Positions 1 through 64,000 are shown, counted from the first letter of the stretch. The stretch is DNA of 64,000 nucleotides from Bacillota bacterium (GCA_029960955.1 JASBVS010000028.1:62001-126000); one strand, 5' to 3'. Numbers and translations are program-made. Notes: a model not told the origin generated them from the sequence alone.

Positions 1-79
1 GACGGACGCGCCGCGATAGCAGGACGGAGGAGGGCACTGGTCGCAGGCCGGACGATGCGCCGGGTGGGCAGCGGGTCTG

Positions 80-658
80 ATGGGCATCGTGGGGTTAGCG
101 GGGGCCGTGGCGGGGCTGATCGTGGGCGAGGCGCGCGGGGGTAAGCTCGCTCGACTGGGCGGGCTGCAGCTCAGGTGGGTTGCGATCCTCGTGTTGGGCT
201 TCCTGGTCCAGATGGGCACGCCGGTCGTGGTGCGGCGGTCGCTTCTTGCAGGGTCCTGGGTGGGAGTGTCCAACGTCCTGGCGTTCGGGCTCTACGCGGT
301 GTTCGCCTTTGCGAACATCGGGCTTCCGGGACTGGCGTGGTTCTTTGCGGGAGCCGGGCTTAATCTGGTCGTGATAGCCGCCAACGGCGGCAAGATGCCT
401 GTCGTGGTCTGGGCGTGGGTTCATTTCCGTCCAGAATTGCTGGAGACGCTGCGCGCAGGCCTGGATCCGTTGCACGTATTGGCGGGACCTTCCACGCATT
501 TAGCTTGGCTTGCGGATTATCTCGTCATTCCTGGGATTCCTTCGCCTGTTTTCAGCCCCGGCGACCTTCTCATCGCCATCGGGGCCTTCCTGCTGCTGGA
601 ACGAGGTGTGCGGGGAGTCGGACTGCCCGGTCAGAAGGAGAACGGGTCCGCGACGTAG
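80..658 (+). CDS. DUF5317 family membrane protein
   Basis: The 192-residue product is mostly hydrophobic, with about five predicted membrane segments: one at the very N-terminus (residues 1-17), others near 30-50, 65-85, 92-110 and 160-175. The opening MGIVGLAGAVAGLIVGEARGG and the later NGGKMPV stretch match my memory of DUF5317, a family of uncharacterised integral membrane proteins of Firmicutes and Actinobacteria. The function is unknown. The ATG has only a weak purine-rich stretch upstream, so the start is less certain than the frame. The gene lies alone ahead of the gltD-like gene, which has its own promoter in the 69-bp gap. Confidence 0.72.
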   Translation: MGIVGLAGAVAGLIVGEARGGKLARLGGLQLRWVAILVLGFLVQMGTPVVVRRSLLAGSWVGVSNVLAFGLYAVFAFANIGLPGLAWFFAGAGLNLVVIAANGGKMPVVVWAWVHFRPELLETLRAGLDPLHVLAGPSTHLAWLADYLVIPGIPSPVFSPGDLLIAIGAFLLLERGVRGVGLPGQKENGSAT

Positions 659-671
659 CCCGATCGGGCGA

Positions 672-700
672 TCGACCCTTCCTTCCCCCGATGCTAGATT
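672..700 (+). promoter_or_regulatory. SigA-type promoter for the gltD-like gene
   Basis: TCGACC (672-677), a 17-bp spacer, then TAGATT (695-700) preceded by TGC, which gives an extended -10. The start codon at 728 follows about 20 bases after the expected transcription start, with GGAGGGAGG as ribosome binding site. Seen by eye only. Confidence 0.5.
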
Positions 701-727
701 GCGTGCGGCGGGGAGGGAGGGCGAATC

Positions 728-2173
728 ATGGGCGAGAATCGCTGGATCCGAACCCCGATGCGCACCTTGCCGCCCGAACAGAGTCGTCATACATTCGACG
801 AAGTGGCGCTGGGTTACGACGAAAAAGAAGTCCTGGATGAGTCCTATCGCTGTATTCAGTGTCTGAACCCGCTCTGCATCGACGGTTGCCCCAACCACAA
901 CCCCATTCCCGACTTCATCGCTCTGGTCCAGGAAGGCCGCTACCTCGAGGCTGCTCTGGTCGACTACACGAACAACGCCCTCCCCTCCTGCACAGGGCGC
1001 GTCTGCGCCTGGGAACGGCAGTGCGAAGGCTGGTGCGTGCTCAACGCCCGCGGGGACGGGGTGCGCATCGGCGCCATCGAACGCTTCATCGCGGATTACG
1101 CGCTCCGCCATCGCGAGGAGTTCGAGGCGCTGCGCGCGGAGCGCCAGGGAAGGAGCGCCGAGAGCGCCGGGGGGCGCGGGGAGAGGCGCAGGGTGGCGGT
1201 GGTCGGCGCCGGGCCGGCCGGGCTGTCGGCGGCGCACTTCCTGGTGCGGGAAGGCATCGACGTGACCGTCTTCGAGGCGCAGGAGCGCGCGGGAGGGCTC
1301 CTGGCCGACGGGATCCCGCAGTTCGTCCTGCCCATGGGCACGGTGGAGGAGGAGGTGGCGCGGCTCCGCGAGGAGGGCGTCGACTTCCGCTTCGGCGTGA
1401 CCGTGGGGCGGGACGTCGCGCTGGAGGAACTGGAAAGCGAGTACGACGCCGTCTTCCTCGGCGTCGGCGCGCAGGTGGCGCGCGGGCTCGGGGTGCCGGG
1501 GGAGGATCTGGCCGGCGTCTGGAGCGCGCAGGCCTTCCTGCACCGGGCCAAGCTGGCGCTCGATCCCGGCGCCGGCGTCGAGGCGCCGCGGGTCGGGCGA
1601 CGGGTGCTGGTGGTCGGGGCGGGGAACACCGCCATGGACGCGGCGCGGACGGCGCTGCGGCTGGGCGCCGAGCAGGTGCGCGTCGTCTACCGGCGCACGC
1701 AGGCCGAGAGCCCCTCGCGGCCGGTGGAGGTCGAGCATGCGCAGCAGGAAGGCGTCGAGTTCGAGTACCTGGTCAACCCGGTCGCCTTCCTCGGCGACGA
1801 GGACGCCCGCGTCCGCGCGGCACGGCTCGTCCGCATGCGGCTGGGGGAGCCGGACCGGAGCGGCCGGCCACGGCCGGAGCCGATCCCGGGCAGCGAGTTC
1901 GAGCTGCCCTGCGAGACGGTCGTCCTCGCCGTCGGCTACGAGGCGGACGCCTCGGTGCTGGGCGAGCCCAGGCTGGTGGAGCGGCACGGGCGGATCGCGG
2001 TGCGCGACGCCTCCGGCCGGACGCCGGTGGAGGGCGTCTTCGCCGGCGGCGACGCCGTCCTGGGCCCGGCCACCGTGGTCGAAGCGGTGCGGGACGGGCG
2101 GCTCGCCGCGCGCGCCATCGTGGAGTGGCTGAAGGAGCCGAGCCACTCCTTGCGGAAAGCGGTCAGGACCTAG
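728..2173 (+). CDS. gltD: Glutamate synthase small subunit-type NADPH flavoprotein
   Basis: The 481-residue product belongs to the GltD family, which moves electrons from NADPH through FAD and two [4Fe-4S] clusters. The N-terminal third has the cluster cysteines (CIQCLNPLCIDGCP around residues 44-57, and CTGRVCAWERQCEGWC around 95-110). An FAD Rossmann motif VVGAGPAGLSAAHF follows near residue 158, and an NADPH-binding VVGAGNTAMDAARTA near residue 297. Length fits both the GltD beta subunit and the homomeric GltA-like enzymes of thermophiles. No large GltB subunit is adjacent, so it may act alone or partner a distant subunit. NfnB-type transhydrogenase subunits are the main alternative. The ATG has a strong GGAGGGAGG site. 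Confidence 0.85.
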   Translation: MGENRWIRTPMRTLPPEQSRHTFDEVALGYDEKEVLDESYRCIQCLNPLCIDGCPNHNPIPDFIALVQEGRYLEAALVDYTNNALPSCTGRVCAWERQCEGWCVLNARGDGVRIGAIERFIADYALRHREEFEALRAERQGRSAESAGGRGERRRVAVVGAGPAGLSAAHFLVREGIDVTVFEAQERAGGLLADGIPQFVLPMGTVEEEVARLREEGVDFRFGVTVGRDVALEELESEYDAVFLGVGAQVARGLGVPGEDLAGVWSAQAFLHRAKLALDPGAGVEAPRVGRRVLVVGAGNTAMDAARTALRLGAEQVRVVYRRTQAESPSRPVEVEHAQQEGVEFEYLVNPVAFLGDEDARVRAARLVRMRLGEPDRSGRPRPEPIPGSEFELPCETVVLAVGYEADASVLGEPRLVERHGRIAVRDASGRTPVEGVFAGGDAVLGPATVVEAVRDGRLAARAIVEWLKEPSHSLRKAVRT

Positions 2174-2218
2174 GCCCGCCCGCCGCCGGTCCCGCCCGCG
2201 CGGGCGGGCAGACGGACG

Positions 2219-2992
2219 GTGGTGACGGCGGTGGTCGAGCGAGAGCCAGGCGGGGCAGGGCACCGGCAGGAGGCGCCCGCTGAGCCCCGCCTTTCTTGCG
2301 CGCTGGTGGTCGGCGCGGACGGCGCGCTGGGTCGCGCCGTGGCCGCCTGGTTCCTCGGGCACGGCTGGGCGGTGGTGGGGACCTACCGGAACGAGGCGCG
2401 GCGGCAGGAAGCGGCCGCGGTTCTGGACGTGCGCTCCTCCGGCGCGGCCGGGCGCCGCCTCCGCTGGGTGAAGGCCGACCTGCGGCGAGCGGCGGGGGCC
2501 GAGCGGGCGGTGGCGGCCGGCCTGCGCTGGCAGGGCCGGATCGACGCGGCCGTCCACACGGCGGGCCTCTTCGCCACCGAGGCGGTGGTGGGCGGCTCGT
2601 GGGCGACCTGGGAGTCGATGCTGGAGACCAACGTGCGCACGGCCTTCGAGCTGGCGCAGGCGGTCGTCCCGCCCATGCGGGAGGCGGGCGGGGGCTCGCT
2701 GGTGCTGGTGGCGGCGCGCGCCGCCGCCCGCGCGGGGCGCGGGATGGGCGCCTACGCGGCGGCCAAGTCGGCGCTGATCCGGCTGGGCGAGGCGCTGGCG
2801 GACGAGCTGGCAGGAAGCGGCGTCCGCGTCAACGTCCTCGCCCCCTCCGTCATCGACACGCCGGCCAACCGGGCGGCGATGCCCGGCGCCTCCCGCGAGG
2901 GCTGGCGGACGCCCGAGGAGCTGGCGGCGATGATCGGCTGGCTGGCGCTGCCGGAGGCGGCCTCCGTCCACGGGCAGCTCCTCCTGGCCTGA
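2219..2992 (+). CDS. SDR oxidoreductase resembling dihydropteridine reductase
   Basis: The 257-residue product has a short-chain dehydrogenase fold. The cofactor loop reads VVGADGALGRAV (about residues 27-38) instead of TGxxxGxG. The YxxxK catalytic pair is present (AYAAAKSAL, about 178-186), but the usual catalytic Ser position reads VAARAA. Quinonoid dihydropteridine reductase (QDPR) naturally lacks that Ser, and two further stretches, DTPANRAAMPGA and the PGMxxY-like GMGAYAAAK, resemble it. I infer reduction of a pterin-like substrate with NAD(P)H, possibly linked to the pterin carbinolamine dehydratase at 34436-34723. GTG start; the Shine-Dalgarno is poor. Confidence 0.68.
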   Translation: MVTAVVEREPGGAGHRQEAPAEPRLSCALVVGADGALGRAVAAWFLGHGWAVVGTYRNEARRQEAAAVLDVRSSGAAGRRLRWVKADLRRAAGAERAVAAGLRWQGRIDAAVHTAGLFATEAVVGGSWATWESMLETNVRTAFELAQAVVPPMREAGGGSLVLVAARAAARAGRGMGAYAAAKSALIRLGEALADELAGSGVRVNVLAPSVIDTPANRAAMPGASREGWRTPEELAAMIGWLALPEAASVHGQLLLA

Positions 2993-3039
2993 AAGGCGGA
3001 CGGTCGGGCGGCGGCCGGCGGCGGGCGGTCAGGCGGTGC

Positions 3040-3543
3040 TCAGGCGCCGGGGCAGGGAGCGGAGGCGGAGAGGGCGAGGTAGCGGCCGCGGAAGTAGAGG
3101 AGCGGCTCCGCTTCCTCCGGCGCCAGCGCCGCCTCCTCCAGCTCGCCGACGAAGATGGTGTGGTCGCCGCCCGGGAAGCTGCGGGTGCGGCGGCAGACCA
3201 GGGTGGCCAGGGCGCCGGCGACCAGCGGCAGGCCGTAGGGGCCGGGTTCCAGGTCGCCGGGACGGAGGATGCCGCCCGGCTGGGAGGCGAAGTGGCGCGA
3301 GATCGCTTCCTGCTCGTGGCGGAGGATGCTGAGGGCGAAGCGCTCGCTCTCCGCGAGCGCCCGGTTGAGCGGGCTGCGCAGGTCGATGGCGACCAGCAGC
3401 AGCGGCGGGTCGAGCGAGAGCGAGGTGAGCGAGTTGACCGTGATCCCTCGCGGCTCCTCGAGCGGGGAAGGGACGGTCAGGACGGCGACGCCCGTGGCGA
3501 ACTGGCCCATGGCTCGACGCTGGATTTCCGGCGAGATCCGCAT
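3040..3543 (-). CDS. Flavin reductase family (FMN-binding split barrel) protein
   Basis: The 167-residue product matches flavin reductase-like domain proteins, which use NAD(P)H to reduce free FMN/FAD for partner monooxygenases. Family landmarks are FATGVAVLTV near the start, GITVNSLTSLSLDPPLLLVA, FALSILRHEQ and HTIFVGELEEA near the end. The frame stays open much further upstream, but the ATG at 3543 is preceded by GAGGGGG at 8-bp spacing and gives the normal family length, so I chose it. No monooxygenase partner is nearby. It is divergent from secA. Confidence 0.85.
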   Translation of the reverse strand: MRISPEIQRRAMGQFATGVAVLTVPSPLEEPRGITVNSLTSLSLDPPLLLVAIDLRSPLNRALAESERFALSILRHEQEAISRHFASQPGGILRPGDLEPGPYGLPLVAGALATLVCRRTRSFPGGDHTIFVGELEEAALAPEEAEPLLYFRGRYLALSASAPCPGA

Positions 3544-3670
3544 CGCTTGGCCCCCTCGCCCACCCATTCTAACGACTATCCCCGCCCGGTGAGCCTGGCC
3601 CGCCTTCGGCGGCGGGCGCGCGGCGGCCGGACGGGCGGCGGCCTTTGCCCGGTGGCGCGAGGGCGGTCTG

Positions 3671-3676
3671 TATAAT
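3671..3676 (+). promoter_or_regulatory. -10 element (TATAAT) upstream of secA
   Basis: A perfect TATAAT, directly preceded by TG, stands out in very GC-rich DNA about 120 bp upstream of secA. The best -35-like hexamer, TTGCCC at 3645-3650, is 20 bp away, longer than ideal, so the element may depend on its near-consensus -10. Confidence 0.55.
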
Positions 3677-3802
3677 ACAGAGAGTGGATGCCCGCGGCAT
3701 GCACCGGGTCCGGCCGGTCCGCCGGGAGCGGCCGGGGCCCGGCTTTGGTGTCGCAAGGGGAGTGCGCGCGCCGGATGCCGCGCGGTTCCGGAGGGGATGG
3801 CC

Positions 3803-6628
<2,826 letters not shown>

Positions 6629-6661
6629 GCCGGGCAGGATGCGAGCAGGAGGTCGAGCACG

Positions 6662-7799
6662 TTGATCCAGGAGCTGTACGACCGTCTGGAAAACGCCCGC
6701 CACGAGGCGGAGCGCATCGGGAGGTCTCTTTGACCTCGCCAGGCTGAGCGAGGAGATCGAGCGCCTCGAGGCCGAGAGCGCCAAGCCCGAGATCTGGAGC
6801 GACCCCGCCCGCGGCCAGCGGCTGATGAAGAAGCTGAGCCGGCTGCGCCAGCCGGTGGAGGCGATGCGCGGCGTCACCGGGAGCCTCGCGCAGGCCGAGG
6901 CCTTCCTCCAGATGGCCGAAGAGGCGGAGCGCGACGCGCCGGAGCTGGCCGGCGACTCCGAGCGCGAGGCGGAGGAAGCGTTGCGGAAGGCGGAGGAGAG
7001 CCTCTCGCGCCTCCGCTTCCAGATGCTCTTCGCGGGCGAGTACGACGCCCGCGACGCCCTGCTCTCGCTCCATCCGGGCGCCGGCGGGACCGAGGCGCAG
7101 GACTGGGCCGAGATGCTGCTGCGCATGTACATGCGCTGGGCGGAGTCGCACGGCTTCCAGGTGGAGCTGCTCGACTACCAGGAGGGCGAGGAGGCCGGCA
7201 TCAAGAGCGCCACCCTGTCCGTGCGCGGAGCGTACGCCTACGGCTACCTGCGGGGCGAGCGCGGCGTCCACCGCCTCGTCCGGATCTCGCCCTTCGACGC
7301 CGCGGCGCGCCGCCACACTTCCTTCGCCTCGGTGGACGTGGCGCCGCAGGTGGAGGAAGAGGGCGAGATCGAGATCGACCCCGACGAGCTGCGCATCGAC
7401 ACCTTCCGCTCCGGCGGCCACGGCGGGCAGAACGTCAACAAGGTGGAGACGGCCGTCCGCATCGTCCACATCCCCACGGGCATCGTCGTCACCTGCCAGA
7501 CCGAGCGCTCGCAGCACGCCAACCGGGAGAACGCCCTCCGCATCCTGCGCGCCCGGCTCCTGGAGCTGCGCCTGGAGGAGAAGGAGCGCGAGAAGGCGGC
7601 CGCGCGCGGGGAGCAGGGTGAGATCGCCTGGGGGAACCAGATCCGCTCCTATGTCTTCCAGCCGTACACGCTGGTGAAGGACCACCGGACGGGGACCGAG
7701 GTGGGCAACGTCCAGGCGGTGATGGACGGGGAGATCGACCCCTTCATCGAGGCCTTCCTCGAGGCCGAGGCGCAGCGGCAGGTGCGCGGGGCGCTCTAG
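6662..7799 (+). CDS. prfB: Peptide chain release factor 2, programmed +1 frameshift
   Basis: RF2 terminates translation at UGA and UAA. The gene is in two frames. A TTG start at 6662 (after AGGAGGT) encodes 23 residues ending ..IGRSL, then meets an in-frame TGA at 6731-6733. Translation continues after a +1 slip on CTT at 6728-6730 (CUU to UUU) into GAC at 6732, giving 378 residues in all. The slip site has the classic elements: an internal SD-like GGGAGG a few bases upstream, CTT TGA C. The downstream part has the RF2 codon-reading tripeptide SPF and the catalytic [13 protein letters not shown] loop. The UGA makes this an autoregulatory sensor of RF2 level, not a pseudogene. Confidence 0.96.
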
Positions 7800-7815
7800 G
7801 TGGGGCAGGGGCGGA

Positions 7816-7833
7816 CCCCGGCCGAAGCCGGGG
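7816..7833. terminator. Hairpin between convergent prfB and DUF948 genes
   Basis: A perfect 7-bp GC stem (CCCCGGC / GCCGGGG) with a CGAA loop sits in the short gap between the two convergent genes. There is no good T tract, so factor-independent termination is only a possibility. Confidence 0.35.
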
Positions 7834-7836
7834 CCC

Positions 7837-8265
7837 TCACCCCAGGCGGTTCCGCGGGTCGCCGGCTGCGGCGCCGGCGGCGGAGGCACCCTCCCCCAGG
7901 CGACGGCTCAGGAAGTGGCTGAGGAGAGGAGCGAGGGCGCCCGCGGCGGCCTGCCCGAGCATCGACCAGACCCCGCCGCCGCCACCGCCGCCGAACGCGC
8001 GGCTGAGGGCGAAGACGGTGACGGCGGTGCCCGCCTGCTCGGCCAGCTTCCGGCCGCCGCGTACCACCGCGGCCGCGTCGTCGGTCATCTGGCGCACGTC
8101 ATGGACGGTGGCCAGGAGGTCCTGGCGGAGCTGGACCATCTCGCCCTCCAGCGAGCGGACCGTCGCGGCCAGGCGCGCCAGGAGGAGGGCCATCACGACC
8201 GCCGCCAGCAGCATGGCGAGAGCCATGACGGAGGTGGCGACCGCGATGACGGTCAGGGAGGCCAT
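7837..8265 (-). CDS. DUF948-like membrane-anchored protein (YtxG type)
   Basis: The 142-residue product starts with one membrane helix (about residues 4-30). A short coiled-coil stretch follows (RSLEGEMVQLRQDLLATVHDVRQM), then a Gly-rich loop and a C-terminal hydrophobic region. This layout fits DUF948/YtxG-like general-stress proteins of unknown biochemical role. The start codon follows directly after the stop of the YtxH-like gene (TAG-ATG), and I see no separate ribosome binding site, so translation is probably coupled. Confidence 0.6.
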   Translation of the reverse strand: MASLTVIAVATSVMALAMLLAAVVMALLLARLAATVRSLEGEMVQLRQDLLATVHDVRQMTDDAAAVVRGGRKLAEQAGTAVTVFALSRAFGGGGGGGVWSMLGQAAAGALAPLLSHFLSRRLGEGASAAGAAAGDPRNRLG

Positions 8266-8622
8266 CTAGAAGGAGCCCCCGGGCTCCGGGTTCGGGTCGG
8301 GCGCCCCGGGCAGGTCGTCGCCGCCCTCCCCCTCCTCGCCGTTCGCCTCGCGACCCCGGCCGAGGCGGCTGCGGGCCGTCTCCCAGGCCGAACCGAGCCC
8401 GCCCTGCGCCCGCTCCACCCAGTGACCGGCGGCCGAGGTCAGGCCTTGGGACGACTCGGCGAGACCGCTGCTCGCCCGCGACAGGGTCTCGGAGGCCCGC
8501 TGGCGGAGCGTGTCGCGCGTCGCCGCGCCGGGGGCGGGGGCGAGGAGGACGCCGGCGACGAAGCCGGCGGCCGCTCCGAGGAGGAGGGCCGCTATCGTGC
8601 TGAGCGTGCTTTCACGGGCCAT
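8266..8622 (-). CDS. YtxH-like protein with N-terminal glycine-rich helix
   Basis: The 118-residue product has the YtxH signature: one N-terminal membrane segment rich in Ala/Gly followed by FVAGVLLAPAPG, close to the family hallmark GxLfAPxsG. Amphipathic helices and an acidic, disordered tail follow. YtxH proteins are small membrane-associated stress proteins of Firmicutes with unknown mechanism. The gene precedes the DUF948-like gene in a two-gene operon. AAGGAGGG precedes the ATG, and a clear extended -10 promoter lies at 8713-8721. Confidence 0.65.
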   Translation of the reverse strand: MARESTLSTIAALLLGAAAGFVAGVLLAPAPGAATRDTLRQRASETLSRASSGLAESSQGLTSAAGHWVERAQGGLGSAWETARSRLGRGREANGEEGEGGDDLPGAPDPNPEPGGSF

Positions 8623-8712
8623 CGTCTCACCCTCCTTCGCTCGATCTCGCCGGATCGCCCTCGATCCGGCCTGGAGACCGGGCGCTGGTCAGCCTTGTCC
8701 TGCTATGGCTGA

Positions 8713-8721
8713 ATTATACCA
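8713..8721 (-). promoter_or_regulatory. Extended -10 promoter for the ytxH-DUF948 pair
   Basis: On the minus strand the sequence reads TGG-TATAAT, a perfect -10 with the TGn extension. No good -35 is visible, which is usual for extended -10 promoters. It lies about 90 bp upstream of the YtxH-like start. Confidence 0.6.
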
Positions 8722-8805
8722 GTCCCCTGAAGGGCTCCCAGTTGCCGGAATCCGGAGGCGGCGCGGCGCGTGCCACGCGCCGCCGGCCCGGGGCGGAGGG
8801 GGGCG

Positions 8806-9660
8806 GTGGAGACGACGGGGGCGGAGAGGGCCGGGAGGACGGACGGGACGGAGAGGAAGGTCGACGGAAGGGTGGCGCGGCAGGCGCCCGCGAAGCAGCG
8901 GATCCGCATCCTCGGCGTGCCCGTGGACGCGGTGACGATGCGGGAGGCGGTGGAGCGCATCCTCGCCTGGTGCGAGGCGCCCGGCGAGCGCATGCGCGTC
9001 GTCCTGACCCCCAATCCGGAGATCATCATGGCGACGCAGGGCGACGCCCACCTGCGCGCCTGGCTCGAGCAGGCCGACCTGTTGACGCCGGACGGGGTGG
9101 GCATCGTCTGGGCGGCGGCCCGGCTGGGTCACCCGCTCCCGGAGCGGGTGACGGGCATCGACCTGCTGGAGCGCCTGCTGGCGGAGGGGGCACCGCGGGG
9201 GTTGCGGGTCTTCCTGCTGGGCGGCGCGCCGCAGGTCGCCGAGCTGGCCGAGCGGGCGATCGAGCGCGACCACCCGGGGCTGAGGGTGGTCGGCACCTAC
9301 CACGGCTACTTCGGGCCGGACGAGGAGAGCTACGTCCTGGACCACATCCGGGCGCTGGAGCCGCAACTGCTGGTGACCGGGATGGGCATGGGCCGCGACC
9401 AGCGCTGGCTGGTGGCCCACCGGGAGGTGACGGGGGCGGCGGTGGGCCTGGGCGTGGGCGGCGCGCTCGACGTCCTGGCGGGGCTGAAGCCGCGCGCGCC
9501 CCGCTGGATGATCCGGGCGCACCTCGAATGGCTCTACCGGCTGGTGCGGGAACCTTCCCGGTGGCGGAGGCAGCTGGCCCTGCCGCGCTTCGTCCTGGCG
9601 GTGGAGCGCCAGCGCCGCAGCCTGCGGCGGGCGCAGCGGGCCCGCGGCGCGCCTCGGTGA
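8806..9660 (+). CDS. tagA: WecG/TagA/CpsF family glycosyltransferase
   Basis: The 284-residue product is a GT26-family enzyme. In Firmicutes TagA adds ManNAc to undecaprenyl-PP-GlcNAc, the linkage unit of wall polymers. Seen in order: LTPNPEIIM, a TPDGVGIVWAAR motif with the probable catalytic Asp, ERVTGIDLLERL, GVGGALDVLAG, and the membrane-associating C-terminus (APRWMIRAHLEWLYRLVREP). I chose GTG 8806, which has GGAGG at 6-bp spacing; the frame is open further upstream. With csaB and an SLH protein in the same window, a secondary wall polymer that anchors the S-layer is the likely end product. Confidence 0.85.
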   Translation: METTGAERAGRTDGTERKVDGRVARQAPAKQRIRILGVPVDAVTMREAVERILAWCEAPGERMRVVLTPNPEIIMATQGDAHLRAWLEQADLLTPDGVGIVWAAARLGHPLPERVTGIDLLERLLAEGAPRGLRVFLLGGAPQVAELAERAIERDHPGLRVVGTYHGYFGPDEESYVLDHIRALEPQLLVTGMGMGRDQRWLVAHREVTGAAVGLGVGGALDVLAGLKPRAPRWMIRAHLEWLYRLVREPSRWRRQLALPRFVLAVERQRRSLRRAQRARGAPR

Positions 9661-9719
9661 GGGCGGCCGGCTGTGGTATCGTGATGCTGGCGGCTCACCT
9701 TGTTCGGAGGGATTCGGAG

Positions 9720-10628
9720 ATGGAACGCCGGCTCAGTCACGATTGGGGTCTCTCCGCCCGCATGTTCCTGACGCTCTTCCTGCTGGCGGCGCTCTACCTG
9801 GCGTTCACCCTGGTGCTCTGGAACGCGGGCGTCGACTTCTTCTCGCTCGTCGTGATCGTGGGCGGCATGATGGCGCTGCAGTACTTCCTCTCCGACCGGC
9901 TGGTGCTCTGGTCCATGGGTGCGCGGGAGGTCTCGGAGGCGGAGGCGCCCGAGCTGCACGCCATGGTGGAGCGGCTGGCGGCGACGGCCGACCTGCCCAA
10001 GCCGCGGGTGGCCATCGCGCGCACCGACGTTCCCAACGCCTTCGCCACGGGCCGTAACCCGAGCCACGCGGTGGTCGCCGTCACCACCGGCCTCCTCAAC
10101 CGGCTGGAGCCGGAAGAGGTGGAGGCGGTGCTGGGGCACGAGCTGACCCACGTCAGGAACCGGGACGTGGCGGTCATCACCTGGGCCAGCTTCTTCGCCA
10201 CCATCGCCTCGTTCATCGTGCAGCGCTTCTACCTGATCGGCTGGATGGCGGGCGGGCGCGACGAGCGGAACAACAACTCGGGCGTCGCCTGGGTCGTGGT
10301 CTACCTGGTCTCGCTGCTGGTCTGGGTGATCAGCTTCTTCCTGATCCGGGCGCTCTCGCGCTACCGGGAGCTGGCGGCGGACCGCGGTTCGGCCATCCTG
10401 ACCGGGGCGCCCTCCAGGCTCGCCAGCGCGCTGCAGAAGATCAGCGGGCGCATGCAGATGATCCCCACGCGCGACCTGCGCCAGGCGGAGGCGTTCAACG
10501 CCTTCTTCATCGTGCCCGCCCTGAGCGGCGAGAGCGTCATGGAGCTCTTCTCCACCCATCCCTCGCTCAAGCGGCGCCTGGAGCAGCTCGAACGCCTGCA
10601 GCGGGAGCTGGAGGGCCGGCCGCGCTGA
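9720..10628 (+). CDS. htpX: HtpX-type M48 membrane metalloprotease
   Basis: The 302-residue product is a zinc protease that degrades damaged membrane proteins. Two N-terminal membrane helices (about residues 15-35 and 39-58) are followed by the zinc motif HELTHVRNRD (about 139-148). Two further membrane segments come next (about 155-172 and 190-210), then the third zinc ligand region (YRELAADRGSA), the order expected for HtpX. The ATG at 9720 has GGAGG upstream. It lies just before pspAB and faces pspA-pspAA, so the locus is an envelope-stress block. Confidence 0.92.
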   Translation: MERRLSHDWGLSARMFLTLFLLAALYLAFTLVLWNAGVDFFSLVVIVGGMMALQYFLSDRLVLWSMGAREVSEAEAPELHAMVERLAATADLPKPRVAIARTDVPNAFATGRNPSHAVVAVTTGLLNRLEPEEVEAVLGHELTHVRNRDVAVITWASFFATIASFIVQRFYLIGWMAGGRDERNNNSGVAWVVVYLVSLLVWVISFFLIRALSRYRELAADRGSAILTGAPSRLASALQKISGRMQMIPTRDLRQAEAFNAFFIVPALSGESVMELFSTHPSLKRRLEQLERLQRELEGRPR

Positions 10629-10656
10629 GCCGGGTCGCCCGGAGGGGGCGCGGAAA

Positions 10657-11229
10657 TTGGGCTTCCTGGATGCGATCTTCGGGCGGTCCCGGCCGCTCCG
10701 GCCCAAGACGGAGGCGTTCTTCGCCCTCTCGACGGCGCAGGTGACGCTGGAGGCCTCCCTGCACTGGAAGAGCGCCGGCCGGGCGGGCGTCTGCTACCGG
10801 CCGGTGGAGTCGGGCGAGTTCGCCGATGCGGAGAAGGAGCTGGAACAGCTCCTCCAGTTCAGCTCCGGCGAGAGCGGCGCCCGGGTGGAGTTCCGCACCG
10901 ACGAGTACGGATACCGCTGGGCGATCCTCGCCGACCCCGACTTCGACGACCTGGTCACCACGGTGCACATGGTGGCGGAGACGCTGAAGGAGAAGGGGTT
11001 CGGAAGCCAGCTCCTCTCGGCGGTCTGGCGCTTCCTGACGGAGGAAGGACGGGGCGCCTACCTCGTCTACAACTACAAGCGCGGCAACTTCTACCCCTTC
11101 ATCCCCGCGGAGGGCGAGAAGAAGCGGAACAACGCGCTGGAGCTGCGCGCCGGCGCGGTGCTGGAGGGCGAGCTGCCCTGGGAGGGCGATCCCACGCGCT
11201 GGTACGCGCTCTGGGACTGCCCGGTCTGA
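10657..11229 (+). CDS. pspAB: PspA-associated protein PspAB
   Basis: The 190-residue soluble product has the PspAB hallmark start MGFLDAIFGR and the conserved FALSTAQVTLEA segment, and is rich in charged residues. PspAB is a partner of the phage-shock protein PspA in many Actinobacteria and some Firmicutes; its biochemical role is unknown. The start is TTG at 10657, with GGAGGGGG upstream at 8 bp. It follows htpX by 28 bp and probably shares its transcript. It converges on pspA-pspAA across a strong hairpin. Confidence 0.82.
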   Translation: MGFLDAIFGRSRPLRPKTEAFFALSTAQVTLEASLHWKSAGRAGVCYRPVESGEFADAEKELEQLLQFSSGESGARVEFRTDEYGYRWAILADPDFDDLVTTVHMVAETLKEKGFGSQLLSAVWRFLTEEGRGAYLVYNYKRGNFYPFIPAEGEKKRNNALELRAGAVLEGELPWEGDPTRWYALWDCPV

Positions 11230-11263
11230 CGACGCCCGGGGAGGCCCGGGCAGGGAGAGGACG

Positions 11264-11290
11264 AGGGCCGGCCGGAAGACGGCCGGCCCT
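11264..11290. terminator. Bidirectional terminator between pspAB and pspAA
   Basis: A perfect 10-bp stem (AGGGCCGGCC / GGCCGGCCCT) with a 7-base loop lies in the gap between the two convergent operons. It is followed by TCT on the plus strand. It is well placed to stop transcription from both sides. Confidence 0.65.
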
Positions 11291-11316
11291 TCTGGCACGC
11301 GGGGGAGCAGGTCGCG

Positions 11317-11601
11317 CTACCGCTCGACCAGGTCCTCCGGGTAGTTGGCCAGGATTTGCCGCGCCTCGTCGAGGCTGGTGTCCGGGGGCGGCAGGATCAC
11401 GTCCGAGGGCCCGAGGTAGGTCGCCGGCAGCGGCTCCCCCTCGGTGCGCACCAGCGTCAGGATGCGGGCGAAGGCCTCGCGGAAGGCGGCCTCGTCGCCG
11501 GTCCGCACCGCCTCCAGCAGCAGGTTGTCCTCCTCGTCGAGGCGCCGGAGCGCCTCGCCTTCCAGGCGGTACTGGTGCTCGGTCTGGATGCGGACGATCA
11601 C
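11317..11601 (-). CDS. pspAA: PspA-associated protein PspAA
   Basis: The 94-residue product starts MIVRIQTEHQYRLEG and ends with a small acidic domain, matching the PspAA family. These small proteins are encoded beside pspA and are thought to work with it at the membrane. The start is GTG 11601, which overlaps the pspA stop as GTGA, so the two are translationally coupled. The role is inferred from family and position only. Confidence 0.8.
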   Translation of the reverse strand: MIVRIQTEHQYRLEGEALRRLDEEDNLLLEAVRTGDEAAFREAFARILTLVRTEGEPLPATYLGPSDVILPPPDTSLDEARQILANYPEDLVER

Positions 11602-12296
11602 GAGCGGCCGACCTCCTTCTTCAGGCGCTCCAGGTCGCTCTCCACCCGGTTTCCGGCCGCCACCTTGCGGAGCTCGCGGTCGATGTCGTCCGAACCCAGG
11701 GGATCCTCCAGCACGCCGCTCTGCGAGAGCTCGTCGATGGCCGCGGCCCGCGCCTTCATCCGCTCCGTCTTCTCCCGGGCGCGGTCGACCGCCAGGCCGA
11801 CGTCGCTCATCTCCTCCGACAGGCCGCTGAGCGCCTCGCTGATCCGCACCTGCGCCTCCGAGGCGGAGTACTGGGCCTTGATCACTTCCTTCTGGGAGCG
11901 GAAGGCCTCGACCTTGGTGCGGAGCTTCACCTCCAGGTCGGTCAGCTTCTGCTGTTCGGCCTCCAGGGAGGCGATCTGCTGATCCAACCCCTCCAGCTGG
12001 GCGGTGATGCCGGCCTTCCGCTCGAGCGCGGTGCGCGCCAGGTCTTCGCGGCCGGCGGCCAGCGCCTGCTTCGCCTGGTCCTCCAGCTTCTGGGCGGTCT
12101 GGCGGAGCTGGGCCGCCTCCAGCTCGATCCGCTTCTTCGAGGTGACCACTTCGGCCAGGCCTCGCTTCACCTGGCGGAGCTGCTCCAATTGCCTCTCGTA
12201 CGAGTAGTCGAGCGTCTCCCGCGGATCCTCCGCGGCGTCGAGGAGCTTGTTCACCTTCGCCTTGACCACGGTCGAGATCCTGGACAGGACTCCCAC
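11598..12296 (-). CDS. pspA: PspA/IM30 family phage shock protein
   Basis: The 232-residue product is a PspA/Vipp1-type ESCRT-III-like protein that binds and repairs stressed membranes. It opens with an amphipathic helix (MGVLSRISTVVKAKVNKLLD). A long alpha-helical coiled-coil hairpin follows (about residues 25-190), then short C-terminal helices. Length and start fit the family. A -10 TATAAT lies at 12371-12376 on the minus strand. pspAA follows with a 4-bp overlap, and htpX-pspAB converge on it. Confidence 0.93.
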   Translation of the reverse strand: MGVLSRISTVVKAKVNKLLDAAEDPRETLDYSYERQLEQLRQVKRGLAEVVTSKKRIELEAAQLRQTAQKLEDQAKQALAAGREDLARTALERKAGITAQLEGLDQQIASLEAEQQKLTDLEVKLRTKVEAFRSQKEVIKAQYSASEAQVRISEALSGLSEEMSDVGLAVDRAREKTERMKARAAAIDELSQSGVLEDPLGSDDIDRELRKVAAGNRVESDLERLKKEVGRS

Positions 12297-12370
12297 CTTT
12301 GCCCCACCTCCAGTGCAGCGCGCGCCGATCGGCTCGCCGCGGGCCCTGCCGTCCGCGCGCTCCGCTTCGG

Positions 12371-12376
12371 ATTATA
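12371..12376 (-). promoter_or_regulatory. -10 element for pspA-pspAA
   Basis: A perfect TATAAT on the minus strand lies 75 bp upstream of pspA. No convincing -35 is visible at 16-18 bp, so an activator or alternative factor may contribute. It is back to back with the metY promoter. Confidence 0.45.
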
Positions 12377-12380
12377 CGGG

Positions 12381-12410
12381 TTGACGCCCGCGGAACCGCG
12401 ATGATATGGT
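12381..12410 (+). promoter_or_regulatory. Promoter for the S-box leader and metY-metX
   Basis: TTGACG (12381-12386), 18-bp spacer, TATGGT (12405-12410). Transcription would begin about 20 bases ahead of the first conserved S-box bases. Confidence 0.6.
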
Positions 12411-12436
12411 TTTTCCCAACTAAATAGCGCCGCAGC

Positions 12437-13972
<1,536 letters not shown>

Positions 13973-13982
13973 GAGCCGGGCG

Positions 13983-15119
13983 GTGAGGCTCATGGGGAAC
14001 CCCGTGGCCATCGCGAGCAAGGGCTTCGTCACGCTGGGGACGGGCGAGCCGGGCGATCCGCCGCTGGAGCTCGAGCTGGGCGGCACCCTCGGCCCCTTCC
14101 GCCTGCGCTTCGAGAGCTGGGGGCAGCCGGACCCCGGCGGGGGCAACGTGGTGCTGGTGGAGCACGCGCTGACCGGCGACGCCCACGTCGCCTCGCACGA
14201 CGAGGAAGACCCGCCCGGCTGGTGGGAGGGGATGGTGGGCCCGGGCGCGCCCATCGACACCGGGCGCTGGTTCGTCCTGGCGGCCAATGTCCTGGGCGGC
14301 TGCCAGGGGTCGACGGGTCCCTCCTCCCCCGGACCCGACGGGCGGCCGTGGGCGCTCCGCTTCCCGCTGATCACGGTGCGCGACATGGTCCGCGCGGAGA
14401 TGCGCCTTCTCGACCGGCTGGGCGTCGGGCGCCTCCACTGCGTCATCGGCGGCTCGCTGGGCGGCATGCGCGCCCTCACCTGGGCGGTGGAGGCGCCGGA
14501 GCGGGTGGAGCGGGCGGTGGCCATCGGCGCGCCCGCGGCCCACTCGGCCACGGCCGTCGCCTGGGACGCGGCGCAGCGGGCGGCCATCATGGCCGACCCC
14601 GGCTGGCGCGGGGGCGACTACTACGGCACGCCCGGCCCGGTGCGCGGCCTCTCCGTGGCGCGCCAGGTGGCCATGGTCACCTACCACTCCTGGGGTTCGA
14701 TGGAGCGGAAGTTCGGCCGGCGCTGGCAGAGGCCGCCCCAGGGCGCGTGGAGCGACCAGATGGCGGTGGAGAGCTACCTGGCCTACCAGGGCGAGAAGCT
14801 GGTCGACCGCTTCGACGCCAACTCCTACCTCTACCTGACGCGCGCCATGGACCTCTACGACCTGGGCGAGGCGTGGGGCGGGCTGGAGGCGGCGCTGGCG
14901 CGGGTGCGCGGCGAGCTGCTCCTGGTGGGCATCGCCAGCGACCGCCTCTACCCGGCGGAGGAGGTGCGCGCGCTCTTCCAGGCGGCGCGGCGCGCGGGGG
15001 TGCGCGCCAGCTACGCGGAGATGCGCGCGGACGACGGGCACGACGCCTTCCTCATCGACGTGGAGGAGCTGGGCCCGATCGTGGCGGGCTTCCTGGAGCG
15101 GGCGGCGGCCGCCGCCTAG
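13983..15119 (+). CDS. metX: Homoserine O-acyltransferase (MetX)
   Basis: The 378-residue alpha/beta hydrolase-fold enzyme activates homoserine with an acyl-CoA for MetY. The nucleophile elbow GGSLGGMRALTWA lies around residue 157, HALTGDAHVA near residue 59, and the C-terminal catalytic His in DDGHDAFLID. It is 10 bp downstream of metY and shares the S-box leader. Acetyl- versus succinyl-CoA use cannot be told by eye, though pairing with MetY suggests acetyl. GTG 13983 and ATG 13992 are both possible starts. Confidence 0.92.
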   Translation: MRLMGNPVAIASKGFVTLGTGEPGDPPLELELGGTLGPFRLRFESWGQPDPGGGNVVLVEHALTGDAHVASHDEEDPPGWWEGMVGPGAPIDTGRWFVLAANVLGGCQGSTGPSSPGPDGRPWALRFPLITVRDMVRAEMRLLDRLGVGRLHCVIGGSLGGMRALTWAVEAPERVERAVAIGAPAAHSATAVAWDAAQRAAIMADPGWRGGDYYGTPGPVRGLSVARQVAMVTYHSWGSMERKFGRRWQRPPQGAWSDQMAVESYLAYQGEKLVDRFDANSYLYLTRAMDLYDLGEAWGGLEAALARVRGELLLVGIASDRLYPAEEVRALFQAARRAGVRASYAEMRADDGHDAFLIDVEELGPIVAGFLERAAAAA

Positions 15120-15148
15120 GCCGTCGCCCGGCGCGCCTCAGCGCGGGA

Positions 15149-15874
15149 TCAGCGCAGGATCTTCGACAGGAAGGCCTGCGCCCTCGGGTGCTGCGGGTGC
15201 TCGAAGAACGCCTCGGGCTCCGCTTCCTCCAGGATCTGCCCCTGGTCCATGAAGAGGAGGCGCGTGCCCACGTGGCGCGCGAAACCCATCTCGTGGCTGA
15301 CCACCAGCATGGTCATGCCGTCGCGCGCCAGCGCCTCCATCACGTCCAGGACTTCCTTGATCATCTCGGGGTCGAGGGCCGAGGTGGGCTCGTCGAAGAG
15401 CATCACCTCGGGCTGCATGGCCAGCGCCCGGGCGATGGCGACGCGCTGCTGCTGGCCGCCGGAGAGCTGGGAGGGGTAGGCGCCGGCCTTCTCGGCCAGG
15501 CCGACCCGCGCCAGCATGGCCATGCCCAGCTCGCGGGCCTCGGCCGGCTTCATGCCGCGGACGCGGATCGGCGCCAGCGTCACGTTGGCGAGCGCGGTCA
15601 GGTGCGGGAAGAGGTTGAAGGACTGGAAGACCATCCCCACCCGCTGGCGTACCCGGTCCAGGTCGACGCCCGGGTCGGTCAGGGAGAGGCCGTCGATGCG
15701 GATCTCGCCCGCGCTGGGCTTCTCGAGACCGTTGAGGCAGCGCAGGAAGGTCGACTTGCCCGAACCGCTCGGCCCGACGATGACGATCACCTCGCGCTGC
15801 GCCACCTCCAGGTCGATGCCGCGCAGCACCTCCAGGGAGCCGAAGCGCTTACGCAAGGAACGGACGCTGATCAT
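15149..15874 (-). CDS. glnQ: Polar amino-acid ABC transporter ATP-binding protein
   Basis: The 241-residue ATPase has Walker [10 protein letters not shown], signature [16 protein letters not shown], Walker [12 protein letters not shown] and the H-loop VVSHEMGFA, the standard GlnQ/ArtP layout. It powers import through the permease encoded just upstream; the two genes overlap by 26 bp. The third gene encodes the binding protein. Substrate is not readable from this subunit. Confidence 0.92.
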
Positions 15875-16529
15875 GCACGCCGAGCCTCCTCTCCACCGCG
15901 CTGGCCAGAAGGGTGAAGATCGACGTCAGGGCCAGGTAGAGGAGGGCGACCGGCAGCCAGATCTCCAGGTAGCGGTAGACGCTGCCGGCGGCGACGCTGC
16001 CGCGGCTCATCAGCTCCAGCACGCCCAGGACGAAGACCAGCGACGAGTCCTTGGTCAGGGCGATGAACTCGTTGAAGAGAGGGGGCACGGCCACGCGGAA
16101 GGCCTGCGGCAGGACCACCAGGCGCATGGCCAGGCCGTAGCTCATGCCCAGGGAGCGGGCAGCCTCCATCTGCCCGTGCGGCACGGAGAGGATGCCGGCC
16201 CGGTAGATCTCGGCCACGTAGGCCGAGGAGTTGAGGCCGAGCGCGACGATGCCGTCCACCAGCGGCGGCAGCGGGCGGTAGCCGAAGAGCTGCGGCGCCG
16301 CGAAGTGGATGAGCATGATCTGGACCAGGAGCGGCGTCCCGCGGAAGAACGTGATGTAGGCGGCGGCCGGGCGGTTGAGCCAGGCGCGCTGCGAGAGCCG
16401 CCCCAAGGCCAGGAAGAGCCCCCAGACGAGGGCGATGCCGATCCCCGCCCCGGAGAGCAGGAGCGTCATCGGTACGCCCTCGACCAGGAAGGGGAGGTAC
16501 CGGACGACGACGTCCCAGCGGATATCCAT
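15849..16529 (-). CDS. Polar amino-acid ABC transporter permease
   Basis: The 226-residue membrane protein has about five helices and the HisM/GlnP-type motif: [16 protein letters not shown] at residues 70-85, then the EAA loop [25 protein letters not shown]. It forms the pore with itself or a homologue. It sits between the binding protein and the ATPase genes in one operon. The start overlaps nothing upstream and lies 12 bp after the binding-protein stop. Confidence 0.9.
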
Positions 16530-16541
16530 CGGCAGCCAGGC

Positions 16542-17372
16542 TCACTTCGACGACGAGAAGTACTGGTCGTACAGCTTCTGGTAGGTGCCGTCCGCCTTCA
16601 GCTTGGCCAGCGCCTGGTTGATCTTGCGGACCAGTTCCGTGTCGTCCTTGCGCATGGCGATGCCGTAGTACTCCACCGTGAACGGCTGCCCGGCGGCGAC
16701 GACGCCGCGGTTCGGGTTCTCCTTGATGAAGTTGTAGAGCACGGGGGCGTCGATCACCACCGCGTCCACGTCGCCGTTGAGGAGCGCGTTGATGGCGTCG
16801 GGTGTCTGCGGGTAGCGCACGATGGTGGTGCCCTTCACCTTCTGGGCGGCGTAGTCGCCGGTGGTGTCGGCCTGGACGCCCACCTTCTTGCCCGCCAGGT
16901 CCTGCGGGGTCTTGATCGGGCTGCCCTTCTTGACCCCGATCACCTGGCCGGCGGTGAAGTACGGGTCGGAGAAGGTGACGCTCTTGGCGCGGTCGTCCGT
17001 GATGGTCATGGCCGAGATGACCGCGTCCACCTCGTGGTCGTCCAGCGCGGGGATGAGGCCGTCCCACTTGATGTTGTGCACCTGGGCGCCGGCGAAGCCG
17101 GCCGCCTTGGCCACGGCCTGGATCAGGTCCATGTCGAAGCCGACGTACTTGCCGCTGGCCGGGTCGACCGACTCGAAGGGGGCGTAGGCCGCCTCCGTGC
17201 CGACCTGCAGGTAGGGCTTGCTGCCGGAGGAAGCGCCGGACGAGGAGCCGCTCCCGGCCGCCGCACCGTTGCCGGAGGCGGGCGCCTGTCCGCCGCATCC
17301 CGCCAGGGCGAGCGCCACGCTCGCCAGGAGGGCGGTTGCAAGCAACCGCAGTCGCCGAGGTCTGCGAATCAT
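16542..17372 (-). CDS. Amino-acid ABC transporter substrate-binding lipoprotein
   Basis: The 276-residue product starts with a basic, hydrophobic signal peptide ending in the lipobox LALAGC (Cys about residue 25). A Ser/Gly-rich linker and a family 3 solute-binding domain follow (YAPFESVD, GFDMDLIQAVA, TITDDRAKSVTFSDPYF, GVQADTTGDY). Cys-anchored outside the membrane, it delivers an amino acid to the permease. The ATG at 17372 has AGGAG 10 bp upstream. ARG-box-like operators upstream suggest arginine or another basic amino acid, which is inference. Confidence 0.9.
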   Translation of the reverse strand: MIRRPRRLRLLATALLASVALALAGCGGQAPASGNGAAAGSGSSSGASSGSKPYLQVGTEAAYAPFESVDPASGKYVGFDMDLIQAVAKAAGFAGAQVHNIKWDGLIPALDDHEVDAVISAMTITDDRAKSVTFSDPYFTAGQVIGVKKGSPIKTPQDLAGKKVGVQADTTGDYAAQKVKGTTIVRYPQTPDAINALLNGDVDAVVIDAPVLYNFIKENPNRGVVAAGQPFTVEYYGIAMRKDDTELVRKINQALAKLKADGTYQKLYDQYFSSSK

Positions 17373-17501
17373 GTTGTCATCGCTCCTTGCGATGAGGGTA
17401 AGGCGTCGAACTGCAGCCAATCACCTCCGCAGTTCGACAAGCACCCGCGCCCGACCTCCCGCGCCCGACCGCCGGGGCGGGCGACAGGAGGCGGGGCGGA
17501 C

Positions 17502-17518
17502 TGCATGATTATACATGC
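17502..17518 (-). promoter_or_regulatory. ARG-box-like operator 1 overlapping a -10
   Basis: TGCATGATTATACATGC is a near-palindrome. It agrees at 11 of the first 14 positions with the TGAATAATTATTCA ARG-box consensus bound by ArgR/AhrC. Read on the minus strand it contains a perfect TATAAT (17508-17513), about 135 bp upstream of the binding-protein gene. A repressor there would cover the promoter. Confidence 0.5.
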
Positions 17519-17567
17519 GCTCGCAAGGGAGATGCGCGGGGAACCACGGAGCGCGCCGCCGGAAATC

Positions 17568-17581
17568 TGCATGACTATGCA
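17568..17581 (-). promoter_or_regulatory. ARG-box-like operator 2
   Basis: TGCATGACTATGCA is a palindrome that shares the pattern TGCATGAYTATRCA with operator 1. The centres are about 65 bp apart, close to six helical turns, so a looped ArgR-type complex is possible. It also lies just upstream of the divergent trpE promoter. Confidence 0.42.
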
Positions 17582-17595
17582 GCTGCGCGCAAGCC

Positions 17596-17625
17596 TTGAC
17601 GGTCCCGGCCGGGGACACCTAGAAT
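17596..17625 (+). promoter_or_regulatory. Promoter for the trp T-box leader
   Basis: TTGACG (17596-17601), 18-bp spacer, TAGAAT (17620-17625). Predicted transcription start near 17632, a few bases before the T-box stem I. Confidence 0.65.
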
Positions 17626-17632
17626 GCCAGCA

Positions 17633-17986
17633 ACATCCGGATCGGCTCGACAACGGCGGTGACGGGAAGAGTACCCAGGCGGCCGGCCGGCCAGAGAGCC
17701 GGCGGCGGGTGCGAGCCGGCGGCCAGGCGCCTGGCGAATGGATCCCCGAGCCGGTCCCCGAGCGACCGCGGCGAGCCGGCGACGAGGCGGCGGAGAGCGC
17801 CCGCGCGGCGGCCACGGCCGGGTAGGCGGACCCGGAGCCCCACCGTTAGCAGGGGGCCGGTATTCAGGATCGCCCGGAGCCTCCGGGCGACTCCGCGTAC
17901 CGGGCGGAGGGGAGCGGCGCGCGGGCGGTCGCAGGGCGCCGGCGCGAGCGGCGGGCCGCTCCCGAAGATGGGTGGCACAGCGGAAG
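17633..17986 (+). promoter_or_regulatory. Tryptophan T-box leader of trpEG
   Basis: Canonical T-box landmarks occur in order: GACGGGAAGAGTA (17661-17673, the stem I base region), AGAGAGCCGG followed by GGGTGCGAGCC (17693-17717, the distal stem I loops), and a specifier in GAATGGA where TGG (17739-17741) reads Trp. The antiterminator T-box sequence GGGTGGCACAGCGG is at 17970-17983. Uncharged tRNA-Trp should bind and favour antitermination, so trpEG would be expressed when tryptophan is short. The downstream terminator completes the switch. Pairings were checked by eye only. Confidence 0.93.
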
Positions 17987-18032
17987 CGAGGCCTTCCGCC
18001 CCATGCGGGGCGGAAGGCCTCGTTCTTCCTTG
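17987..18032 (+). terminator. T-box-controlled terminator before trpE
   Basis: A perfect 16-bp stem (CGAGGCCTTCCGCCCC / GGGGCGGAAGGCCTCG) with an ATGC loop is followed by TTCTTCCTT. It directly follows the T-box sequence, and its 5' arm would be sequestered in the antiterminator form. Confidence 0.9.
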
Positions 18033-18110
18033 CGCCCGTCTCGCGCGGGCCGGCAGCCGCCGGGCCCCGGCGGGGGCGCGGCGGGACGGGCGGACGGAGG
18101 TGGAGGCGGC

Positions 18111-19667
18111 TTGCTCGACCGCGAACGGGAGGAGTTTCTCGAAAGGGCGGCCCGGTTCGACAGGGTGCCGCTCCTGCGCGTGGAGGCGAACGACCTGGAG
18201 ACGCCCATCAGCCTCTACCTGAAGCTGAAGGCGCTGGGGGCGAGCTTCCTTCTGGAGAGCGTCGAGGGCGGGCAGAGCGTCGGCCGCTACTCGTTCATCG
18301 GCCTGCGGCCCTACGCCCGGCTGCGTTCCCGGCCGGGCGGGACGGAGGTGGACCGGCGGCGCGGCACGGCCTGGGAGCGCTCCTGGCTGCCGGGGACGCC
18401 CTGGGAGGCCCTGCGCAGCGAGCTGCGCAGGGAACGGGTGGCGCCGCTGGCGGCCGACGTCCGCTTCCGCGGCGGGGCGGTCGGCTACCTGGCCTACGAG
18501 GCGGTCCGCCACCTGGAGCCCCGGCTGGAGGCCGCGCTGGCGCCGGGCCGGCTGCGCGAGCCGGAGAGCCCGGCCGCCGGCTGGCCGGAGGCGGAGTTCC
18601 AGTTCGCGGAGACCATCGTCTTCCTCGACCACCTGCTCCACCGCGTGGGCGTCCTCCACCTGGCGCCGGCGGGGCCGGCGCCGCTGGCCGCCTATCACGC
18701 GGCGCTGGCGGCGGTGGAGGAGGTGCTGGCGGCGGTGCACGGGCCGCTGCCCGCCGCGGCGGAGCTGCCGGCGCCGGGAGCGGGGGGGAGCGCGCTGCGG
18801 GTGCGGGAGGGGACGCCGCGCCAACGCTTCCTGGAGCGGGTGGAGAGGCTGCGGGAGGCGATCGCGGCGGGCGAGATCTTCCAGGCCGTCCTCTCCCAGC
18901 GCTGGGTGCTGGAGGGGGCGCCGGGGGCGCTGGAGGTCTACCGGGCGCTCCGCGCCATCAACCCCTCGCCCTATCTCTTCCTGATCGACTTCGGCGAGCG
19001 GCAGCTGGTCGGCTCGTCGCCCGAGCTGCTGGTGCGCGTCGAGGGGGGCGAGGTGAGCACGCGACCCATCGCGGGGACGCGGCCGCGCGGGGCGACGAGG
19101 GAGGAGGACGAGCGGCTGGAGGCGGAGCTGCTGGCCGACCCCAAGGAGCGCGCCGAGCACGTCATGCTGGTCGACCTGGCGCGGAACGACATCGGGCGCG
19201 TGGCCGAACGGGGGAGCGTGCGCGTCGACGAGCTGATGGCGGTCGAACGCTACTCGCACGTGATGCACCTGGTCAGCTCGGTCCGCGGCCGCCTGCGCCC
19301 CGGGCTCGACGCCGTCGACGCGCTGGCCGCCTGCTTCCCCGCCGGGACGGTCTCGGGCGCGCCCAAGGTGCGCGCCATCGAGCTCCTCGCCGCCCAGGAA
19401 GGCGAGCGGCGCGGCCCCTACGCGGGCGCCGTCGGCTGGTTCGGCTTCGACGGGAACCTCGACACCTGCATCGCCATCCGCACCATCCTCTGCGAGCCCG
19501 GGCGGGCCGAGGTGCAGGCGGGCGCAGGCATCGTCTACGACTCGCTGGCCGAGCGCGAGTGGGAGGAGAGCCGGAACAAGGCGGCGGCGCTGATCCGGGC
19601 GCTGGAGGAGGCCGGCGGCGGCCGGCCCGCGGCCGTCCCGGCGGGAAGGCGGGCGGAAGGGCTGTGA
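18111..19667 (+). CDS. trpE: Anthranilate synthase component I
   Basis: The 518-residue product converts chorismate to anthranilate, using ammonia delivered by TrpG. The LLES feedback motif for tryptophan is present (FLLESVEGGQSVGRYSFIG, about residues 45-63). So are chorismate-binding landmarks such as FQAVLSQRW, SSPELLVRV, PIAGTRPRG and the C-terminal AGAGIVYDS. The frame is open across the T-box terminator, but TTG 18111 after GGAGGT is the real start, since it places MLDREREEFLERA at the N-terminus as in the family. It overlaps trpG by 4 bp. Confidence 0.94.
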   Translation: MLDREREEFLERAARFDRVPLLRVEANDLETPISLYLKLKALGASFLLESVEGGQSVGRYSFIGLRPYARLRSRPGGTEVDRRRGTAWERSWLPGTPWEALRSELRRERVAPLAADVRFRGGAVGYLAYEAVRHLEPRLEAALAPGRLREPESPAAGWPEAEFQFAETIVFLDHLLHRVGVLHLAPAGPAPLAAYHAALAAVEEVLAAVHGPLPAAAELPAPGAGGSALRVREGTPRQRFLERVERLREAIAAGEIFQAVLSQRWVLEGAPGALEVYRALRAINPSPYLFLIDFGERQLVGSSPELLVRVEGGEVSTRPIAGTRPRGATREEDERLEAELLADPKERAEHVMLVDLARNDIGRVAERGSVRVDELMAVERYSHVMHLVSSVRGRLRPGLDAVDALAACFPAGTVSGAPKVRAIELLAAQEGERRGPYAGAVGWFGFDGNLDTCIAIRTILCEPGRAEVQAGAGIVYDSLAEREWEESRNKAAALIRALEEAGGGRPAAVPAGRRAEGL

Positions 19668-20275
19668 TCCTGGTCGTCGACAACTACGACTCCTTCACCT
19701 ACAACCTCGTCCAGGCGCTGGAGGTGGCGGCGGAGGGGGAGGCGGTGGAGGTCGTCCGCAACGACACCATCACCGTCGAGCAGGCGGAACGGATGCGCCC
19801 GCGCGGCGTCGTCCTCTCTCCCGGCCCCGGCCGGCCGGAGGAGGCGGGCATCTGCGTCGAGCTGGTCCGCGCGCTGGCGCCTCGCCTCCCCATCCTGGGC
19901 GTCTGCCTGGGCCACCAGGCCGTCGCCGTCGCCTTCGGGGCGCGGGTGGTCCGCGCCGCGGAACCCGTCCACGGCAAGACCTCCGCCATCCGCCCGCTGG
20001 CCGGCACCGGCTCGCCCCTCTACGAGGGCCTGCCCGACCCCTTCGAGGCGACGCGCTACCACTCGCTGGTCGTGGCCGGGGGCGCGGGGATCCAGCCGGC
20101 GCCGGAGCTGGTGGTGACCGCGGTGACGGAGGCGCCCGGGGGCGGCGAGCTGGTGATGGGGATCCGGCACAGGAAGCTTCCTTGCGAGGGGGTGCAGTTC
20201 CATCCCGAGTCGGTGCTGACCCCCGCGGGGCCGCGCCTGCTCGCCAACTGGGTGCGGAGCCTGCCCCCGGCGTGA
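19664..20275 (+). CDS. trpG: Anthranilate synthase glutamine amidotransferase subunit
   Basis: The 203-residue class I glutaminase feeds ammonia to TrpE and may also serve PabB. Seen: ILVVDNYDSFTYNL at the start, LSPGPGRPEEAG, the nucleophile elbow GVCLGHQA (Cys about residue 81) and the catalytic HPE in FHPESVLTPAG. The GTG start overlaps the trpE stop as GTGA. No other trp genes follow; the operon appears to end here. Confidence 0.94.
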   Translation: MILVVDNYDSFTYNLVQALEVAAEGEAVEVVRNDTITVEQAERMRPRGVVLSPGPGRPEEAGICVELVRALAPRLPILGVCLGHQAVAVAFGARVVRAAEPVHGKTSAIRPLAGTGSPLYEGLPDPFEATRYHSLVVAGGAGIQPAPELVVTAVTEAPGGGELVMGIRHRKLPCEGVQFHPESVLTPAGPRLLANWVRSLPPA

Positions 20276-20314
20276 ATCTTTCATTCCCCGCAACCGAGTT
20301 TTGCAGAATTGCGA

Positions 20315-20344
20315 TTTACATTTCTCGCGGAGTCTTGCTACAAT
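20315..20344 (+). promoter_or_regulatory. Promoter for korAB
   Basis: TTTACA (20315-20320), 18-bp spacer ending in TGC, then TACAAT (20339-20344). It lies in an unusually AT-rich 120-bp stretch that is rich in inverted repeats. Confidence 0.65.
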
Positions 20345-20351
20345 GATTTCG

Positions 20352-20406
20352 CAATCGGCATGTTTTGCTGCAACGCAAAACGCGATTGTGCCGTGCGAAA
20401 TTTCGC
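20352..20406. promoter_or_regulatory. Inverted repeats at the korAB transcription start
   Basis: Nested repeats CAATCG...CGATTG flank GTTTTGC-(N6)-GCAAAAC (20362-20381). A perfect GCGAAATTTCGC palindrome follows at 20395-20406. A further GTTTTGC copy lies at 20298-20304, upstream of the promoter. They could be operator sites or a 5' UTR hairpin; the regulator is unknown. Confidence 0.5.
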
Positions 20407-20459
20407 GGACCGGGTCCCACCCGTCGGGAGGCGTGAGGACCCGGCGGGGGGGATGAGGC

Positions 20460-22199
20460 GTGAAGCGCCGAGATCTGGTCTGGCAGGTCGGCGGCGCCCA
20501 GGGTGAGGGCATCGAGTCGGCCGGGGCGCTCTTCCTGCAGATCATGCACGAGCAGGGTTACTACGTCGCTTCGCACCGGCACTTCATGAGCCTGATCAAG
20601 GGCGGCCACACGCACTACCAGGTGCGCGTCGGCTCCCGGCCGCTCCTGACGCCCGGGGACCGGGTCGACATCCTGGTCGCCTTCGACCAACTCTCCATCG
20701 AACACGACGCCGACAAGCTGCACGAGGGCTCGCTGGTCCTGGCCAACGCGGCCAAGAAGCCGCACCTCCCGGAGGGGAGCCCGGGACGGTTGCTGCCGGT
20801 CGACTTCCTGGCGCTGGCCAAGCAGGCGGGCGGCGCCATCATGGCCAACACGGTGGCGCTGGGCGCCACCGGCGCGCTGCTGGGCTGGGGCGAGGAGGCG
20901 CTGGACGAGTACTTCACCAGCCGCTTCGGCCGCAAGGGCGACGAGGTGGTGGAGCAGAACCGGAACGCCTACCGGCTGGGGTGGGAGGCCGTCCACAAGC
21001 TGGGGATCCCGCCGCTCGCCATGCCGGAGAAGCCGGCCCCCGGGCGGCGCGTCCTCCTCCAGGGCGACGAGGCGATGGGCTGGGGGTCGTTGGAGGCGGG
21101 CAGCAGGCTCTTCTTCGCCTACCCCATCACGCCCGCCAGCGAGATCCTCCAGTGGCTGGCCAAGTGGCTGCCCAAGGTGGGCGGCGCGGTGGTCCAGGCC
21201 GAGGACGAGATCGCCGCGGTCAACTACGCCATCGGCGCCAACCTGGCCGGGCAGCGCGCCTGGACGGCGACCTCCGGCCCGGGCTTCTCCCTGATGCAGG
21301 AAGGGATCGCCATCGCGGCCATGACGGAGACGCCGGTGGTGATCGTCGACGCCCAGCGCGGCGGCCCGGCCACCGGACTGCCCACGCGCCCGGAGCAGAG
21401 CGACCTGAACGAGATCCTCTACGGCTCGCACGGAGACCAGCCGCGCATCGTCATCAGCCCGGCCACCACGGCCGACGCCTTCTGGGCGATCCAGGCGGCC
21501 TTCAACGCGGCGGAGAAGTACCAGTGCCCGGTCATCGTGGCCGCCGACCTCAATCTGGCCCTGGACGTGCGCAACGTGGACCTGGAGGAGCTGCGGCGCA
21601 TCCCCGTCGAGCGCGGGCAGCTCGACCTGGAGCCGGGCGCCTTCGCGCCGCACACCTACCCGCGCTTCCAGCTGACCGACACCGGGGTCTCGCCACGGGT
21701 GCTGCCCGGGGTGCCGGGCAAGACCACGGCGGCGGTGGGCGACGAGCACACGGTGGAGGGTCACATCACCGAGGACGCGGAGCCGCGCGTGGCCCAGATG
21801 ACCAAGCGGCTCAAGAAGATGGAGACGGCCGCCGCCGACCCCGAGCTGACGAGGGAGGCGCTCTGGACCAGCGGGCCCGAGGACGCCGATCTGGTCCTGG
21901 TCGGCTTCGCCGGCACCTACGGTCCCATCGAGGAGGCGCGCCAGCTGCTCGAGGCGGAAGGGGTCCCGGCCCGCCACGTCCACCTGCGCGTCCTGCGCCC
22001 CTTCCCCACCCGGGCGCTGGCGGCCGAGCTGGAGGGCAAGAAGGTGCTGGTCGTGGAGCAGAACGCCACCGGGCAGCTGGCGGGCGAGCTGCGCCGGCAG
22101 CTGGGTTCCGACGGCTTCCACTCCTGCCTGAAGTTCGACGGCAACCCCTTCACCACCGCCGAGGTTCTGGCCTCGGTCAGGGAGGTGCTCGCACGATGA
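20460..22199 (+). CDS. korA: 2-oxoacid:ferredoxin oxidoreductase alpha subunit (gamma-alpha fusion)
   Basis: The 579-residue subunit oxidises a 2-oxoacid such as 2-oxoglutarate with CoA and ferredoxin, together with KorB. The N-terminal 190 residues are the gamma-type domain (VGGAQGEGIES near the start). The alpha pyrimidine-binding region follows (FAYPITPASEILQWLA, and ATSGPGFSLMQEG), then the C-terminal domain II. This two-subunit layout without separate ferredoxin subunit is typical of the oxygen-tolerant KorAB type. GTG start; the stop overlaps korB as ATGA. 2-Oxoglutarate versus pyruvate use cannot be settled here. Confidence 0.92.
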   Translation: MKRRDLVWQVGGAQGEGIESAGALFLQIMHEQGYYVASHRHFMSLIKGGHTHYQVRVGSRPLLTPGDRVDILVAFDQLSIEHDADKLHEGSLVLANAAKKPHLPEGSPGRLLPVDFLALAKQAGGAIMANTVALGATGALLGWGEEALDEYFTSRFGRKGDEVVEQNRNAYRLGWEAVHKLGIPPLAMPEKPAPGRRVLLQGDEAMGWGSLEAGSRLFFAYPITPASEILQWLAKWLPKVGGAVVQAEDEIAAVNYAIGANLAGQRAWTATSGPGFSLMQEGIAIAAMTETPVVIVDAQRGGPATGLPTRPEQSDLNEILYGSHGDQPRIVISPATTADAFWAIQAAFNAAEKYQCPVIVAADLNLALDVRNVDLEELRRIPVERGQLDLEPGAFAPHTYPRFQLTDTGVSPRVLPGVPGKTTAAVGDEHTVEGHITEDAEPRVAQMTKRLKKMETAAADPELTREALWTSGPEDADLVLVGFAGTYGPIEEARQLLEAEGVPARHVHLRVLRPFPTRALAAELEGKKVLVVEQNATGQLAGELRRQLGSDGFHSCLKFDGNPFTTAEVLASVREVLAR

Positions 22200-23092
22200 G
22201 CGTGACGGAAGCGAGGAAGGTGACCCTGAACGACTACCGCGCCGAGACGCCCACCTGGTGCCCCGGGTGCGGCGACTTCGGAGTGCTCCGCGGCCTCCAG
22301 CGGGCGCTGGTCGACCTCCAGATCGAGCCGCACCGCGTCCTGGTGGTCAGCGGCATCGGCTGCTCGGGCAAGCTCTCCAGCTACATCGGCACCTACGGCT
22401 TCCACGGCCTGCACGGCCGGACCCTGCCGGTCGCCCAGGCGGCCAAGCTGGCCAACCCGGAGCTGACCGTCATCGCCGTCGGCGGCGACGGCGACGGCTA
22501 CGGCATCGGCGTGGGCCACCTGGTCCATGCCATCCGCCGGAACGTGGACGTCACCTACGTGGTCATGAACAACGACGTCTACGGCCTGACGGTGGGCCAG
22601 ACGGCGCCCACCACGCCGCTGGGCCGGGTGACGCGCTCCTCGCCCTTCGGCAGTTCCGACTACCCGCTCTCGCCGCTGGGCATGGCCCTGGGTCTCGGCG
22701 CCTCCTTCGTGGCGCAGGGCTTCTCGGGCCACATCGACCACCTGGCGGTCATCCTGCGCGCCGCCATCCAGCACAGGGGCTTCTCCCTGGTCAACGTCTT
22801 CAGCCCCTGCGTCACCTTCAACGAGGAGTACGGCTACGACTACCTGCGCCAGCGCCTGGTCGACGTCGACGCCGACGCCTCCTACTCGCGGCTCGACCGG
22901 ATGGCGGCCCTGCGCAAGCTGGCCGAGACCGGCGGCCTGGTCGAGGGAATCCTCTTCGAGGATCCCGAGCGCGTCGCCTACGACGAACTGCTCCCGCAGT
23001 ACAAGCGCGAGCCGCTCACGCGGCAGGTCGCGCCGCTCAAGGAAGAGGAGCGCCAGGCGATCCTCGAGGCCTTCAGCCTGACCGGGCGCTGA
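22196..23092 (+). CDS. korB: 2-oxoacid:ferredoxin oxidoreductase beta subunit
   Basis: The 298-residue subunit binds thiamine diphosphate and one [4Fe-4S] cluster. TWCPGCGDFG (about residues 19-28) and a later Cys give the cluster ligands. GDGDGYGIGVGHLVHA with downstream MNNDVYGLTVGQ is the TPP/Mg motif. Length fits KorB. The ATG overlaps korA by 4 bp, and a strong terminator follows. Confidence 0.94.
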   Translation: MSVTEARKVTLNDYRAETPTWCPGCGDFGVLRGLQRALVDLQIEPHRVLVVSGIGCSGKLSSYIGTYGFHGLHGRTLPVAQAAKLANPELTVIAVGGDGDGYGIGVGHLVHAIRRNVDVTYVVMNNDVYGLTVGQTAPTTPLGRVTRSSPFGSSDYPLSPLGMALGLGASFVAQGFSGHIDHLAVILRAAIQHRGFSLVNVFSPCVTFNEEYGYDYLRQRLVDVDADASYSRLDRMAALRKLAETGGLVEGILFEDPERVAYDELLPQYKREPLTRQVAPLKEEERQAILEAFSLTGR

Positions 23093-23143
23093 GGCGCAGC
23101 CGGGTACCCGCGCCCGCGGGGCCGGAATCGAGCCGGGACGGAG

Positions 23144-23181
23144 AAGGGGGGTCATACCCATCGGGGTATGACCCCCCCTTT
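23144..23181. terminator. Terminator after korB, shared with convergent trxB-like gene
   Basis: A perfect 14-bp stem (GGGGGGTCATACCC / GGGTATGACCCCCC) with a 4-base loop is followed by CTTT on the plus strand. It lies between the two convergent stops. Confidence 0.85.
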
Positions 23182-23218
23182 CGTCCGCGGCGCCGGCCAG
23201 TCGACGGCCTCGGCCCGC

Positions 23219-24175
23219 TCACTTCCAGTCCACCCGGGCGACGGCGCGGCCGCGGAGCCGCCTCTCGGCCTCGATGGCGGCCCGTGCCCCCTGGGCGGCC
23301 GCCAGGACGGCCTGCTTCACCTCGCCGCAGAGGAGGTCGCCGACGGCGAAGACGCCCTCCACGCTGGTCTCCAGGTGCTCGTCGACCTCGACGCAGCCGG
23401 CGGGCGTCAGGCGCACCGAGCCGCCGACCCAGCCGGTCTCCGGCCGGTTCCCCTGGAGGTAGACGAAGGCGGCGGAGACCTCCAGCACCGTCTCGTCCCC
23501 TTCCGGCGCGCGCACGCGCAGGCCGGTGAGGCGCCGGCCGTCGCCCACCACCGCCAGCAGGCGGTAGCCGCGGAGGAGGCGCACGTTGGGCGCGCTCTCC
23601 AGCTGCCGGACCAGGCCGACCGCCGCCTTCGGCTCGCGTTCCGGCGCGAGGAAGAGGAGCTCCGAGGCGAAGGTGGCTGCGAAGAGCGCCTCCTCGACCG
23701 CCTCGTCGGAGCCGCCCACCACCGCGACGCGCTGGCCGCGGAAGAAGGCGGCGTCGCAGGTGGCGCAGTAGGAGAGGCCGCGGCCGACGTACTCGTCCTC
23801 GCCGGGCACCCGCCGCGCCCGCCCCATGGCGCCGGTGGCCAGGATGACCGCCCGCGTCCGGTAGTCGCCCCGGGAGGTGTAGACCGTCTTCGGATCGCCG
23901 GAGAAGTCGACGCCGATCGCCTGCGCCTGGACGAAGTCGGCCCCGAAGGAGGCGGCCTGCCTCCGGATCGACTCCACGATCTCCGCCCCCGTCGCAGCCG
24001 GCAGGCCGGGGTAGTTCTCCACCCGGCCGGTCATGCCCAGGGCGCCGCTGGTCAGCCCCTTGTCGACGACCACCACGTCGAGGTCCGCGCGGGCGGCGTA
24101 GAGCGCCGCCGTCGCCCCGGCCGGGCCGCCGCCGACGATGACGAGGTCGGCCTGGCGGAAGAGGGGTCCGAGCAT
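23219..24175 (-). CDS. trxB: Thioredoxin reductase-like FAD/NAD(P) oxidoreductase
   Basis: The 318-residue flavoprotein has the low-molecular-weight TrxB layout. It shows an FAD motif VIVGGGPAGATAALYAA at the N-terminus, the redox-active CATC in YCATCDAAFF (about residues 136-145), a NAD(P) motif VAVVGGSDEAVEEALF, and the C-terminal FAD motif GVFAVGDL. It transfers NAD(P)H electrons to thioredoxin or a similar small thiol partner. A TACCCC-AA-GGGGTA palindrome in its promoter suggests control by a CsoR/CstR-type repressor. ATG 24175 has AGGGGAGG upstream. Confidence 0.85.
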   Translation of the reverse strand: MLGPLFRQADLVIVGGGPAGATAALYAARADLDVVVVDKGLTSGALGMTGRVENYPGLPAATGAEIVESIRRQAASFGADFVQAQAIGVDFSGDPKTVYTSRGDYRTRAVILATGAMGRARRVPGEDEYVGRGLSYCATCDAAFFRGQRVAVVGGSDEAVEEALFAATFASELLFLAPEREPKAAVGLVRQLESAPNVRLLRGYRLLAVVGDGRRLTGLRVRAPEGDETVLEVSAAFVYLQGNRPETGWVGGSVRLTPAGCVEVDEHLETSVEGVFAVGDLLCGEVKQAVLAAAQGARAAIEAERRLRGRAVARVDWK

Positions 24176-24199
24176 GAAGACGACACCTCCCCTGGTAGG

Positions 24200-24213
24200 T
24201 ACCCCAAGGGGTA
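24200..24213 (-). promoter_or_regulatory. CsoR/CstR-like operator upstream of trxB-like gene
   Basis: TACCCC-AA-GGGGTA is flanked by GGTAGG and TGGTAG. The form fits operators of the CsoR/CstR/RcnR family, which sense copper or persulfide. It lies 25-38 bp upstream of the trxB-like start. No regulator of that family is in the window. Confidence 0.4.
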
Positions 24214-24228
24214 TGGTAGCAGGCGCGT

Positions 24229-24265
24229 CAAGCCCCCCGGCCGGGCACCGGCGCCGGGGGGCTTG
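24229..24265 (-). terminator. Hairpin downstream of the IclR gene
   Basis: A perfect 13-bp stem (CAAGCCCCCCGGC / GCCGGGGGGCTTG) with an 11-base loop lies between the IclR stop and the trxB-like promoter on the same strand. There is no T tract, so it may terminate poorly or need help. Confidence 0.5.
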
Positions 24266-24289
24266 CGGACGGCTCCTCCACCGCGAGAG

Positions 24290-25096
24290 TCAGCTGGGCC
24301 GGTAGCCGAGTTTCGATGAGAGGTCGGCCGCGGCGGCGCGGATGGCGTTGATGAGCATCGGCAGGCGGTCGTCGTGGAAGCGCGTCACCGGGCCGGTGAC
24401 GCTCAGGGCGGCCACAGGCCGCCCCTTGTCGTCCAGGACGGGCGCGGCCACGCAGCGGACGCCCGCCTCGATCTCCTCGTTGTCCAGCGCGTAGCCCTGC
24501 TCGCGCGTCCGCTTCAGCTCCTCCAGCAGGCGGCCGCGTTCGGTGATGGTGTTGGGCGTGTGGGCGGGCAGGCCGTGCTCGGCGATGATGGCGTCCACCT
24601 CCTCCTCGCTCAGGCGGCTGAGGATGGCCTTGCCGGCGCCGGTGCAGTGCGCGGGCACGCGGCGGCCGATGCGCGCGTGCATGCCGAGGAGGCTCGGCGA
24701 CTCGACCTGGTCGATGTAGGTCACCTCGCCGCGCTCCAGGATGGCCAGGTTGGCCGTCTCGCCGGTCAGCGACATGAGCGCGCGCAGGACGCCGGGCGCC
24801 AGCTTCCTCAGCTCGCTGGGCGGGCGGAAGGAGCTGCCCACCTCGAAGGCCTTCAGCCCGATGCGGTAGCGGCCGGTCTCGTCGTCGTGGGTGACGAAGC
24901 CGTGGCTGACCAGGGTGCTGAGCAGGCGGTAGGTCGTGCTGGGGTGGAGCTGGGCGCGGTTGGCCGCCTCCACCAGCCCCAGCCCGTTCTCCTCCCGGGC
25001 GAGCGTCTCCAGGAGCGTCAGCGCCCGGTCGAGCACCTGGACGTGAGGGCTCTCGCGGTGGTTGGAGCCGGGTCGACGCGTGCGCGATCTGGGCAT
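24290..25096 (-). CDS. IclR family transcriptional regulator
   Basis: The 268-residue product has an N-terminal winged helix-turn-helix (VQVLDRALTLLETLA, then HPSTTYRLLSTLVSHGFV) and a C-terminal IclR effector domain (ARIGRRVPAHCTGAGKAILS, and LDNEEIEAGVRCVAAPVLD). IclR proteins sense small organic acids or aromatics and often regulate a neighbouring gene. The target here is unknown; the divergent SbcD-like gene and the inverted repeats in the shared 170-bp gap are candidates. ATG 25096 has GAGGGG at about 8 bp. Confidence 0.88.
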   Translation of the reverse strand: MPRSRTRRPGSNHRESPHVQVLDRALTLLETLAREENGLGLVEAANRAQLHPSTTYRLLSTLVSHGFVTHDDETGRYRIGLKAFEVGSSFRPPSELRKLAPGVLRALMSLTGETANLAILERGEVTYIDQVESPSLLGMHARIGRRVPAHCTGAGKAILSRLSEEEVDAIIAEHGLPAHTPNTITERGRLLEELKRTREQGYALDNEEIEAGVRCVAAPVLDDKGRPVAALSVTGPVTRFHDDRLPMLINAIRAAAADLSSKLGYRPS

Positions 25097-25161
25097 GGGT
25101 GGTCCCCTCTTCCTCGCGATCTCGGGGCGGAGCGACGCCCCCTCGGACTCGGACCACGACG

Positions 25162-25190
25162 ATTGTTGCACAAAGTGAAAATAGCTGCAA
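25162..25190 (-). promoter_or_regulatory. Promoter of the IclR gene with overlapping repeat
   Basis: On the minus strand: TTGCAG (25190-25185), 17-bp spacer, AACAAT (25167-25162), preceded by TGC. An inverted TTGCA...TGCAA pair spans it, which may be an autoregulatory site. Confidence 0.5.
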
Positions 25191-25266
25191 TTCCGCCTCG
25201 CGAAGCGGCTCCCGGGCGCTCCGGCCGCACGGAGGGAAGCCGCCGGGCGGCGCGAAGAGCTGGAGC

Positions 25267-26559
25267 ATGTCCCGTTTCAAGTTCGTCCACGCCGCCGACC
25301 TTCACCTCGACACCGGCCTGACCGGGCTGGAGGAAGCGGCGCCGGAGATGGCGCGTGCGGTGCGCGAGGCGACGCTCGCCGCGCTGGACCGCATCGTCCG
25401 CCTCTGCCTCGAGGAGGAGGCCAGCTTCCTGGTGCTGGCGGGAGACGTCTGGGACGAGGCCGACCGGAGCCTGGTGGCGGCCAACCGGCTGCGCGACGCG
25501 CTGGCCGAGCTGGCCCGGCACGGCGTCCCCACCTTCGTCGCCTCCGGCAACCACGACCACGACGGGGGCTGGCGGCCGCGCATGGAGTGGCCGGAGGCGG
25601 TCCGCTTCTTCCCCCCGGGGCGGCCGGCCTCCTATCCCGTCATCCGCGACGGTCGCGAGCTGGCGCGGGTCTGGGGCGTCGGCTACCCGCGCCGCGAGGT
25701 GCGCGAGAACTACGCCCGCCTGCTCCGGCGCGACTGCGAGACGCCCTATGCGGTGGCCGTGCTGCACGCCAACGTGGGCGGCCAGCCCGGGCACGACGCC
25801 TACGCGCCGGCCAGCCTGGAGGACCTCCTCGCCGGCGGCTTCGACTACTGGGCGCTGGGCCACGTCCACACGCGGCTGGAGCTGCGCGCCTCGGCGCCGG
25901 CGGTCGTCTACCCCGGCAACACCCAGGGCCGGAACCCCCGCGAGGCGGGCCCCCGGGGCTGCTACCTGGTGGAGGTGGAAGGGCGGGAGAGCCGCCTCCG
26001 CTTCGTCCCCACCCACGGCGTCGAGTGGCGCTGGCTGGAGGTCCCGATCGACGCGCTGGAGGAGGAGGAAGGGCTGCAGCAGGCGCTCCTCCTCGCGGTG
26101 GAGGAGGCGGCGGCGGAGCTGGCCCGGGAGGGGCGCGGGCTGGTCGCGCTCCTGCGGCTGACCGGCAGGGGCCCGCTCGACGCCACGCTCCGCCGGCCCG
26201 GCTTCACGGGCGAGCTGCTGGAGGAGCTGCGGCGCAGGACCCGCGGGCGGAGACCGCCGCTCTGGATCGGCCGCCTCGAGCGGGTGACGCGCCCGCCGCG
26301 CCCGCTGGAGGCGCTGGCCGAGGAGGCCTCGCTGGAGGGGGAGCTGGCGCGGCAGGTGCGGGAGGCGCTGGCGGGGGGCGGGGCCGTGGAAAGGTTCCGC
26401 CACGCTCTCGAGCCGCTTTATGCGAGCCCCGGGCTCGCCCGTCACCTGGCCGGCGCGGCCGAGGCGGGGCTGGGGGAGGAGCTCCAGGAAGCGCTGGCCC
26501 TGGTGCTCGACCTCCTGGAGGAGAAGCGCCTGCAGCGCGCGGGAGGCGGCGCCCCGTGA
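25267..26559 (+). CDS. SbcD/YhaO-like DNA repair exonuclease
   Basis: The 430-residue metallophosphoesterase shows all phosphodiesterase motifs of the Mre11/SbcD type: AADLHLD (residues 10-16), GDVWDEAD, SGNHDHD, LHANVGG and GHVHTR. The C-terminal 200 residues are variable, as in YhaO. It is the nuclease partner of the ATPase encoded next, with a GTGA overlap. Together they should form a Rad50/Mre11-like complex acting on DNA ends. The ATG at 25267 places FVHAADLHL at the N-terminus; its ribosome binding site is modest. Confidence 0.87.
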   Translation: MSRFKFVHAADLHLDTGLTGLEEAAPEMARAVREATLAALDRIVRLCLEEEASFLVLAGDVWDEADRSLVAANRLRDALAELARHGVPTFVASGNHDHDGGWRPRMEWPEAVRFFPPGRPASYPVIRDGRELARVWGVGYPRREVRENYARLLRRDCETPYAVAVLHANVGGQPGHDAYAPASLEDLLAGGFDYWALGHVHTRLELRASAPAVVYPGNTQGRNPREAGPRGCYLVEVEGRESRLRFVPTHGVEWRWLEVPIDALEEEEGLQQALLLAVEEAAAELAREGRGLVALLRLTGRGPLDATLRRPGFTGELLEELRRRTRGRRPPLWIGRLERVTRPPRPLEALAEEASLEGELARQVREALAGGGAVERFRHALEPLYASPGLARHLAGAAEAGLGEELQEALALVLDLLEEKRLQRAGGGAP

Positions 26560-29393
26560 CGGGCGCGGGCCGGGGGCCGGAGGCGACGGAGGCCTGGGGC
26601 GGCTGGGGCTTCCGCCTGCGAAGCCTGGTCGTGCGCCGCTTCGCGGCGCTCGGCGACCTCCGCCTCGGTCCCTTCGCCCCCGGCCTGACGCTCCTGGCGG
26701 GGCCGAACGAGGCGGGGAAGAGCACGCTCCTCGCCTTCTGGGTGGACATGCTCTACGACCTGCCGGCGCCCTCCCGCGCCGGCGAAGCCGCCGACCCCTA
26801 CCGGCCGGGCCCCGGCGAGGAGTGGGGCGGCGAGGTCGAGCTGGAGACCGGGCTCGGGCGCATCCGGCTGGGGCGCTCCTTCCAGCAGGGGAGGGGGCGA
26901 CGGCGGGGGCGGATCTGGCTGGAGCGCGGGGGCAGGACGCAGGAGGAGGCGGAGGCCGAGGCCGAGCTGTCGCGCCTGCTCGGCCAGGTGGAGCGGAGCG
27001 ACTACACGACGGTCTTCGCCTTCTCGCTGGCGGAGCTGGCCGCGCTTCGCCAGATCGACGCGGGCGAGGTGGGGAAGCGGATCTACAGCGCCGGCTTCGG
27101 CGCCGCCGAGGTGCCCGCGGTGGAGGAGGAGCTGGAGCGCCGCCGGAGCCAGATCTGGACAGCCCGCAGCCGCACGCGGGATCTGGACCGGCTCCTGGTC
27201 GAGCTGACCGAGGTGGAGCGCGAGCTGGGCGCGGCGCGGAGCGAACTGGAGGAGCTGGAGCCGCTGCGGCGCGAGCGCGAGCGGGTGGAGGAGGAAGTCC
27301 GGCAGCTCGAGCCGCGGCTGGCCGAGGCCGAGGCCGAGGCGCGCCGCCTCCGCCGGCTTCTCGACCTCCGCGGGCGCTGGCAGGAGTGGCGCCTCGTGGC
27401 CGGCGAGGTGGAGGCGGGCCGGCGCTGGGCCGCCTTCCCGGCGGAGGCGGCGGAGCGGCTGGAGGAGCTGCAGCGCGAGCTGGGACGCCTGGAGAGCAGG
27501 CGGCGGGAGCTGCGCGCGGCCATGGACGCGCGCAAGTCCCTCCTGGAGGAAGCGCTTCCCGAGGCGGTTCTGGCCGCGGCCGACGAGGTGGAGGCGCTGC
27601 TCCGGGAGCTTCCTGAGGAGCAGCGTCGCCAGGCGGCCCTGGAGGAGAGGGCGGGCCGGCTGGAGGAGCTCCGCCGGGAGGAGGCGGCGCTGGCCGCCCG
27701 CCTGCGCCTGGACCCGGACGAGCTCTCCTCCCTCGCCCGGCGACTCGGCGAGGGCTGGGCCGAGGCGGAGGCCGAGGGGCGGAAGCTGGCGCGGGAGGCC
27801 CTGCAGGCCCGCGATCGCGCCGAGGCGGCGCGCCGGCGGCTGGAAGAGCTGGAGCTCGGGGAGCGCCAGGCGGCGGTGACGGCCGCGGAAGGCGGCGAGG
27901 AGGGCGCGCCTCGGGCCGGTCCGCCCGCCGCCGCCTCGCTGGCGCTCGGTCTGGCCGGTCTGGTCGCGCTGGCCGTCGCGCTTCTGCACGGCCCCGCCTG
28001 GACGGGCTGGATCGGCCTTCTGGCCCTGGCGGTGGCGCTGGCCCTGGCGCTGGCACCCGGGCGCCGGCACGAGGCGGAGCTGCGACTCCGCCTGGAGCGC
28101 GAGCGGCTCCTCCTGGAGCAGGAGCGGCGGCGGCTGGCCGAGGTCCGCGCGGCCGCCGGGCGGGAGGCCGAGGAAGCGCTCGCCGGCCTGGCCTCCTGGT
28201 GCCGGCAGCGCGGTCTCCCCGCGGGCCTTGCGCCCGAGGAGCTGGAGAGCTGGCTCCTCGAGGCGCGGAGGCTTCCCGGGCTCGTGGCCGGCCGGCGGCG
28301 GCTCGAGCAGGAGCAGGCCGCCCTCCGCCAGGCCTCGCAGGATTTCGCCGCGAGGGTGGCGGCGCTGGCCGAGCGGCTGGGCGCGCCGCCCGGCGTGGAG
28401 GCGCTGCGCCGGCGCCTGGAGGATGCCCGAGAGCGGAGGAAGCGCCGCGAGGAGGCCGCCCGCGAGCTCCGCGCCCTGGAGGCCGAGCTGGCCGGGCTGG
28501 AGGAGGAGTCCGCCGCCAGGGAGGCGGCCTTGCGCGGCCTGCTGGAGAGGGCCGGCGTCGAGGAGGCGGCCGAGCTGCCCGGGGCCGCCGAGCAGGCCGC
28601 GCGCTGGCGGCAGCGGGAGGCGTACCTGCAGCGGATCGAGGGCGAGCTGCGCGCCGGCGCCCTGGACGTCTGGCCCGCCGCGGCCGACCCCCTGGCCGAG
28701 CTGGACCGCCAGCTCGCCGCCGCCGACCCGGCCCGGCTCGAGGCCGAGGAGCAGGCGGCCGCCCGCGCGGTGGAGGAGCTGCGGGCGCGGCGCGACCGGG
28801 CGCACCAGCGCCTGGGCGAGCTCCGGCTGCAGGTCGAGCAGCTGGAGCGGAGCCGCCGCGTCGCCGAGCTGGAGGACCGGGAGGCCGGCCTGCGCGCCCG
28901 CCTGGAGGCGTGCGCCGCGGAGTGGCGGCGGCTCACCCTGGCCCTGGAACTGCTGGCGGTGGCCCGCGACCGCTTCGAGCGGGAGCGGCAGCCCGCCGTC
29001 CTGCAGAGCGCCTCGCGCCTCTTCGCCCGCTTCACCGGCGGCCGCTACGAGGCGGTGCGCGTCGCTCTCGGCGATCGGCGTCTCCGCGTCTACCCGGGCC
29101 GGGCGGGCGCCCCGCCGCTGCAGCCCTGGCAGCTGAGCCGCGGCACCCAGGAGCAGCTCTACCTGGCGATGCGCCTGGCCTACATCGAGGAAGTCCGGCG
29201 CAACGGCGGCAGCCTGCCGGTGGTGATCGACGACGCGCTGGCCGACTTCGACCCCGCCCGGCTGCGCGCCGCCTTGCGGGCGCTGGGCGAGTTCGCCCGC
29301 GGGCACCAGGTGCTCCTCTTCACCTGCCACCCCCACGTGGTGGAGGCGGCGCGGGAGGAGGTGCCGGAGGCGCAGGTGCTGGAGCTGGCCTGA
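26556..29393 (+). CDS. YhaN-like SMC/Rad50-type ATPase with membrane hairpin
   Basis: The 945-residue product is an AAA ABC-type ATPase. It has an N-terminal Walker A (AGPNEAGKSTLLAF, about residues 48-61), two long coiled coils, and C-terminal signature, Walker B and H-loop (LSRGTQEQLYLAMRLA, LPVVIDDALADFD, LLFTCHPH). Between the coils, residues about 463-508 form two strongly hydrophobic helices in place of a Rad50 zinc hook. B. subtilis YhaN is described with a similar mid-protein membrane hairpin. The protein likely anchors a DNA-end-processing complex at the membrane. GTG start overlaps the exonuclease gene. Confidence 0.85.
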   Translation: MTGAGRGPEATEAWGGWGFRLRSLVVRRFAALGDLRLGPFAPGLTLLAGPNEAGKSTLLAFWVDMLYDLPAPSRAGEAADPYRPGPGEEWGGEVELETGLGRIRLGRSFQQGRGRRRGRIWLERGGRTQEEAEAEAELSRLLGQVERSDYTTVFAFSLAELAALRQIDAGEVGKRIYSAGFGAAEVPAVEEELERRRSQIWTARSRTRDLDRLLVELTEVERELGAARSELEELEPLRRERERVEEEVRQLEPRLAEAEAEARRLRRLLDLRGRWQEWRLVAGEVEAGRRWAAFPAEAAERLEELQRELGRLESRRRELRAAMDARKSLLEEALPEAVLAAADEVEALLRELPEEQRRQAALEERAGRLEELRREEAALAARLRLDPDELSSLARRLGEGWAEAEAEGRKLAREALQARDRAEAARRRLEELELGERQAAVTAAEGGEEGAPRAGPPAAASLALGLAGLVALAVALLHGPAWTGWIGLLALAVALALALAPGRRHEAELRLRLERERLLLEQERRRLAEVRAAAGREAEEALAGLASWCRQRGLPAGLAPEELESWLLEARRLPGLVAGRRRLEQEQAALRQASQDFAARVAALAERLGAPPGVEALRRRLEDARERRKRREEAARELRALEAELAGLEEESAAREAALRGLLERAGVEEAAELPGAAEQAARWRQREAYLQRIEGELRAGALDVWPAAADPLAELDRQLAAADPARLEAEEQAAARAVEELRARRDRAHQRLGELRLQVEQLERSRRVAELEDREAGLRARLEACAAEWRRLTLALELLAVARDRFERERQPAVLQSASRLFARFTGGRYEAVRVALGDRRLRVYPGRAGAPPLQPWQLSRGTQEQLYLAMRLAYIEEVRRNGGSLPVVIDDALADFDPARLRAALRALGEFARGHQVLLFTCHPHVVEAAREEVPEAQVLELA

Positions 29394-29495
29394 GGGCTCC
29401 GTCTCGCCCCGCTTCTGCGCTATGCTGAGCGACGGTGCCGGCGGGTTTGAGGAGAGCCGGCAGGTTTCAAGCAGAAGGAGGAGGCGAGCTCGGCC

Positions 29496-30230
29496 ATGGA
29501 CGGCGAGGAGCGGGCGGCGGAGCCGGTGGAGATCCTGGCCGTCGGCCCGCACCCCGACGACATCGAGCTGGGCACGGCCGGGCTCCTGGCGCTGGAGCGC
29601 CGGCGCGGCCGCAGCTTCGGCCTGGTCGACCTGAGCCGCGGCGAGATGGGCAGCCGCGGCAACGCCGGGATCCGCGCCCTGGAGGCGGCGGAGGCGGCGC
29701 GGCGCCTGGGCGCGCGCTTCCGGCTCAACCTCGGCCTGCCCGACACGGCCGTGCGGGACGAGCCGGAGCCGGCCCGGCGGCTGGCGCTCTGGATCCGCCA
29801 GGCGCGACCCGCGCTGGTGCTGGCGCCCTACCCCCTCGACCGGCATCCCGACCACGCCGCCGCCGGCGCGCTGGTCGAGCGCGCCGTCCTCTATGCGGGC
29901 CTTCGCCGCCTCGAGCTGGAGGCGCCTTGCCACGTCGTGCGGGCGCTCCTCTTCTACCCCATCAACGAGGCGCTGGAGCGGCCGAGCTTCTGCGTCGACG
30001 TGACGGAGGTCTGGGAGGAGAAGGTGGCGGCGCTCCAGGCGCACGCCTCGCAGGTGGGGGAGAGCGGGCTGGAGATCGACCGGCGGTTCTTCGGCCACGG
30101 GGGCTTCCTGGAGGCGATGGAGGCGCGCGCCCGCCAGTACGGCCGCATGATCGGCGTGCGCTACGCCGAGGCCTACGCGACGCGGGACCCGCTCCGGCTG
30201 GAGGATCCGCTGGCCTTCTTTTCGTCTTGA
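29496..30230 (+). CDS. bshB1: Bacillithiol biosynthesis deacetylase BshB1
   Basis: The 244-residue zinc deacetylase of the PIG-L family removes acetate from GlcNAc-malate, the second step of bacillithiol synthesis. Zinc motifs GPHPDDIELG (about residues 17-26) and RHPDHAAAG (about 117-125) are present. The internal FFGHGGFLEAMEARARQYG region and C-terminal GVRYAEAY match BshB1 more closely than MshB. bshA and bshC are not in the window. The organism therefore probably uses bacillithiol as its low-molecular-weight thiol. Confidence 0.85.
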   Translation: MDGEERAAEPVEILAVGPHPDDIELGTAGLLALERRRGRSFGLVDLSRGEMGSRGNAGIRALEAAEAARRLGARFRLNLGLPDTAVRDEPEPARRLALWIRQARPALVLAPYPLDRHPDHAAAGALVERAVLYAGLRRLELEAPCHVVRALLFYPINEALERPSFCVDVTEVWEEKVAALQAHASQVGESGLEIDRRFFGHGGFLEAMEARARQYGRMIGVRYAEAYATRDPLRLEDPLAFFSS

Positions 30231-30321
30231 CGCCTCTTTCGGGATACGCGAATCATGGTACGGCCGGGCGCCGGAGGGGTGAACGGGGACGGACGGTCGA
30301 CGCAGGTTCAACTGGTTCGAC

Positions 30322-30756
30322 GTGCTGGTCGTCGTCATCGTGATCGCGGGCGTGGCCGCCCTCGTCTGGCAGAAGGGCGTGGGACAGGCGCGGCCGGTGG
30401 CGTCGCGGACGATCGAGGTGACCGTCCTGGTCAGCAACCTGCGCCCGCCCTCGGTCGACGCCATGCGGACCGGGCAGGTCGTCTACGACGCCAAGGGCGT
30501 CGAGGTTCTCGGCACCATCGTGGGCAAGACGGTGCAGCCGACGCCGCAGCAGGTGCCGCTTCCGGACGGGCGCCTGATCGTGGCGCCCTCCCCGCTTTAC
30601 AGCGACGTCACCCTGGTCCTTCGCGGCCCGGGCACGGTCAGCCCGCAGCGCATCCTCCTGGCCGGCCAGGAGGTCCGCATCGGCTCGAGCCTCAGCATGG
30701 AGACCCGGGAGTGGGCGACCACCGGCTACGTCACCGCGGTGCGGGTGGTGCGCTGA
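30322..30756 (+). CDS. DUF4330 family membrane protein, doubtful 5' end
   Basis: The 144-residue product begins within a membrane helix (VVVIVIAGVAALVWQ). A soluble domain follows, with alternating beta-strands typical of DUF4330 (unknown function). The only canonical start is GTG 30322, without a ribosome binding site. However, the upstream codons in the same frame (30298-30321) read RRRFNWFD, which looks like the conserved family start before the helix. A well-placed GGAGGG-GTG at 30279 lies in another frame. A small insertion near 30297-30300 would explain this. It precedes the polysaccharide ligase gene. Confidence 0.65.
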   Translation: MLVVVIVIAGVAALVWQKGVGQARPVASRTIEVTVLVSNLRPPSVDAMRTGQVVYDAKGVEVLGTIVGKTVQPTPQQVPLPDGRLIVAPSPLYSDVTLVLRGPGTVSPQRILLAGQEVRIGSSLSMETREWATTGYVTAVRVVR

Positions 30757-30823
30757 GCGCGCGGGTGGAGGCGGCCACGGCGGAGGCGGAGCGAGCTTCG
30801 TCGGTGCGAGGAAGTGCTTCCTG

Positions 30824-32341
30824 ATGACGGAACCGGTGGCGCACCCCGCGGAGCCTCTTCCCGGGAGCGCGCTTCTGCGCGGACTGACCCTGGACGCGGA
30901 CGGCCGCCCGGCCTGGCGGCGCAGCCGCAGCGGGAGGCTTCTCATCGCCTTCGAGCGCCGGCTGGCGGCGCGGATGCGCGGCCCCCTGGCCGCCCTCGAC
31001 CGCCAGGTGGAGGAGAGCCGGATCGGAGGCCGGCTCCTCGAGCTCCTGGCCCGCGCGGGTGGCAACGCGCCCGCCGGCTTCCTGGCCGTGACGGTGGCGC
31101 TCCTGCCCTGGGTGCCCCAGGTGCTGGACGCGGGCCTGCTCCTGCTCGACCTCCTGCTTCTCGCCATGGAGGCCGCCCGCGGCCGGGTGAAGCTGCGCGG
31201 CACGCCGCTGGACACGGTGGTCCTCCTCTTCGCCTGGGTGGCGACGGTGGGTGCGCTCACCTCGGTCCATCCGGGCGGCAGCCTCTACACCCTCGGCCAG
31301 TACGCGGTCTACTTCAGCGCCTACCTGCTGGCCTCGCGCCTCCTGGGGGACGAGCGGGCGGTGCGCGCCTTCTGGGTGGCCGCCGTCGCCTCGGGTGCGG
31401 TGGCCGGGCTGGACGGGATCTACCAGTACTTCACCCTGCACGGTACGCCGCAGGCCTGGATCGACGTGGAGACCTCGCCCGGCATCCGCGCGCGCGTCTA
31501 CGGGGCGCTGGAGAACCCCAACGTCTACGCCCAGTACCTGGTCCTCCTCCTGGCGCCGGCGCTCGCCCTGCTCGTCTCCCGCGAGACGCGCGCGCGGCTG
31601 CGGGGGCGGCCCTGGTGGTGGCTGGCGGGCGCGACGCTGCTCATGCTGGCCGGGCTCGTGCTCAGCTTCTCGCGCGGCGGCTGGCTCTCCTTCGCCTTCG
31701 CGGCCGGGCTGCTGCTCCTCCTGCTCGAGCCGCGCTGGCTCCTCTACGGCGCCGCCGCGGGCGTCCTCGCCCTGCTGGCGGTGACGCCGCTGCGGGAGCG
31801 CTTCCTCTCGGCCTTCACCCTGGCGGACAGCTCCAACTCGTTCCGTGTCTACATCTGGACGGGCGTCCTGGCGATGATCCGCGCCTACTGGCTCTTCGGC
31901 GCGGGCCTGGGGCTGCGCACCTTCCAGTTCGTCTACCCGCACTGGATGATCACCGGCATCGTCGCGCTCTCCAGCCACAACCAGTACCTGGAGATCACGG
32001 CCGAGCTGGGCGTGGTCGGGCTGATCGCCTATCTGGCGCTGGGACTGCGCACCTTCCAGGTGGCGTGGAACGCCTGGCGGCGCTGGAGCGGGCGGGAGCC
32101 GTGGCGTGCGGCGGCCGCCGCCGGAACGCTGGCGGCGGTGCTGGGCAACATGGCGCACGGCTTCGTCGACACCAGCTGGTACAGCCCCCGCGTGGTCATG
32201 CTCTTCTGGCTGATCACCGGCGCGGCCGGCGCCCTCCGCGCCGCCGCCGAGCGCGGGCAGGCCGAGGCGGGCGAGCCCGGCGAGGCGGCCGTCGAGGCGG
32301 CGGGGGTGGCGGGAGCGCTCCCGGGGCGGAGCGGCCGATGA
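30824..32341 (+). CDS. O-antigen ligase / Wzy-like polysaccharide polymerase or ligase
   Basis: The 505-residue integral membrane protein has about 11 helices and the Wzy_C/WaaL domain. Landmarks are YGALENPNVYAQYLVLLLAP, LVLSFSRGGWLSF, and the periplasmic loop ending SSHNQYLEITAELGVVGL, where the conserved His lies. Such proteins polymerise or ligate lipid-linked glycans outside the membrane. The next two genes are a heptosyltransferase-like GT9 (ATGA overlap) and RfaE2, so the glycan may contain heptose. In Gram-positive bacteria an S-layer glycoprotein is a likely acceptor. Confidence 0.85.
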   Translation: MTEPVAHPAEPLPGSALLRGLTLDADGRPAWRRSRSGRLLIAFERRLAARMRGPLAALDRQVEESRIGGRLLELLARAGGNAPAGFLAVTVALLPWVPQVLDAGLLLLDLLLLAMEAARGRVKLRGTPLDTVVLLFAWVATVGALTSVHPGGSLYTLGQYAVYFSAYLLASRLLGDERAVRAFWVAAVASGAVAGLDGIYQYFTLHGTPQAWIDVETSPGIRARVYGALENPNVYAQYLVLLLAPALALLVSRETRARLRGRPWWWLAGATLLMLAGLVLSFSRGGWLSFAFAAGLLLLLLEPRWLLYGAAAGVLALLAVTPLRERFLSAFTLADSSNSFRVYIWTGVLAMIRAYWLFGAGLGLRTFQFVYPHWMITGIVALSSHNQYLEITAELGVVGLIAYLALGLRTFQVAWNAWRRWSGREPWRAAAAAGTLAAVLGNMAHGFVDTSWYSPRVVMLFWLITGAAGALRAAAERGQAEAGEPGEAAVEAAGVAGALPGRSGR

Positions 32342-33519
32342 AGATCCTGGTCCTTCGCCTCCACTACATCGGCGACGTGCTCTTCACGGGCCCGGCGCTC
32401 CGCCTGCTCCGCCGGCGCCTGCCGGGAGCGCGCGTCGACCTGCTGGTGCAGCGCTGGACGGCGCCCGTCGCCGCCCGCCTGCCCGGCGCCGACCGCGTCC
32501 TCACCTACGAACCGCGAGGAAGCCACCGCGGCGCGGCGGGCCTTCTCCGCCTCGTGCGGCAGCTGCGCGCGGAGCGCTACGACGCGGTCCTCGACCTGCA
32601 CGGGAACCTGAAGTCGCACTTCCTGGGCCGGGCCTCCGGGGCGCCGGTGCGCGTCGGCTTCTCCACCGGCCGCGGCGGCTGGCTCCTGACCCACCGTCTG
32701 CCCTACCGGCAGGACCTGCCCATCGTCGACCTGCTGGCGGGGACGGCGCAGGTGGCGGCGGCGGCCGTCGAGGGCGGGCTGCGCCCGGGGTGGCAGCAGC
32801 TGCCGGGCGAGCCGGCCTACGCGCCGGGCGAGCGGCGGCTCGAGATCCCGCTCGAGCCGGAGGAGCGCGAGGCGGCGCGCCGGCGCCTGGCCGAGGAGCT
32901 CCGCCCGGGCGGCCCCCGCATCCTCCTCCAGCTGGGCGCCAACTGGCCCTCCAAGCGCTGGCCGGTGGAGCGCTGGGCCGGGCTGGCGCGGCTTCTCCTG
33001 GAGCGGCTGGAGGCGCGCCTGATCCTGACCGGCGGCGCCGCCGAGGAAGCGGCGCAGGCGGAGCTCCTCCGCCTCCTCGGCCTGCCGGGCGGGGAGGGCG
33101 CCGGCCTGCCGCGCGGCGACGGCGCCGCGGAGGGGGGAGGGCAGGACGGCCGCATCCTGCCGCTGGCCGGCCGGACCTCGCTCCTGGAGACGGCTGCGCT
33201 GGAGGCGGAGTCCGACCTGGTGATCGCCCCGGACACGGGGGCGCTCTACCTGGGCGCCGCGGTGGGCGCCCGGGTGATCGGGCTCTACGGCCCGACCGAC
33301 CCGGCGCGCCTCGGTCCCCTCGGCCCCGGGGGCGTCGCCCTGGCGGCGCGCCCTTCCTGCTGGCCGTGCTGGGCGGTCGACTGCCCGCTGGGCCGGAACC
33401 GCTGCCTGGCCGACCTCGACGAGGAGCGCGTCTTCCGGGTGGCGGCGGAGCTCCTCCGCCGGGCCCCGGCGCCCCCCGGCGGCGTCGCGGCGAGGGGTGA
33501 GACGCCATCGGCCGGGTAG
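32338..33519 (+). CDS. Glycosyltransferase family 9 (heptosyltransferase-like)
   Basis: The 393-residue product has the GT9/WaaF fold. It begins with KILVLRLHYIGDVLFTGP, has the acceptor-domain LDLHGNLKSHF, the donor-site LLQLGANWPSKRWPVERW, and the nucleotide-sugar motif VIAPDTGALYLGAAVG...GLYGPTDP. Near the C-terminus is the Cys cluster CWPC...C...C often seen in this family. It probably adds a heptose or related sugar from an ADP-sugar. Its start overlaps the ligase gene, and its end overlaps rfaE2. Confidence 0.88.
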   Translation: MKILVLRLHYIGDVLFTGPALRLLRRRLPGARVDLLVQRWTAPVAARLPGADRVLTYEPRGSHRGAAGLLRLVRQLRAERYDAVLDLHGNLKSHFLGRASGAPVRVGFSTGRGGWLLTHRLPYRQDLPIVDLLAGTAQVAAAAVEGGLRPGWQQLPGEPAYAPGERRLEIPLEPEEREAARRRLAEELRPGGPRILLQLGANWPSKRWPVERWAGLARLLLERLEARLILTGGAAEEAAQAELLRLLGLPGGEGAGLPRGDGAAEGGGQDGRILPLAGRTSLLETAALEAESDLVIAPDTGALYLGAAVGARVIGLYGPTDPARLGPLGPGGVALAARPSCWPCWAVDCPLGRNRCLADLDEERVFRVAAELLRRAPAPPGGVAARGETPSAG

Positions 33520-34439
33520 TCGAGCGCGAGGAGCTCCTGCGAGCGGCGGCGGAGGCGCGGCGCCAGGGCCGGCGCCTGGTCTTCACCAACGGCTGCTTCG
33601 ACCTGCTCCACGCCGGCCACGTCCGCTACCTGCAGGCGGCGCGGGCGCTGGGCGACCTGCTGGTGGTGGGGCTGAACAGCGACGCCAGCGTCCGCCGCCT
33701 GAAGGGGCCGCTCCGCCCCTTCGTGCCCGAGGCCGAGCGGGCCGAGGTGCTGGCCGCCCTGGCCGCCGTCGACTACGTCGTCCTCTTCGAGGAAGCCAGC
33801 CCCGCCGGGCTGATCGCGGCGCTCCGCCCGGAGGTCTACGCCAAGGGCGGCGACTACGCGGAGCGGCCGCTGCCGGAGCGGCCCGTGGTGGAGGCGCACG
33901 GCGGCCGCGTCGTCCTCCTTCCCCTGGTCGAGGGGCGGAGCAGCAGTGCGCTGGCGGAACGGGTGGCCGCGCGGCTGGGAGGCGAGCGGTTCCGGTCGCG
34001 CTTCCTGGTCGCCTGGCGCGCGCAGAGCGGGAGGCTGGAGCGCGCGCTGGAGGGGTCGGGGCCGCCGGCCGGGGCGGAGCCGGCCGCCCGGGGGGCCGGG
34101 GCGGGCGCGGTCGAAGCGGCCTCCGCCCTCGCGCGACTCCTCGCCGAGGAGGCGGAGGTGCTCCGGCTGCTCGGCGGAGCCGGCGGCGAGGAAGGCGCGG
34201 CGGGCGGAGCGGAGGCGCCCGCGGAGGCGGGGGCGGTCGCGCTCCGCCGCCGCCTCGAGTCGCGGGAGCGCGACCTGGAGGCCGCGCTCCTGCGACTTCC
34301 TGCCGGGAAGCTGGGGGGCGACGGGGCGGCCGGCGAGGGGGATCTGGCGGCGCGGCTGGAGGCGCTCCTCCTGGAGCGCGAGCGGGCCGTCGCCCTTCTC
34401 GCGGCCGCCGGCGGGGCGGCGGGGGGCGGGCGGGCCTAG
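33507..34439 (+). CDS. rfaE2: RfaE2/HldE-type heptose-1-P adenylyltransferase with C-terminal extension
   Basis: Residues 1-155 form a nucleotidyltransferase: VFTNGCFDLLHAGHVRYL (with the HxGH motif), VGLNSDASVRRLKGP, and the C-terminal SSALAERV. In RfaE2 this activates glycero-manno-heptose-1-phosphate to an ADP- or CDP-sugar. No ATG, GTG or TTG in frame precedes the active-site HxGH. The first is GTG 33660, too late. ATC at 33507, 5-6 bases after GGGGTGAG, gives IGRVVEREEL, matching the usual MGKVVSxEEL family start. I therefore infer an AUC start or a G-to-C change. Residues 156-310 are a Glu/Ala/Leu-rich helical extension not found in the family. Confidence 0.78.
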   Translation: MGRVVEREELLRAAAEARRQGRRLVFTNGCFDLLHAGHVRYLQAARALGDLLVVGLNSDASVRRLKGPLRPFVPEAERAEVLAALAAVDYVVLFEEASPAGLIAALRPEVYAKGGDYAERPLPERPVVEAHGGRVVLLPLVEGRSSSALAERVAARLGGERFRSRFLVAWRAQSGRLERALEGSGPPAGAEPAARGAGAGAVEAASALARLLAEEAEVLRLLGGAGGEEGAAGGAEAPAEAGAVALRRRLESRERDLEAALLRLPAGKLGGDGAAGEGDLAARLEALLLERERAVALLAAAGGAAGGGRA

Positions 34440-34723
34440 CGGGCTCCGCCCAGGCGGTCGATGCGGCCGGCCAGCTCCAGGTCCTTCTCGGTCACCCCGC
34501 CCTCGCTGTGCGTGGCCAGCGTCAGCGTCACCTCGCCGTAGCGGATCAGGAAGTCGGGGTGGTGGTCGGCCTTCTCGGCCACCAGGGCGACCTGCTGGAC
34601 GAAGCCCATCGCCCCGACGAAGTCGGGGAAGCGGTAGCGACGGCGGATGGCGCCGTCGGCCCATTCCCAGCCCGGCAGCGCGCCCAGGCGGCGCCGGACC
34701 TCCTCTTCGCTCAGAACGGCCAC
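34436..34723 (-). CDS. phhB: Pterin-4a-carbinolamine dehydratase
   Basis: The 95-residue product has the PCD signature EKADHHPDF (about residues 50-58) and LATHSEGGVTEKDLELA near the end. PCD dehydrates 4a-hydroxy-tetrahydropterin after phenylalanine hydroxylation and so allows cofactor recycling by dihydropteridine reductase. A QDPR-like SDR occurs at 2219-2992. No aromatic amino-acid hydroxylase is in the window. The gene is convergent with rfaE2, with overlapping stops (CTAG). ATG 34723 has AGGAGGG upstream. Confidence 0.93.
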   Translation of the reverse strand: MAVLSEEEVRRRLGALPGWEWADGAIRRRYRFPDFVGAMGFVQQVALVAEKADHHPDFLIRYGEVTLTLATHSEGGVTEKDLELAGRIDRLGGAR

Positions 34724-34804
34724 AGCGCTCCCTCCTCTCGATACGTCCGGGCAGGCAGGGCGCTCCGCGGGCGCCTCCGGGCCGGCCCCCGGGCGGGAGG
34801 CGGC

Positions 34805-35629
34805 TCAGACCGAGGCCTCGACGCCGCGCTCGTCCGCCCGGGCGCAGGCCATGTGCGGCGTGTTGAAGGCGAAACCGAGGCCCCCGCGGGCGTCGACGCC
34901 GATCAGACCCGCCTCGACGCCGGACCGTCCGGCCAGCTCGACGACGGCGCGGACGGCGGTCATGGCGTCCTCGCGCTCCATGCGCTCGACGGCCAGGCGG
35001 GTCAGCCCCAGGCGCAGGATGCCCTCGCCGTGCCCGGTGGCGGAGGCCGCGCCCAGGGGCGAGGCGAAGGTGCCGGCGCCCATCACCGGCGTGTCGCCGA
35101 CCCGGCCGGGCAGCTTGAGCGAGATGCCGCCCGTGGAGGTGGCGGCGGCCACCCTCCCGCGGCCGTCGACGGCGGCCGCGCCCACCGTCGAGTAGCGCCG
35201 CTCGTGTGCGGCCTGCGCGGCCAGGCGCGGCCAGAAGGGCGACCGGCCCGACTCGAGGAGCTCGCGGTCGCGCCGCCAGCGCTCCAGCCGCTCGACGGTC
35301 ACCGGGTTGTACGGCGCGAAGCCGCGGGCGCGCGCGAACTCCAGCGCGCCCAGGCCGGCGAGCAGGAGGTGGTCGGTCTCCTCCATCACCGCCCGGGCGA
35401 CGTCGACGGGGTGGCGGACGCGCGTCAGCGCCGCCACCGCGCCGAAGCCGCCCTCGCCCGTGGCGACGGCGGCGTCCATCTCGGCCTCGCCGGCCAGGTT
35501 GAGGACGGCGCCGGTGCCGGCGTTGAAGTGCGGGTCGTCTTCCAGCGTGCGCACGGCGGCCAGGACGGCCTCCAGCGCGCTCCCGCCGGCGGCCAGCACC
35601 TGCCAGCCGGCGCGGGCCGCCGCCTCCAC
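34805..35629 (-). CDS. iaaA: Isoaspartyl peptidase / plant-type L-asparaginase, N-terminus uncertain
   Basis: The 274-residue Ntn hydrolase has GGSALEAVLAAVRTLEDDP near the start, FNAGTGAVLN, the self-cleavage site ending in the nucleophile Thr (YSTVGAAAVD), ATSTGG and KLPGRVGDTPV. The conserved N-terminal HGGA strand is missing from this start. The same frame upstream of GTG 35629 reads TVWGGSGGRLRAG, which looks like it, but no canonical start lies there, and this DNA overlaps the divergent transketolase start region. Either a rare start codon is used, or the protein is short by about 20 residues. Confidence 0.85.
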   Translation of the reverse strand: MEAAARAGWQVLAAGGSALEAVLAAVRTLEDDPHFNAGTGAVLNLAGEAEMDAAVATGEGGFGAVAALTRVRHPVDVARAVMEETDHLLLAGLGALEFARARGFAPYNPVTVERLERWRRDRELLESGRSPFWPRLAAQAAHERRYSTVGAAAVDGRGRVAAATSTGGISLKLPGRVGDTPVMGAGTFASPLGAASATGHGEGILRLGLTRLAVERMEREDAMTAVRAVVELAGRSGVEAGLIGVDARGGLGFAFNTPHMACARADERGVEASV

Positions 35630-35682
35630 GCCCGCCCGCAGGCGCCCGCCGGAGCCGCCCCAGACCGTCGGAGGTGTTGGCC

Positions 35683-36594
35683 TTGAGCCTGCTCCAGACC
35701 ACGCTGGACGTCGACCTCTTGCGCCGCAGGGCGCTGGCGCTCCGCCGGGACGTGATCCGCATGCTGGAGGAAGCGGGCTCCGGCCATCCCGGCGGCTCGC
35801 TCTCGGCCGCCGACATCGTCGCCGCGCTCTACTTCGGCGTCCTGCGCCACGATCCGCAACGGCCCGCCTGGCCGGACCGCGACCGCTTCATCCTGTCGAA
35901 GGGGCACGCCGTCCCCGTGCTCTACGCCGCGCTGGCCGAGGCGGGCTACTTCCCGCGGGAGGAGCTGCGGACGCTGCGCCGCATCGACAGCCGCCTCCAG
36001 GGCCATCCCTCGCACCGCGACCTGCCCGCCGTCGAGGTCTCCACCGGTTCGCTCGGCCAGGGGCTCTCCGTGGGCCTGGGCATGGCGCTGGCCGGCCGGC
36101 TGGACGGGCGCGACTACCGCGTCTTCGTCCTCCTCGGCGACGGCGAGCTCCAGGAGGGGCAGGTCTGGGAGGCCGCCCTCTCGGCGCCGCGCTGGCGGCT
36201 GGAGAACCTGGTGGCCGTCGTCGACTACAACCGCCTCCAGCTGGACGGCCCGGTGGACGAGATCCTGCCGCTGGAGCCCCTGGCCGCCAAGTGGCGCCAG
36301 TTCGGCTGGGACGTGGCCGAGATCGACGGCCACGACATGGTCCAGGTCCTGCGCGCGCTCCTCTGGGCCGCGCGGCGCGAGGGCCGCGTCGAGGAGGGAG
36401 CGGCGGGCGAGGGCTCGCGGGACGGGCTCGGCCCGCTCCCCGAGCGCCGACCCGGGCGGCCGGCGGTGCTGATCGCCCACACGGTCAAGGGCAAGGGCGT
36501 CTCCTTCATGGAGGGGAACAACGAGTTCCACGGCCGCGCGCCCACGCCGGAGGAAGCGGCGCGGGCCCTGGCCGAGCTGGGGGGTGAGGCCTGA
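35683..36594 (+). CDS. tktN: Transketolase N-terminal subunit
   Basis: The 303-residue product carries the TPP pyrophosphate-binding half of transketolase: SGHPGGSLSAADIV near residue 32, STGSLGQGLSVGLGMA, and the TPP motif GDGELQEGQVWEA...VVDYNRLQ. With the C-terminal subunit it transfers two-carbon units in the pentose phosphate pathway. The TTG at 35683, 7 bases after GGAGGTG, gives MSLLQTTL. The GTG at 35674 overlaps the ribosome binding site and is less likely. The split arrangement is common in Firmicutes and archaea. Confidence 0.92.
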   Translation: MSLLQTTLDVDLLRRRALALRRDVIRMLEEAGSGHPGGSLSAADIVAALYFGVLRHDPQRPAWPDRDRFILSKGHAVPVLYAALAEAGYFPREELRTLRRIDSRLQGHPSHRDLPAVEVSTGSLGQGLSVGLGMALAGRLDGRDYRVFVLLGDGELQEGQVWEAALSAPRWRLENLVAVVDYNRLQLDGPVDEILPLEPLAAKWRQFGWDVAEIDGHDMVQVLRALLWAARREGRVEEGAAGEGSRDGLGPLPERRPGRPAVLIAHTVKGKGVSFMEGNNEFHGRAPTPEEAARALAELGGEA

Positions 36595-37565
36595 TGGCGC
36601 TGGCGCTCGGTCCGGCCACGCGCGAGGCGTACGGCGAGACGCTGGTGGAGCTGGGCCGCGAGATGCCGGAGCTGGTGGTGCTGGACGCCGACCTGGCCAA
36701 GTCGACCTACACGAAGAAGTTCGCCGAGGCCTTCCCCGACCGCTTCTTCGACATGGGCATCCAGGAGGCGAACATGGTCGGCGTCGCCGCCGGGCTGGCG
36801 CTCTCCGGCAAGGTGCCCTTCGTCTCCAGCTTCGCCACCTTCGTCATGTCCAAGGCCTTCGACCAGATGCGCCTGGCGGTCGCCTACAGCGGCGCCAACG
36901 TCAAGATCGTGGGCAGCCACGGCGGCATCTCCATCGGCGAGGACGGCGTCTCGCAGATGTCCGTCGAGGACGTGGCGCTGGCGCAGGCGCTGCCGGGCTT
37001 CACGGTCCTCGTCCCGGCCGACGCCGAGGCGACGCGGCAGGCGGTCCGCGCCGCCGCCCGCCACCCCGGCCCGGTCTTCATCCGCGTCGGGCGGCCCAAG
37101 GCGCCCGTCGTCTACGAGCGCCCCTTCGCCTTCCGGATCGGCCGCGCGCAGCTCCTGCGCGAGGGGCGCGACGTGACGCTGGTGGCCGACGGCCTGATGG
37201 TGGCCGCCGCCCTGGAGGCGGCCGACCGCCTGGCCGGGGAGGGGATCTCCGCCCGCGTGCTCGACATGGCCTCGGTCAAGCCGCTCGACCGCCAGGCGCT
37301 GGCCGCCGCGGCGCGCGAGACCGGGGCGATGGTGGTGGCGGAGGAGCACCAGATCTTCGGCGGCCTCGGCTCCAGCGTCGCCCTCGCCGTCGCCGAGAGC
37401 GAGCCCGTTCCGATGGAGTTCGTGGCGATCCGCGACACCTTCGCCGAGTCCGGCAAGCCCGAGGAGCTCCTCAGGAAGTATGGTCTGACCGCGGAGGCGG
37501 TCGCGGAGGCGGCGCGCCGCGCGCTCGCCCGCAAGCGCCTCGCGCGCGGGGGCTCGCCGGCATGA
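36594..37565 (+). CDS. tktC: Transketolase C-terminal subunit
   Basis: The 323-residue product holds the pyrimidine-binding and C-terminal domains of transketolase: GIQEANMVGVAAGLAL with the catalytic Glu, FVSSFATFVMSKAFDQ, SHGGISIGEDGVSQMSVED, and VVAEEHQIFGGLGS. It overlaps the N-terminal subunit gene (TGATG) and mobA (ATGA), so the three are co-translated. Very similar halves occur in DXP synthase, but length and split favour transketolase. Confidence 0.92.
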   Translation: MALALGPATREAYGETLVELGREMPELVVLDADLAKSTYTKKFAEAFPDRFFDMGIQEANMVGVAAGLALSGKVPFVSSFATFVMSKAFDQMRLAVAYSGANVKIVGSHGGISIGEDGVSQMSVEDVALAQALPGFTVLVPADAEATRQAVRAAARHPGPVFIRVGRPKAPVVYERPFAFRIGRAQLLREGRDVTLVADGLMVAAALEAADRLAGEGISARVLDMASVKPLDRQALAAAARETGAMVVAEEHQIFGGLGSSVALAVAESEPVPMEFVAIRDTFAESGKPEELLRKYGLTAEAVAEAARRALARKRLARGGSPA

Positions 37566-38251
37566 GCGAGACGGGCTCCCGGGCACCCTCGTCGCCGCAG
37601 GAAGCCCGCGCCGGGGCGACGCTCATCCTCCTGGCCGGCGGCCGGAGCCGCCGCATGGGCCGGGACAAGGCGCTCCTCCCCTTCGGGGAGGAGCCCCTCA
37701 TCCGGCGGATCGCGCGGCGGCTCGAGCCTGTCTCCGCGGAGGTGCTGGTGGTCTCCAACCGGCCCGAGCCCTACCGCGAGCTGGGCTTCCGGGTGATCCC
37801 GGACCCGCCGGGCTGGGAGGGCGAGGGCCCGCTGGCGGGGCTCTGCGCGGGCTTGCAGGCCGCCGCCACGGAGAGCTGCCTGCTGGTCGCCTGCGACATG
37901 CCCTTCGCCTCGCCCTGCCTGGCGCGCGCCCTGCTCGAGGAGCTGGAGCGGGGCTGGGAGGCGGCGCTCCCCTCGCCGGGAGGGCGCGAGCACCCGCTCT
38001 TCGCGGCCTACCGCCGCTCGCTCGCCCCGCGCGTGACCGAGGCGCTGCGCGCCGGCGTCCGGCGCCCGGCGGACTTCCTGGCCGGGCTCCCCGTGCGCCG
38101 GCTGGGCGAGGCGGAGATCTCCCGCTGCGGCCCGCCCGAGCAGCTTCTCGCCAACGTCAACCGCCCCGAGGAGTACCGGGAGGCGCTCGACGGCATGGCG
38201 GGCGAGCGCCAGGAAGCCCCGCCCGGCGAGCGGGGCGGCCCCACCGCCTAG
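37562..38251 (+). CDS. mobA: Molybdenum cofactor guanylyltransferase
   Basis: The 229-residue product has the NTP-transferase motif LLAGGRSRRMGRDKALLPFG (residues 22-41), GPLAGLCAGLQAA, and the metal-binding VACDMPF. MobA adds GMP to molybdopterin, making MGD for DMSO-reductase-family enzymes. It begins in a 4-bp overlap with tktC, but no Mo-enzyme is in the window, so the operon linkage may be only structural. The C-terminal 20 residues are low-complexity. Confidence 0.85.
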   Translation: MSETGSRAPSSPQEARAGATLILLAGGRSRRMGRDKALLPFGEEPLIRRIARRLEPVSAEVLVVSNRPEPYRELGFRVIPDPPGWEGEGPLAGLCAGLQAAATESCLLVACDMPFASPCLARALLEELERGWEAALPSPGGREHPLFAAYRRSLAPRVTEALRAGVRRPADFLAGLPVRRLGEAEISRCGPPEQLLANVNRPEEYREALDGMAGERQEAPPGERGGPTA

Positions 38252-38303
38252 GCGGTGCGGCCGCCCCCGGACGCCCCCGGGACCGCCTCCCCCGCTCCGC
38301 GCC

Positions 38304-41300
38304 TCAGCGGACGATCACCAGCGCAGAGCCGCCGGCGGCACCCGGGTCGACCACCACCGACTGCCCGGCCCGGAGGGCGCCGGCGCCCGCCACCTGGCCG
38401 CCCACGATCACCGCGGGCGACGGGCCGAGAGAGACCTGCACCGTCCGGTCGCCCGCCTGGAGGACGAGCGTCCGCCCGCGGCGCTCGACCACGGTGCCCG
38501 AGACCTGGCCGGGCGGCAGGCTGAGGCTCGCCTGGCTCACCTGTCCGCTGTCGTCCAGGACCAGCCTCACCTGGTCACCGGCGTAGCCGCCCAGCTCGCC
38601 GGGGGCGGCCGGCTGGCCGCCGACGCTCACCTGCGCCTCCGGGGCCAGCGTCGCCTGGCGGATCGATCCGCCGCTCCAGACGGCCAGGTTGCTCCCGTCC
38701 GAGCCCACCAGCCAGCCCGAGAGGCTCGCACCCTGGCCCGTGGAGCCGGGACCCGCGGAGCCGCCGCCCCCGCCGGAGGCGGTGATCGCCGTCACGGCCC
38801 CGCTCTGCGGGTCGGTGACGACGGTGGCGCTCATGCCCGGCTGGAGCGCCCCGGGGTCGGCCGGCTGCCCGTCGACGGTCACCTTCACCTGCGGATCGAG
38901 CGGGAGAACCTCGGGCCCGCCGCCCGAGGAAGGGTTGAAGACGATCATCCCGGAGCCGACCGAGACGATGGTGCCGCTGGTGCCGGCGGCGGGGGCCTGC
39001 GCCAGATCCAGCGCGGTGACGCGCCCGGCGGCGTCCAGCCGGACGGTGGCCGGGCTTCCCGGAAGCACCTGGCCGGGGTCGACCGGCTGGCCCTGGGCGG
39101 TGATCGACGCGTTGGCCGCCAGCGGCAGCGTCACCCGGCTGCCGCCGGGGAGGGTGAGCGTCACCTGCGAGCCGCTGAGCGCGTCGAGGGTACCGTCCAG
39201 GCTGAGGCCACCCTGGCCGCGCGGGTCGACCACCAGCACCGCCTGGCCGTTGGAGAGCCAGACCGTGACGCTGTCACCCACCTGGACGACGGAGGGGACG
39301 TCGCCGGCGCCGCCCGGACCGACCGCCACCGCGCCCGGCGCGAGCGGGACGTCGACCGGCCCCAGGCTGGTGTCGAGCGTCAGGGAGAGCGCCGAGACCG
39401 AGGCCACCGTCCCCTGGATGACGTTCTGCTGGCCGAGCAGGAAGCTGGCCGGCACCGTCCCCTTGACGAAGGGCACTCCATTGACGACGACCACGTTGGG
39501 CGGCACCGCGAAGCCGTGGCTCGGCCGCCCCAGCTGGCGGAAGGCGCCCAGGAGCAGCCGGGCCGCGCTGTCGCTGCTGATGCTCGCCGGCCAGCGGCTC
39601 TGCTCCGGCCGCCAGAGGCCGATCCAGGAGCAGCCGACCAGGTCCGGGGTGTAGCCGCAGAACCAGACGTGACCGATCGAGGTTCCGCCCGAGGGCAGCG
39701 CGCGGCTGGCGGTGCCGGTCTTGCCGGCAGCCGGCCAGTCGGGGCCGACGCCGGTCAGGGCGGCCGCCCCGCGGGCGGTGCCGTCGGGCGGCAGCAGCGG
39801 GAAGCGGAGCAGGTAGGTCATCAGGTAGGCCGTCGAGGGCTGGATGACCTGCTTCTGGACCAGCTGGTGCTGGTAGACCACGTTGCCCGCCGGGCTGACG
39901 ATCCGCTCGACGGCGAAGGGCTCGGAGCGGATGCCGCCGTTGGGGAAGGCGGTGTAGGCGCCGGCCATCTGCAGGAGGTCGACGCCCTGGCTCAGGTCGC
40001 CCAGAGCCAGCCGGCGCGGGTTGTTCCAGTCCTGGGTGTCCCCCGGCCCGCTGAGCACGCCGAAGGCCTGGGCGTAGCGGGAGGCGGTGGAGGCGCCGAT
40101 CTGCTGCAACGTCCAGACCGCGGAGACGTTGAAGGAGGCGCCTATCGCCCGGCTGACCGGCACAAGCGGCAGGTAGGGCTCGTTCGGGTTGTTGCGGACC
40201 GGCTGCCCCTCCGCCACCACGTCGGAGGCGTCGGAGACCTGGGAGACCACCGTCAGCTTGCCCACGTCCAGGGCCGGGCCGTAGACCGTCAGCGGCTTGA
40301 TGGCCGAGCCCGGCGGCATCCTCCCCGACCAGGCCGGCACGAAGCCCTGGCTGAAGGGGTCCTTCGTCTGGTAGGAGCCGTAGATGGCGCGCACGGCACC
40401 GTTCTTGGGGTCCAGGACGACCGTCGACGAGTCGAGGTTGGGATCGGCCTCGAGCGCGTCCAGGATCTGCCGGTTCCGGCCCGGCTGGTAGAGGTTCTCC
40501 ACCGCCTGCTGCACGCGGGGGTCGAGGGTGGTGTAGATCTTGTACCCGCCCGTGTGGAGCAGCGTCGGGCTGACGGGCAGGTCGGAGCCGCCGCTCAGCC
40601 GGCTCAGCTCGTAGTCGACGAACTCCAGGAACCACGGGTAGTTGACGGCCGCCTTCTTCCCGGCCGCCAGGCCCATCTGGGCGTAGCCCTGCGCGCTCGC
40701 CGCGGCCGCCTCGGCCTGCGTGATGTAGCCGGCGCGCACCATCGCCTGGAGCACGAGGTCGCGCCGCTCCAGGGCCAGCTTCTGGTGCTGGGCCCGCGCC
40801 TGCGGGTCGGAGACCAGCGGGTCGAGCGCCGAGGGCGCGTTGACCAGGCCGGCCAGGAAGGCCGACTGGGCCAGCGTCAGCCGGGAGGCCGGCCGGTCGA
40901 AGTAGGTGCGCGCCGCGGCCTCGACGCCGTAGGCGCCATGCCCGAAGTAGATCTGGTTCAGGTAGAACTCCAGGATCTGGCGCTTGCTGTAGAGGCGCGA
41001 GATGCGGATGGCGTAGAGCGCCTCGCGCAGCTTGCGCGTCAGCGAGCGCTGGCTTCCGACCACGGCGTTCTTGGCCAGCTGCTGGGTGATCGTGGAGCCG
41101 CCCTGGACGATCCGGCCGGCGCGGATGTCGGCCCAGAGGGCGCGCGCGATCGCCAGCGGGTCGATGGCCGGCTCGGTCCAGAAGTTCCGGTCCTCGACGG
41201 CCACGATCGCCTGCTGCATGGCGGGCGAGACCTGGCTGAGGGGGACCGGTTTGCGGTTGGCGGTGCCGGGGAGGGCGCCCACTTCCTGCCCGTAGCGGTC

Positions 41301-41546
41301 GTAGACGAGGGTGGCCGATGCGCCCATCAGCTGGGTGGGCGAGATGCCGGGCAACGGCCCGATCTCTGCGTAGAGGAACATGCCCGCCCCGAGGGCGACC
41401 ACCGCCGCCACCGCCACCCAGAAGAGGGTCCAGGCGGCGCGGCGCCCGCCCCTTGCGTTTCGAGCCTCTGCACGCCCTCCCCCGGCGCCGGCGCGGCGGC
41501 CGGCGCCGGAGGGCAAGCGGGGAGCCCGACCTCCGCTTTCGCGCAT
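38304..41546 (-). CDS. Class A penicillin-binding protein with C-terminal beta-repeat tail
   Basis: The 1080-residue product is a bifunctional peptidoglycan synthase. A short basic cytoplasmic tail and one membrane helix (about residues 38-60) lead to the GT51 domain (EDRNFWTEP, GGSTITQQLAKN, RKLREALYA, FYLNQIYFGHGAYG) and the transpeptidase domain (SAIK, SFN, KTGTAS). The last about 370 residues hold five tandem domains of 65-85 residues, each with SGTV-(N)-VxLxxxxxVxVxGQPxxPGxL-xxxxVxVxxDxxGxVxxI. They resemble DUF5666-type beta barrels and are very Gly/Ser-rich. ATG 41546 has AAGGAGG at 8 bp. Confidence 0.9.
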   Translation of the reverse strand: MRESGGRAPRLPSGAGRRAGAGGGRAEARNARGGRRAAWTLFWVAVAAVVALGAGMFLYAEIGPLPGISPTQLMGASATLVYDRYGQEVGALPGTANRKPVPLSQVSPAMQQAIVAVEDRNFWTEPAIDPLAIARALWADIRAGRIVQGGSTITQQLAKNAVVGSQRSLTRKLREALYAIRISRLYSKRQILEFYLNQIYFGHGAYGVEAAARTYFDRPASRLTLAQSAFLAGLVNAPSALDPLVSDPQARAQHQKLALERRDLVLQAMVRAGYITQAEAAAASAQGYAQMGLAAGKKAAVNYPWFLEFVDYELSRLSGGSDLPVSPTLLHTGGYKIYTTLDPRVQQAVENLYQPGRNRQILDALEADPNLDSSTVVLDPKNGAVRAIYGSYQTKDPFSQGFVPAWSGRMPPGSAIKPLTVYGPALDVGKLTVVSQVSDASDVVAEGQPVRNNPNEPYLPLVPVSRAIGASFNVSAVWTLQQIGASTASRYAQAFGVLSGPGDTQDWNNPRRLALGDLSQGVDLLQMAGAYTAFPNGGIRSEPFAVERIVSPAGNVVYQHQLVQKQVIQPSTAYLMTYLLRFPLLPPDGTARGAAALTGVGPDWPAAGKTGTASRALPSGGTSIGHVWFCGYTPDLVGCSWIGLWRPEQSRWPASISSDSAARLLLGAFRQLGRPSHGFAVPPNVVVVNGVPFVKGTVPASFLLGQQNVIQGTVASVSALSLTLDTSLGPVDVPLAPGAVAVGPGGAGDVPSVVQVGDSVTVWLSNGQAVLVVDPRGQGGLSLDGTLDALSGSQVTLTLPGGSRVTLPLAANASITAQGQPVDPGQVLPGSPATVRLDAAGRVTALDLAQAPAAGTSGTIVSVGSGMIVFNPSSGGGPEVLPLDPQVKVTVDGQPADPGALQPGMSATVVTDPQSGAVTAITASGGGGGSAGPGSTGQGASLSGWLVGSDGSNLAVWSGGSIRQATLAPEAQVSVGGQPAAPGELGGYAGDQVRLVLDDSGQVSQASLSLPPGQVSGTVVERRGRTLVLQAGDRTVQVSLGPSPAVIVGGQVAGAGALRAGQSVVVDPGAAGGSALVIVR

Positions 41547-41634
41547 GGTCAGCCTCCTTCCTCACACAGGGTACGACAGCTCGCCACGGAGACGAACCGG
41601 CGGGCGCCGGGGGAGGGCCCCGGCGGCACGGCGC

Positions 41635-42750
41635 CTAGCGGACGCCGGCGGTGGGACGGGCGAGGCCGTTGAGGATCTGGGCGGCGATGGAGGCGTTCCG
41701 CCGCGCCAGCGGCAGCGCGCGGGCGGCACGCCGCTCGAGGGCGGCCACCGTCTCGCAGCGGCGGTCGAGAAGGCGGTCGACGGCCTCGATCAGCGGCTCC
41801 GCCTCCAGCGCCTCCCAGGGGCCGAAGGTGGGCAGCTCGACGTCGTGGAGGAAGCCCTCCACCTTCGGGTCGTAGGCCAGGCCGACGGCCGGGACGCGCT
41901 GCGCGAAGGCGAGGATGAGCGCGTGCAGGCGCATCGCCACCAGGAGCTCGGCCTGGCCCACCAGCGCCGCGAACTCCCTGGGAGGGAGGAGGCGGTCGAT
42001 CACCCGCACCGGCCTGCGGCAGCGGGCGGCGATCGAGCGCGCGACGGCCAGGTCGCCGGGCAGCTGCATGGGCACGAAGGCGACCCCCAGTCCGCGCTCC
42101 GCCAGGTGGTCGGCGGTCCGCGCCACCGCTTCCTCCGAGCGGCCGGAGGGGCGCCAGGGGCGGACGCTGATCAGGGCCAGCGGCCCGTCGCCCAGCCCGA
42201 GCCGGCCGCGCAGGGCGCGGGCGAGCGGGGGCGCCAGCGGCTCCAGGGCCAGCGCCGGATCGGAGGTGAGCTCCGCCCGGTCCACCACCTCCGGTGCCAG
42301 CTGCCGGAGCAGGAGGAAGGAGTGGCTGTCCCGGACCGTGATCCGCGTGGCGGCCCGCAGAGCGGCGCGCGCCAGGCGCCGCGAGAGGCGGCTGCGCAGC
42401 GGGCCGAGGCCGTTGGCGTAGATCATCACCGGCCGGTCCAGCCGGCGCGCCCAGAGGATGAGGCCCGCGTAGTAGAGGAGCGAGCGGAAGCTGGTCGCGT
42501 CCTGCAGGAGGCTGCCCCCGCCGGAGATGAAGAGGTCGGCCTGCTTCAGCGCCCGGCGGATCGCGGCCAGGCTCCAGCGGTCGACCGCCTCCACGCCGAG
42601 GGCGCGGCGCGTCGCCTCGGGCCGGGCCGAGAGGACGACGACCTCCAGGCCCGGCACCTCCGCGCGCAGCGCGTCCACCATGGCGGTCAGGAGCGCCTCG
42701 TCGCCCGTGTTGCCGAAACCGTAGTAGCCCGCCACCACCACCCGGCTCAC
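41635..42750 (-). CDS. csaB: Polysaccharide pyruvyl transferase CsaB
   Basis: The 371-residue product starts RVVVAGYYGFGNTGDEALL, the hallmark of CsaB, with later ISGGGSLLQDATS, DPALAL and LLVAMRLHALILA. CsaB adds ketal pyruvate to ManNAc of the secondary wall polymer, creating the ligand for SLH domains. The SLH protein encoded at 61420-63063 needs this mark. GTG 42750 overlaps the stop of the GT4 gene as GTGA, and AGGAGGT lies 11 bp upstream. Confidence 0.93.
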   Translation of the reverse strand: MSRVVVAGYYGFGNTGDEALLTAMVDALRAEVPGLEVVVLSARPEATRRALGVEAVDRWSLAAIRRALKQADLFISGGGSLLQDATSFRSLLYYAGLILWARRLDRPVMIYANGLGPLRSRLSRRLARAALRAATRITVRDSHSFLLLRQLAPEVVDRAELTSDPALALEPLAPPLARALRGRLGLGDGPLALISVRPWRPSGRSEEAVARTADHLAERGLGVAFVPMQLPGDLAVARSIAARCRRPVRVIDRLLPPREFAALVGQAELLVAMRLHALILAFAQRVPAVGLAYDPKVEGFLHDVELPTFGPWEALEAEPLIEAVDRLLDRRCETVAALERRAARALPLARRNASIAAQILNGLARPTAGVR

Positions 42751-43976
42751 GGCCGCGCCGCACCTCCTTTTCCCGGGAGCGGGCGGCGGCCGGCGGAGCC
42801 GGCGAAGAGCCGCCGGTAGAGTTCCTCCACCTGGGCTGCGGTCCGCTCGATGGAGTAGCGGTCGTGCACCGTCTCCCGCCCCATGGCGCCCAGCCGCCCG
42901 CGCAGCGCCTCGTCGCCCAGGAGCCGGACCAGGTCGGGCAGCAGGTCGGCCGCCTCGACGGGGCGGCCGAAGCCGCGTGCGGTGAAGTTGTGCGCCTCGA
43001 AGTCGGCCAGCCTCTCCTCGCTCAGGATGCCTCCGTATCCCCCGTTTCCGGAGATGATCACCGGCCGGGCGGCCGCCATCGCCTCCAGCGCCGAGCGCCC
43101 CACGCCGACCGCCACCCAGGCGCGGCCGAGCAGCGCCGGGACGTCCCAGCGGGCGCCCAGCACCTGCATCACGTTTTGGCCCGCTCGCCGGTTGGCCTCC
43201 CCGGCGGCCTGGCGGACCTGCTCCAGCCGGCTGCCCGTGCCAGCTACGAGGATGCGCGCGCCGGGGAGGCGATCCGCCAGCGCCGGGGCGGCAGCAGCCA
43301 GCGCCAGCGCCGTCTCGGTGAACTCGCTCAGCCGGCTGACGTGCAGCACCACCGGCGCGCCCGCGGGAAGGTCCAGCTCCGGCGGCGCTTCCTCGGAGGG
43401 CGAGAAAGCGTACTCGTCGAGGTCGATCCCGTTCGGGACGACGACGACCCGCGCCGGATCGGCCCCGAGCCGGCGGACCAGGTGATCGCGGACGTCCTCG
43501 CTGACCGCGATCGCGAGATCTCCCCAGCGCGTCACCCGACGCCAGAACCAGCCGTCGTTGTAGAGGCCGTGATAGGTGGTCAGCAGCGGCACGCCGCTGC
43601 CCGCCAGCGCGCGATCGGCCACCCAGGCCGGGATGCGGGCGTGGGCGTGGACCAGCTCGATCCCGCGCCGGAGCACCAGCCCGCGCAGGCCGCGGACGGC
43701 GTGCCCGAGCTGCCAGGGCCGCCGGCTGGCCAGCGGCAGGAAGTGGTGCGGGATCCCCGACTCTTCGAGCCGCCCCGCGAGGCGCCCTCCGCTCGAGGCC
43801 ACCTCCACCTCCAGTCCCCGCCGCCGGAGCGCGCGGGCCAGGCTGACCACGTGCGTCTCGGCGCCGCCGAGCTCGAGCGCCATGGCGGCCAGCAGGATCC
43901 GCTGCGGCCGCTCCGGCCCGCGCGATCCCGGCGGATCGGCCGTCCCGGGCGACTCCGCGAGAACCGTCGTCCTCAA
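42747..43976 (-). CDS. Glycosyltransferase family 4
   Basis: The 409-residue GT-B enzyme has MALELGGAETHVVSLARALRR at the N-terminus, HAHARIPAWVADRA, VVPNGIDLDEYAF, VLHVSRLSEF, and the donor motif SALEAMAAARPVIIS (usually E-x7-E; here VGVGRSALEAMA). Acceptor and sugar are unknown, but pairing with csaB suggests a wall-polymer glycan. The start is TTG 43976, with GGAGGAGG upstream. Confidence 0.85.
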   Translation of the reverse strand: MRTTVLAESPGTADPPGSRGPERPQRILLAAMALELGGAETHVVSLARALRRRGLEVEVASSGGRLAGRLEESGIPHHFLPLASRRPWQLGHAVRGLRGLVLRRGIELVHAHARIPAWVADRALAGSGVPLLTTYHGLYNDGWFWRRVTRWGDLAIAVSEDVRDHLVRRLGADPARVVVVPNGIDLDEYAFSPSEEAPPELDLPAGAPVVLHVSRLSEFTETALALAAAAPALADRLPGARILVAGTGSRLEQVRQAAGEANRRAGQNVMQVLGARWDVPALLGRAWVAVGVGRSALEAMAAARPVIISGNGGYGGILSEERLADFEAHNFTARGFGRPVEAADLLPDLVRLLGDEALRGRLGAMGRETVHDRYSIERTAAQVEELYRRLFAGSAGRRPLPGKGGAARP

Positions 43977-44217
43977 GGGCCTCCTCCCTTCGGCTGCTAC
44001 GGCCGCCGCACCGCTCCCGCCTGCCGTCGCCCTCGCGCCCTTTCTTCAAGAACCTTTTCCGGAACCGAACGGACCTGGAATTGGTCGACAGTGGCGAATC
44101 CTGGCGGACAGGACTTGTCCCGCCCGCGTCGAAAAGCGCTACGCGTGGGCCGCCTTCTGTCAATTGTAGGGCAATGCGGACGCCGGCCCACGTCGTCGAG
44201 CCACCGAGGTGTCGCCT

Positions 44218-44904
44218 TTGATCGAGATGTCGGGTGTCAGCAAGGTCTACCCCAACCGCGTGGTGGCCCTGCACGACATCAACCTCCACGTCGAGAAGGG
44301 CGAGTTCGTCTTCCTGGTGGGACCGAGCGGGGCGGGCAAGTCGACCATGATCAAGCTCCTCTATCGCGAGGAAGTGCCTACCACCGGAGAGATCGTCGTC
44401 GCGGGCTACCGGCTCCGCACGCTGAAGCGCTCGCAGGTCCCCTTCCTGCGGCGTCGCATCGGCGTCGTCTTCCAGGACTTCCGCCTTCTCCCGGACCGCA
44501 GCGTCTTCGACAACGTCGCCTTCGCGCTGGTGGTGACGGAGGCGTCGCGCCGCGAGATCCAGCGCAAGGTGCCGGCGGTGCTCGAGCTGGTCGGCCTGCG
44601 CCACCGCGCGCGCGACTACCCGCGCCAGCTCTCGGGCGGCGAGCAGCAACGGGTCGCCCTGGCGCGGGCGATGGTCAACTCGCCGCCCATCCTGATCGCG
44701 GACGAGCCCACCGGCAACCTGGACCCGGCCACCGCCTGGGGGCTGATGGAGCTTCTCCAGGAGATCAACCAGGGCGGCACGACCGTCCTGATGGCCACGC
44801 ACGCGGAGAACATCGTCAACGCCATGAACAAGCGGGTCGTCCAGCTTTCGAACGGCACGATCGTGCGCGATGAGGTGGCGGGGAGGTACTCCCTTGAAGG
44901 CTAG
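44218..44904 (+). CDS. ftsE: Cell division ATP-binding protein FtsE
   Basis: The 228-residue ABC ATPase has Walker [14 protein letters not shown], signature [15 protein letters not shown], and the FtsE-typical [18 protein letters not shown] and [11 protein letters not shown]. With FtsX it relays a signal from the cytoplasm to peptidoglycan hydrolases outside. TTG 44218 after CGAGGTG gives [13 protein letters not shown], matching other FtsE starts. GTG 44209 overlaps the ribosome binding site. It overlaps ftsX by 11 bp. Confidence 0.95.
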
Positions 44905-45781
44905 GACGTGGGGTTACGTTCTGCGGGAAGGCGGTCTCTCGCTGCGCCGCAACTCCACCATGAGCCTCGCCTCGGCGGGGACGGCGGCGGTGACGCTGCT
45001 CATCCTCCTGCTCTTCGTCGTCGCGGCGCTCAACCTGGGGCACATGACCCAGGTGCTGGAATCCCAGGTGCAGGTGGTCGCCTACCTCAAGCCGACCTTC
45101 CAGCGGACGGAGGTGCCGCAGCTTCTGGCCCAGGTGCGGAAGATCCCGGGCGTCGAAGGCGTCACCTTCGTCACCCGCGAGCAGGCGCTGGACCGCCTGC
45201 GCGCCCAGTTCGGCGACCAGGCGGAGCTGCTCGACTCGGTGCAGGACATGAACCCGCTCCGCGACGAGCTGGACATCAACGTCCCCGACCCCGGCAAGGT
45301 CGACGCGGTGGCCGGCCACCTGAAGACGCTGGGCGTGGTGGAGAACGTCAGCTACCCCGCGGAGACGCTGCACCGCCTCGCCGCGCTGGCCGACTGGCTG
45401 CGCACCGCCGGCATCGTGCTGGCGGTCCTCCTGGGGGCGGCCACGGTCTTCCTGATCGCCAACACGATCCGGGTGACCGTCCACGCCCGCCGGCACGAGA
45501 TCGCGATCATGAAGGTCGTCGGCGCCACCGACGCCCTCATCCGCTGGCCCTTCGTCATCGAGGGGGCCGTGCTGGGGCTGGCGGGCGCCCTGGTCGCCCT
45601 GGCCGTCGCCTGGGCCGGCTACTCCTGGGTCCACGACCGTGTCACCCAGAGCCTCCCCTTCCTGCCGCTCCTCTCGGCCCGCGTGCTGATGCGGCAGATG
45701 GCTCTGGAGATCGTCGCGGCAGGTCTGGTCATCGGCATGCTGGGTTCCGGCCTCTCGCTCCACCGCTACCTGCGGGTCTGA
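44894..45781 (+). CDS. ftsX: Cell division protein FtsX
   Basis: The 295-residue product has the FtsX architecture: cytoplasmic N-terminus ([13 protein letters not shown]), a first helix (about residues 30-48), an extracellular loop of about 120 residues that contacts the hydrolase activator, then three helices around the [14 protein letters not shown] motif. TTG 44894, after GGGAGGT at 6 bp, gives the family start. The next gene encodes the M23 protein it probably controls. Confidence 0.95.
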
Positions 45782-45854
45782 GCCGACCGCGCGGGAGACG
45801 CAACAGGGGCGGGACAGGAGAGAAGGAGGGCCGGTGCCGCGGGGGAGGGGGACG

Positions 45855-47069
45855 ATGCGAACCGGATCCCGTTCGCGCAGGTTCGTCGCCGGCCTGGTCG
45901 CGGTGGCGCTGCTCCTGCCACTGGCGGTGCTCGCTCCCGGGAGGAGCGCACGAGCGGGCTCCACCAGTGCCAGCGACCCGAACGCCATCCTGCAGGAGAT
46001 CAACCGGACCCGGCAGCGACTCAGCCAGATGCAGTCGCAGGCCGCCCAGACGCGCCAGCAGCTCTCCGCCGCCCAGAGCCGCGCGCAGGCGGCCCAGGCC
46101 AGGCTCGTGCAGCTCCAGCGCCAGCTGGACGCCACGCGCCAGGAGCTGGCGCGCCGCCAGAACCAGCTGGCGCAGGCGGAGCAGCGGCTGAGCCAGCTGG
46201 AAGCGGCGCTCCGGGCCGCCCAGGCGCGGCTCCTGCAGCAGCAGCAGACGCTGGGCGACCGCCTGCGGGCCACCTACGAGACGGGGACCGTCTCCTACCT
46301 CGACGTCCTCCTCTCCTCCCGGAACTTCGCCGACTTCGTCACGCGCTTCCAGGCGCTGGAGCGGATCGTCGCCGCCGACGTGGCGCTGCTCCACCAGGTG
46401 CAGGCCCAGCGGGCCGAGGTCGCCCGGCAGACCCGCCAGCAGCAGCAGCAGGTGGCCCAGATCTCCTCGCTCACGCGCCAGGTGGCCGCCGCCAAGCAGG
46501 AGCTGGACCAGAAGACGGCCCAGCAGCAGCAGGTGACCCAGGAGTACCAGCAGAACGCGGCGCAGCTGAAGGCGGCGCTGGACGAGGAGCAGCGGGCCAG
46601 CGAGCAGGTCCAGGCCGAGCTGCAGCGGCTGCAGCGCCAGTACGAGGAGGCGCTCCGCCTCTCGGGCGCGGTGGTCCTGCAGTGGCCGCTCGACTCCTTC
46701 GTGGTCACCTCGCCCTTCGGCTCCCGCTATCATCCGATCCTCAAGCAGTGGCGGATGCACACGGGCATCGACCTGGCGGCCCGCTCGGGCACGCCGATCC
46801 ACGCGGCCGCGCCGGGCGTCGTCTTCTACGCCGGCTGGATCTCCGGCTACGGCAACACCGTCATCCTGGTCCACGGCAACGGGATCTCGACGCTCTACGG
46901 GCACATGTCGCGCATCCTGGTGCAGGCGAACCAGAAGGTCTCGGCGGGGGAGGTGATCGGGCTGGTCGGCATGACGGGCCTCGCCACCGGGCCGCACCTC
47001 CACTTCGAGGTCCGGGTCGACGGCACGCCGGTCAACCCCCAGAACTACGTGGGCCGGGCCATCCGCTAG
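45855..47069 (+). CDS. Murein hydrolase activator / M23 peptidase with coiled coil
   Basis: The 404-residue exported protein has a signal peptide (residues 1-37), then a long Gln/Ala-rich coiled coil (about 45-285), and a C-terminal LytM/M23 domain. Zinc motifs are HTGIDLAA and HLHFEV, so the active site looks intact, unlike EnvC, which is degenerate. It follows ftsEX, so FtsEX probably regulates it, as for B. subtilis CwlO or E. coli EnvC. ATG 45855 and GTG 45834 are both possible starts. Confidence 0.9.
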   Translation: MRTGSRSRRFVAGLVAVALLLPLAVLAPGRSARAGSTSASDPNAILQEINRTRQRLSQMQSQAAQTRQQLSAAQSRAQAAQARLVQLQRQLDATRQELARRQNQLAQAEQRLSQLEAALRAAQARLLQQQQTLGDRLRATYETGTVSYLDVLLSSRNFADFVTRFQALERIVAADVALLHQVQAQRAEVARQTRQQQQQVAQISSLTRQVAAAKQELDQKTAQQQQVTQEYQQNAAQLKAALDEEQRASEQVQAELQRLQRQYEEALRLSGAVVLQWPLDSFVVTSPFGSRYHPILKQWRMHTGIDLAARSGTPIHAAAPGVVFYAGWISGYGNTVILVHGNGISTLYGHMSRILVQANQKVSAGEVIGLVGMTGLATGPHLHFEVRVDGTPVNPQNYVGRAIR

Positions 47070-47095
47070 GAGCGCCCGCGGGAGGCGAGGCGGGC

Positions 47096-47137
47096 GGCCC
47101 CGATTCGCCGGGAATCGGGGCCGCCTTCGTCTCTTTT
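47096..47137 (+). terminator. Terminator after the M23 gene
   Basis: An 11-bp stem (GGCCCCGATTC / GAATCGGGGCC) with a 5-base loop is followed by a T-rich stretch (TTCGTCTCTTTT). It separates the ftsEX block from ctpA. Confidence 0.75.
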
Positions 47138-47155
47138 CGGGTCGAGCCCTATAAT
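47126..47155 (+). promoter_or_regulatory. Promoter of ctpA
   Basis: TATAAT at 47150-47155 with a weak -35 (TTCGTC, 47126-47131, spacer 18). The gene starts 27 bp later. Confidence 0.6.
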
Positions 47156-47181
47156 GTTGGTCTCCGAAAGGCGGTGAGCGG

Positions 47182-48537
47182 ATGTCCCTACCCGTCGACG
47201 GGAAGCAGCCACCTGCCGATCCGCGCCGGCCCGGCCCTTCCTGGCGGGCCGCCGTCGCCGGCGGCCTCCTGATCGCCTTCCTCAGCGCCGCGGCGACGTA
47301 CGCCGTCACGAGCCACCAGATCGCCGCCGCCCTCCAGGGTCTGCCGACCACGGGCGAGGAGGCGGCCACCCTGCGGCAGCTGCAGGGCACGCCCGCCTTC
47401 CAGGATTTCGTGCAGACGCTGACCCTGATCCGGACGCGCTACGTCGACCGTCCGGACATGCAGAAGGTGCTCGCCGGCGCGACCAGCGGGGCGCTCTCCG
47501 CGCTCCACGATCCCTACTCCGTCTACTTCGACCGGAGCGCCTTCACCAGCTTCAGCAGCGACACCACCGGCGAATACGGAGGCATCGGCGTGCAGGTGAC
47601 CGAGCAGGGGAACTACGTCGTGGTGCAGACGCCCTTCCCGGAGACGCCCAGCGCGACCACCCCCTTCGAGGGCGCCAAGCCGGGCGACCCGGTCGGCCTC
47701 CGCCCCGGCGACCGGATCGTCGAGGTGAACGGCCGCAACGTGGCGGGGACCGACGTCGACGCGGTCGCCCAGATGATCCGGGGGGCGCCCGGGACGACGG
47801 TGGTGCTCGGCGTCGACCGCCCGCTGCCGGGCGGCCACGACGTGCAGCATCTGGTCTTCCGCATGGTGCGCGCCAACGTGGTGGTGCCCACCGTCAAGGA
47901 GCAGATGCTGCCGAATTCCGTCGGCTACCTGCAGATCAGCCAGTTCACCGAGAAGACGCCGCCCCTGGTGCGGCAGGCCCTGGACCGGCTGCGCAAGCAG
48001 GGGATGCGCGCGCTGGTCCTCGACCTGCGCTTCAATCCCGGCGGTTCGCTGGACGCGGTCGAGCAGATCGCCGGCATGTTCCTGCCGGGAGGAAGCCCCA
48101 TCCTCCACACCGTCGACCGAAGCGGCCGGCGCGAGACCGCGACGGTGCCCGGCGACGGCAAAGGGCTCGGGGTGCCGCTGGCGGTCCTGGTCAACGGCGC
48201 CAGCGCCAGCGCCTCGGAGATCCTGGCCGGTGCCCTCCAGGATCTGGGGGTGGGGACGCTGGTGGGGGAGCGGACCTTCGGCAAGGGCCTGGTCCAGCAG
48301 ATCTACCCCTTCGCCGACGGGACCGGCGTCAAGCTGACGGTGGAGCGCTACCTGACCGCCTCCGGTCGCGACATCAACAAGCGCGTCGACCCGCGCACGG
48401 GCCAGGCGGTGGGCGGGATCGAGCCCAACGTGACGGTGAAGGCGCCGGCCAACTGGAACCCGGCGCTGATGGGCAAGCCGGGCCGGGACCCGCAACTGGA
48501 TGCGGCGCTGCGGCTCCTCCAGCAGCAGCTTCGCTAG
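47182..48537 (+). CDS. ctpA: C-terminal processing peptidase (S41 family)
   Basis: The 451-residue exported serine protease has one N-terminal membrane segment (about residues 24-46), a PDZ domain (GGIGVQVTEQ, GLRPGDRIVEVNGR) and the S41 catalytic core with Ser in NGASASASEILAG and Lys in GERTFGKGLVQ. Ctp proteases trim the C-termini of exported proteins, and in Firmicutes can control hydrolases. Following ftsEX and an M23 protein supports a wall role. ATG 47182 has a GGCGGTGAG site. Confidence 0.93.
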   Translation: MSLPVDGKQPPADPRRPGPSWRAAVAGGLLIAFLSAAATYAVTSHQIAAALQGLPTTGEEAATLRQLQGTPAFQDFVQTLTLIRTRYVDRPDMQKVLAGATSGALSALHDPYSVYFDRSAFTSFSSDTTGEYGGIGVQVTEQGNYVVVQTPFPETPSATTPFEGAKPGDPVGLRPGDRIVEVNGRNVAGTDVDAVAQMIRGAPGTTVVLGVDRPLPGGHDVQHLVFRMVRANVVVPTVKEQMLPNSVGYLQISQFTEKTPPLVRQALDRLRKQGMRALVLDLRFNPGGSLDAVEQIAGMFLPGGSPILHTVDRSGRRETATVPGDGKGLGVPLAVLVNGASASASEILAGALQDLGVGTLVGERTFGKGLVQQIYPFADGTGVKLTVERYLTASGRDINKRVDPRTGQAVGGIEPNVTVKAPANWNPALMGKPGRDPQLDAALRLLQQQLR

Positions 48538-48548
48538 GGGGTGGGCGG

Positions 48549-49424
48549 GTGGAGGAGAGCGGACGGGTGGCGCGCTGGCTCACTTCCTGGGGCGTCGTCG
48601 AGCCGCTGGAGAGGGGGCTCTGGCGGATCGCCGAGCCGATCGGGCGAACCGGGGAGTGGGGCGTCGACTGGGTCAACGCCTTCCTGGTCGAGGGCGAGCG
48701 GCGCGCGCTCCTCTTCGACAGCGGCATCGGCGTAGGCGATCTGGAGGCGGTGGTCGGTTTCCTCGTGGCCAAGCCGCTGACCGTGGTGGTCAGCCACGCG
48801 CACTGGGACCACGCGGGCGGCGCCCGCCGCCTGGCCGCGCGCGCCGAGGCGGTGCGGGCCCACCCGGCGGAGGCGGCGCGGCTGGCCGCGGGCGAAGCGG
48901 ACGGCTGGCTGCGCCGGGCGCTGGAGGCCGAGGTCCGGCGCGGCCGCCTGCCGGCCGGCGACCTCCCGGCGCCGGGCCACCTGGGACCGCTGCGCACGCT
49001 CGCCGCCGGGGAGGAGACGATCGACCTGGGCGGTCGCCGGGCGCTCCTCCTGCACACGCCGGGCCACACGCCGGGCGGTCTCAGCCTCCTGGTCGAGCCG
49101 GACGGCTGGCTCTTCCCCTCCGACCTGGCCTACCGGGGCGGCCTCCTCTGGCTCCAGGAAGCGGAGGCGGACCTCGACGCCTACGCGCGCAGCCTCGACC
49201 GCCTGCGCGCCCTCGGCGGACTGCGCGCGCTCTTCGGCGGCCACGACCTGGTCGCCCAGCCGCCGCGCATGCTGGAGGAGCTGCGCGCCGCCTTCGAGAA
49301 GGCGCGGGAGCGGGCGGCCCGCGGCGCCGGGAGGCCGGGGCGCCGGGGCGAGGCGGGCGGGGTGCGGGTCGAGGTGGACGGCTTCGGCTTCCTGCTGCCG
49401 GAGGAAGGGGCGGGCGGGCGATGA
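48549..49424 (+). CDS. MBL-fold metallohydrolase
   Basis: The 291-residue product has the zinc motif SHAHWDHAGG (about residues 77-86), HTPGHTPGGLSLL, a later SDLAYRG and the C-terminal GGHD. This is the glyoxalase II-like class of broad hydrolases; substrate is unknown. GTG 48549 is the assumed start, with only a G-rich stretch upstream. It overlaps the next gene by 4 bp (ATGA). Confidence 0.85.
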   Translation: MEESGRVARWLTSWGVVEPLERGLWRIAEPIGRTGEWGVDWVNAFLVEGERRALLFDSGIGVGDLEAVVGFLVAKPLTVVVSHAHWDHAGGARRLAARAEAVRAHPAEAARLAAGEADGWLRRALEAEVRRGRLPAGDLPAPGHLGPLRTLAAGEETIDLGGRRALLLHTPGHTPGGLSLLVEPDGWLFPSDLAYRGGLLWLQEAEADLDAYARSLDRLRALGGLRALFGGHDLVAQPPRMLEELRAAFEKARERAARGAGRPGRRGEAGGVRVEVDGFGFLLPEEGAGGR

Positions 49425-50293
49425 GCGAGGGGCAGGCGGCGGCCGGACTGGGCGGGCGCCTGGCGGCGCGACTGGAGCCGCTCCTGGAGCGCGCCGCGGG
49501 GAGGGTGGCGCTGGCGGTGGAGGGGCTCCATCGCGGCCGCGTCTACGCGCGCGAGGCGGAGCGGCCCTTCTACCCGGCCAGCGTCATCAAGCTGGCCGTG
49601 ATGGTGGAGGCCTTCGCCCAGGCGGCGGAGGGGCGGGTCGACCTGGAGGAGGAGCTGGTCGTCCGGGCCAGCGACACGGTGACCGGCTCGGGCGTCCTCC
49701 AGTACCTCCTGCCCGGCCGGCGCTACCCGCTGATCGACCTGGTGACGCTGATGATGATCGTCAGCGACAACACGGCCACCAACGTGCTCGTCGACCGTCT
49801 GGGCGCGGAGGCGATCACCGCGCGCATGCGGGCGCTGGGGCTGCCGGGCATCGCCGTCCGCCAGAAGCTGCAGGTCGTGCCGGTGCCGCCCGGAGCCCGG
49901 AACGAGATGACGGCGGGCGAGACGGCGCGGCTGCTGCGGCTGATCGGCCTCGGGCAGGTCGTCTCCTACGACGCCTGCCGGCGCATGGTGGCCATCCTGG
50001 AGGGGCAGCAGCTGGACCTGGACCTGGCCGCCCGCCTTCCCGACCCCGACCCCGCCGAGGTGGGGCAGGCGCCGCGCTGGCGCTGGGCGCACAAGACGGG
50101 CTGGGTGACCGGCCGGCTGCACGACGCCGGCCTGCTCTACCTGCCCAACGGCGTCTGGGCGATCGCCGCCTTCACCGAGGGCTTCCCGCATCCCGAGGAG
50201 GCGCGGGCGACGCTGGCCGCCCTGGGCGAGGCGCTCTACGAGGAGCTCCTGGCGGCGGGCGATCCGCCCCCGGAGGGCGGGCAGGGTGGCTGA
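49421..50293 (+). CDS. COG2367-type serine hydrolase (class A beta-lactamase fold)
   Basis: The 290-residue product has the SxxK (ASVIKLAV), SDN (VSDNTATN) and KTG (AHKTGWV) motifs of class A beta-lactamases. The Glu166 omega-loop motif ExxLN is replaced by RQKLQVVPV...GARNEMTAGE, so a deacylating Glu is not evident. No signal peptide is visible. It more likely acts as an esterase, peptidase or sensor than as a resistance enzyme. ATG 49421 overlaps the MBL gene. Confidence 0.78.
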   Translation: MSEGQAAAGLGGRLAARLEPLLERAAGRVALAVEGLHRGRVYAREAERPFYPASVIKLAVMVEAFAQAAEGRVDLEEELVVRASDTVTGSGVLQYLLPGRRYPLIDLVTLMMIVSDNTATNVLVDRLGAEAITARMRALGLPGIAVRQKLQVVPVPPGARNEMTAGETARLLRLIGLGQVVSYDACRRMVAILEGQQLDLDLAARLPDPDPAEVGQAPRWRWAHKTGWVTGRLHDAGLLYLPNGVWAIAAFTEGFPHPEEARATLAALGEALYEELLAAGDPPPEGGQGG

Positions 50294-51206
50294 GCTGCCG
50301 TCCCGGCTTCCCGCCGGGGAGGCCGCCATGGCTGCGGCCCTGCGCGGGCTCCAGCGGGCCAACGGCGCCTTCGCGGCCGGGGGCGGGTGGGCGCCGCTGG
50401 CCGCCGGCGCCTGGGCGGCCTGGGCGCTCGACCTCGCCGGCGAAGACCGGCGTGCGCGCGCCTTCCACCTCTGGGCGGGAGAGCTCCTGCGGCGCGCCGC
50501 GGCGCAGGCGGCGGCCGGCGCCGCGGGGCCTGCCCGCGGCGAGGCGGCGCCTTCCTGGCCGCTCGCGGCCGCGGGCGCCGCCGGACTCTGGCTCTGGACG
50601 CTGGGGCGGCACCTCGAGATGCGCGGCCTGGCAGCCGTCCCCGGGCGTCTGACGCGGCCTGCGCGCGCGGCCATCGACGCGCTCCTGGCGCTGGCGGAGG
50701 CCTTGGAGGTGAGCGGGGCGGGGCGTCCCTCCGGAGCGGCGACGGAGGAGGAGAGGGCGCGGCAGGCCGCAGCGCTGGCGGCCGTTCACGCCGGGCTGAA
50801 CGCCATGGACCGCTGGTTCGCCATCCCGCCGCTCACCGGCCGCCTCGTCACCCTCTGGCAGGCGGTGGAGAGGGCCGTCGAGGCGGCCGCCGCCTCCGCG
50901 CTCCCCGCCGCCGCCCGGACGGCGCTCCTGGCCGCGGGCGTCCCCTTCGACGTCGTCGACCCGCGCGGTGCCCCCTACCTCCGGCTTCTCGAGCGCCAGG
51001 CGGGGGAGCCGCTGCGGGAGAGGCGGGATGCGCCCGGCCTGGCCCTGGAGGCGTGGGCGCTCCTCTGCCTGGGGCGGGCGCGCGAGGCCGAGCTCCGCTG
51101 GCAGAGGCTGGGGGAGATCGAGCTGCGCGGCGACGACGGGCTGGCGGCGCTAGCCCTGGCCCTGATCGGGCAGCGAGCCCGGGCGGGAGCGCGCTGCTGC
51201 CCCTGA
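50286..51206 (+). CDS. Hypothetical Ala/Leu-rich helical protein
   Basis: I do not recognise this 306-residue product. It is very rich in Ala, Leu and Arg, with Trp-containing helices (APLAAGAWAAWALDLAG, AAGLWLWTLGRHLEMRG, NAMDRWFAIPPLTG). It lacks a signal peptide and clear membrane spans. The helical repeats could suggest an alpha/alpha toroid-like fold, but that is a guess. It overlaps the serine hydrolase gene by 8 bp at the start and the convergent EamA gene by 57 bp at the end. The frame has the codon bias of the neighbours. Confidence 0.6.
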   Translation: MAELPSRLPAGEAAMAAALRGLQRANGAFAAGGGWAPLAAGAWAAWALDLAGEDRRARAFHLWAGELLRRAAAQAAAGAAGPARGEAAPSWPLAAAGAAGLWLWTLGRHLEMRGLAAVPGRLTRPARAAIDALLALAEALEVSGAGRPSGAATEEERARQAAALAAVHAGLNAMDRWFAIPPLTGRLVTLWQAVERAVEAAAASALPAAARTALLAAGVPFDVVDPRGAPYLRLLERQAGEPLRERRDAPGLALEAWALLCLGRAREAELRWQRLGEIELRGDDGLAALALALIGQRARAGARCCP

Positions 51207-52172
51207 GCCCCCGGGCCCCGGAGCGGTGGCGAGGCGGGGGGCGCGACGGGTGGCCGCCCCGGCCCGGCCGGGCCGCTGGAGGCTGAGGGCGATGCCGGCC
51301 AGGATCAGGAGGTCGCCCGCCACCGCGCCCGGCGACGGCCGCTCGCCCAGGAGAAGCCAGGCGAGCAGGCCCGCGCCCACCGGTTCGCCCAGGATGCTGA
51401 CCGAGACCAGCTGCGCCGGCAGGAAGCCCAGCGCCCAGCTGAAGAGGGTGTGGCCGAAGATGGTGGGGCCGACGGCCAGGCCGGCCATCAGCGCCCACTC
51501 GCGCGCGCCGAGGGGGAGGAGCGGGCGCCCCGACACGACGAGGAAGGCGGCCAGCGCGGCGGAGGCCGTCAGGTAGACCACCACCGAGTAGGGCAGCGCC
51601 TCCGCCTCCCCGCGCACCCGGCGCCCCAGGAGCAGATAGGCGGCCATGGCCAGGGCGCCGAGCAGCGCCAGCAGGTCGCCCTGCAACGCCCGCGGCGAGA
51701 GCCCCCAGTCCGCGCCGCCCACCAGGCCGCTTCCGACCACCGCCAGCGCCGATCCCCACCAGGCCGTCGCCGGAGCCGGGCGCCGGAGCCGCCAGGCGTC
51801 CCAGAGGAGGATGAAGACGGGGTGGACGGTGACGAGTGTGACGGAGCTGGCGACGCTGGTCAGCAGGAGCGAGCGGTTCCAGGCGGCGAAATGAACGGCC
51901 AGCGCCAGCCCGGAGGCCAGGGTGGGCAGCGCCTGCCGCCCCAGCCGGAGGGCGCCCGACCCGTGGCGCGCCAGGGCCGCCGGGAGCAGGAGCAGCGCGG
52001 CCAGCAGGAGGCGCCAGAGCGCGACCAGAAGCGGGTCCGAGGCCGAGGCCCGCGTGAGGATGGCCGCCGACGAGATGGCCGCCACCCCGACCAGGAGTGC
52101 CAGGGTGGGCGCGCCGGCCGCCGGCGCAGGGGCGGGCTGGCGGGGGCTGGACGGTCGGGCGGGGCCGGGCAA
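51150..52172 (-). CDS. EamA/DMT family transporter
   Basis: The 340-residue protein has ten predicted membrane segments in two EamA halves. Typical strings are [37 protein letters not shown] and [22 protein letters not shown] exporters move amino acids, nucleotides or other metabolites. The substrate is not deducible. The C-terminal 40 residues are hydrophilic. TTG 52172 is the assumed start, with weak G-rich site. The first 50 residues are low-complexity, so a later start is possible. Confidence 0.85.
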
Positions 52173-52291
52173 GCGGGAACCCCCTGTCGGACGTGACCGG
52201 CCCGCCCCGCGCGAAGGACGGGCGGGAGGCGGCCGACGCCCTGCCTTCTTGTTACGGATGGCGAGATTCGAGAGAGGACGGCGAACCCCCT

Positions 52292-53290
52292 TTGCCTCTG
52301 GAACGGGAGCTGGCGCTGGAATTCGTCCGGGTCACCGAGGGGGCGGCGCTGGCCGCCGCCCCCTGGATGGGCCGCGGGGACAAGGAAGCCATCGACGGTG
52401 CCGCCGTGGAGGCGATGCGCGCGCTCTTCGACACCGTGGACATCGACGGCACCGTGGTGATCGGCGAGGGCGAGATGGACGAGGCGCCGATGCTCTACAT
52501 CGGCGAGCGGCTGGGCACGGGGCGGGGGCCGGCGGTCGACGTGGCGGTCGACCCCGTGGAGGGGACCAACCTGGTGGCCCGCGGGCTGCCCGACGCCGTG
52601 GCGGTGGTGGCGGTGGCCCCGCGCGGCACGCTTCTCCACGCCCCGGACATGTACATGCAGAAGATCGCCGTCGGGCCGGAGGCGGCCGGCAAGGTGGATC
52701 TGGACGCGCCGCCGGCCGAGAACGTCCGCCGCGTGGCCAAGGCGCTGGGGAAGGACGTCTCCCAGGTGACGGTCATCCTCCTCGACCGGCCGCGCCACGA
52801 GGCGATCGTCCGGCAGGTGCGCGAGGCGGGGGCGAGGATCCGCTTCATCTCCGACGGCGACGTGGCGGCCGCGCTGGCCACGGCGCTGCCCGAGAGCGGC
52901 GTCGACCTCCTGCTCGGCGTCGGCGGCGCACCGGAGGGGGTGCTGGCGGCCGCCGCGCTCCGCTGCCTGGGCGGGGAGATGCAGGCGCGCCTGCTGCCCC
53001 GGAGCGAGGAGGAGGCGGCGCGCTGCCAGGCGATGGGCGTGCGCGATCCGGACCAGGTGCTGACCATGAAGGAGCTGGTGCGCGGCGACGACGTCATCTT
53101 CAGCGCCACCGGCATCACCCCCGGGAGTCTCCTGCGCGGCGTGCGCTTCACCCGGGAGGGTGCGGAGACCGAGACGCTGGTGATGCGCGCCTGGACCGGC
53201 ACCGTCCGGAGGGTGCGCGCCTTCCACCACCCCGAGAGGAAGCCCGTCCTCCGCGACCTCGCGGCCTTCCGGCGCGCGGCGGGAGAATAG
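52292..53290 (+). CDS. glpX: Fructose-1,6-bisphosphatase class II
   Basis: The 332-residue product matches Glp[18 protein letters not shown] at the start, [32 protein letters not shown], the metal/phosphate motif [17 protein letters not shown] and [16 protein letters not shown]. It performs the committed step of gluconeogenesis. The frame is open upstream to 52097, but TTG 52292 gives the family length. The ribosome binding site is weak. EamA is divergent. Confidence 0.92.
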
Positions 53291-53318
53291 GGGCCAGCGG
53301 CGCGCGAGGCGATGGCGG

Positions 53319-55445
53319 ATGGGGGAAGCGAGAGGGCTGGCACGATGGATGGCGGCGGGGGCGGCCGGACTGCTGGTGGCCGCCACCGAGCGCTGGCTCC
53401 GCCGGGCCGGCATGAACCGCAGCGTGCCCGGCCTGGACGCCGAGGCGGAGATCGCGCGCGACGCCCGCGGCTGGGCGCACGTCACGGCGCGCACCGACTG
53501 GGACCTCTTCTTCGCCCAGGGCTACTGCACCGCGCAGGACCGCCTCTGGCAGCTGGAGCGGCTGCGGCGCTGGGCCGAGGGACGCCTGGCCGAGGTGGAG
53601 GGGCCGGAGGCGCGCCCGCTCGACCGCTGGATGCGGAATCTCGGCCTGCAGCGGGCGGCCCGGGAGTCCGCCGCGCGCTTGCGCGAGGAGACGCGGCTGG
53701 CGCTGGAGGCGTACGCCGACGGCGTCAACGCCGCCCTCGAGGCGGGAGGCGGCCCGGGTGCCGGCCTGCGCCTCCTCGGCCCGGCGCTCTTCCGCCCCTG
53801 GAGCGTGGAGGACTCGCTGGCCGTCGAGCGGCTCGTCGCCTGGTGGCTGGAGGGAGGCCAGGCGTACGCCGAGCTGGTGGAGCTGGCGACGGCGCTGGCC
53901 GAGCGCGGCGAGACGCTGGAGGCGGCGCTGGACCTGGCCGACCTCTTCCTGCGCTCGGGAGCCGGCTGGCCGGGCAGCCGCGGCGGCGCGGCCTGGGCGG
54001 TGGCGGGGCGGCGCGCCCAGGGGGGCCGGCCGCTCCTGGCAGGCAGCCTGGAGCTGCCCGTCCGCCTTCCCCCGCTCCTCCACCCGGTCCACCTGGTCAG
54101 CCTCGACGGCCGGATCAACGCCGCCGGCGTGGCCGTGGCCGGCCTGCCGGGCCTCTGGACGGGCCGCAGCCCGGCGGTCGCCTGGTTCCTGGTGCCGGCC
54201 GGTCCCGGCCGTACGCACCTGGTCCGCGGCGCGGGCGCGCCCTCCGCGGCGGCGGTGCGCGTCGACGACGGTCTGAGCCGCTACCTCGGACCGCTCCGGC
54301 TGGAGTGGCCGGGACTGGCCCCGGCCGACCGGCTGGGAGGGCTTCTCCGCTGCCTGCGGGCGGAGACCGCCCGGGAGGTGGCCGAGGCGCTGGCGGCGGA
54401 ACCTCCCGGCCCCTTCCACCTGGTGGCCGCCGACCGCGCGGACCACATCCTCTACCGGCTGCTCGACCCGCCCGCCGCCGCCCCAGGCGAGGAAGCGCCT
54501 GCGGCGGAGGATCCGCAGGCGGCCTGGATCGCCGTCGCCGGGCAGCCGGTGCTGCTCCCCGACGGCGGGAGCGGCCTGGGCGGGCCCGGCTGGGTGCGCG
54601 GCAGCGCGCGCTACGCCCGGCTCGGCGAGCGGCTCCGCGCCCGCGACGACCTGGACGCGGAGGAGATGGCGGAGATCCTCGCCGACCGGAGCGATCCGCT
54701 GCCCGCTCTCCTCTGGCCGAAGCTGGCGCCGGTCCTCCGCCGCGAGGCCTGGACCGCGCGCGAGGCGGCGGCCCTGGCGCTGCTCGAGACGTGGATCGAG
54801 GCGGGCGCGCCGGAGGAGACGGAGGAGGCCGCTCCCGCCCTCTGGCATCTCTTCCTCCGCGAGGCGGCGCTGGCCTCGGACGGCCGGGAGCTCCCCGAAC
54901 GGTTGAGCGCCCACCGGCTGCGGGCCATGGCTGCGCCGCCGGGCGCAGCCGCGCGCCTCGGCGAGGAGGCGGGGCTGGCCGAGGCTCCGGCCGCCTTCCG
55001 GCGGGCGGTGGCCTGGCTGGAGCGGCGGCAGGGGCCGGAGCCCGAGCGCTGGCGCTGGGGGCGCCTGCACGCGCTCCAGCCGCCGCTGGCGGAGAGCTCG
55101 CCGGCGGCGCCGGGGCGGGCGGCGCGGGCTTCCTTCCTGCTGCCGGGGTCGGAGACGACGGTGGAGGCGGTCATCTCCGATCCGGCACGGCCCTTCCAGG
55201 TGGTGGCCGGCCCCGTCTGGAGCATGGTCGCCGACCTGGGGGTGGCGGGCTGGCTGGAGGGGCGGCTCCTGGGCGGCGCCTCCGGCCACCCCGCGAGCGC
55301 CCACTTCGACGACGGGCTGCGCGACGGGCCGGGCGGCCGGATGCACCGCTTCGAGCTCGACCCGGTCCGCGTGGCGGCGCGCCGCGGCACGGTGCGGCAG
55401 ATCCTGAGGCCGCGGGCGCGAGGCGGGGGTGGGGGCCGGTGGTGA
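53319..55445 (+). CDS. Penicillin acylase family protein, degenerate catalytic site
   Basis: The 708-residue product resembles the penicillin/AHL acylase Ntn hydrolases: FFAQGYCTAQDRLWQLERLRR, YADGVNAAL, and the beta-chain start region. At the usual nucleophile motif GSNxW, the sequence is GSRGGAAWAVAG (about residues 219-230). No Ser stands three residues before the Trp (226), and the nearest is S220. The usual NDPHL becomes GSLEL. Unless a shifted Ser220 is used, it is a non-catalytic homologue. An N-terminal hydrophobic stretch (about 9-23) may anchor it. It overlaps plsC by 4 bp. Confidence 0.8.
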   Translation: MGEARGLARWMAAGAAGLLVAATERWLRRAGMNRSVPGLDAEAEIARDARGWAHVTARTDWDLFFAQGYCTAQDRLWQLERLRRWAEGRLAEVEGPEARPLDRWMRNLGLQRAARESAARLREETRLALEAYADGVNAALEAGGGPGAGLRLLGPALFRPWSVEDSLAVERLVAWWLEGGQAYAELVELATALAERGETLEAALDLADLFLRSGAGWPGSRGGAAWAVAGRRAQGGRPLLAGSLELPVRLPPLLHPVHLVSLDGRINAAGVAVAGLPGLWTGRSPAVAWFLVPAGPGRTHLVRGAGAPSAAAVRVDDGLSRYLGPLRLEWPGLAPADRLGGLLRCLRAETAREVAEALAAEPPGPFHLVAADRADHILYRLLDPPAAAPGEEAPAAEDPQAAWIAVAGQPVLLPDGGSGLGGPGWVRGSARYARLGERLRARDDLDAEEMAEILADRSDPLPALLWPKLAPVLRREAWTAREAAALALLETWIEAGAPEETEEAAPALWHLFLREAALASDGRELPERLSAHRLRAMAAPPGAAARLGEEAGLAEAPAAFRRAVAWLERRQGPEPERWRWGRLHALQPPLAESSPAAPGRAARASFLLPGSETTVEAVISDPARPFQVVAGPVWSMVADLGVAGWLEGRLLGGASGHPASAHFDDGLRDGPGGRMHRFELDPVRVAARRGTVRQILRPRARGGGGGRW

Positions 55446-56068
55446 CGGAGGCGATCTACGCCTTCCTGAAGCCGCCCGTGCGCGCCGCGCTCTGGCTCCG
55501 CTACCGGAGTCGCGTATACGGCTGGGAGAACGTGCCCGCCCGGGGGCCGGTCATCCTGGCGGCCAACCACATCAGCGCGGCCGACCCGATCCTGATCGCC
55601 GTCGTCTGCCCCCGCAGGGTCCACTTCATCGCCAAGCGCGAGCTGCTGCGCTACCCGCTGGTCGGCCAGGTGGTCGGCGTCTTCGCCATACCGGTCGACC
55701 GGAGCCGCGCCGACCTGGGCGCCATGCGCCAGTCGCTGCGCGTCCTGCGCGAGGGCGGCGTGCTGGGCGTCCACTACGAGGGGACGCGGAGCCGGAGCGG
55801 GGTGCCGCTGAGGCCGCGGAGCGGGGTGGGCTTCCTGGTGGCGCACACGGGCGCGCCCGTCGTCCCCGTGGCGGTGGAGGGGACCAACCAGCCCTTCCCC
55901 TCCCGGGCCTGGGTCTGGTTCGGCCCGCCGCTCCGCTTCCCGCGCGAGGAGGCGGCCGACCACGAGCGGGTGGCGGCCCGCGTCGCCGCCGAGGTGGAGG
56001 CGATGCGCCGCCGCCTCCGCCGCCTGGCGGGGATCGGGGAGCCTCTCGGGGGGCGGCTGGAGGGTTGA
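55442..56068 (+). CDS. plsC: 1-acyl-sn-glycerol-3-phosphate acyltransferase
   Basis: The 208-residue membrane-associated product has the NHISAAD (H-x4-D) catalytic motif, FAIPVDRSRADLGAM, and the EGTRS substrate-binding motif. PlsC makes phosphatidic acid from lysophosphatidate. GTG 55442 overlaps the preceding stop as GTGA; GTG 55439 is also possible. It overlaps the next gene by TTGA. Confidence 0.92.
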   Translation: MTEAIYAFLKPPVRAALWLRYRSRVYGWENVPARGPVILAANHISAADPILIAVVCPRRVHFIAKRELLRYPLVGQVVGVFAIPVDRSRADLGAMRQSLRVLREGGVLGVHYEGTRSRSGVPLRPRSGVGFLVAHTGAPVVPVAVEGTNQPFPSRAWVWFGPPLRFPREEAADHERVAARVAAEVEAMRRRLRRLAGIGEPLGGRLEG

Positions 56069-57951
56069 GCGCGATCCGGACGGTACCCGGGAGGGTGGAG
56101 GCGGGGGAACCGCCCCTGGTGACGGGGAACGCCTACGTGGCGCTTCCCGAGGTGCGGGCGGGCGACGGCGCCGTCCTCTCGGCCACCGTCCTCCACCGCG
56201 GCCTGGCCGGTCTCCTGGAGTGGCGCGGGAGGGGCGACCTTCCCCTGGTCGCGCCCGAGGTCCGCCTGGACGGGCGGACGGTGCGCGTCGACTGGCGCCC
56301 GCAGCCCTGGCCGGAAGGCCCGCTCTGGGCGCTCCGCCTGGCGGGCGAGGCGGAGGGCCACCGCTTCCTCTGGGAGATCGTCGCCCCGGAGGAAGCGCGC
56401 GGCTTCGCGCTGGCGCTCTCGGCCCGCGCCGCCGGCGGCGGGGCGCGCGCGGTCGAGCTGGCGCTCCGCTGGTCGGTGGCCTCCCCCGGCTACGCGGCGC
56501 TCCGCCGGCGGCCGTCGGGCGCCGCCCTGGAAGCGCGCTTCGACGGCTGGACGGGCTCCTGGGTGGTGGAGGCGCGGGGCCACGGCCCGCTGCTGGCGCT
56601 CGCCTTCCGGCCCGAGCCGGCGGGGGCGCGGGTGGAGCCGGCCGGAGAGGCGGTCGGGACGGCGGGGGAGGCGGCGGGGGCGGCCGCCGAGGCGGTCCTG
56701 CGCGCCGCCTTCGGCCCGCTGGAGGAGGCGCGGCTCCGCGCCTACGTGGGGGTGGGACGCGAGGCGGACGGGGCCGCCACCACCGCGGTCCACCTGGCGC
56801 GCCGCGGCTTCGCCGCGCTCTGGCGGGAGGCGGAGGAGGCCGCCCGCGCGCGGGCGGACCGGGCGAGCGGCGGCCGCTGGCGGAGCGAGACGCTGGCCTT
56901 CCGGGCCGTGCGCAACCTCCTCTTCAACCTGCACTTCGCCACGGGCCGGACGATCGACGGCGAGGAGCCGGTCTGGGTCACCTCGCGCTCCCCCCGCTAC
57001 TACGTGGCCGGCGCGCACTGGAACCGGGACGCGCTCCTCTGGAGCCTGCCCGGCCTGGTCCTGGCCGACCCCGCGCGGGCGCGCGAGGCGCTGCTGGCCG
57101 CCTGGGCCGTCTACGGCCGGAACGCCGGCGAGCACAGCCTCTACCTCGACGGGAGCCTGCTCTACCCCGGCTTCGAGCTGGACCAGCTGGCCGCCTTCCC
57201 CCTGGCGACGCGTCTCTACGCCGAGGCGACCGGGGACGAGGCGATCTGGCGGGAGCCGCAGGTGCGCGAGCGGATCGGAGAGGTGGAGGCGCGCCTCCTG
57301 GCGGCGAGGGAGCGCGGGAGGCCGCTCTACCGGACCTTCCTCAACCCGAGCGACGATCCCGTCGAGCAGCCCTACCTGACCTACGACCTGGCGCTGGCGG
57401 CGGCGGCCTGGCGCGCGCTGGCCGGGGCGCGCGAGGCGGAGGGCGACCGCGCCGGCGCCTTCCTGCGCCGGCAGGAGGCGGAGGCGATCCTGGAGGAGCT
57501 GCGCCGCTCGGCCGTGACCGCAGGCCCCTTCGGCCCCATGTGGGCCTGGGCCTTCGACGGCGCCGGGGCCGGGCAGGCCGGCGACGAGCCGGCCGGGAGC
57601 CTGATGCTCCTCCCCTACTACGGTCTGGTGGCCGCGGACGATCCGGTCCAGCAGGCGACGGCGCGCTGGATCCACTCCGCCGCCAACCCCTTCGGGCCCC
57701 GCGGCCGCTTCCCCTGGCCGCGCTCGGCCCACGCCGACCACCCCTGGCTGCTGGCGGCGATCAGCGACATCCTGGCCGGCTGGGAGGCGGAGCGCCGGCT
57801 GGAGGAAGTGGCCTCGGCCCGCCTCGACGGCGGCCTCGCCTGCGAGACGGTGCGCGAGGAGGACGGCTCGGTCGCCACCGGCGCCGCCTTCGCCACCTGC
57901 GCCGGCTGGCTCGGCTACGCGCTCCTGCGCGCCCTGGAGGGCGAGGCGTGA
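56065..57951 (+). CDS. Six-hairpin glycosidase-like protein
   Basis: The 628-residue protein has an N-terminal beta-sandwich-like region (about residues 1-240) and a C-terminal alpha/alpha-barrel region. The latter contains HWNRDALLWSLPG (H318 on), SLYLDGSLLYPGFELDQLAAFPL, NPSDDPVEQPYLTYDL, PRSAHADHPWLLAAISD and FATCAGWLGYALL. Such architecture is shared by GH125/GH15/trehalase-like enzymes that act on alpha-linked sugars. I cannot name the family with confidence. There is no signal peptide, so it is probably cytosolic. The TTG 56065 start overlaps plsC. Confidence 0.65.
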   Translation: MSAIRTVPGRVEAGEPPLVTGNAYVALPEVRAGDGAVLSATVLHRGLAGLLEWRGRGDLPLVAPEVRLDGRTVRVDWRPQPWPEGPLWALRLAGEAEGHRFLWEIVAPEEARGFALALSARAAGGGARAVELALRWSVASPGYAALRRRPSGAALEARFDGWTGSWVVEARGHGPLLALAFRPEPAGARVEPAGEAVGTAGEAAGAAAEAVLRAAFGPLEEARLRAYVGVGREADGAATTAVHLARRGFAALWREAEEAARARADRASGGRWRSETLAFRAVRNLLFNLHFATGRTIDGEEPVWVTSRSPRYYVAGAHWNRDALLWSLPGLVLADPARAREALLAAWAVYGRNAGEHSLYLDGSLLYPGFELDQLAAFPLATRLYAEATGDEAIWREPQVRERIGEVEARLLAARERGRPLYRTFLNPSDDPVEQPYLTYDLALAAAAWRALAGAREAEGDRAGAFLRRQEAEAILEELRRSAVTAGPFGPMWAWAFDGAGAGQAGDEPAGSLMLLPYYGLVAADDPVQQATARWIHSAANPFGPRGRFPWPRSAHADHPWLLAAISDILAGWEAERRLEEVASARLDGGLACETVREEDGSVATGAAFATCAGWLGYALLRALEGEA

Positions 57952-58502
57952 GCGACCCCGCCTCCGCACGGGTCCCCGTGCCGCCGGTGCTGGCGCCGGG
58001 GCTTCGGCTGCTGGTGGTGGGCTACAACCCGGGCAGGCGGAGCGGCGCCACCGGCCACCACTTCGCCGGGCCGGGCAACCGCTTCTGGCGGATGCTGGCG
58101 GAGTCGGGCTGGACGCCCCTCGAGCTCCGGCCGGAGCAGGACCGGGAGCTGCCGCGGTACGGGATCGGCATCGTCAACCTGGTCGACCGGGTGACGCCCG
58201 GCTCGGCCGACCTGGCCTGGGCGGAGATGCTCGAAGGGGGCCGGCGGGTCCGGGAGCAGGCCGAGCGCTGGCACCCGCGGCGCCTCGCCTGCCTGGGCAA
58301 GGACGTGGCGCGCGCCGTCCTCGGCCTGCCGCGCTCCGCCCGCCTCGACTGGTCGGTGGAGGCCGGTCAGCTGGAGTGCTCCTGGGGTCGCCTCCCCGTC
58401 GCCTGCCTGCCCAACCCCTCGGCCCGCAGCACCGTCCCGCCCGCCTTCCAGCTGGCGCTCTGGAGCGCGCTGGCCGCCGCCTCCCGAGGGGTCGCCAGGT
58501 AA
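57948..58502 (+). CDS. mug: G/U mismatch-specific DNA glycosylase (Mug/TDG)
   Basis: The 184-residue product has the Mug motif VVGYNPGRRSGATGHHFAGP with catalytic Asn in GYNPG, then NRFWRML, and the closing motif CLPNPSARS. It removes uracil or thymine from mismatches with G, useful in GC-rich DNA. It overlaps the GH gene by 4 bp (GTGA). Its last 136 bp overlap the convergent ferric reductase-like gene. Confidence 0.88.
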   Translation: MSDPASARVPVPPVLAPGLRLLVVGYNPGRRSGATGHHFAGPGNRFWRMLAESGWTPLELRPEQDRELPRYGIGIVNLVDRVTPGSADLAWAEMLEGGRRVREQAERWHPRRLACLGKDVARAVLGLPRSARLDWSVEAGQLECSWGRLPVACLPNPSARSTVPPAFQLALWSALAAASRGVAR

Positions 58503-59173
58503 CGCGTCGCCGCGAGGGCGAGGAGCAGGCCGCCGCTGACCGCGTAGAAGAGACGGAAGGCCGGGGTGTCGCTTCCTGCCAGGACGCCGTGGAACCAGGC
58601 CAGCGCCCAGGCGACGGCGGCCAGGCGGTGGAGGGGCAGCCAGAGCCGGCGGGCGACCTGCGGGTTCCAGCGCCGCGCCATCCTCGGGCCCAGCCCCGCG
58701 CTCGCCGCCGCCACCAGCGCCAGGTAGGCGCCCAGCACGCCGGCGGCCACCGGGCCGCTCCGGTAGCCGGAGGCGCCCGGCAGGACCGCGCCGCGCCAGC
58801 CCACCTGGACGAAGGGGTCGAGGGCGAGCGCGGTCGCGTGGGCCGCCACCAGCACCAGGGCGGCCACGGAGAGGACCGTGTGCGTCCGGTAGAGGAAGTC
58901 CGCCGAGGGCCGGCGCCGCCCCAGGCGCCAGGGGTGGGAGAGCCAGATCCCCACCATCACCGCCAGCTCCAGCAGCAGGTAGGCCGTCATCCCCGCCGCC
59001 CGCGCCACGATCCAGGGGAACATGCGGCTTCCGACCAGCGGCGCGGCCAGCGTCGCCAGGAGGTAGCCCAGCAGCCAGCCCGCCGTCAGCAGGAGCAGGA
59101 GAGCCCCCAGCGAGACGCCCTGCCGCTCTTCCGCGACGATTTCGGGAGCCGCCCGCAGATGGCGACCGCTCAT
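58367..59173 (-). CDS. Ferric reductase-like di-heme membrane protein
   Basis: The 268-residue product has six or seven membrane helices and a ferric-reductase-like domain. Two bis-His pairs fit two b-hemes as in NOX/FRE proteins: H-x13-H in HTVLSVAALVLVAAH, and H-x12-H in HRLAAVAWALAWFH. No cytosolic FAD/NADPH domain is present, so electrons must come from the quinone pool or a partner. ATG 59173 overlaps the apbE stop as ATGA. Its gene ends 136 bp inside mug on the other strand. It is unlikely to be MsrQ, since no msrP is adjacent. Confidence 0.8.
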   Translation of the reverse strand: MSGRHLRAAPEIVAEERQGVSLGALLLLLTAGWLLGYLLATLAAPLVGSRMFPWIVARAAGMTAYLLLELAVMVGIWLSHPWRLGRRRPSADFLYRTHTVLSVAALVLVAAHATALALDPFVQVGWRGAVLPGASGYRSGPVAAGVLGAYLALVAAASAGLGPRMARRWNPQVARRLWLPLHRLAAVAWALAWFHGVLAGSDTPAFRLFYAVSGGLLLALAATRYLATPREAAASALQSASWKAGGTVLRAEGLGRQATGRRPQEHSS

Positions 59174-60102
59174 GCCACCACCCTCCACATGAGGAAGGCT
59201 TCGAGCCCGGAGCTCCAGCCGAGCTCCCCTTCCTCCGTCACCCAGAGCGCGGCGAGCCGCTCGCGCTCCGCCAGCGTCGCGATCGCCGGCTCCCCCTCGA
59301 CGAAGAGCGCCTTCGACCAGACCTCGCACCAGGCGGGATCGGCGCCGACGACGGTCACGGCCAGGAGGCCGGAGTCGGCGGGCTCGCCGGTGCGCGGATC
59401 GATCAGGTGATGGACCGGCTCCTGCCCGGCCAGCCAGCGGCGGCGGCGGATGGAGGAGGTGCAGACCGCCCGGTCCCGGACGGCGAGGACAGCCACCGGC
59501 TGCTCGCCGCCCCGGGGGTCCTCCACGCCCACGTGCCAGCCGTCGCCCTGCGGCCCGCCTCCGCGGCAGTAGAGGTCGCCGCCGGCGTTGACCAGGAAGT
59601 TGGCGCTGGCCCTCGCCATCTCCCGGGCTGCCAGGCGGACCGCGTACCCCTTGCCGATGCCGCCCAGGTCGAGCGGCGCCCCCAGGAGCCGCAGCTGCCG
59701 CCGGCGCGGTCGCCGCCCGAGCCAGGGCGCGCGGCCGCTGGCGCGGGGCCTGCCGCGGGCGGCCGGGAGCCGGAGGGGCCCCCGCTCCAGGGGCAGCGTC
59801 CGGTCGTAGCCGATGCGCACCAGCGCCTCCAGCACGCGGGGGTCGAAGCGCCCCCCGGTGCGCCGCCAGGCGCGCCGGGCCAGGGCGACGACGTCGTAGA
59901 GCAGCGGCTCAACGGCCTGCCATGCGCCCCGGTTGGCGTTGAAGCGCATCAGCGGCGAGTCGGGGCGGAAGCGGGTGCAGACCCGCTCCACCTCGGCGAA
60001 GCGTTCCAGCGCCCGCGCCGCCGCCTGCTCGACGCCCGGCGAGGCGTCGAGGTCGCGGATCAGGATCTCGGTGGCCATGGCCTGACCGTGCCATTCGCTC
60101 AA
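59170..60102 (-). CDS. apbE: FAD:protein FMN transferase ApbE
   Basis: The 310-residue enzyme transfers FMN from FAD to Ser/Thr of exported proteins. Seen: FAEVERVCTRFRPDSPL, LGGIGKGYAVRLAAREM, NAGGDLYCRGG, IDPRTGEP, and VWSKALFV, where most ApbE have aDAlaTAlF, a variant I cannot place for certain. No clear signal peptide is visible. TTG 60102 has AAGGAAG at 8 bp. It lies 14 bp downstream of a small protein ending in TTTGAS and overlaps the ferric reductase gene. Its likely targets are the two small proteins. Confidence 0.88.
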   Translation of the reverse strand: MSEWHGQAMATEILIRDLDASPGVEQAAARALERFAEVERVCTRFRPDSPLMRFNANRGAWQAVEPLLYDVVALARRAWRRTGGRFDPRVLEALVRIGYDRTLPLERGPLRLPAARGRPRASGRAPWLGRRPRRRQLRLLGAPLDLGGIGKGYAVRLAAREMARASANFLVNAGGDLYCRGGGPQGDGWHVGVEDPRGGEQPVAVLAVRDRAVCTSSIRRRRWLAGQEPVHHLIDPRTGEPADSGLLAVTVVGADPAWCEVWSKALFVEGEPAIATLAERERLAALWVTEEGELGWSSGLEAFLMWRVVA

Positions 60103-60116
60103 GGGCGTCGCTTCCT

Positions 60117-60497
60117 TCAGCTCGCGCCGGTCGTCGTCTGGACCTGGGGCATGGCCATGGGCGGCAGGCTGGGCGGCGCGGCGGGCGGAGGAAGGGCGGC
60201 CGCCTGGCCCGCCACCTGCTCGACCTTCTGGCTCAACCGGTCCACCTGCGACTGCGCGGCGCGGATGCGGGCGTCCAGCTCCCGGGACTGCTCGAGGAGC
60301 TTCCGGGTCTGGGGCGGCAGCGCCGCCTGGACCGTCCTGCTCCGCGCGGCGGCGGGACGGGCCGGCTGGGGCGTGTGGCTGCCCGCCCAGGCGACCGCGC
60401 CGCCGAAGAGGGTGAGGGAGGCGGCCACCCAGCCGGCGGTCAGGCGCGCCAGCCGCTTTCGCCTCAGCTCCAGCGTTCTGCGCCCGTCAGGCCTCAC
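60117..60497 (-). CDS. Small anchored protein ending in an ApbE-type TTTGAS motif
   Basis: The 126-residue product (129 from GTG 60506) has a basic N-terminus and one membrane/signal helix (about residues 18-39). A helical, coiled-coil-like stretch follows (PPQTRKLLEQSRELDARIRA...VDRLSQKVEQVAG), then a Pro/Met-rich linker. The last six residues are TTTGAS, close to the ApbE target D-x-x-(S/T)-G-A-(S/T), with Ser as final residue and no Asp. GTG 60497 overlaps the preceding stop as GTGA. No FMN_bind domain is visible. Not a family I recognise. Confidence 0.62.
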   Translation of the reverse strand: MRPDGRRTLELRRKRLARLTAGWVAASLTLFGGAVAWAGSHTPQPARPAAARSRTVQAALPPQTRKLLEQSRELDARIRAAQSQVDRLSQKVEQVAGQAAALPPPAAPPSLPPMAMPQVQTTTGAS

Positions 60498-61012
60498 TGG
60501 CCCCACCCCTCGGAGCCCTCGTCGCCTTCGCCCGAACCGAAGAGCCAGAAGCCGCCGTCGCCCTGGTGCTCGCGCCCCTCGTGGCTCCCCCGGCTGGAGG
60601 AAGCGCCGGTGACGGTGTCGACGCTCGGCGCCTGCGTCTGGGCCTGCGTCTGTTGCTGCAGCTGCTGCTGTTGCTGAAGCTGCAGCGCCTGGAGCTGGGC
60701 CAGGCGCGACTTGGCGGCGGCCACCGCGGCCAGCTCCTGCTGCAGCTGCTGCTGGGCGGCGGCCAGCGCCTGCTCCAGCTGCTGCTCCCGCTGGTTGAGC
60801 GAGGCTACGGAGCGCTCCTCAGCCGTCACCTGCTGGGCCAGCTGGCTCTGCACCGCCGCCAGCTGGCTGGTCGAGAGGGCGGGCGAGGGCGAGGAAGAGA
60901 GGCTCGGCGCCGCCTGGACCACCCCCGGCGCCTGCCGGAGCGCGGCGGCGCCGCCTGCCACGAAGGCGCCCGCGGCGCCCAGCACCGCAAGCGTCCGTCC
61001 CACACGTGCCAT
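60494..61012 (-). CDS. Exported Gln/Ala-rich coiled-coil protein with DTVTGAS flavinylation motif
   Basis: The 172-residue product has an N-terminal signal/anchor helix (about residues 7-26). A long Gln/Ala/Leu-rich coiled coil follows (about 48-124), then DTVTGASSS at residues 132-140 (codons 60619-60593) and an acidic Gly-rich tail with two Trp. DTVTGAS fits the ApbE flavinylation consensus D-x-x-(S/T)-G-A-(S/T), with S138 as the FMN-accepting residue. ATG 61012 has GAGGAG 10 bp upstream. It is first in the operon with the second small protein, apbE and the ferric reductase gene. Confidence 0.65.
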   Translation of the reverse strand: MARVGRTLAVLGAAGAFVAGGAAALRQAPGVVQAAPSLSSSPSPALSTSQLAAVQSQLAQQVTAEERSVASLNQREQQLEQALAAAQQQLQQELAAVAAAKSRLAQLQALQLQQQQQLQQQTQAQTQAPSVDTVTGASSSRGSHEGREHQGDGGFWLFGSGEGDEGSEGWGQ

Positions 61013-61020
61013 GAGCTCAC

Positions 61021-61419
61021 GCTCCTCGCCGGACCGCTCTCTCCCGGGTCCGGCCTTCGTGCAGAGAGGCTATCCGCCGCTTCTCACGGGCGGCCAAGTG
61101 GAAGCTGAGAGGCCGGTAAGAATCGCGACAGCCGCCGAGGCGCCGACCGTGGGCCGGCGTTCCAGAAAAAGGCGAGGGCTCTTGATATTCCCTCCGGACG
61201 CGCCCCGGATGCGCCCCGGATGAGGCGCCGGAACCGCCGGCGAGTTACAAATCGATTACGTTCGGCCCCTTCGAATTGAGACGGACTTCCACCGCATGGT
61301 AGCCTCGCACTTGAAGCGACAGCGATCCCTGTGCGTTCGACTCGTGATTCACATCGCGTCAGGCGTCCGGAGGAAGGAAGGACTCCCCCGGAGCCTGGGT
61401 CCCAGGGGAGGTTGTCTCG
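61021..61419. other. 400-bp divergent intergenic region
   Basis: No gene is supported here. It separates the flavin operon (minus) from the SLH-GH18 gene (plus). An 11-bp direct repeat, GCGCCCCGGAT, occurs twice in tandem (61200-61210 and 61211-61221). TTGATA (near 61183) and TTGAGA (near 61277) are -35-like, but I see no convincing matching -10. Confidence 0.4.
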
Positions 61420-63063
61420 TTGTTCCCTCATCCGCGCAGGCCAGGCCTCTACCGGCTCCTGGCGGTGCTGGCCTTGGCCGCCGTGCTGGCCTCCGGGTTG
61501 CCGGCGGGCCTCGCTTCCGCCCAGTCGCCCACACAGTTCACCGACATCCGGGGTCACTGGGCCGAGCCGTTCATCCTGGCCGCCCAGGCGGCCGGGGTGA
61601 TCACGGTGCCCGACGACGGGAGGTTCCGCCCGGACGATCCCACGACCCGCCTCGACTTCGCCGTCTGGATGGCGCGGGCGCTGGAGCTGCAGCCGGTCAC
61701 CCCCGCCAAGCCGCCCTTCACCGACTGGAACAGCGTGCCCTCCGAGGACCGGGGCCTGGTGGCCGCAGCGGTCCAGGCGGGCGTGCTCAAGGGGTACCCG
61801 AACGGCACCTTCCAGCCCAACCGCACGCTCAACAGGGCGGAGATGGGCGTCATCTTCGGACGCGCCCTGGAGAAGCTGGGCGTCACGCCGGAGTCCCGCT
61901 ACTTCTACGAGTTCGGCGACCACGACGCCATCCCGGGCTGGGCCGCCGAGGCCAGCGCGGCGGTCAAGGAAGGCATCATCCTCGGCCGCCCCTCGCAGCC
62001 GGGCCAGCTGGCGCTCTACGCGCCCTTCGCCACGACGACGCGCGCGGAGACGGTCACCATGCTGGTCCGCTTCATGAACGTCCGCTTCCAGCTGCTGGGC
62101 ATCCAGCCGGCGCCCAAGCCGGCGCCGCAGCCGGCGGGAACGATCGTGACCGGCTGGGCGACCGCCCAGGACCTCGCCTCGTTGAACCTGGGCGCCGACC
62201 GGATCAGCTGGGTGATCGCCTCGGGCTATACGGTCGACAGCTCGACCGGCGGGGCCGGGGCACTGGTGGGCGCCGACAGCCCGGCGCTCTTCCAGTGGGC
62301 GCGGGACCACCAGAAGCCGCTCCTGGTGCGGGTCAGCCTGATGGGCGGCCCGGCCATCCACACGGTGCTCGCCAATCCCCAGACGCAGGCCCGCCTCGTG
62401 CAGAACATCATGACCGTGGTCGGCCACGGCTACGGCGGCGTCAACCTCGACTTCGAGTACCTGCAGAACGCGGACCGGGACCTTTTCACCCAGTTCGCCA
62501 CGGCCCTGGCCCAGCAGCTGCACGCCCAGAACCTGCTCCTGACCATCGACCTGCCCTGGCGCGACCAGGCGAGCGCCAACAGCTGGGGACACGACTTCGA
62601 CTTCGCCGCCCTCGGCCGCGTAGCCGACTACCTGATCATCATGACCTACGATCAGCACTACGCGACCAGCGGCCCGGGACCCGTCGGATCGATCCCCTGG
62701 ATGCAACAGGGTCTCGGCTGGGCGGTCTCGCAGGCGCCCGCCCAGAAGATCCTCCTGGGCATCCCCGCCTACGCCTACGACTGGGCCAAGGGCGAGCCGA
62801 CGCGCGCCTGGTATATTGAAGGGGCGCTCAACCTGATCGCCCGCTACCACGCCCAGCCCATCGTCCACACGGACCTGGGCGAGACGCAGTTCTTCTACAC
62901 GGACAGCCAGGGCGTCCGTCACGAGGTCTGGTTCACCGACACCTCCGGCCTGGCGGCGAAGCTCGCCCTGGTGCAGCAGTTCCACCTGGCCGGCGCGGCG
63001 ATCTGGAAGTTCGGCTACGAGACGCCGGACTGGTGGGGCGTGATCCGCCAAGCGCTGCCCTGA
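61420..63063 (+). CDS. Exported SLH-domain protein with GH18 catalytic domain
   Basis: The 547-residue product has a signal peptide (residues 1-34, ending LASAQ) and three SLH repeats: FTDIRGHWAEPFI (about 40-90), FTDWNSVP...YPNGTFQPNRTLNRAEM (about 100-150), and a weaker third to about 220. A GH18 TIM barrel follows, with GVNLDFEYL (catalytic Glu about residue 346), LIIMTYDQHY and IWKFGYETPDWW. It resembles spore or wall GlcNAc hydrolases of the YaaH/SleL type. SLH domains bind pyruvylated wall polymer, made with csaB. TTG 61420 follows GGGGAGGT at 7 bp. Confidence 0.9.
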   Translation: MFPHPRRPGLYRLLAVLALAAVLASGLPAGLASAQSPTQFTDIRGHWAEPFILAAQAAGVITVPDDGRFRPDDPTTRLDFAVWMARALELQPVTPAKPPFTDWNSVPSEDRGLVAAAVQAGVLKGYPNGTFQPNRTLNRAEMGVIFGRALEKLGVTPESRYFYEFGDHDAIPGWAAEASAAVKEGIILGRPSQPGQLALYAPFATTTRAETVTMLVRFMNVRFQLLGIQPAPKPAPQPAGTIVTGWATAQDLASLNLGADRISWVIASGYTVDSSTGGAGALVGADSPALFQWARDHQKPLLVRVSLMGGPAIHTVLANPQTQARLVQNIMTVVGHGYGGVNLDFEYLQNADRDLFTQFATALAQQLHAQNLLLTIDLPWRDQASANSWGHDFDFAALGRVADYLIIMTYDQHYATSGPGPVGSIPWMQQGLGWAVSQAPAQKILLGIPAYAYDWAKGEPTRAWYIEGALNLIARYHAQPIVHTDLGETQFFYTDSQGVRHEVWFTDTSGLAAKLALVQQFHLAGAAIWKFGYETPDWWGVIRQALP

Positions 63064-63156
63064 CGGGCTTCCTCGCCGCTCCCGAAGGCTGCGGCGGAAG
63101 GGCGGCCGGGGCGCGCGGGCGTCCCGGCCGCCCGGCCGTCCAGGAGGGGTGCGGGC

Positions 63157-64000
63157 ATGCGCGGCGACAAGGTCTTGCGCGACCCGGTCCACGGCCTGAT
63201 CCGCGTGCCCGCGGAGATCGTGCCGGTGGTCGACGCCCCGGAGCTGCAGCGGCTTCGCCGCATCGCGCAGCTGGGCATGAGCCCGCTCACCTTCCACGGC
63301 GCCGAGCACTCCCGTTTCGGCCACGCGCTGGGCGCCATGTTCCTCTTCGGCGAGGTGGCCGACCAGCTGGCCCGGGTCGGCCTCGAGCTGTCGCCGGAGG
63401 CCCGGCTGGTCGGCGCGCTGGCCGCTCTCCTGCACGACCTGGGCCACGGTCCCCTCTCCCACGCCCTGGAGGCGGAGAGCACCGGCGGCCTGGGCCACGA
63501 GGCGTGGGGGCGGCGGATCCTGCTCGGCGAGACCGAGATCCACCGCCGCCTGGAGGCGCTGGACCGCGGGCTGCCGGAGCGGATCGCGGACGTGCTGGAA
63601 GGGCGCCGGGAGCCGCTCCTGCACCACCTCATCTCGAGCCAGATGGACGTCGACCGGATGGACTACCTGATCCGCGACTCGCTCTACACGGGGGCGAGCG
63701 CCGGCCGTTTCGACGCGGGCCAGCTCATCCACGTGCTGGGCGGGGTGCACGAGGCGCACCCCGTCGTCCGCAACAAGGGCCTCTGGACCGTGGAGGAGTA
63801 TTCTTCGCCCGCTACTACATGTACCAGCAGGTCTATCACCACAAGACCACCCGCGGCGCGGAGCGCCTCCTCCAGGCCGCCGTCGAGCGCGCCCGCCGCG
63901 CCTACCAGCAAGGGCGGCTCCTCCCCGAGGGGCCGCTGCCGTCGCTCCTCCTGGGCCGGGCGGGCGTCAAGGAGTACCTCGAGGTGGACGACGCCGAGCT
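63157..64000 (+). pseudogene. HD-domain phosphohydrolase, apparent frameshift, runs off the end
   Basis: The first 215 codons encode a COG1078-type HD protein: RDPVHGLIRVP, QRLRRIAQLGMS, HSRFGHALG and the metal motif LLHDLGHGPLSHALE, then SSQMDVDRMDYLIRDS. After VEEY at about 63800 the frame changes: the expected FFARYYMYQQVYHHKTTRG continues one frame over from 63801. One missing T at TATTC (for TATTTC) would restore it. This may be a real mutation or a sequencing error. The shifted frame is open to the window end. ATG 63157 has AGGAGGGG. Confidence 0.8.

Follow-up and report, generated by a model that had tools for sequence, protein, structure and literature searches.

A conserved operon that pairs an ApbE-family enzyme with motif-tailed small proteins and a predicted di-haem membrane protein

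ApbE-flavinylated proteins act as electron carriers outside many bacterial cells. What would be the substrate of an ApbE that has no export signal and that is encoded next to two small proteins carrying ApbE-type motifs and no FMN_bind domain? This question is raised by a four-gene operon in the window, i.e., the whole 64,000-nucleotide stretch of a Bacillota bacterium genome that was analysed (GCA_029960955.1 JASBVS010000028.1:62001-126000). Our best reading is that the two small proteins, sp1 and sp2, represent a new class of ApbE substrate, with predicted flavinylation on a disordered tail and an FRD/MsrQ-like di-haem protein as partner. Judged from its sequences, the system is real, conserved and outside the known substrate classes that we tested. 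Surveys of flavinylated proteins rely on FMN_bind domains and export signals, and because this system has neither, it would probably be missed by them.

Layout of the operon and its membrane protein

Four tightly packed, co-directional genes were found on the minus strand from 61012 to 58367, in the order sp1, sp2, ApbE and membrane protein, as a first-pass annotation of the locus had described. The features are as follows:

60494..61012, minus strand: sp1, 172 aa; N-terminally anchored or signal-peptide protein with a heptad-rich helix and a motif-bearing tail
60599..60619, minus strand: DTVTGAS (residues 132-138), with candidate flavinylation site Ser138 of sp1
60117..60506, minus strand: sp2, 129 aa; TM anchor with a basic N-side, heptad helix 65-104 and a disordered Pro/Ala linker
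60120..60140, minus strand: QTTTGAS at the exact C-terminus, with candidate flavinylation site Ser129 of sp2; conserved in related loci
59170..60102, minus strand: ApbE (FAD:protein FMN transferase family) without an export signal; Pfam PF02424, 3.2e-54
59311..59325, minus strand: ApbE E260-V-W-S-K264, a variant of the canonical Mg-site D..T common to the tail-linked clade
59407..59412, minus strand: ApbE H231-H232, equivalent of the catalytic His in characterised ApbEs; Ser216 is also retained
58367..59173, minus strand: predicted six-TM di-haem FRD/MsrQ-like membrane protein, 268 aa; from alignment, AF2 model and a relative's Pfam match
58838..58882, minus strand: predicted first haem-ligand pair H98/H112, 14 residues apart; invariant in the alignment
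58589..58630, minus strand: predicted second haem-ligand pair H182/H195, 13 residues apart; invariant in the alignment

The ApbE and membrane-protein genes share an ATGA, and sp2 is separated from the ApbE gene by 14 nt, both as annotated at first pass. The GTGA overlap placed between sp1 and sp2 also exists; however, a GTG nine bases upstream (60506, giving a 13-nt overlap) matches the congener starts better and is more likely to be the start of sp2, because the congener proteins begin there. A promoter and terminator scan found none.

Both small proteins had been described as anchored coiled-coil proteins with ApbE-type motifs, and an anchor and a heptad helix were indeed recognised in each. 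The sp2 model, of low overall confidence as expected, consists of an anchor helix, a loose stretch, the heptad-type helix at 65-104 and a tail modelled as disordered, in which the motif lies. The view that neither protein has an FMN_bind domain also held, since a Pfam domain search gave no match to PF04205 in sp1 or sp2. Searches of both against Pfam, NCBIfam and PHROGs yielded nothing above the cut-off, merely weak coiled-coil noise. The motif had been placed at or near the protein ends. This is exact for sp2, which terminates in TTTGAS, whereas the sp1 motif lies 34 residues ahead of the C-terminus and is followed by an acidic/Gly-rich end. The sp1 sequence DTVTGAS is a full D-x-x-[ST]-G-A-[ST] motif; the sp2 sequence QTTTGAS has the core [ST]GA[ST] without the canonical Asp. 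Basic flanks precede the anchor in most small-protein members, AxA-like sites are present in several, and the sp1 tails are acidic, which together indicate an N-in/C-out orientation in most members. The sp2 protein most likely stays tethered via its N-terminal helix, and the anchor of sp1 may be cleaved.

The window membrane protein has no Pfam match of its own. A relative in the same gene neighbourhood (locus L014) matches Ferric_reduct (PF01794) at 5.4e-9. An alignment of 33 sequences shows no variation at H98, H112, H182 and H195, nor at W54, R58, D119, P132, W178, G200 and D202, and a profile built from 87 sequences gave the same four His. Two bis-His pairs in TM helices, a feature of the FRD superfamily, are thus present. 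The AlphaFold2 model is of good confidence (mean pLDDT 83) and contains six long helices. A fold search with it returned cytochrome b561, NOX5 and STEAP1 as the nearest PDB folds, with E values of 0.05-0.2 yet a probability near 1; a sequence search of the PDB gave no match. The NAD-binding domain found in a Nocardia-type locus (L062) is missing in the window FRD. The best reading of alignment and model is an FRD/MsrQ-like di-haem protein with predicted haem binding, in agreement with the di-haem ferric-reductase-like partner proposed at first pass.

The tail motif in related loci

Genome contigs scanned with the ApbE yielded 80 loci. The first-pass annotation had suggested checking close homologues for the motif, and the outcome was favourable: two congeners retain it in both proteins (DTFTGAS and DTTTGAS in sp1, the copies at loci L083/L084; terminal QTMTGAS and QTTTGAS in sp2), and it was also found in distant loci. 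A set of 42 related apbE loci, which includes the window and class-level genomes and spans Actinomycetota, Bacillota and Chloroflexi, was partly picked by the motif itself; in this set, a strict [ST]GA[ST] lies within the last 12 residues of sp2 at 33 loci. The remaining nine have near variants at the sp2 end, namely TKAS, TRAS, THAS, TSAS, TGGS and TGSS. Because of the way in which this set was picked, we made a held-out test with seven loci from previously unused Acidimicrobiaceae genomes, picked solely by ApbE similarity (at least 41% identity). In every one of them, an ORF that ends with the motif lies upstream.

Given GC-rich genomes and an abundance of A, T, S and G in the tails, the motif might be suspected to arise by chance, with low-complexity Ala/Thr/Ser tails in high-GC genomes often giving TGAS. 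However, among unrelated ORFs of the same loci, a C-terminal [ST]GA[ST] was found in 1/281 gene-like ORFs and in 33/3687 ORFs over all frames. This background of 0.4-0.9% per ORF compares with 7/7 held-out loci, or about 7e-11 by a simple estimate. The motif is, moreover, conserved across three phyla, including in S. acidophilus at 57% GC. A chance origin is extremely improbable, and we rejected it on the background rate and the held-out test. The sole gene-like background match, in L007, may belong to a related system.

Several loci have an sp1 without the motif. More distant ApbE/FRD operons encode small acidic-tailed proteins in which the motif was not found; the motif may thus have arisen as a derived state, or else the site used in these operons is a different one. 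Streptomyces-type loci, in which the motif is missing, were rejected as members. In the wider Actinomycetota, an ApbE was found at E <= 1e-45 in only 5 of 397 sampled genomes, and the system was not extended to that group at large.

The ApbE and known flavinylated systems

The PDB relatives of the window ApbE include 3pnd and 2o18, among others. In a quick tree of 102 ApbEs with SH-aLRT support only, 35 of the 36 tail-linked ApbEs fell within one 53-row clade. Thirteen clade members have no motif protein nearby, several of them being cut by contig ends, and the motif protein of the clade member L037 lies ~2.2 kb upstream. The catalytic Ser and His are almost invariant (S216 and H231/H232 in the window ApbE). 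At the Mg site, however, the canonical Asp/Thr are replaced by Glu260 and Lys264 in the window ApbE, and clade members with an intact region likewise have Glu and Lys, whereas the FMN_bind-linked ApbEs of the same set have Asp and Thr. The E/K-type site was found outside the tail-linked clade as well. Mg is bound in the corresponding region of FmnB and E. coli Ftp (PMC8906456, PMC4767422). Because these Mg-site residues are changed, activity of the window ApbE is not assured, and FMN transfer stands as a prediction. A lysine is essential in the substrate NqrC (PMC4767422), and a lysine of this type is mostly absent near the tail motif; that Lys264 of the ApbE stands in for the missing substrate lysine is speculation.

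No N-terminal hydrophobic segment was found in any checkable ApbE of the clade, and for this reason the clade enzyme is probably cytosolic. A cytosolic ApbE is known from Klebsiella. For most of the extracytosolic substrates characterised so far, the modifying ApbE is itself exported.

The window genome (93% complete, 2.26 Mb) encodes a single ApbE, and searches of it for FMN_bind, NqrB/RnfD and DUF2271 proteins found none. Besides sp1, the only gene-like frames of the whole genome with D-x-x-[ST]-G-A-[ST] are those of a beta-helix-like repeat protein and of a doubtful ORF rich in Ser and Arg. Considering the single ApbE, the absence of the tested substrate families and the rarity of the motif, sp1 and sp2 are the best candidates for the targets of this enzyme. 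FMN_bind is likewise missing from half of the system-bearing genomes (18/36); seven of these 18 have this ApbE alone, and NqrB/RnfD and DUF2271 were not found in those seven. A seeded profile detected no FMN_bind gene beside the tail operons. For the "orphan apbE" genomes that remained after the 2021 survey (PMC8238504), the system offers one explanation.

In MsrQ-like flavinylated systems, which occur mostly in Actinobacteria, apbE lies beside a six-TM di-haem PF01794-type protein (PMC8238504, Meheust et al. 2021), and both the apbE and a membrane protein of this type are shared by the window operon. However, MsrQ-like clusters typically contain an FMN_bind protein and an FRD that often has an NAD-binding domain, whereas the window operon has two tail proteins and a bare FRD; the survey also required export signals, which the window ApbE lacks. 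The operon is a variant of these systems in which two defining features, the FMN_bind substrate and the exported machinery, are absent. DUF2271, DUF3570, Flavodoxin_4 and FMN_red substrates resemble sp1 and sp2 in being encoded beside apbE with an ApbE-type motif and no FMN_bind domain (PMC8238504, PMC11334425). They are folded domains, two of them akin to flavin-binding proteins, whereas sp1 and sp2 consist of an anchor, a helix and a tail only.

Two cases suggest by analogy that terminal or tail flavinylation sites are not wholly unprecedented. The sites of Lactococcus FMN_red lie on an unstructured C-terminal extension (PMC8238504, PMC11334425). In laboratory constructs, a short D-x-x-[ST]-G-A-[ST] tag at the protein end is enough for ApbE; the 7-residue motif is sufficient and works best at protein termini, the effect of changing Asp to Ala is minor, and Ser is accepted with lower yield (PMC12052999). 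The tail proteins look like a natural counterpart of these engineered flavin tags and, if flavinylated, would be a natural terminal flavin tag without a folded flavin pocket. We found no description of such an arrangement in the open-access literature. The operon also bears a likeness to FmnB/PplA of Listeria, by which a Gram-positive bacterium uses flavin to pass electrons to extracellular acceptors. There, PplA belongs to the FMN_bind proteins and FmnB is an exported protein; neither feature is present in the window operon.

Proposed electron route and competing readings

We consider it fairly probable that the operon is a minimal flavin electron-transfer module in which tethered FMN tails work together with the haems of the FRD protein, whose gene adjoins in nearly all loci. 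We infer the following route, from FMN attachment and the order of modification and export to the position of the tails outside the cell and the direction, donor and acceptor of the electrons. The signal-less cytosolic ApbE would move FMN from FAD onto the Ser of [ST]GA[ST] in the sp1 and sp2 tails. This would happen before Sec export, while the tails are unfolded and in the cytosol with its supply of FAD. Modification probably precedes export because the ApbE stays cytosolic and the tails lack a fold, and such a substrate would be well suited to being exported once modified. The exported tails would be held at the membrane by the N-terminal helix. The FRD protein, fed by quinol or another inner-side donor, would reduce their FMN through its outer haem, and this FMN would in turn reduce an acceptor outside the cell, e.g., Fe(III). 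This route departs in two respects from the first-pass annotation. Read as flavinylation outside the cytosol, the term "extracytosolic" used there is not supported: neither a signal peptide nor a lipobox can be seen in the ApbE, which is probably a cytosolic enzyme. The term "wires" for the FMN-bearing proteins is too strong, as each has one motif on a flexible tail, which a tethered shuttle suits better than a conduit.

The flavinylated tails might instead be cofactor arms, each FMN occupying a pocket in the FRD protein or in the other small protein and serving there as a stationary redox centre within a single complex. For Nqr/Rnf-like systems, a tethered flavin has been proposed to dock (PMC11334425). 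Almost every locus has a pair of tail proteins for its FRD gene, and the FRD has conserved non-haem residues (P132, Y137-R138 and D202) that might serve such a complex. However, Pro/Ala-rich linkers are frequent and linker length differs between loci, and we regard fixed docking as unlikely. The tails could also be cytosolic, with the module carrying electrons inward; these might, e.g., come from a donor outside the cell and reach a cytosolic acceptor by way of haem. An ApbE without an export signal throughout the clade and the oxidation of iron by some hosts (Sulfobacillus; PMC3558970) would agree with this arrangement, but the basic N-flanks, the AxA-like sites in several members and the acidic sp1 tails argue for N-in/C-out, which makes it highly doubtful.

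A third possibility dispenses with FMN: the [ST]xA[ST] tail would be a sorting, processing or docking signal, and the ApbE-like protein would serve otherwise. In some lineages Gly is replaced by K, R, H or S while T..A-S is retained, which is consistent with such a signal, as are the changed Mg-site residues of the ApbE and the related operons without the motif. Nevertheless, window sp1 and L021 match the canonical D-x-x-[ST]-G-A-S exactly, the occurrence of the motif follows the tail-linked ApbE clade, whose catalytic Ser and His are almost invariant, and in the seven genomes mentioned above none of the other substrate families tested accompanies this ApbE. A signal without an FMN link is therefore quite unlikely.

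Returning to the tethered FMN tails, a more specific version holds that a cytosolic ApbE subfamily, marked by lysine at the former Mg-site threonine, flavinylates disordered tails, that Sec exports them and that, in Sulfobacillus and related acidophiles, Fe(III) is reduced directly by the resulting tethered shuttles. We put this forward tentatively and, taken whole, consider it unlikely. Fe(III) is just one possible acceptor, because not all hosts are acidophiles. Sulfobacillus is an Fe(III) reducer whose mechanism is stated as unknown in a review and a genome study (PMC4378227, PMC8790237), and the operon provides a concrete candidate for direct Fe(III) reduction there. No FMN_bind was found in the genome of the cultured acidophile Sulfobacillus acidophilus DSM 10332, which has the operon with HTVTGAS in both small proteins (locus L099).

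Another type of tail protein

Genomes G047-G050 and G100 (loci L007, at 6210-6812, L112-L116, L118 and L119) encode tail proteins of a second type. These are either a four-TM protein or small proteins, and they have a conserved C-terminal region, ...GCKLVEIGPANAGYTAAQMC.LPKG.HLRRGYMLVRGSVKP.VH.SSGASG, with the same [ST]GA[ST] motif at the end. At L007, this tail gene is located 3.8 kb from an ApbE of the clade that holds the tail-linked ApbEs, and no FRD gene adjoins that ApbE. Next to the tail gene are two secreted proteins, neither of which gave a clear Pfam match.

Distant ApbE/FRD loci

In the distant ApbE/FRD loci (L042, L062, L043 and L077), which include Streptomyces-type and Nocardia-type ones, the TGAS motif was not found upstream of apbE, where there are small proteins with acidic ends or no small proteins at all.

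Genes around the operon

Two genes flank the operon in the window:

57978-58502, convergent to the FRD gene, uracil-DNA glycosylase (Pfam UDG, 7e-20)
61420-63063, divergent neighbour of the operon, S-layer-homology protein that contains a glycosyl hydrolase 18 domain

The 3' end of the FRD gene overlaps the glycosylase gene by 136 bp (58367-58502).

In several relatives (L003, L013, L017 and L022), ORFs resembling response regulators or histidine kinases were observed closely upstream of the operon, which hints that an outside signal regulates the operon in these relatives.
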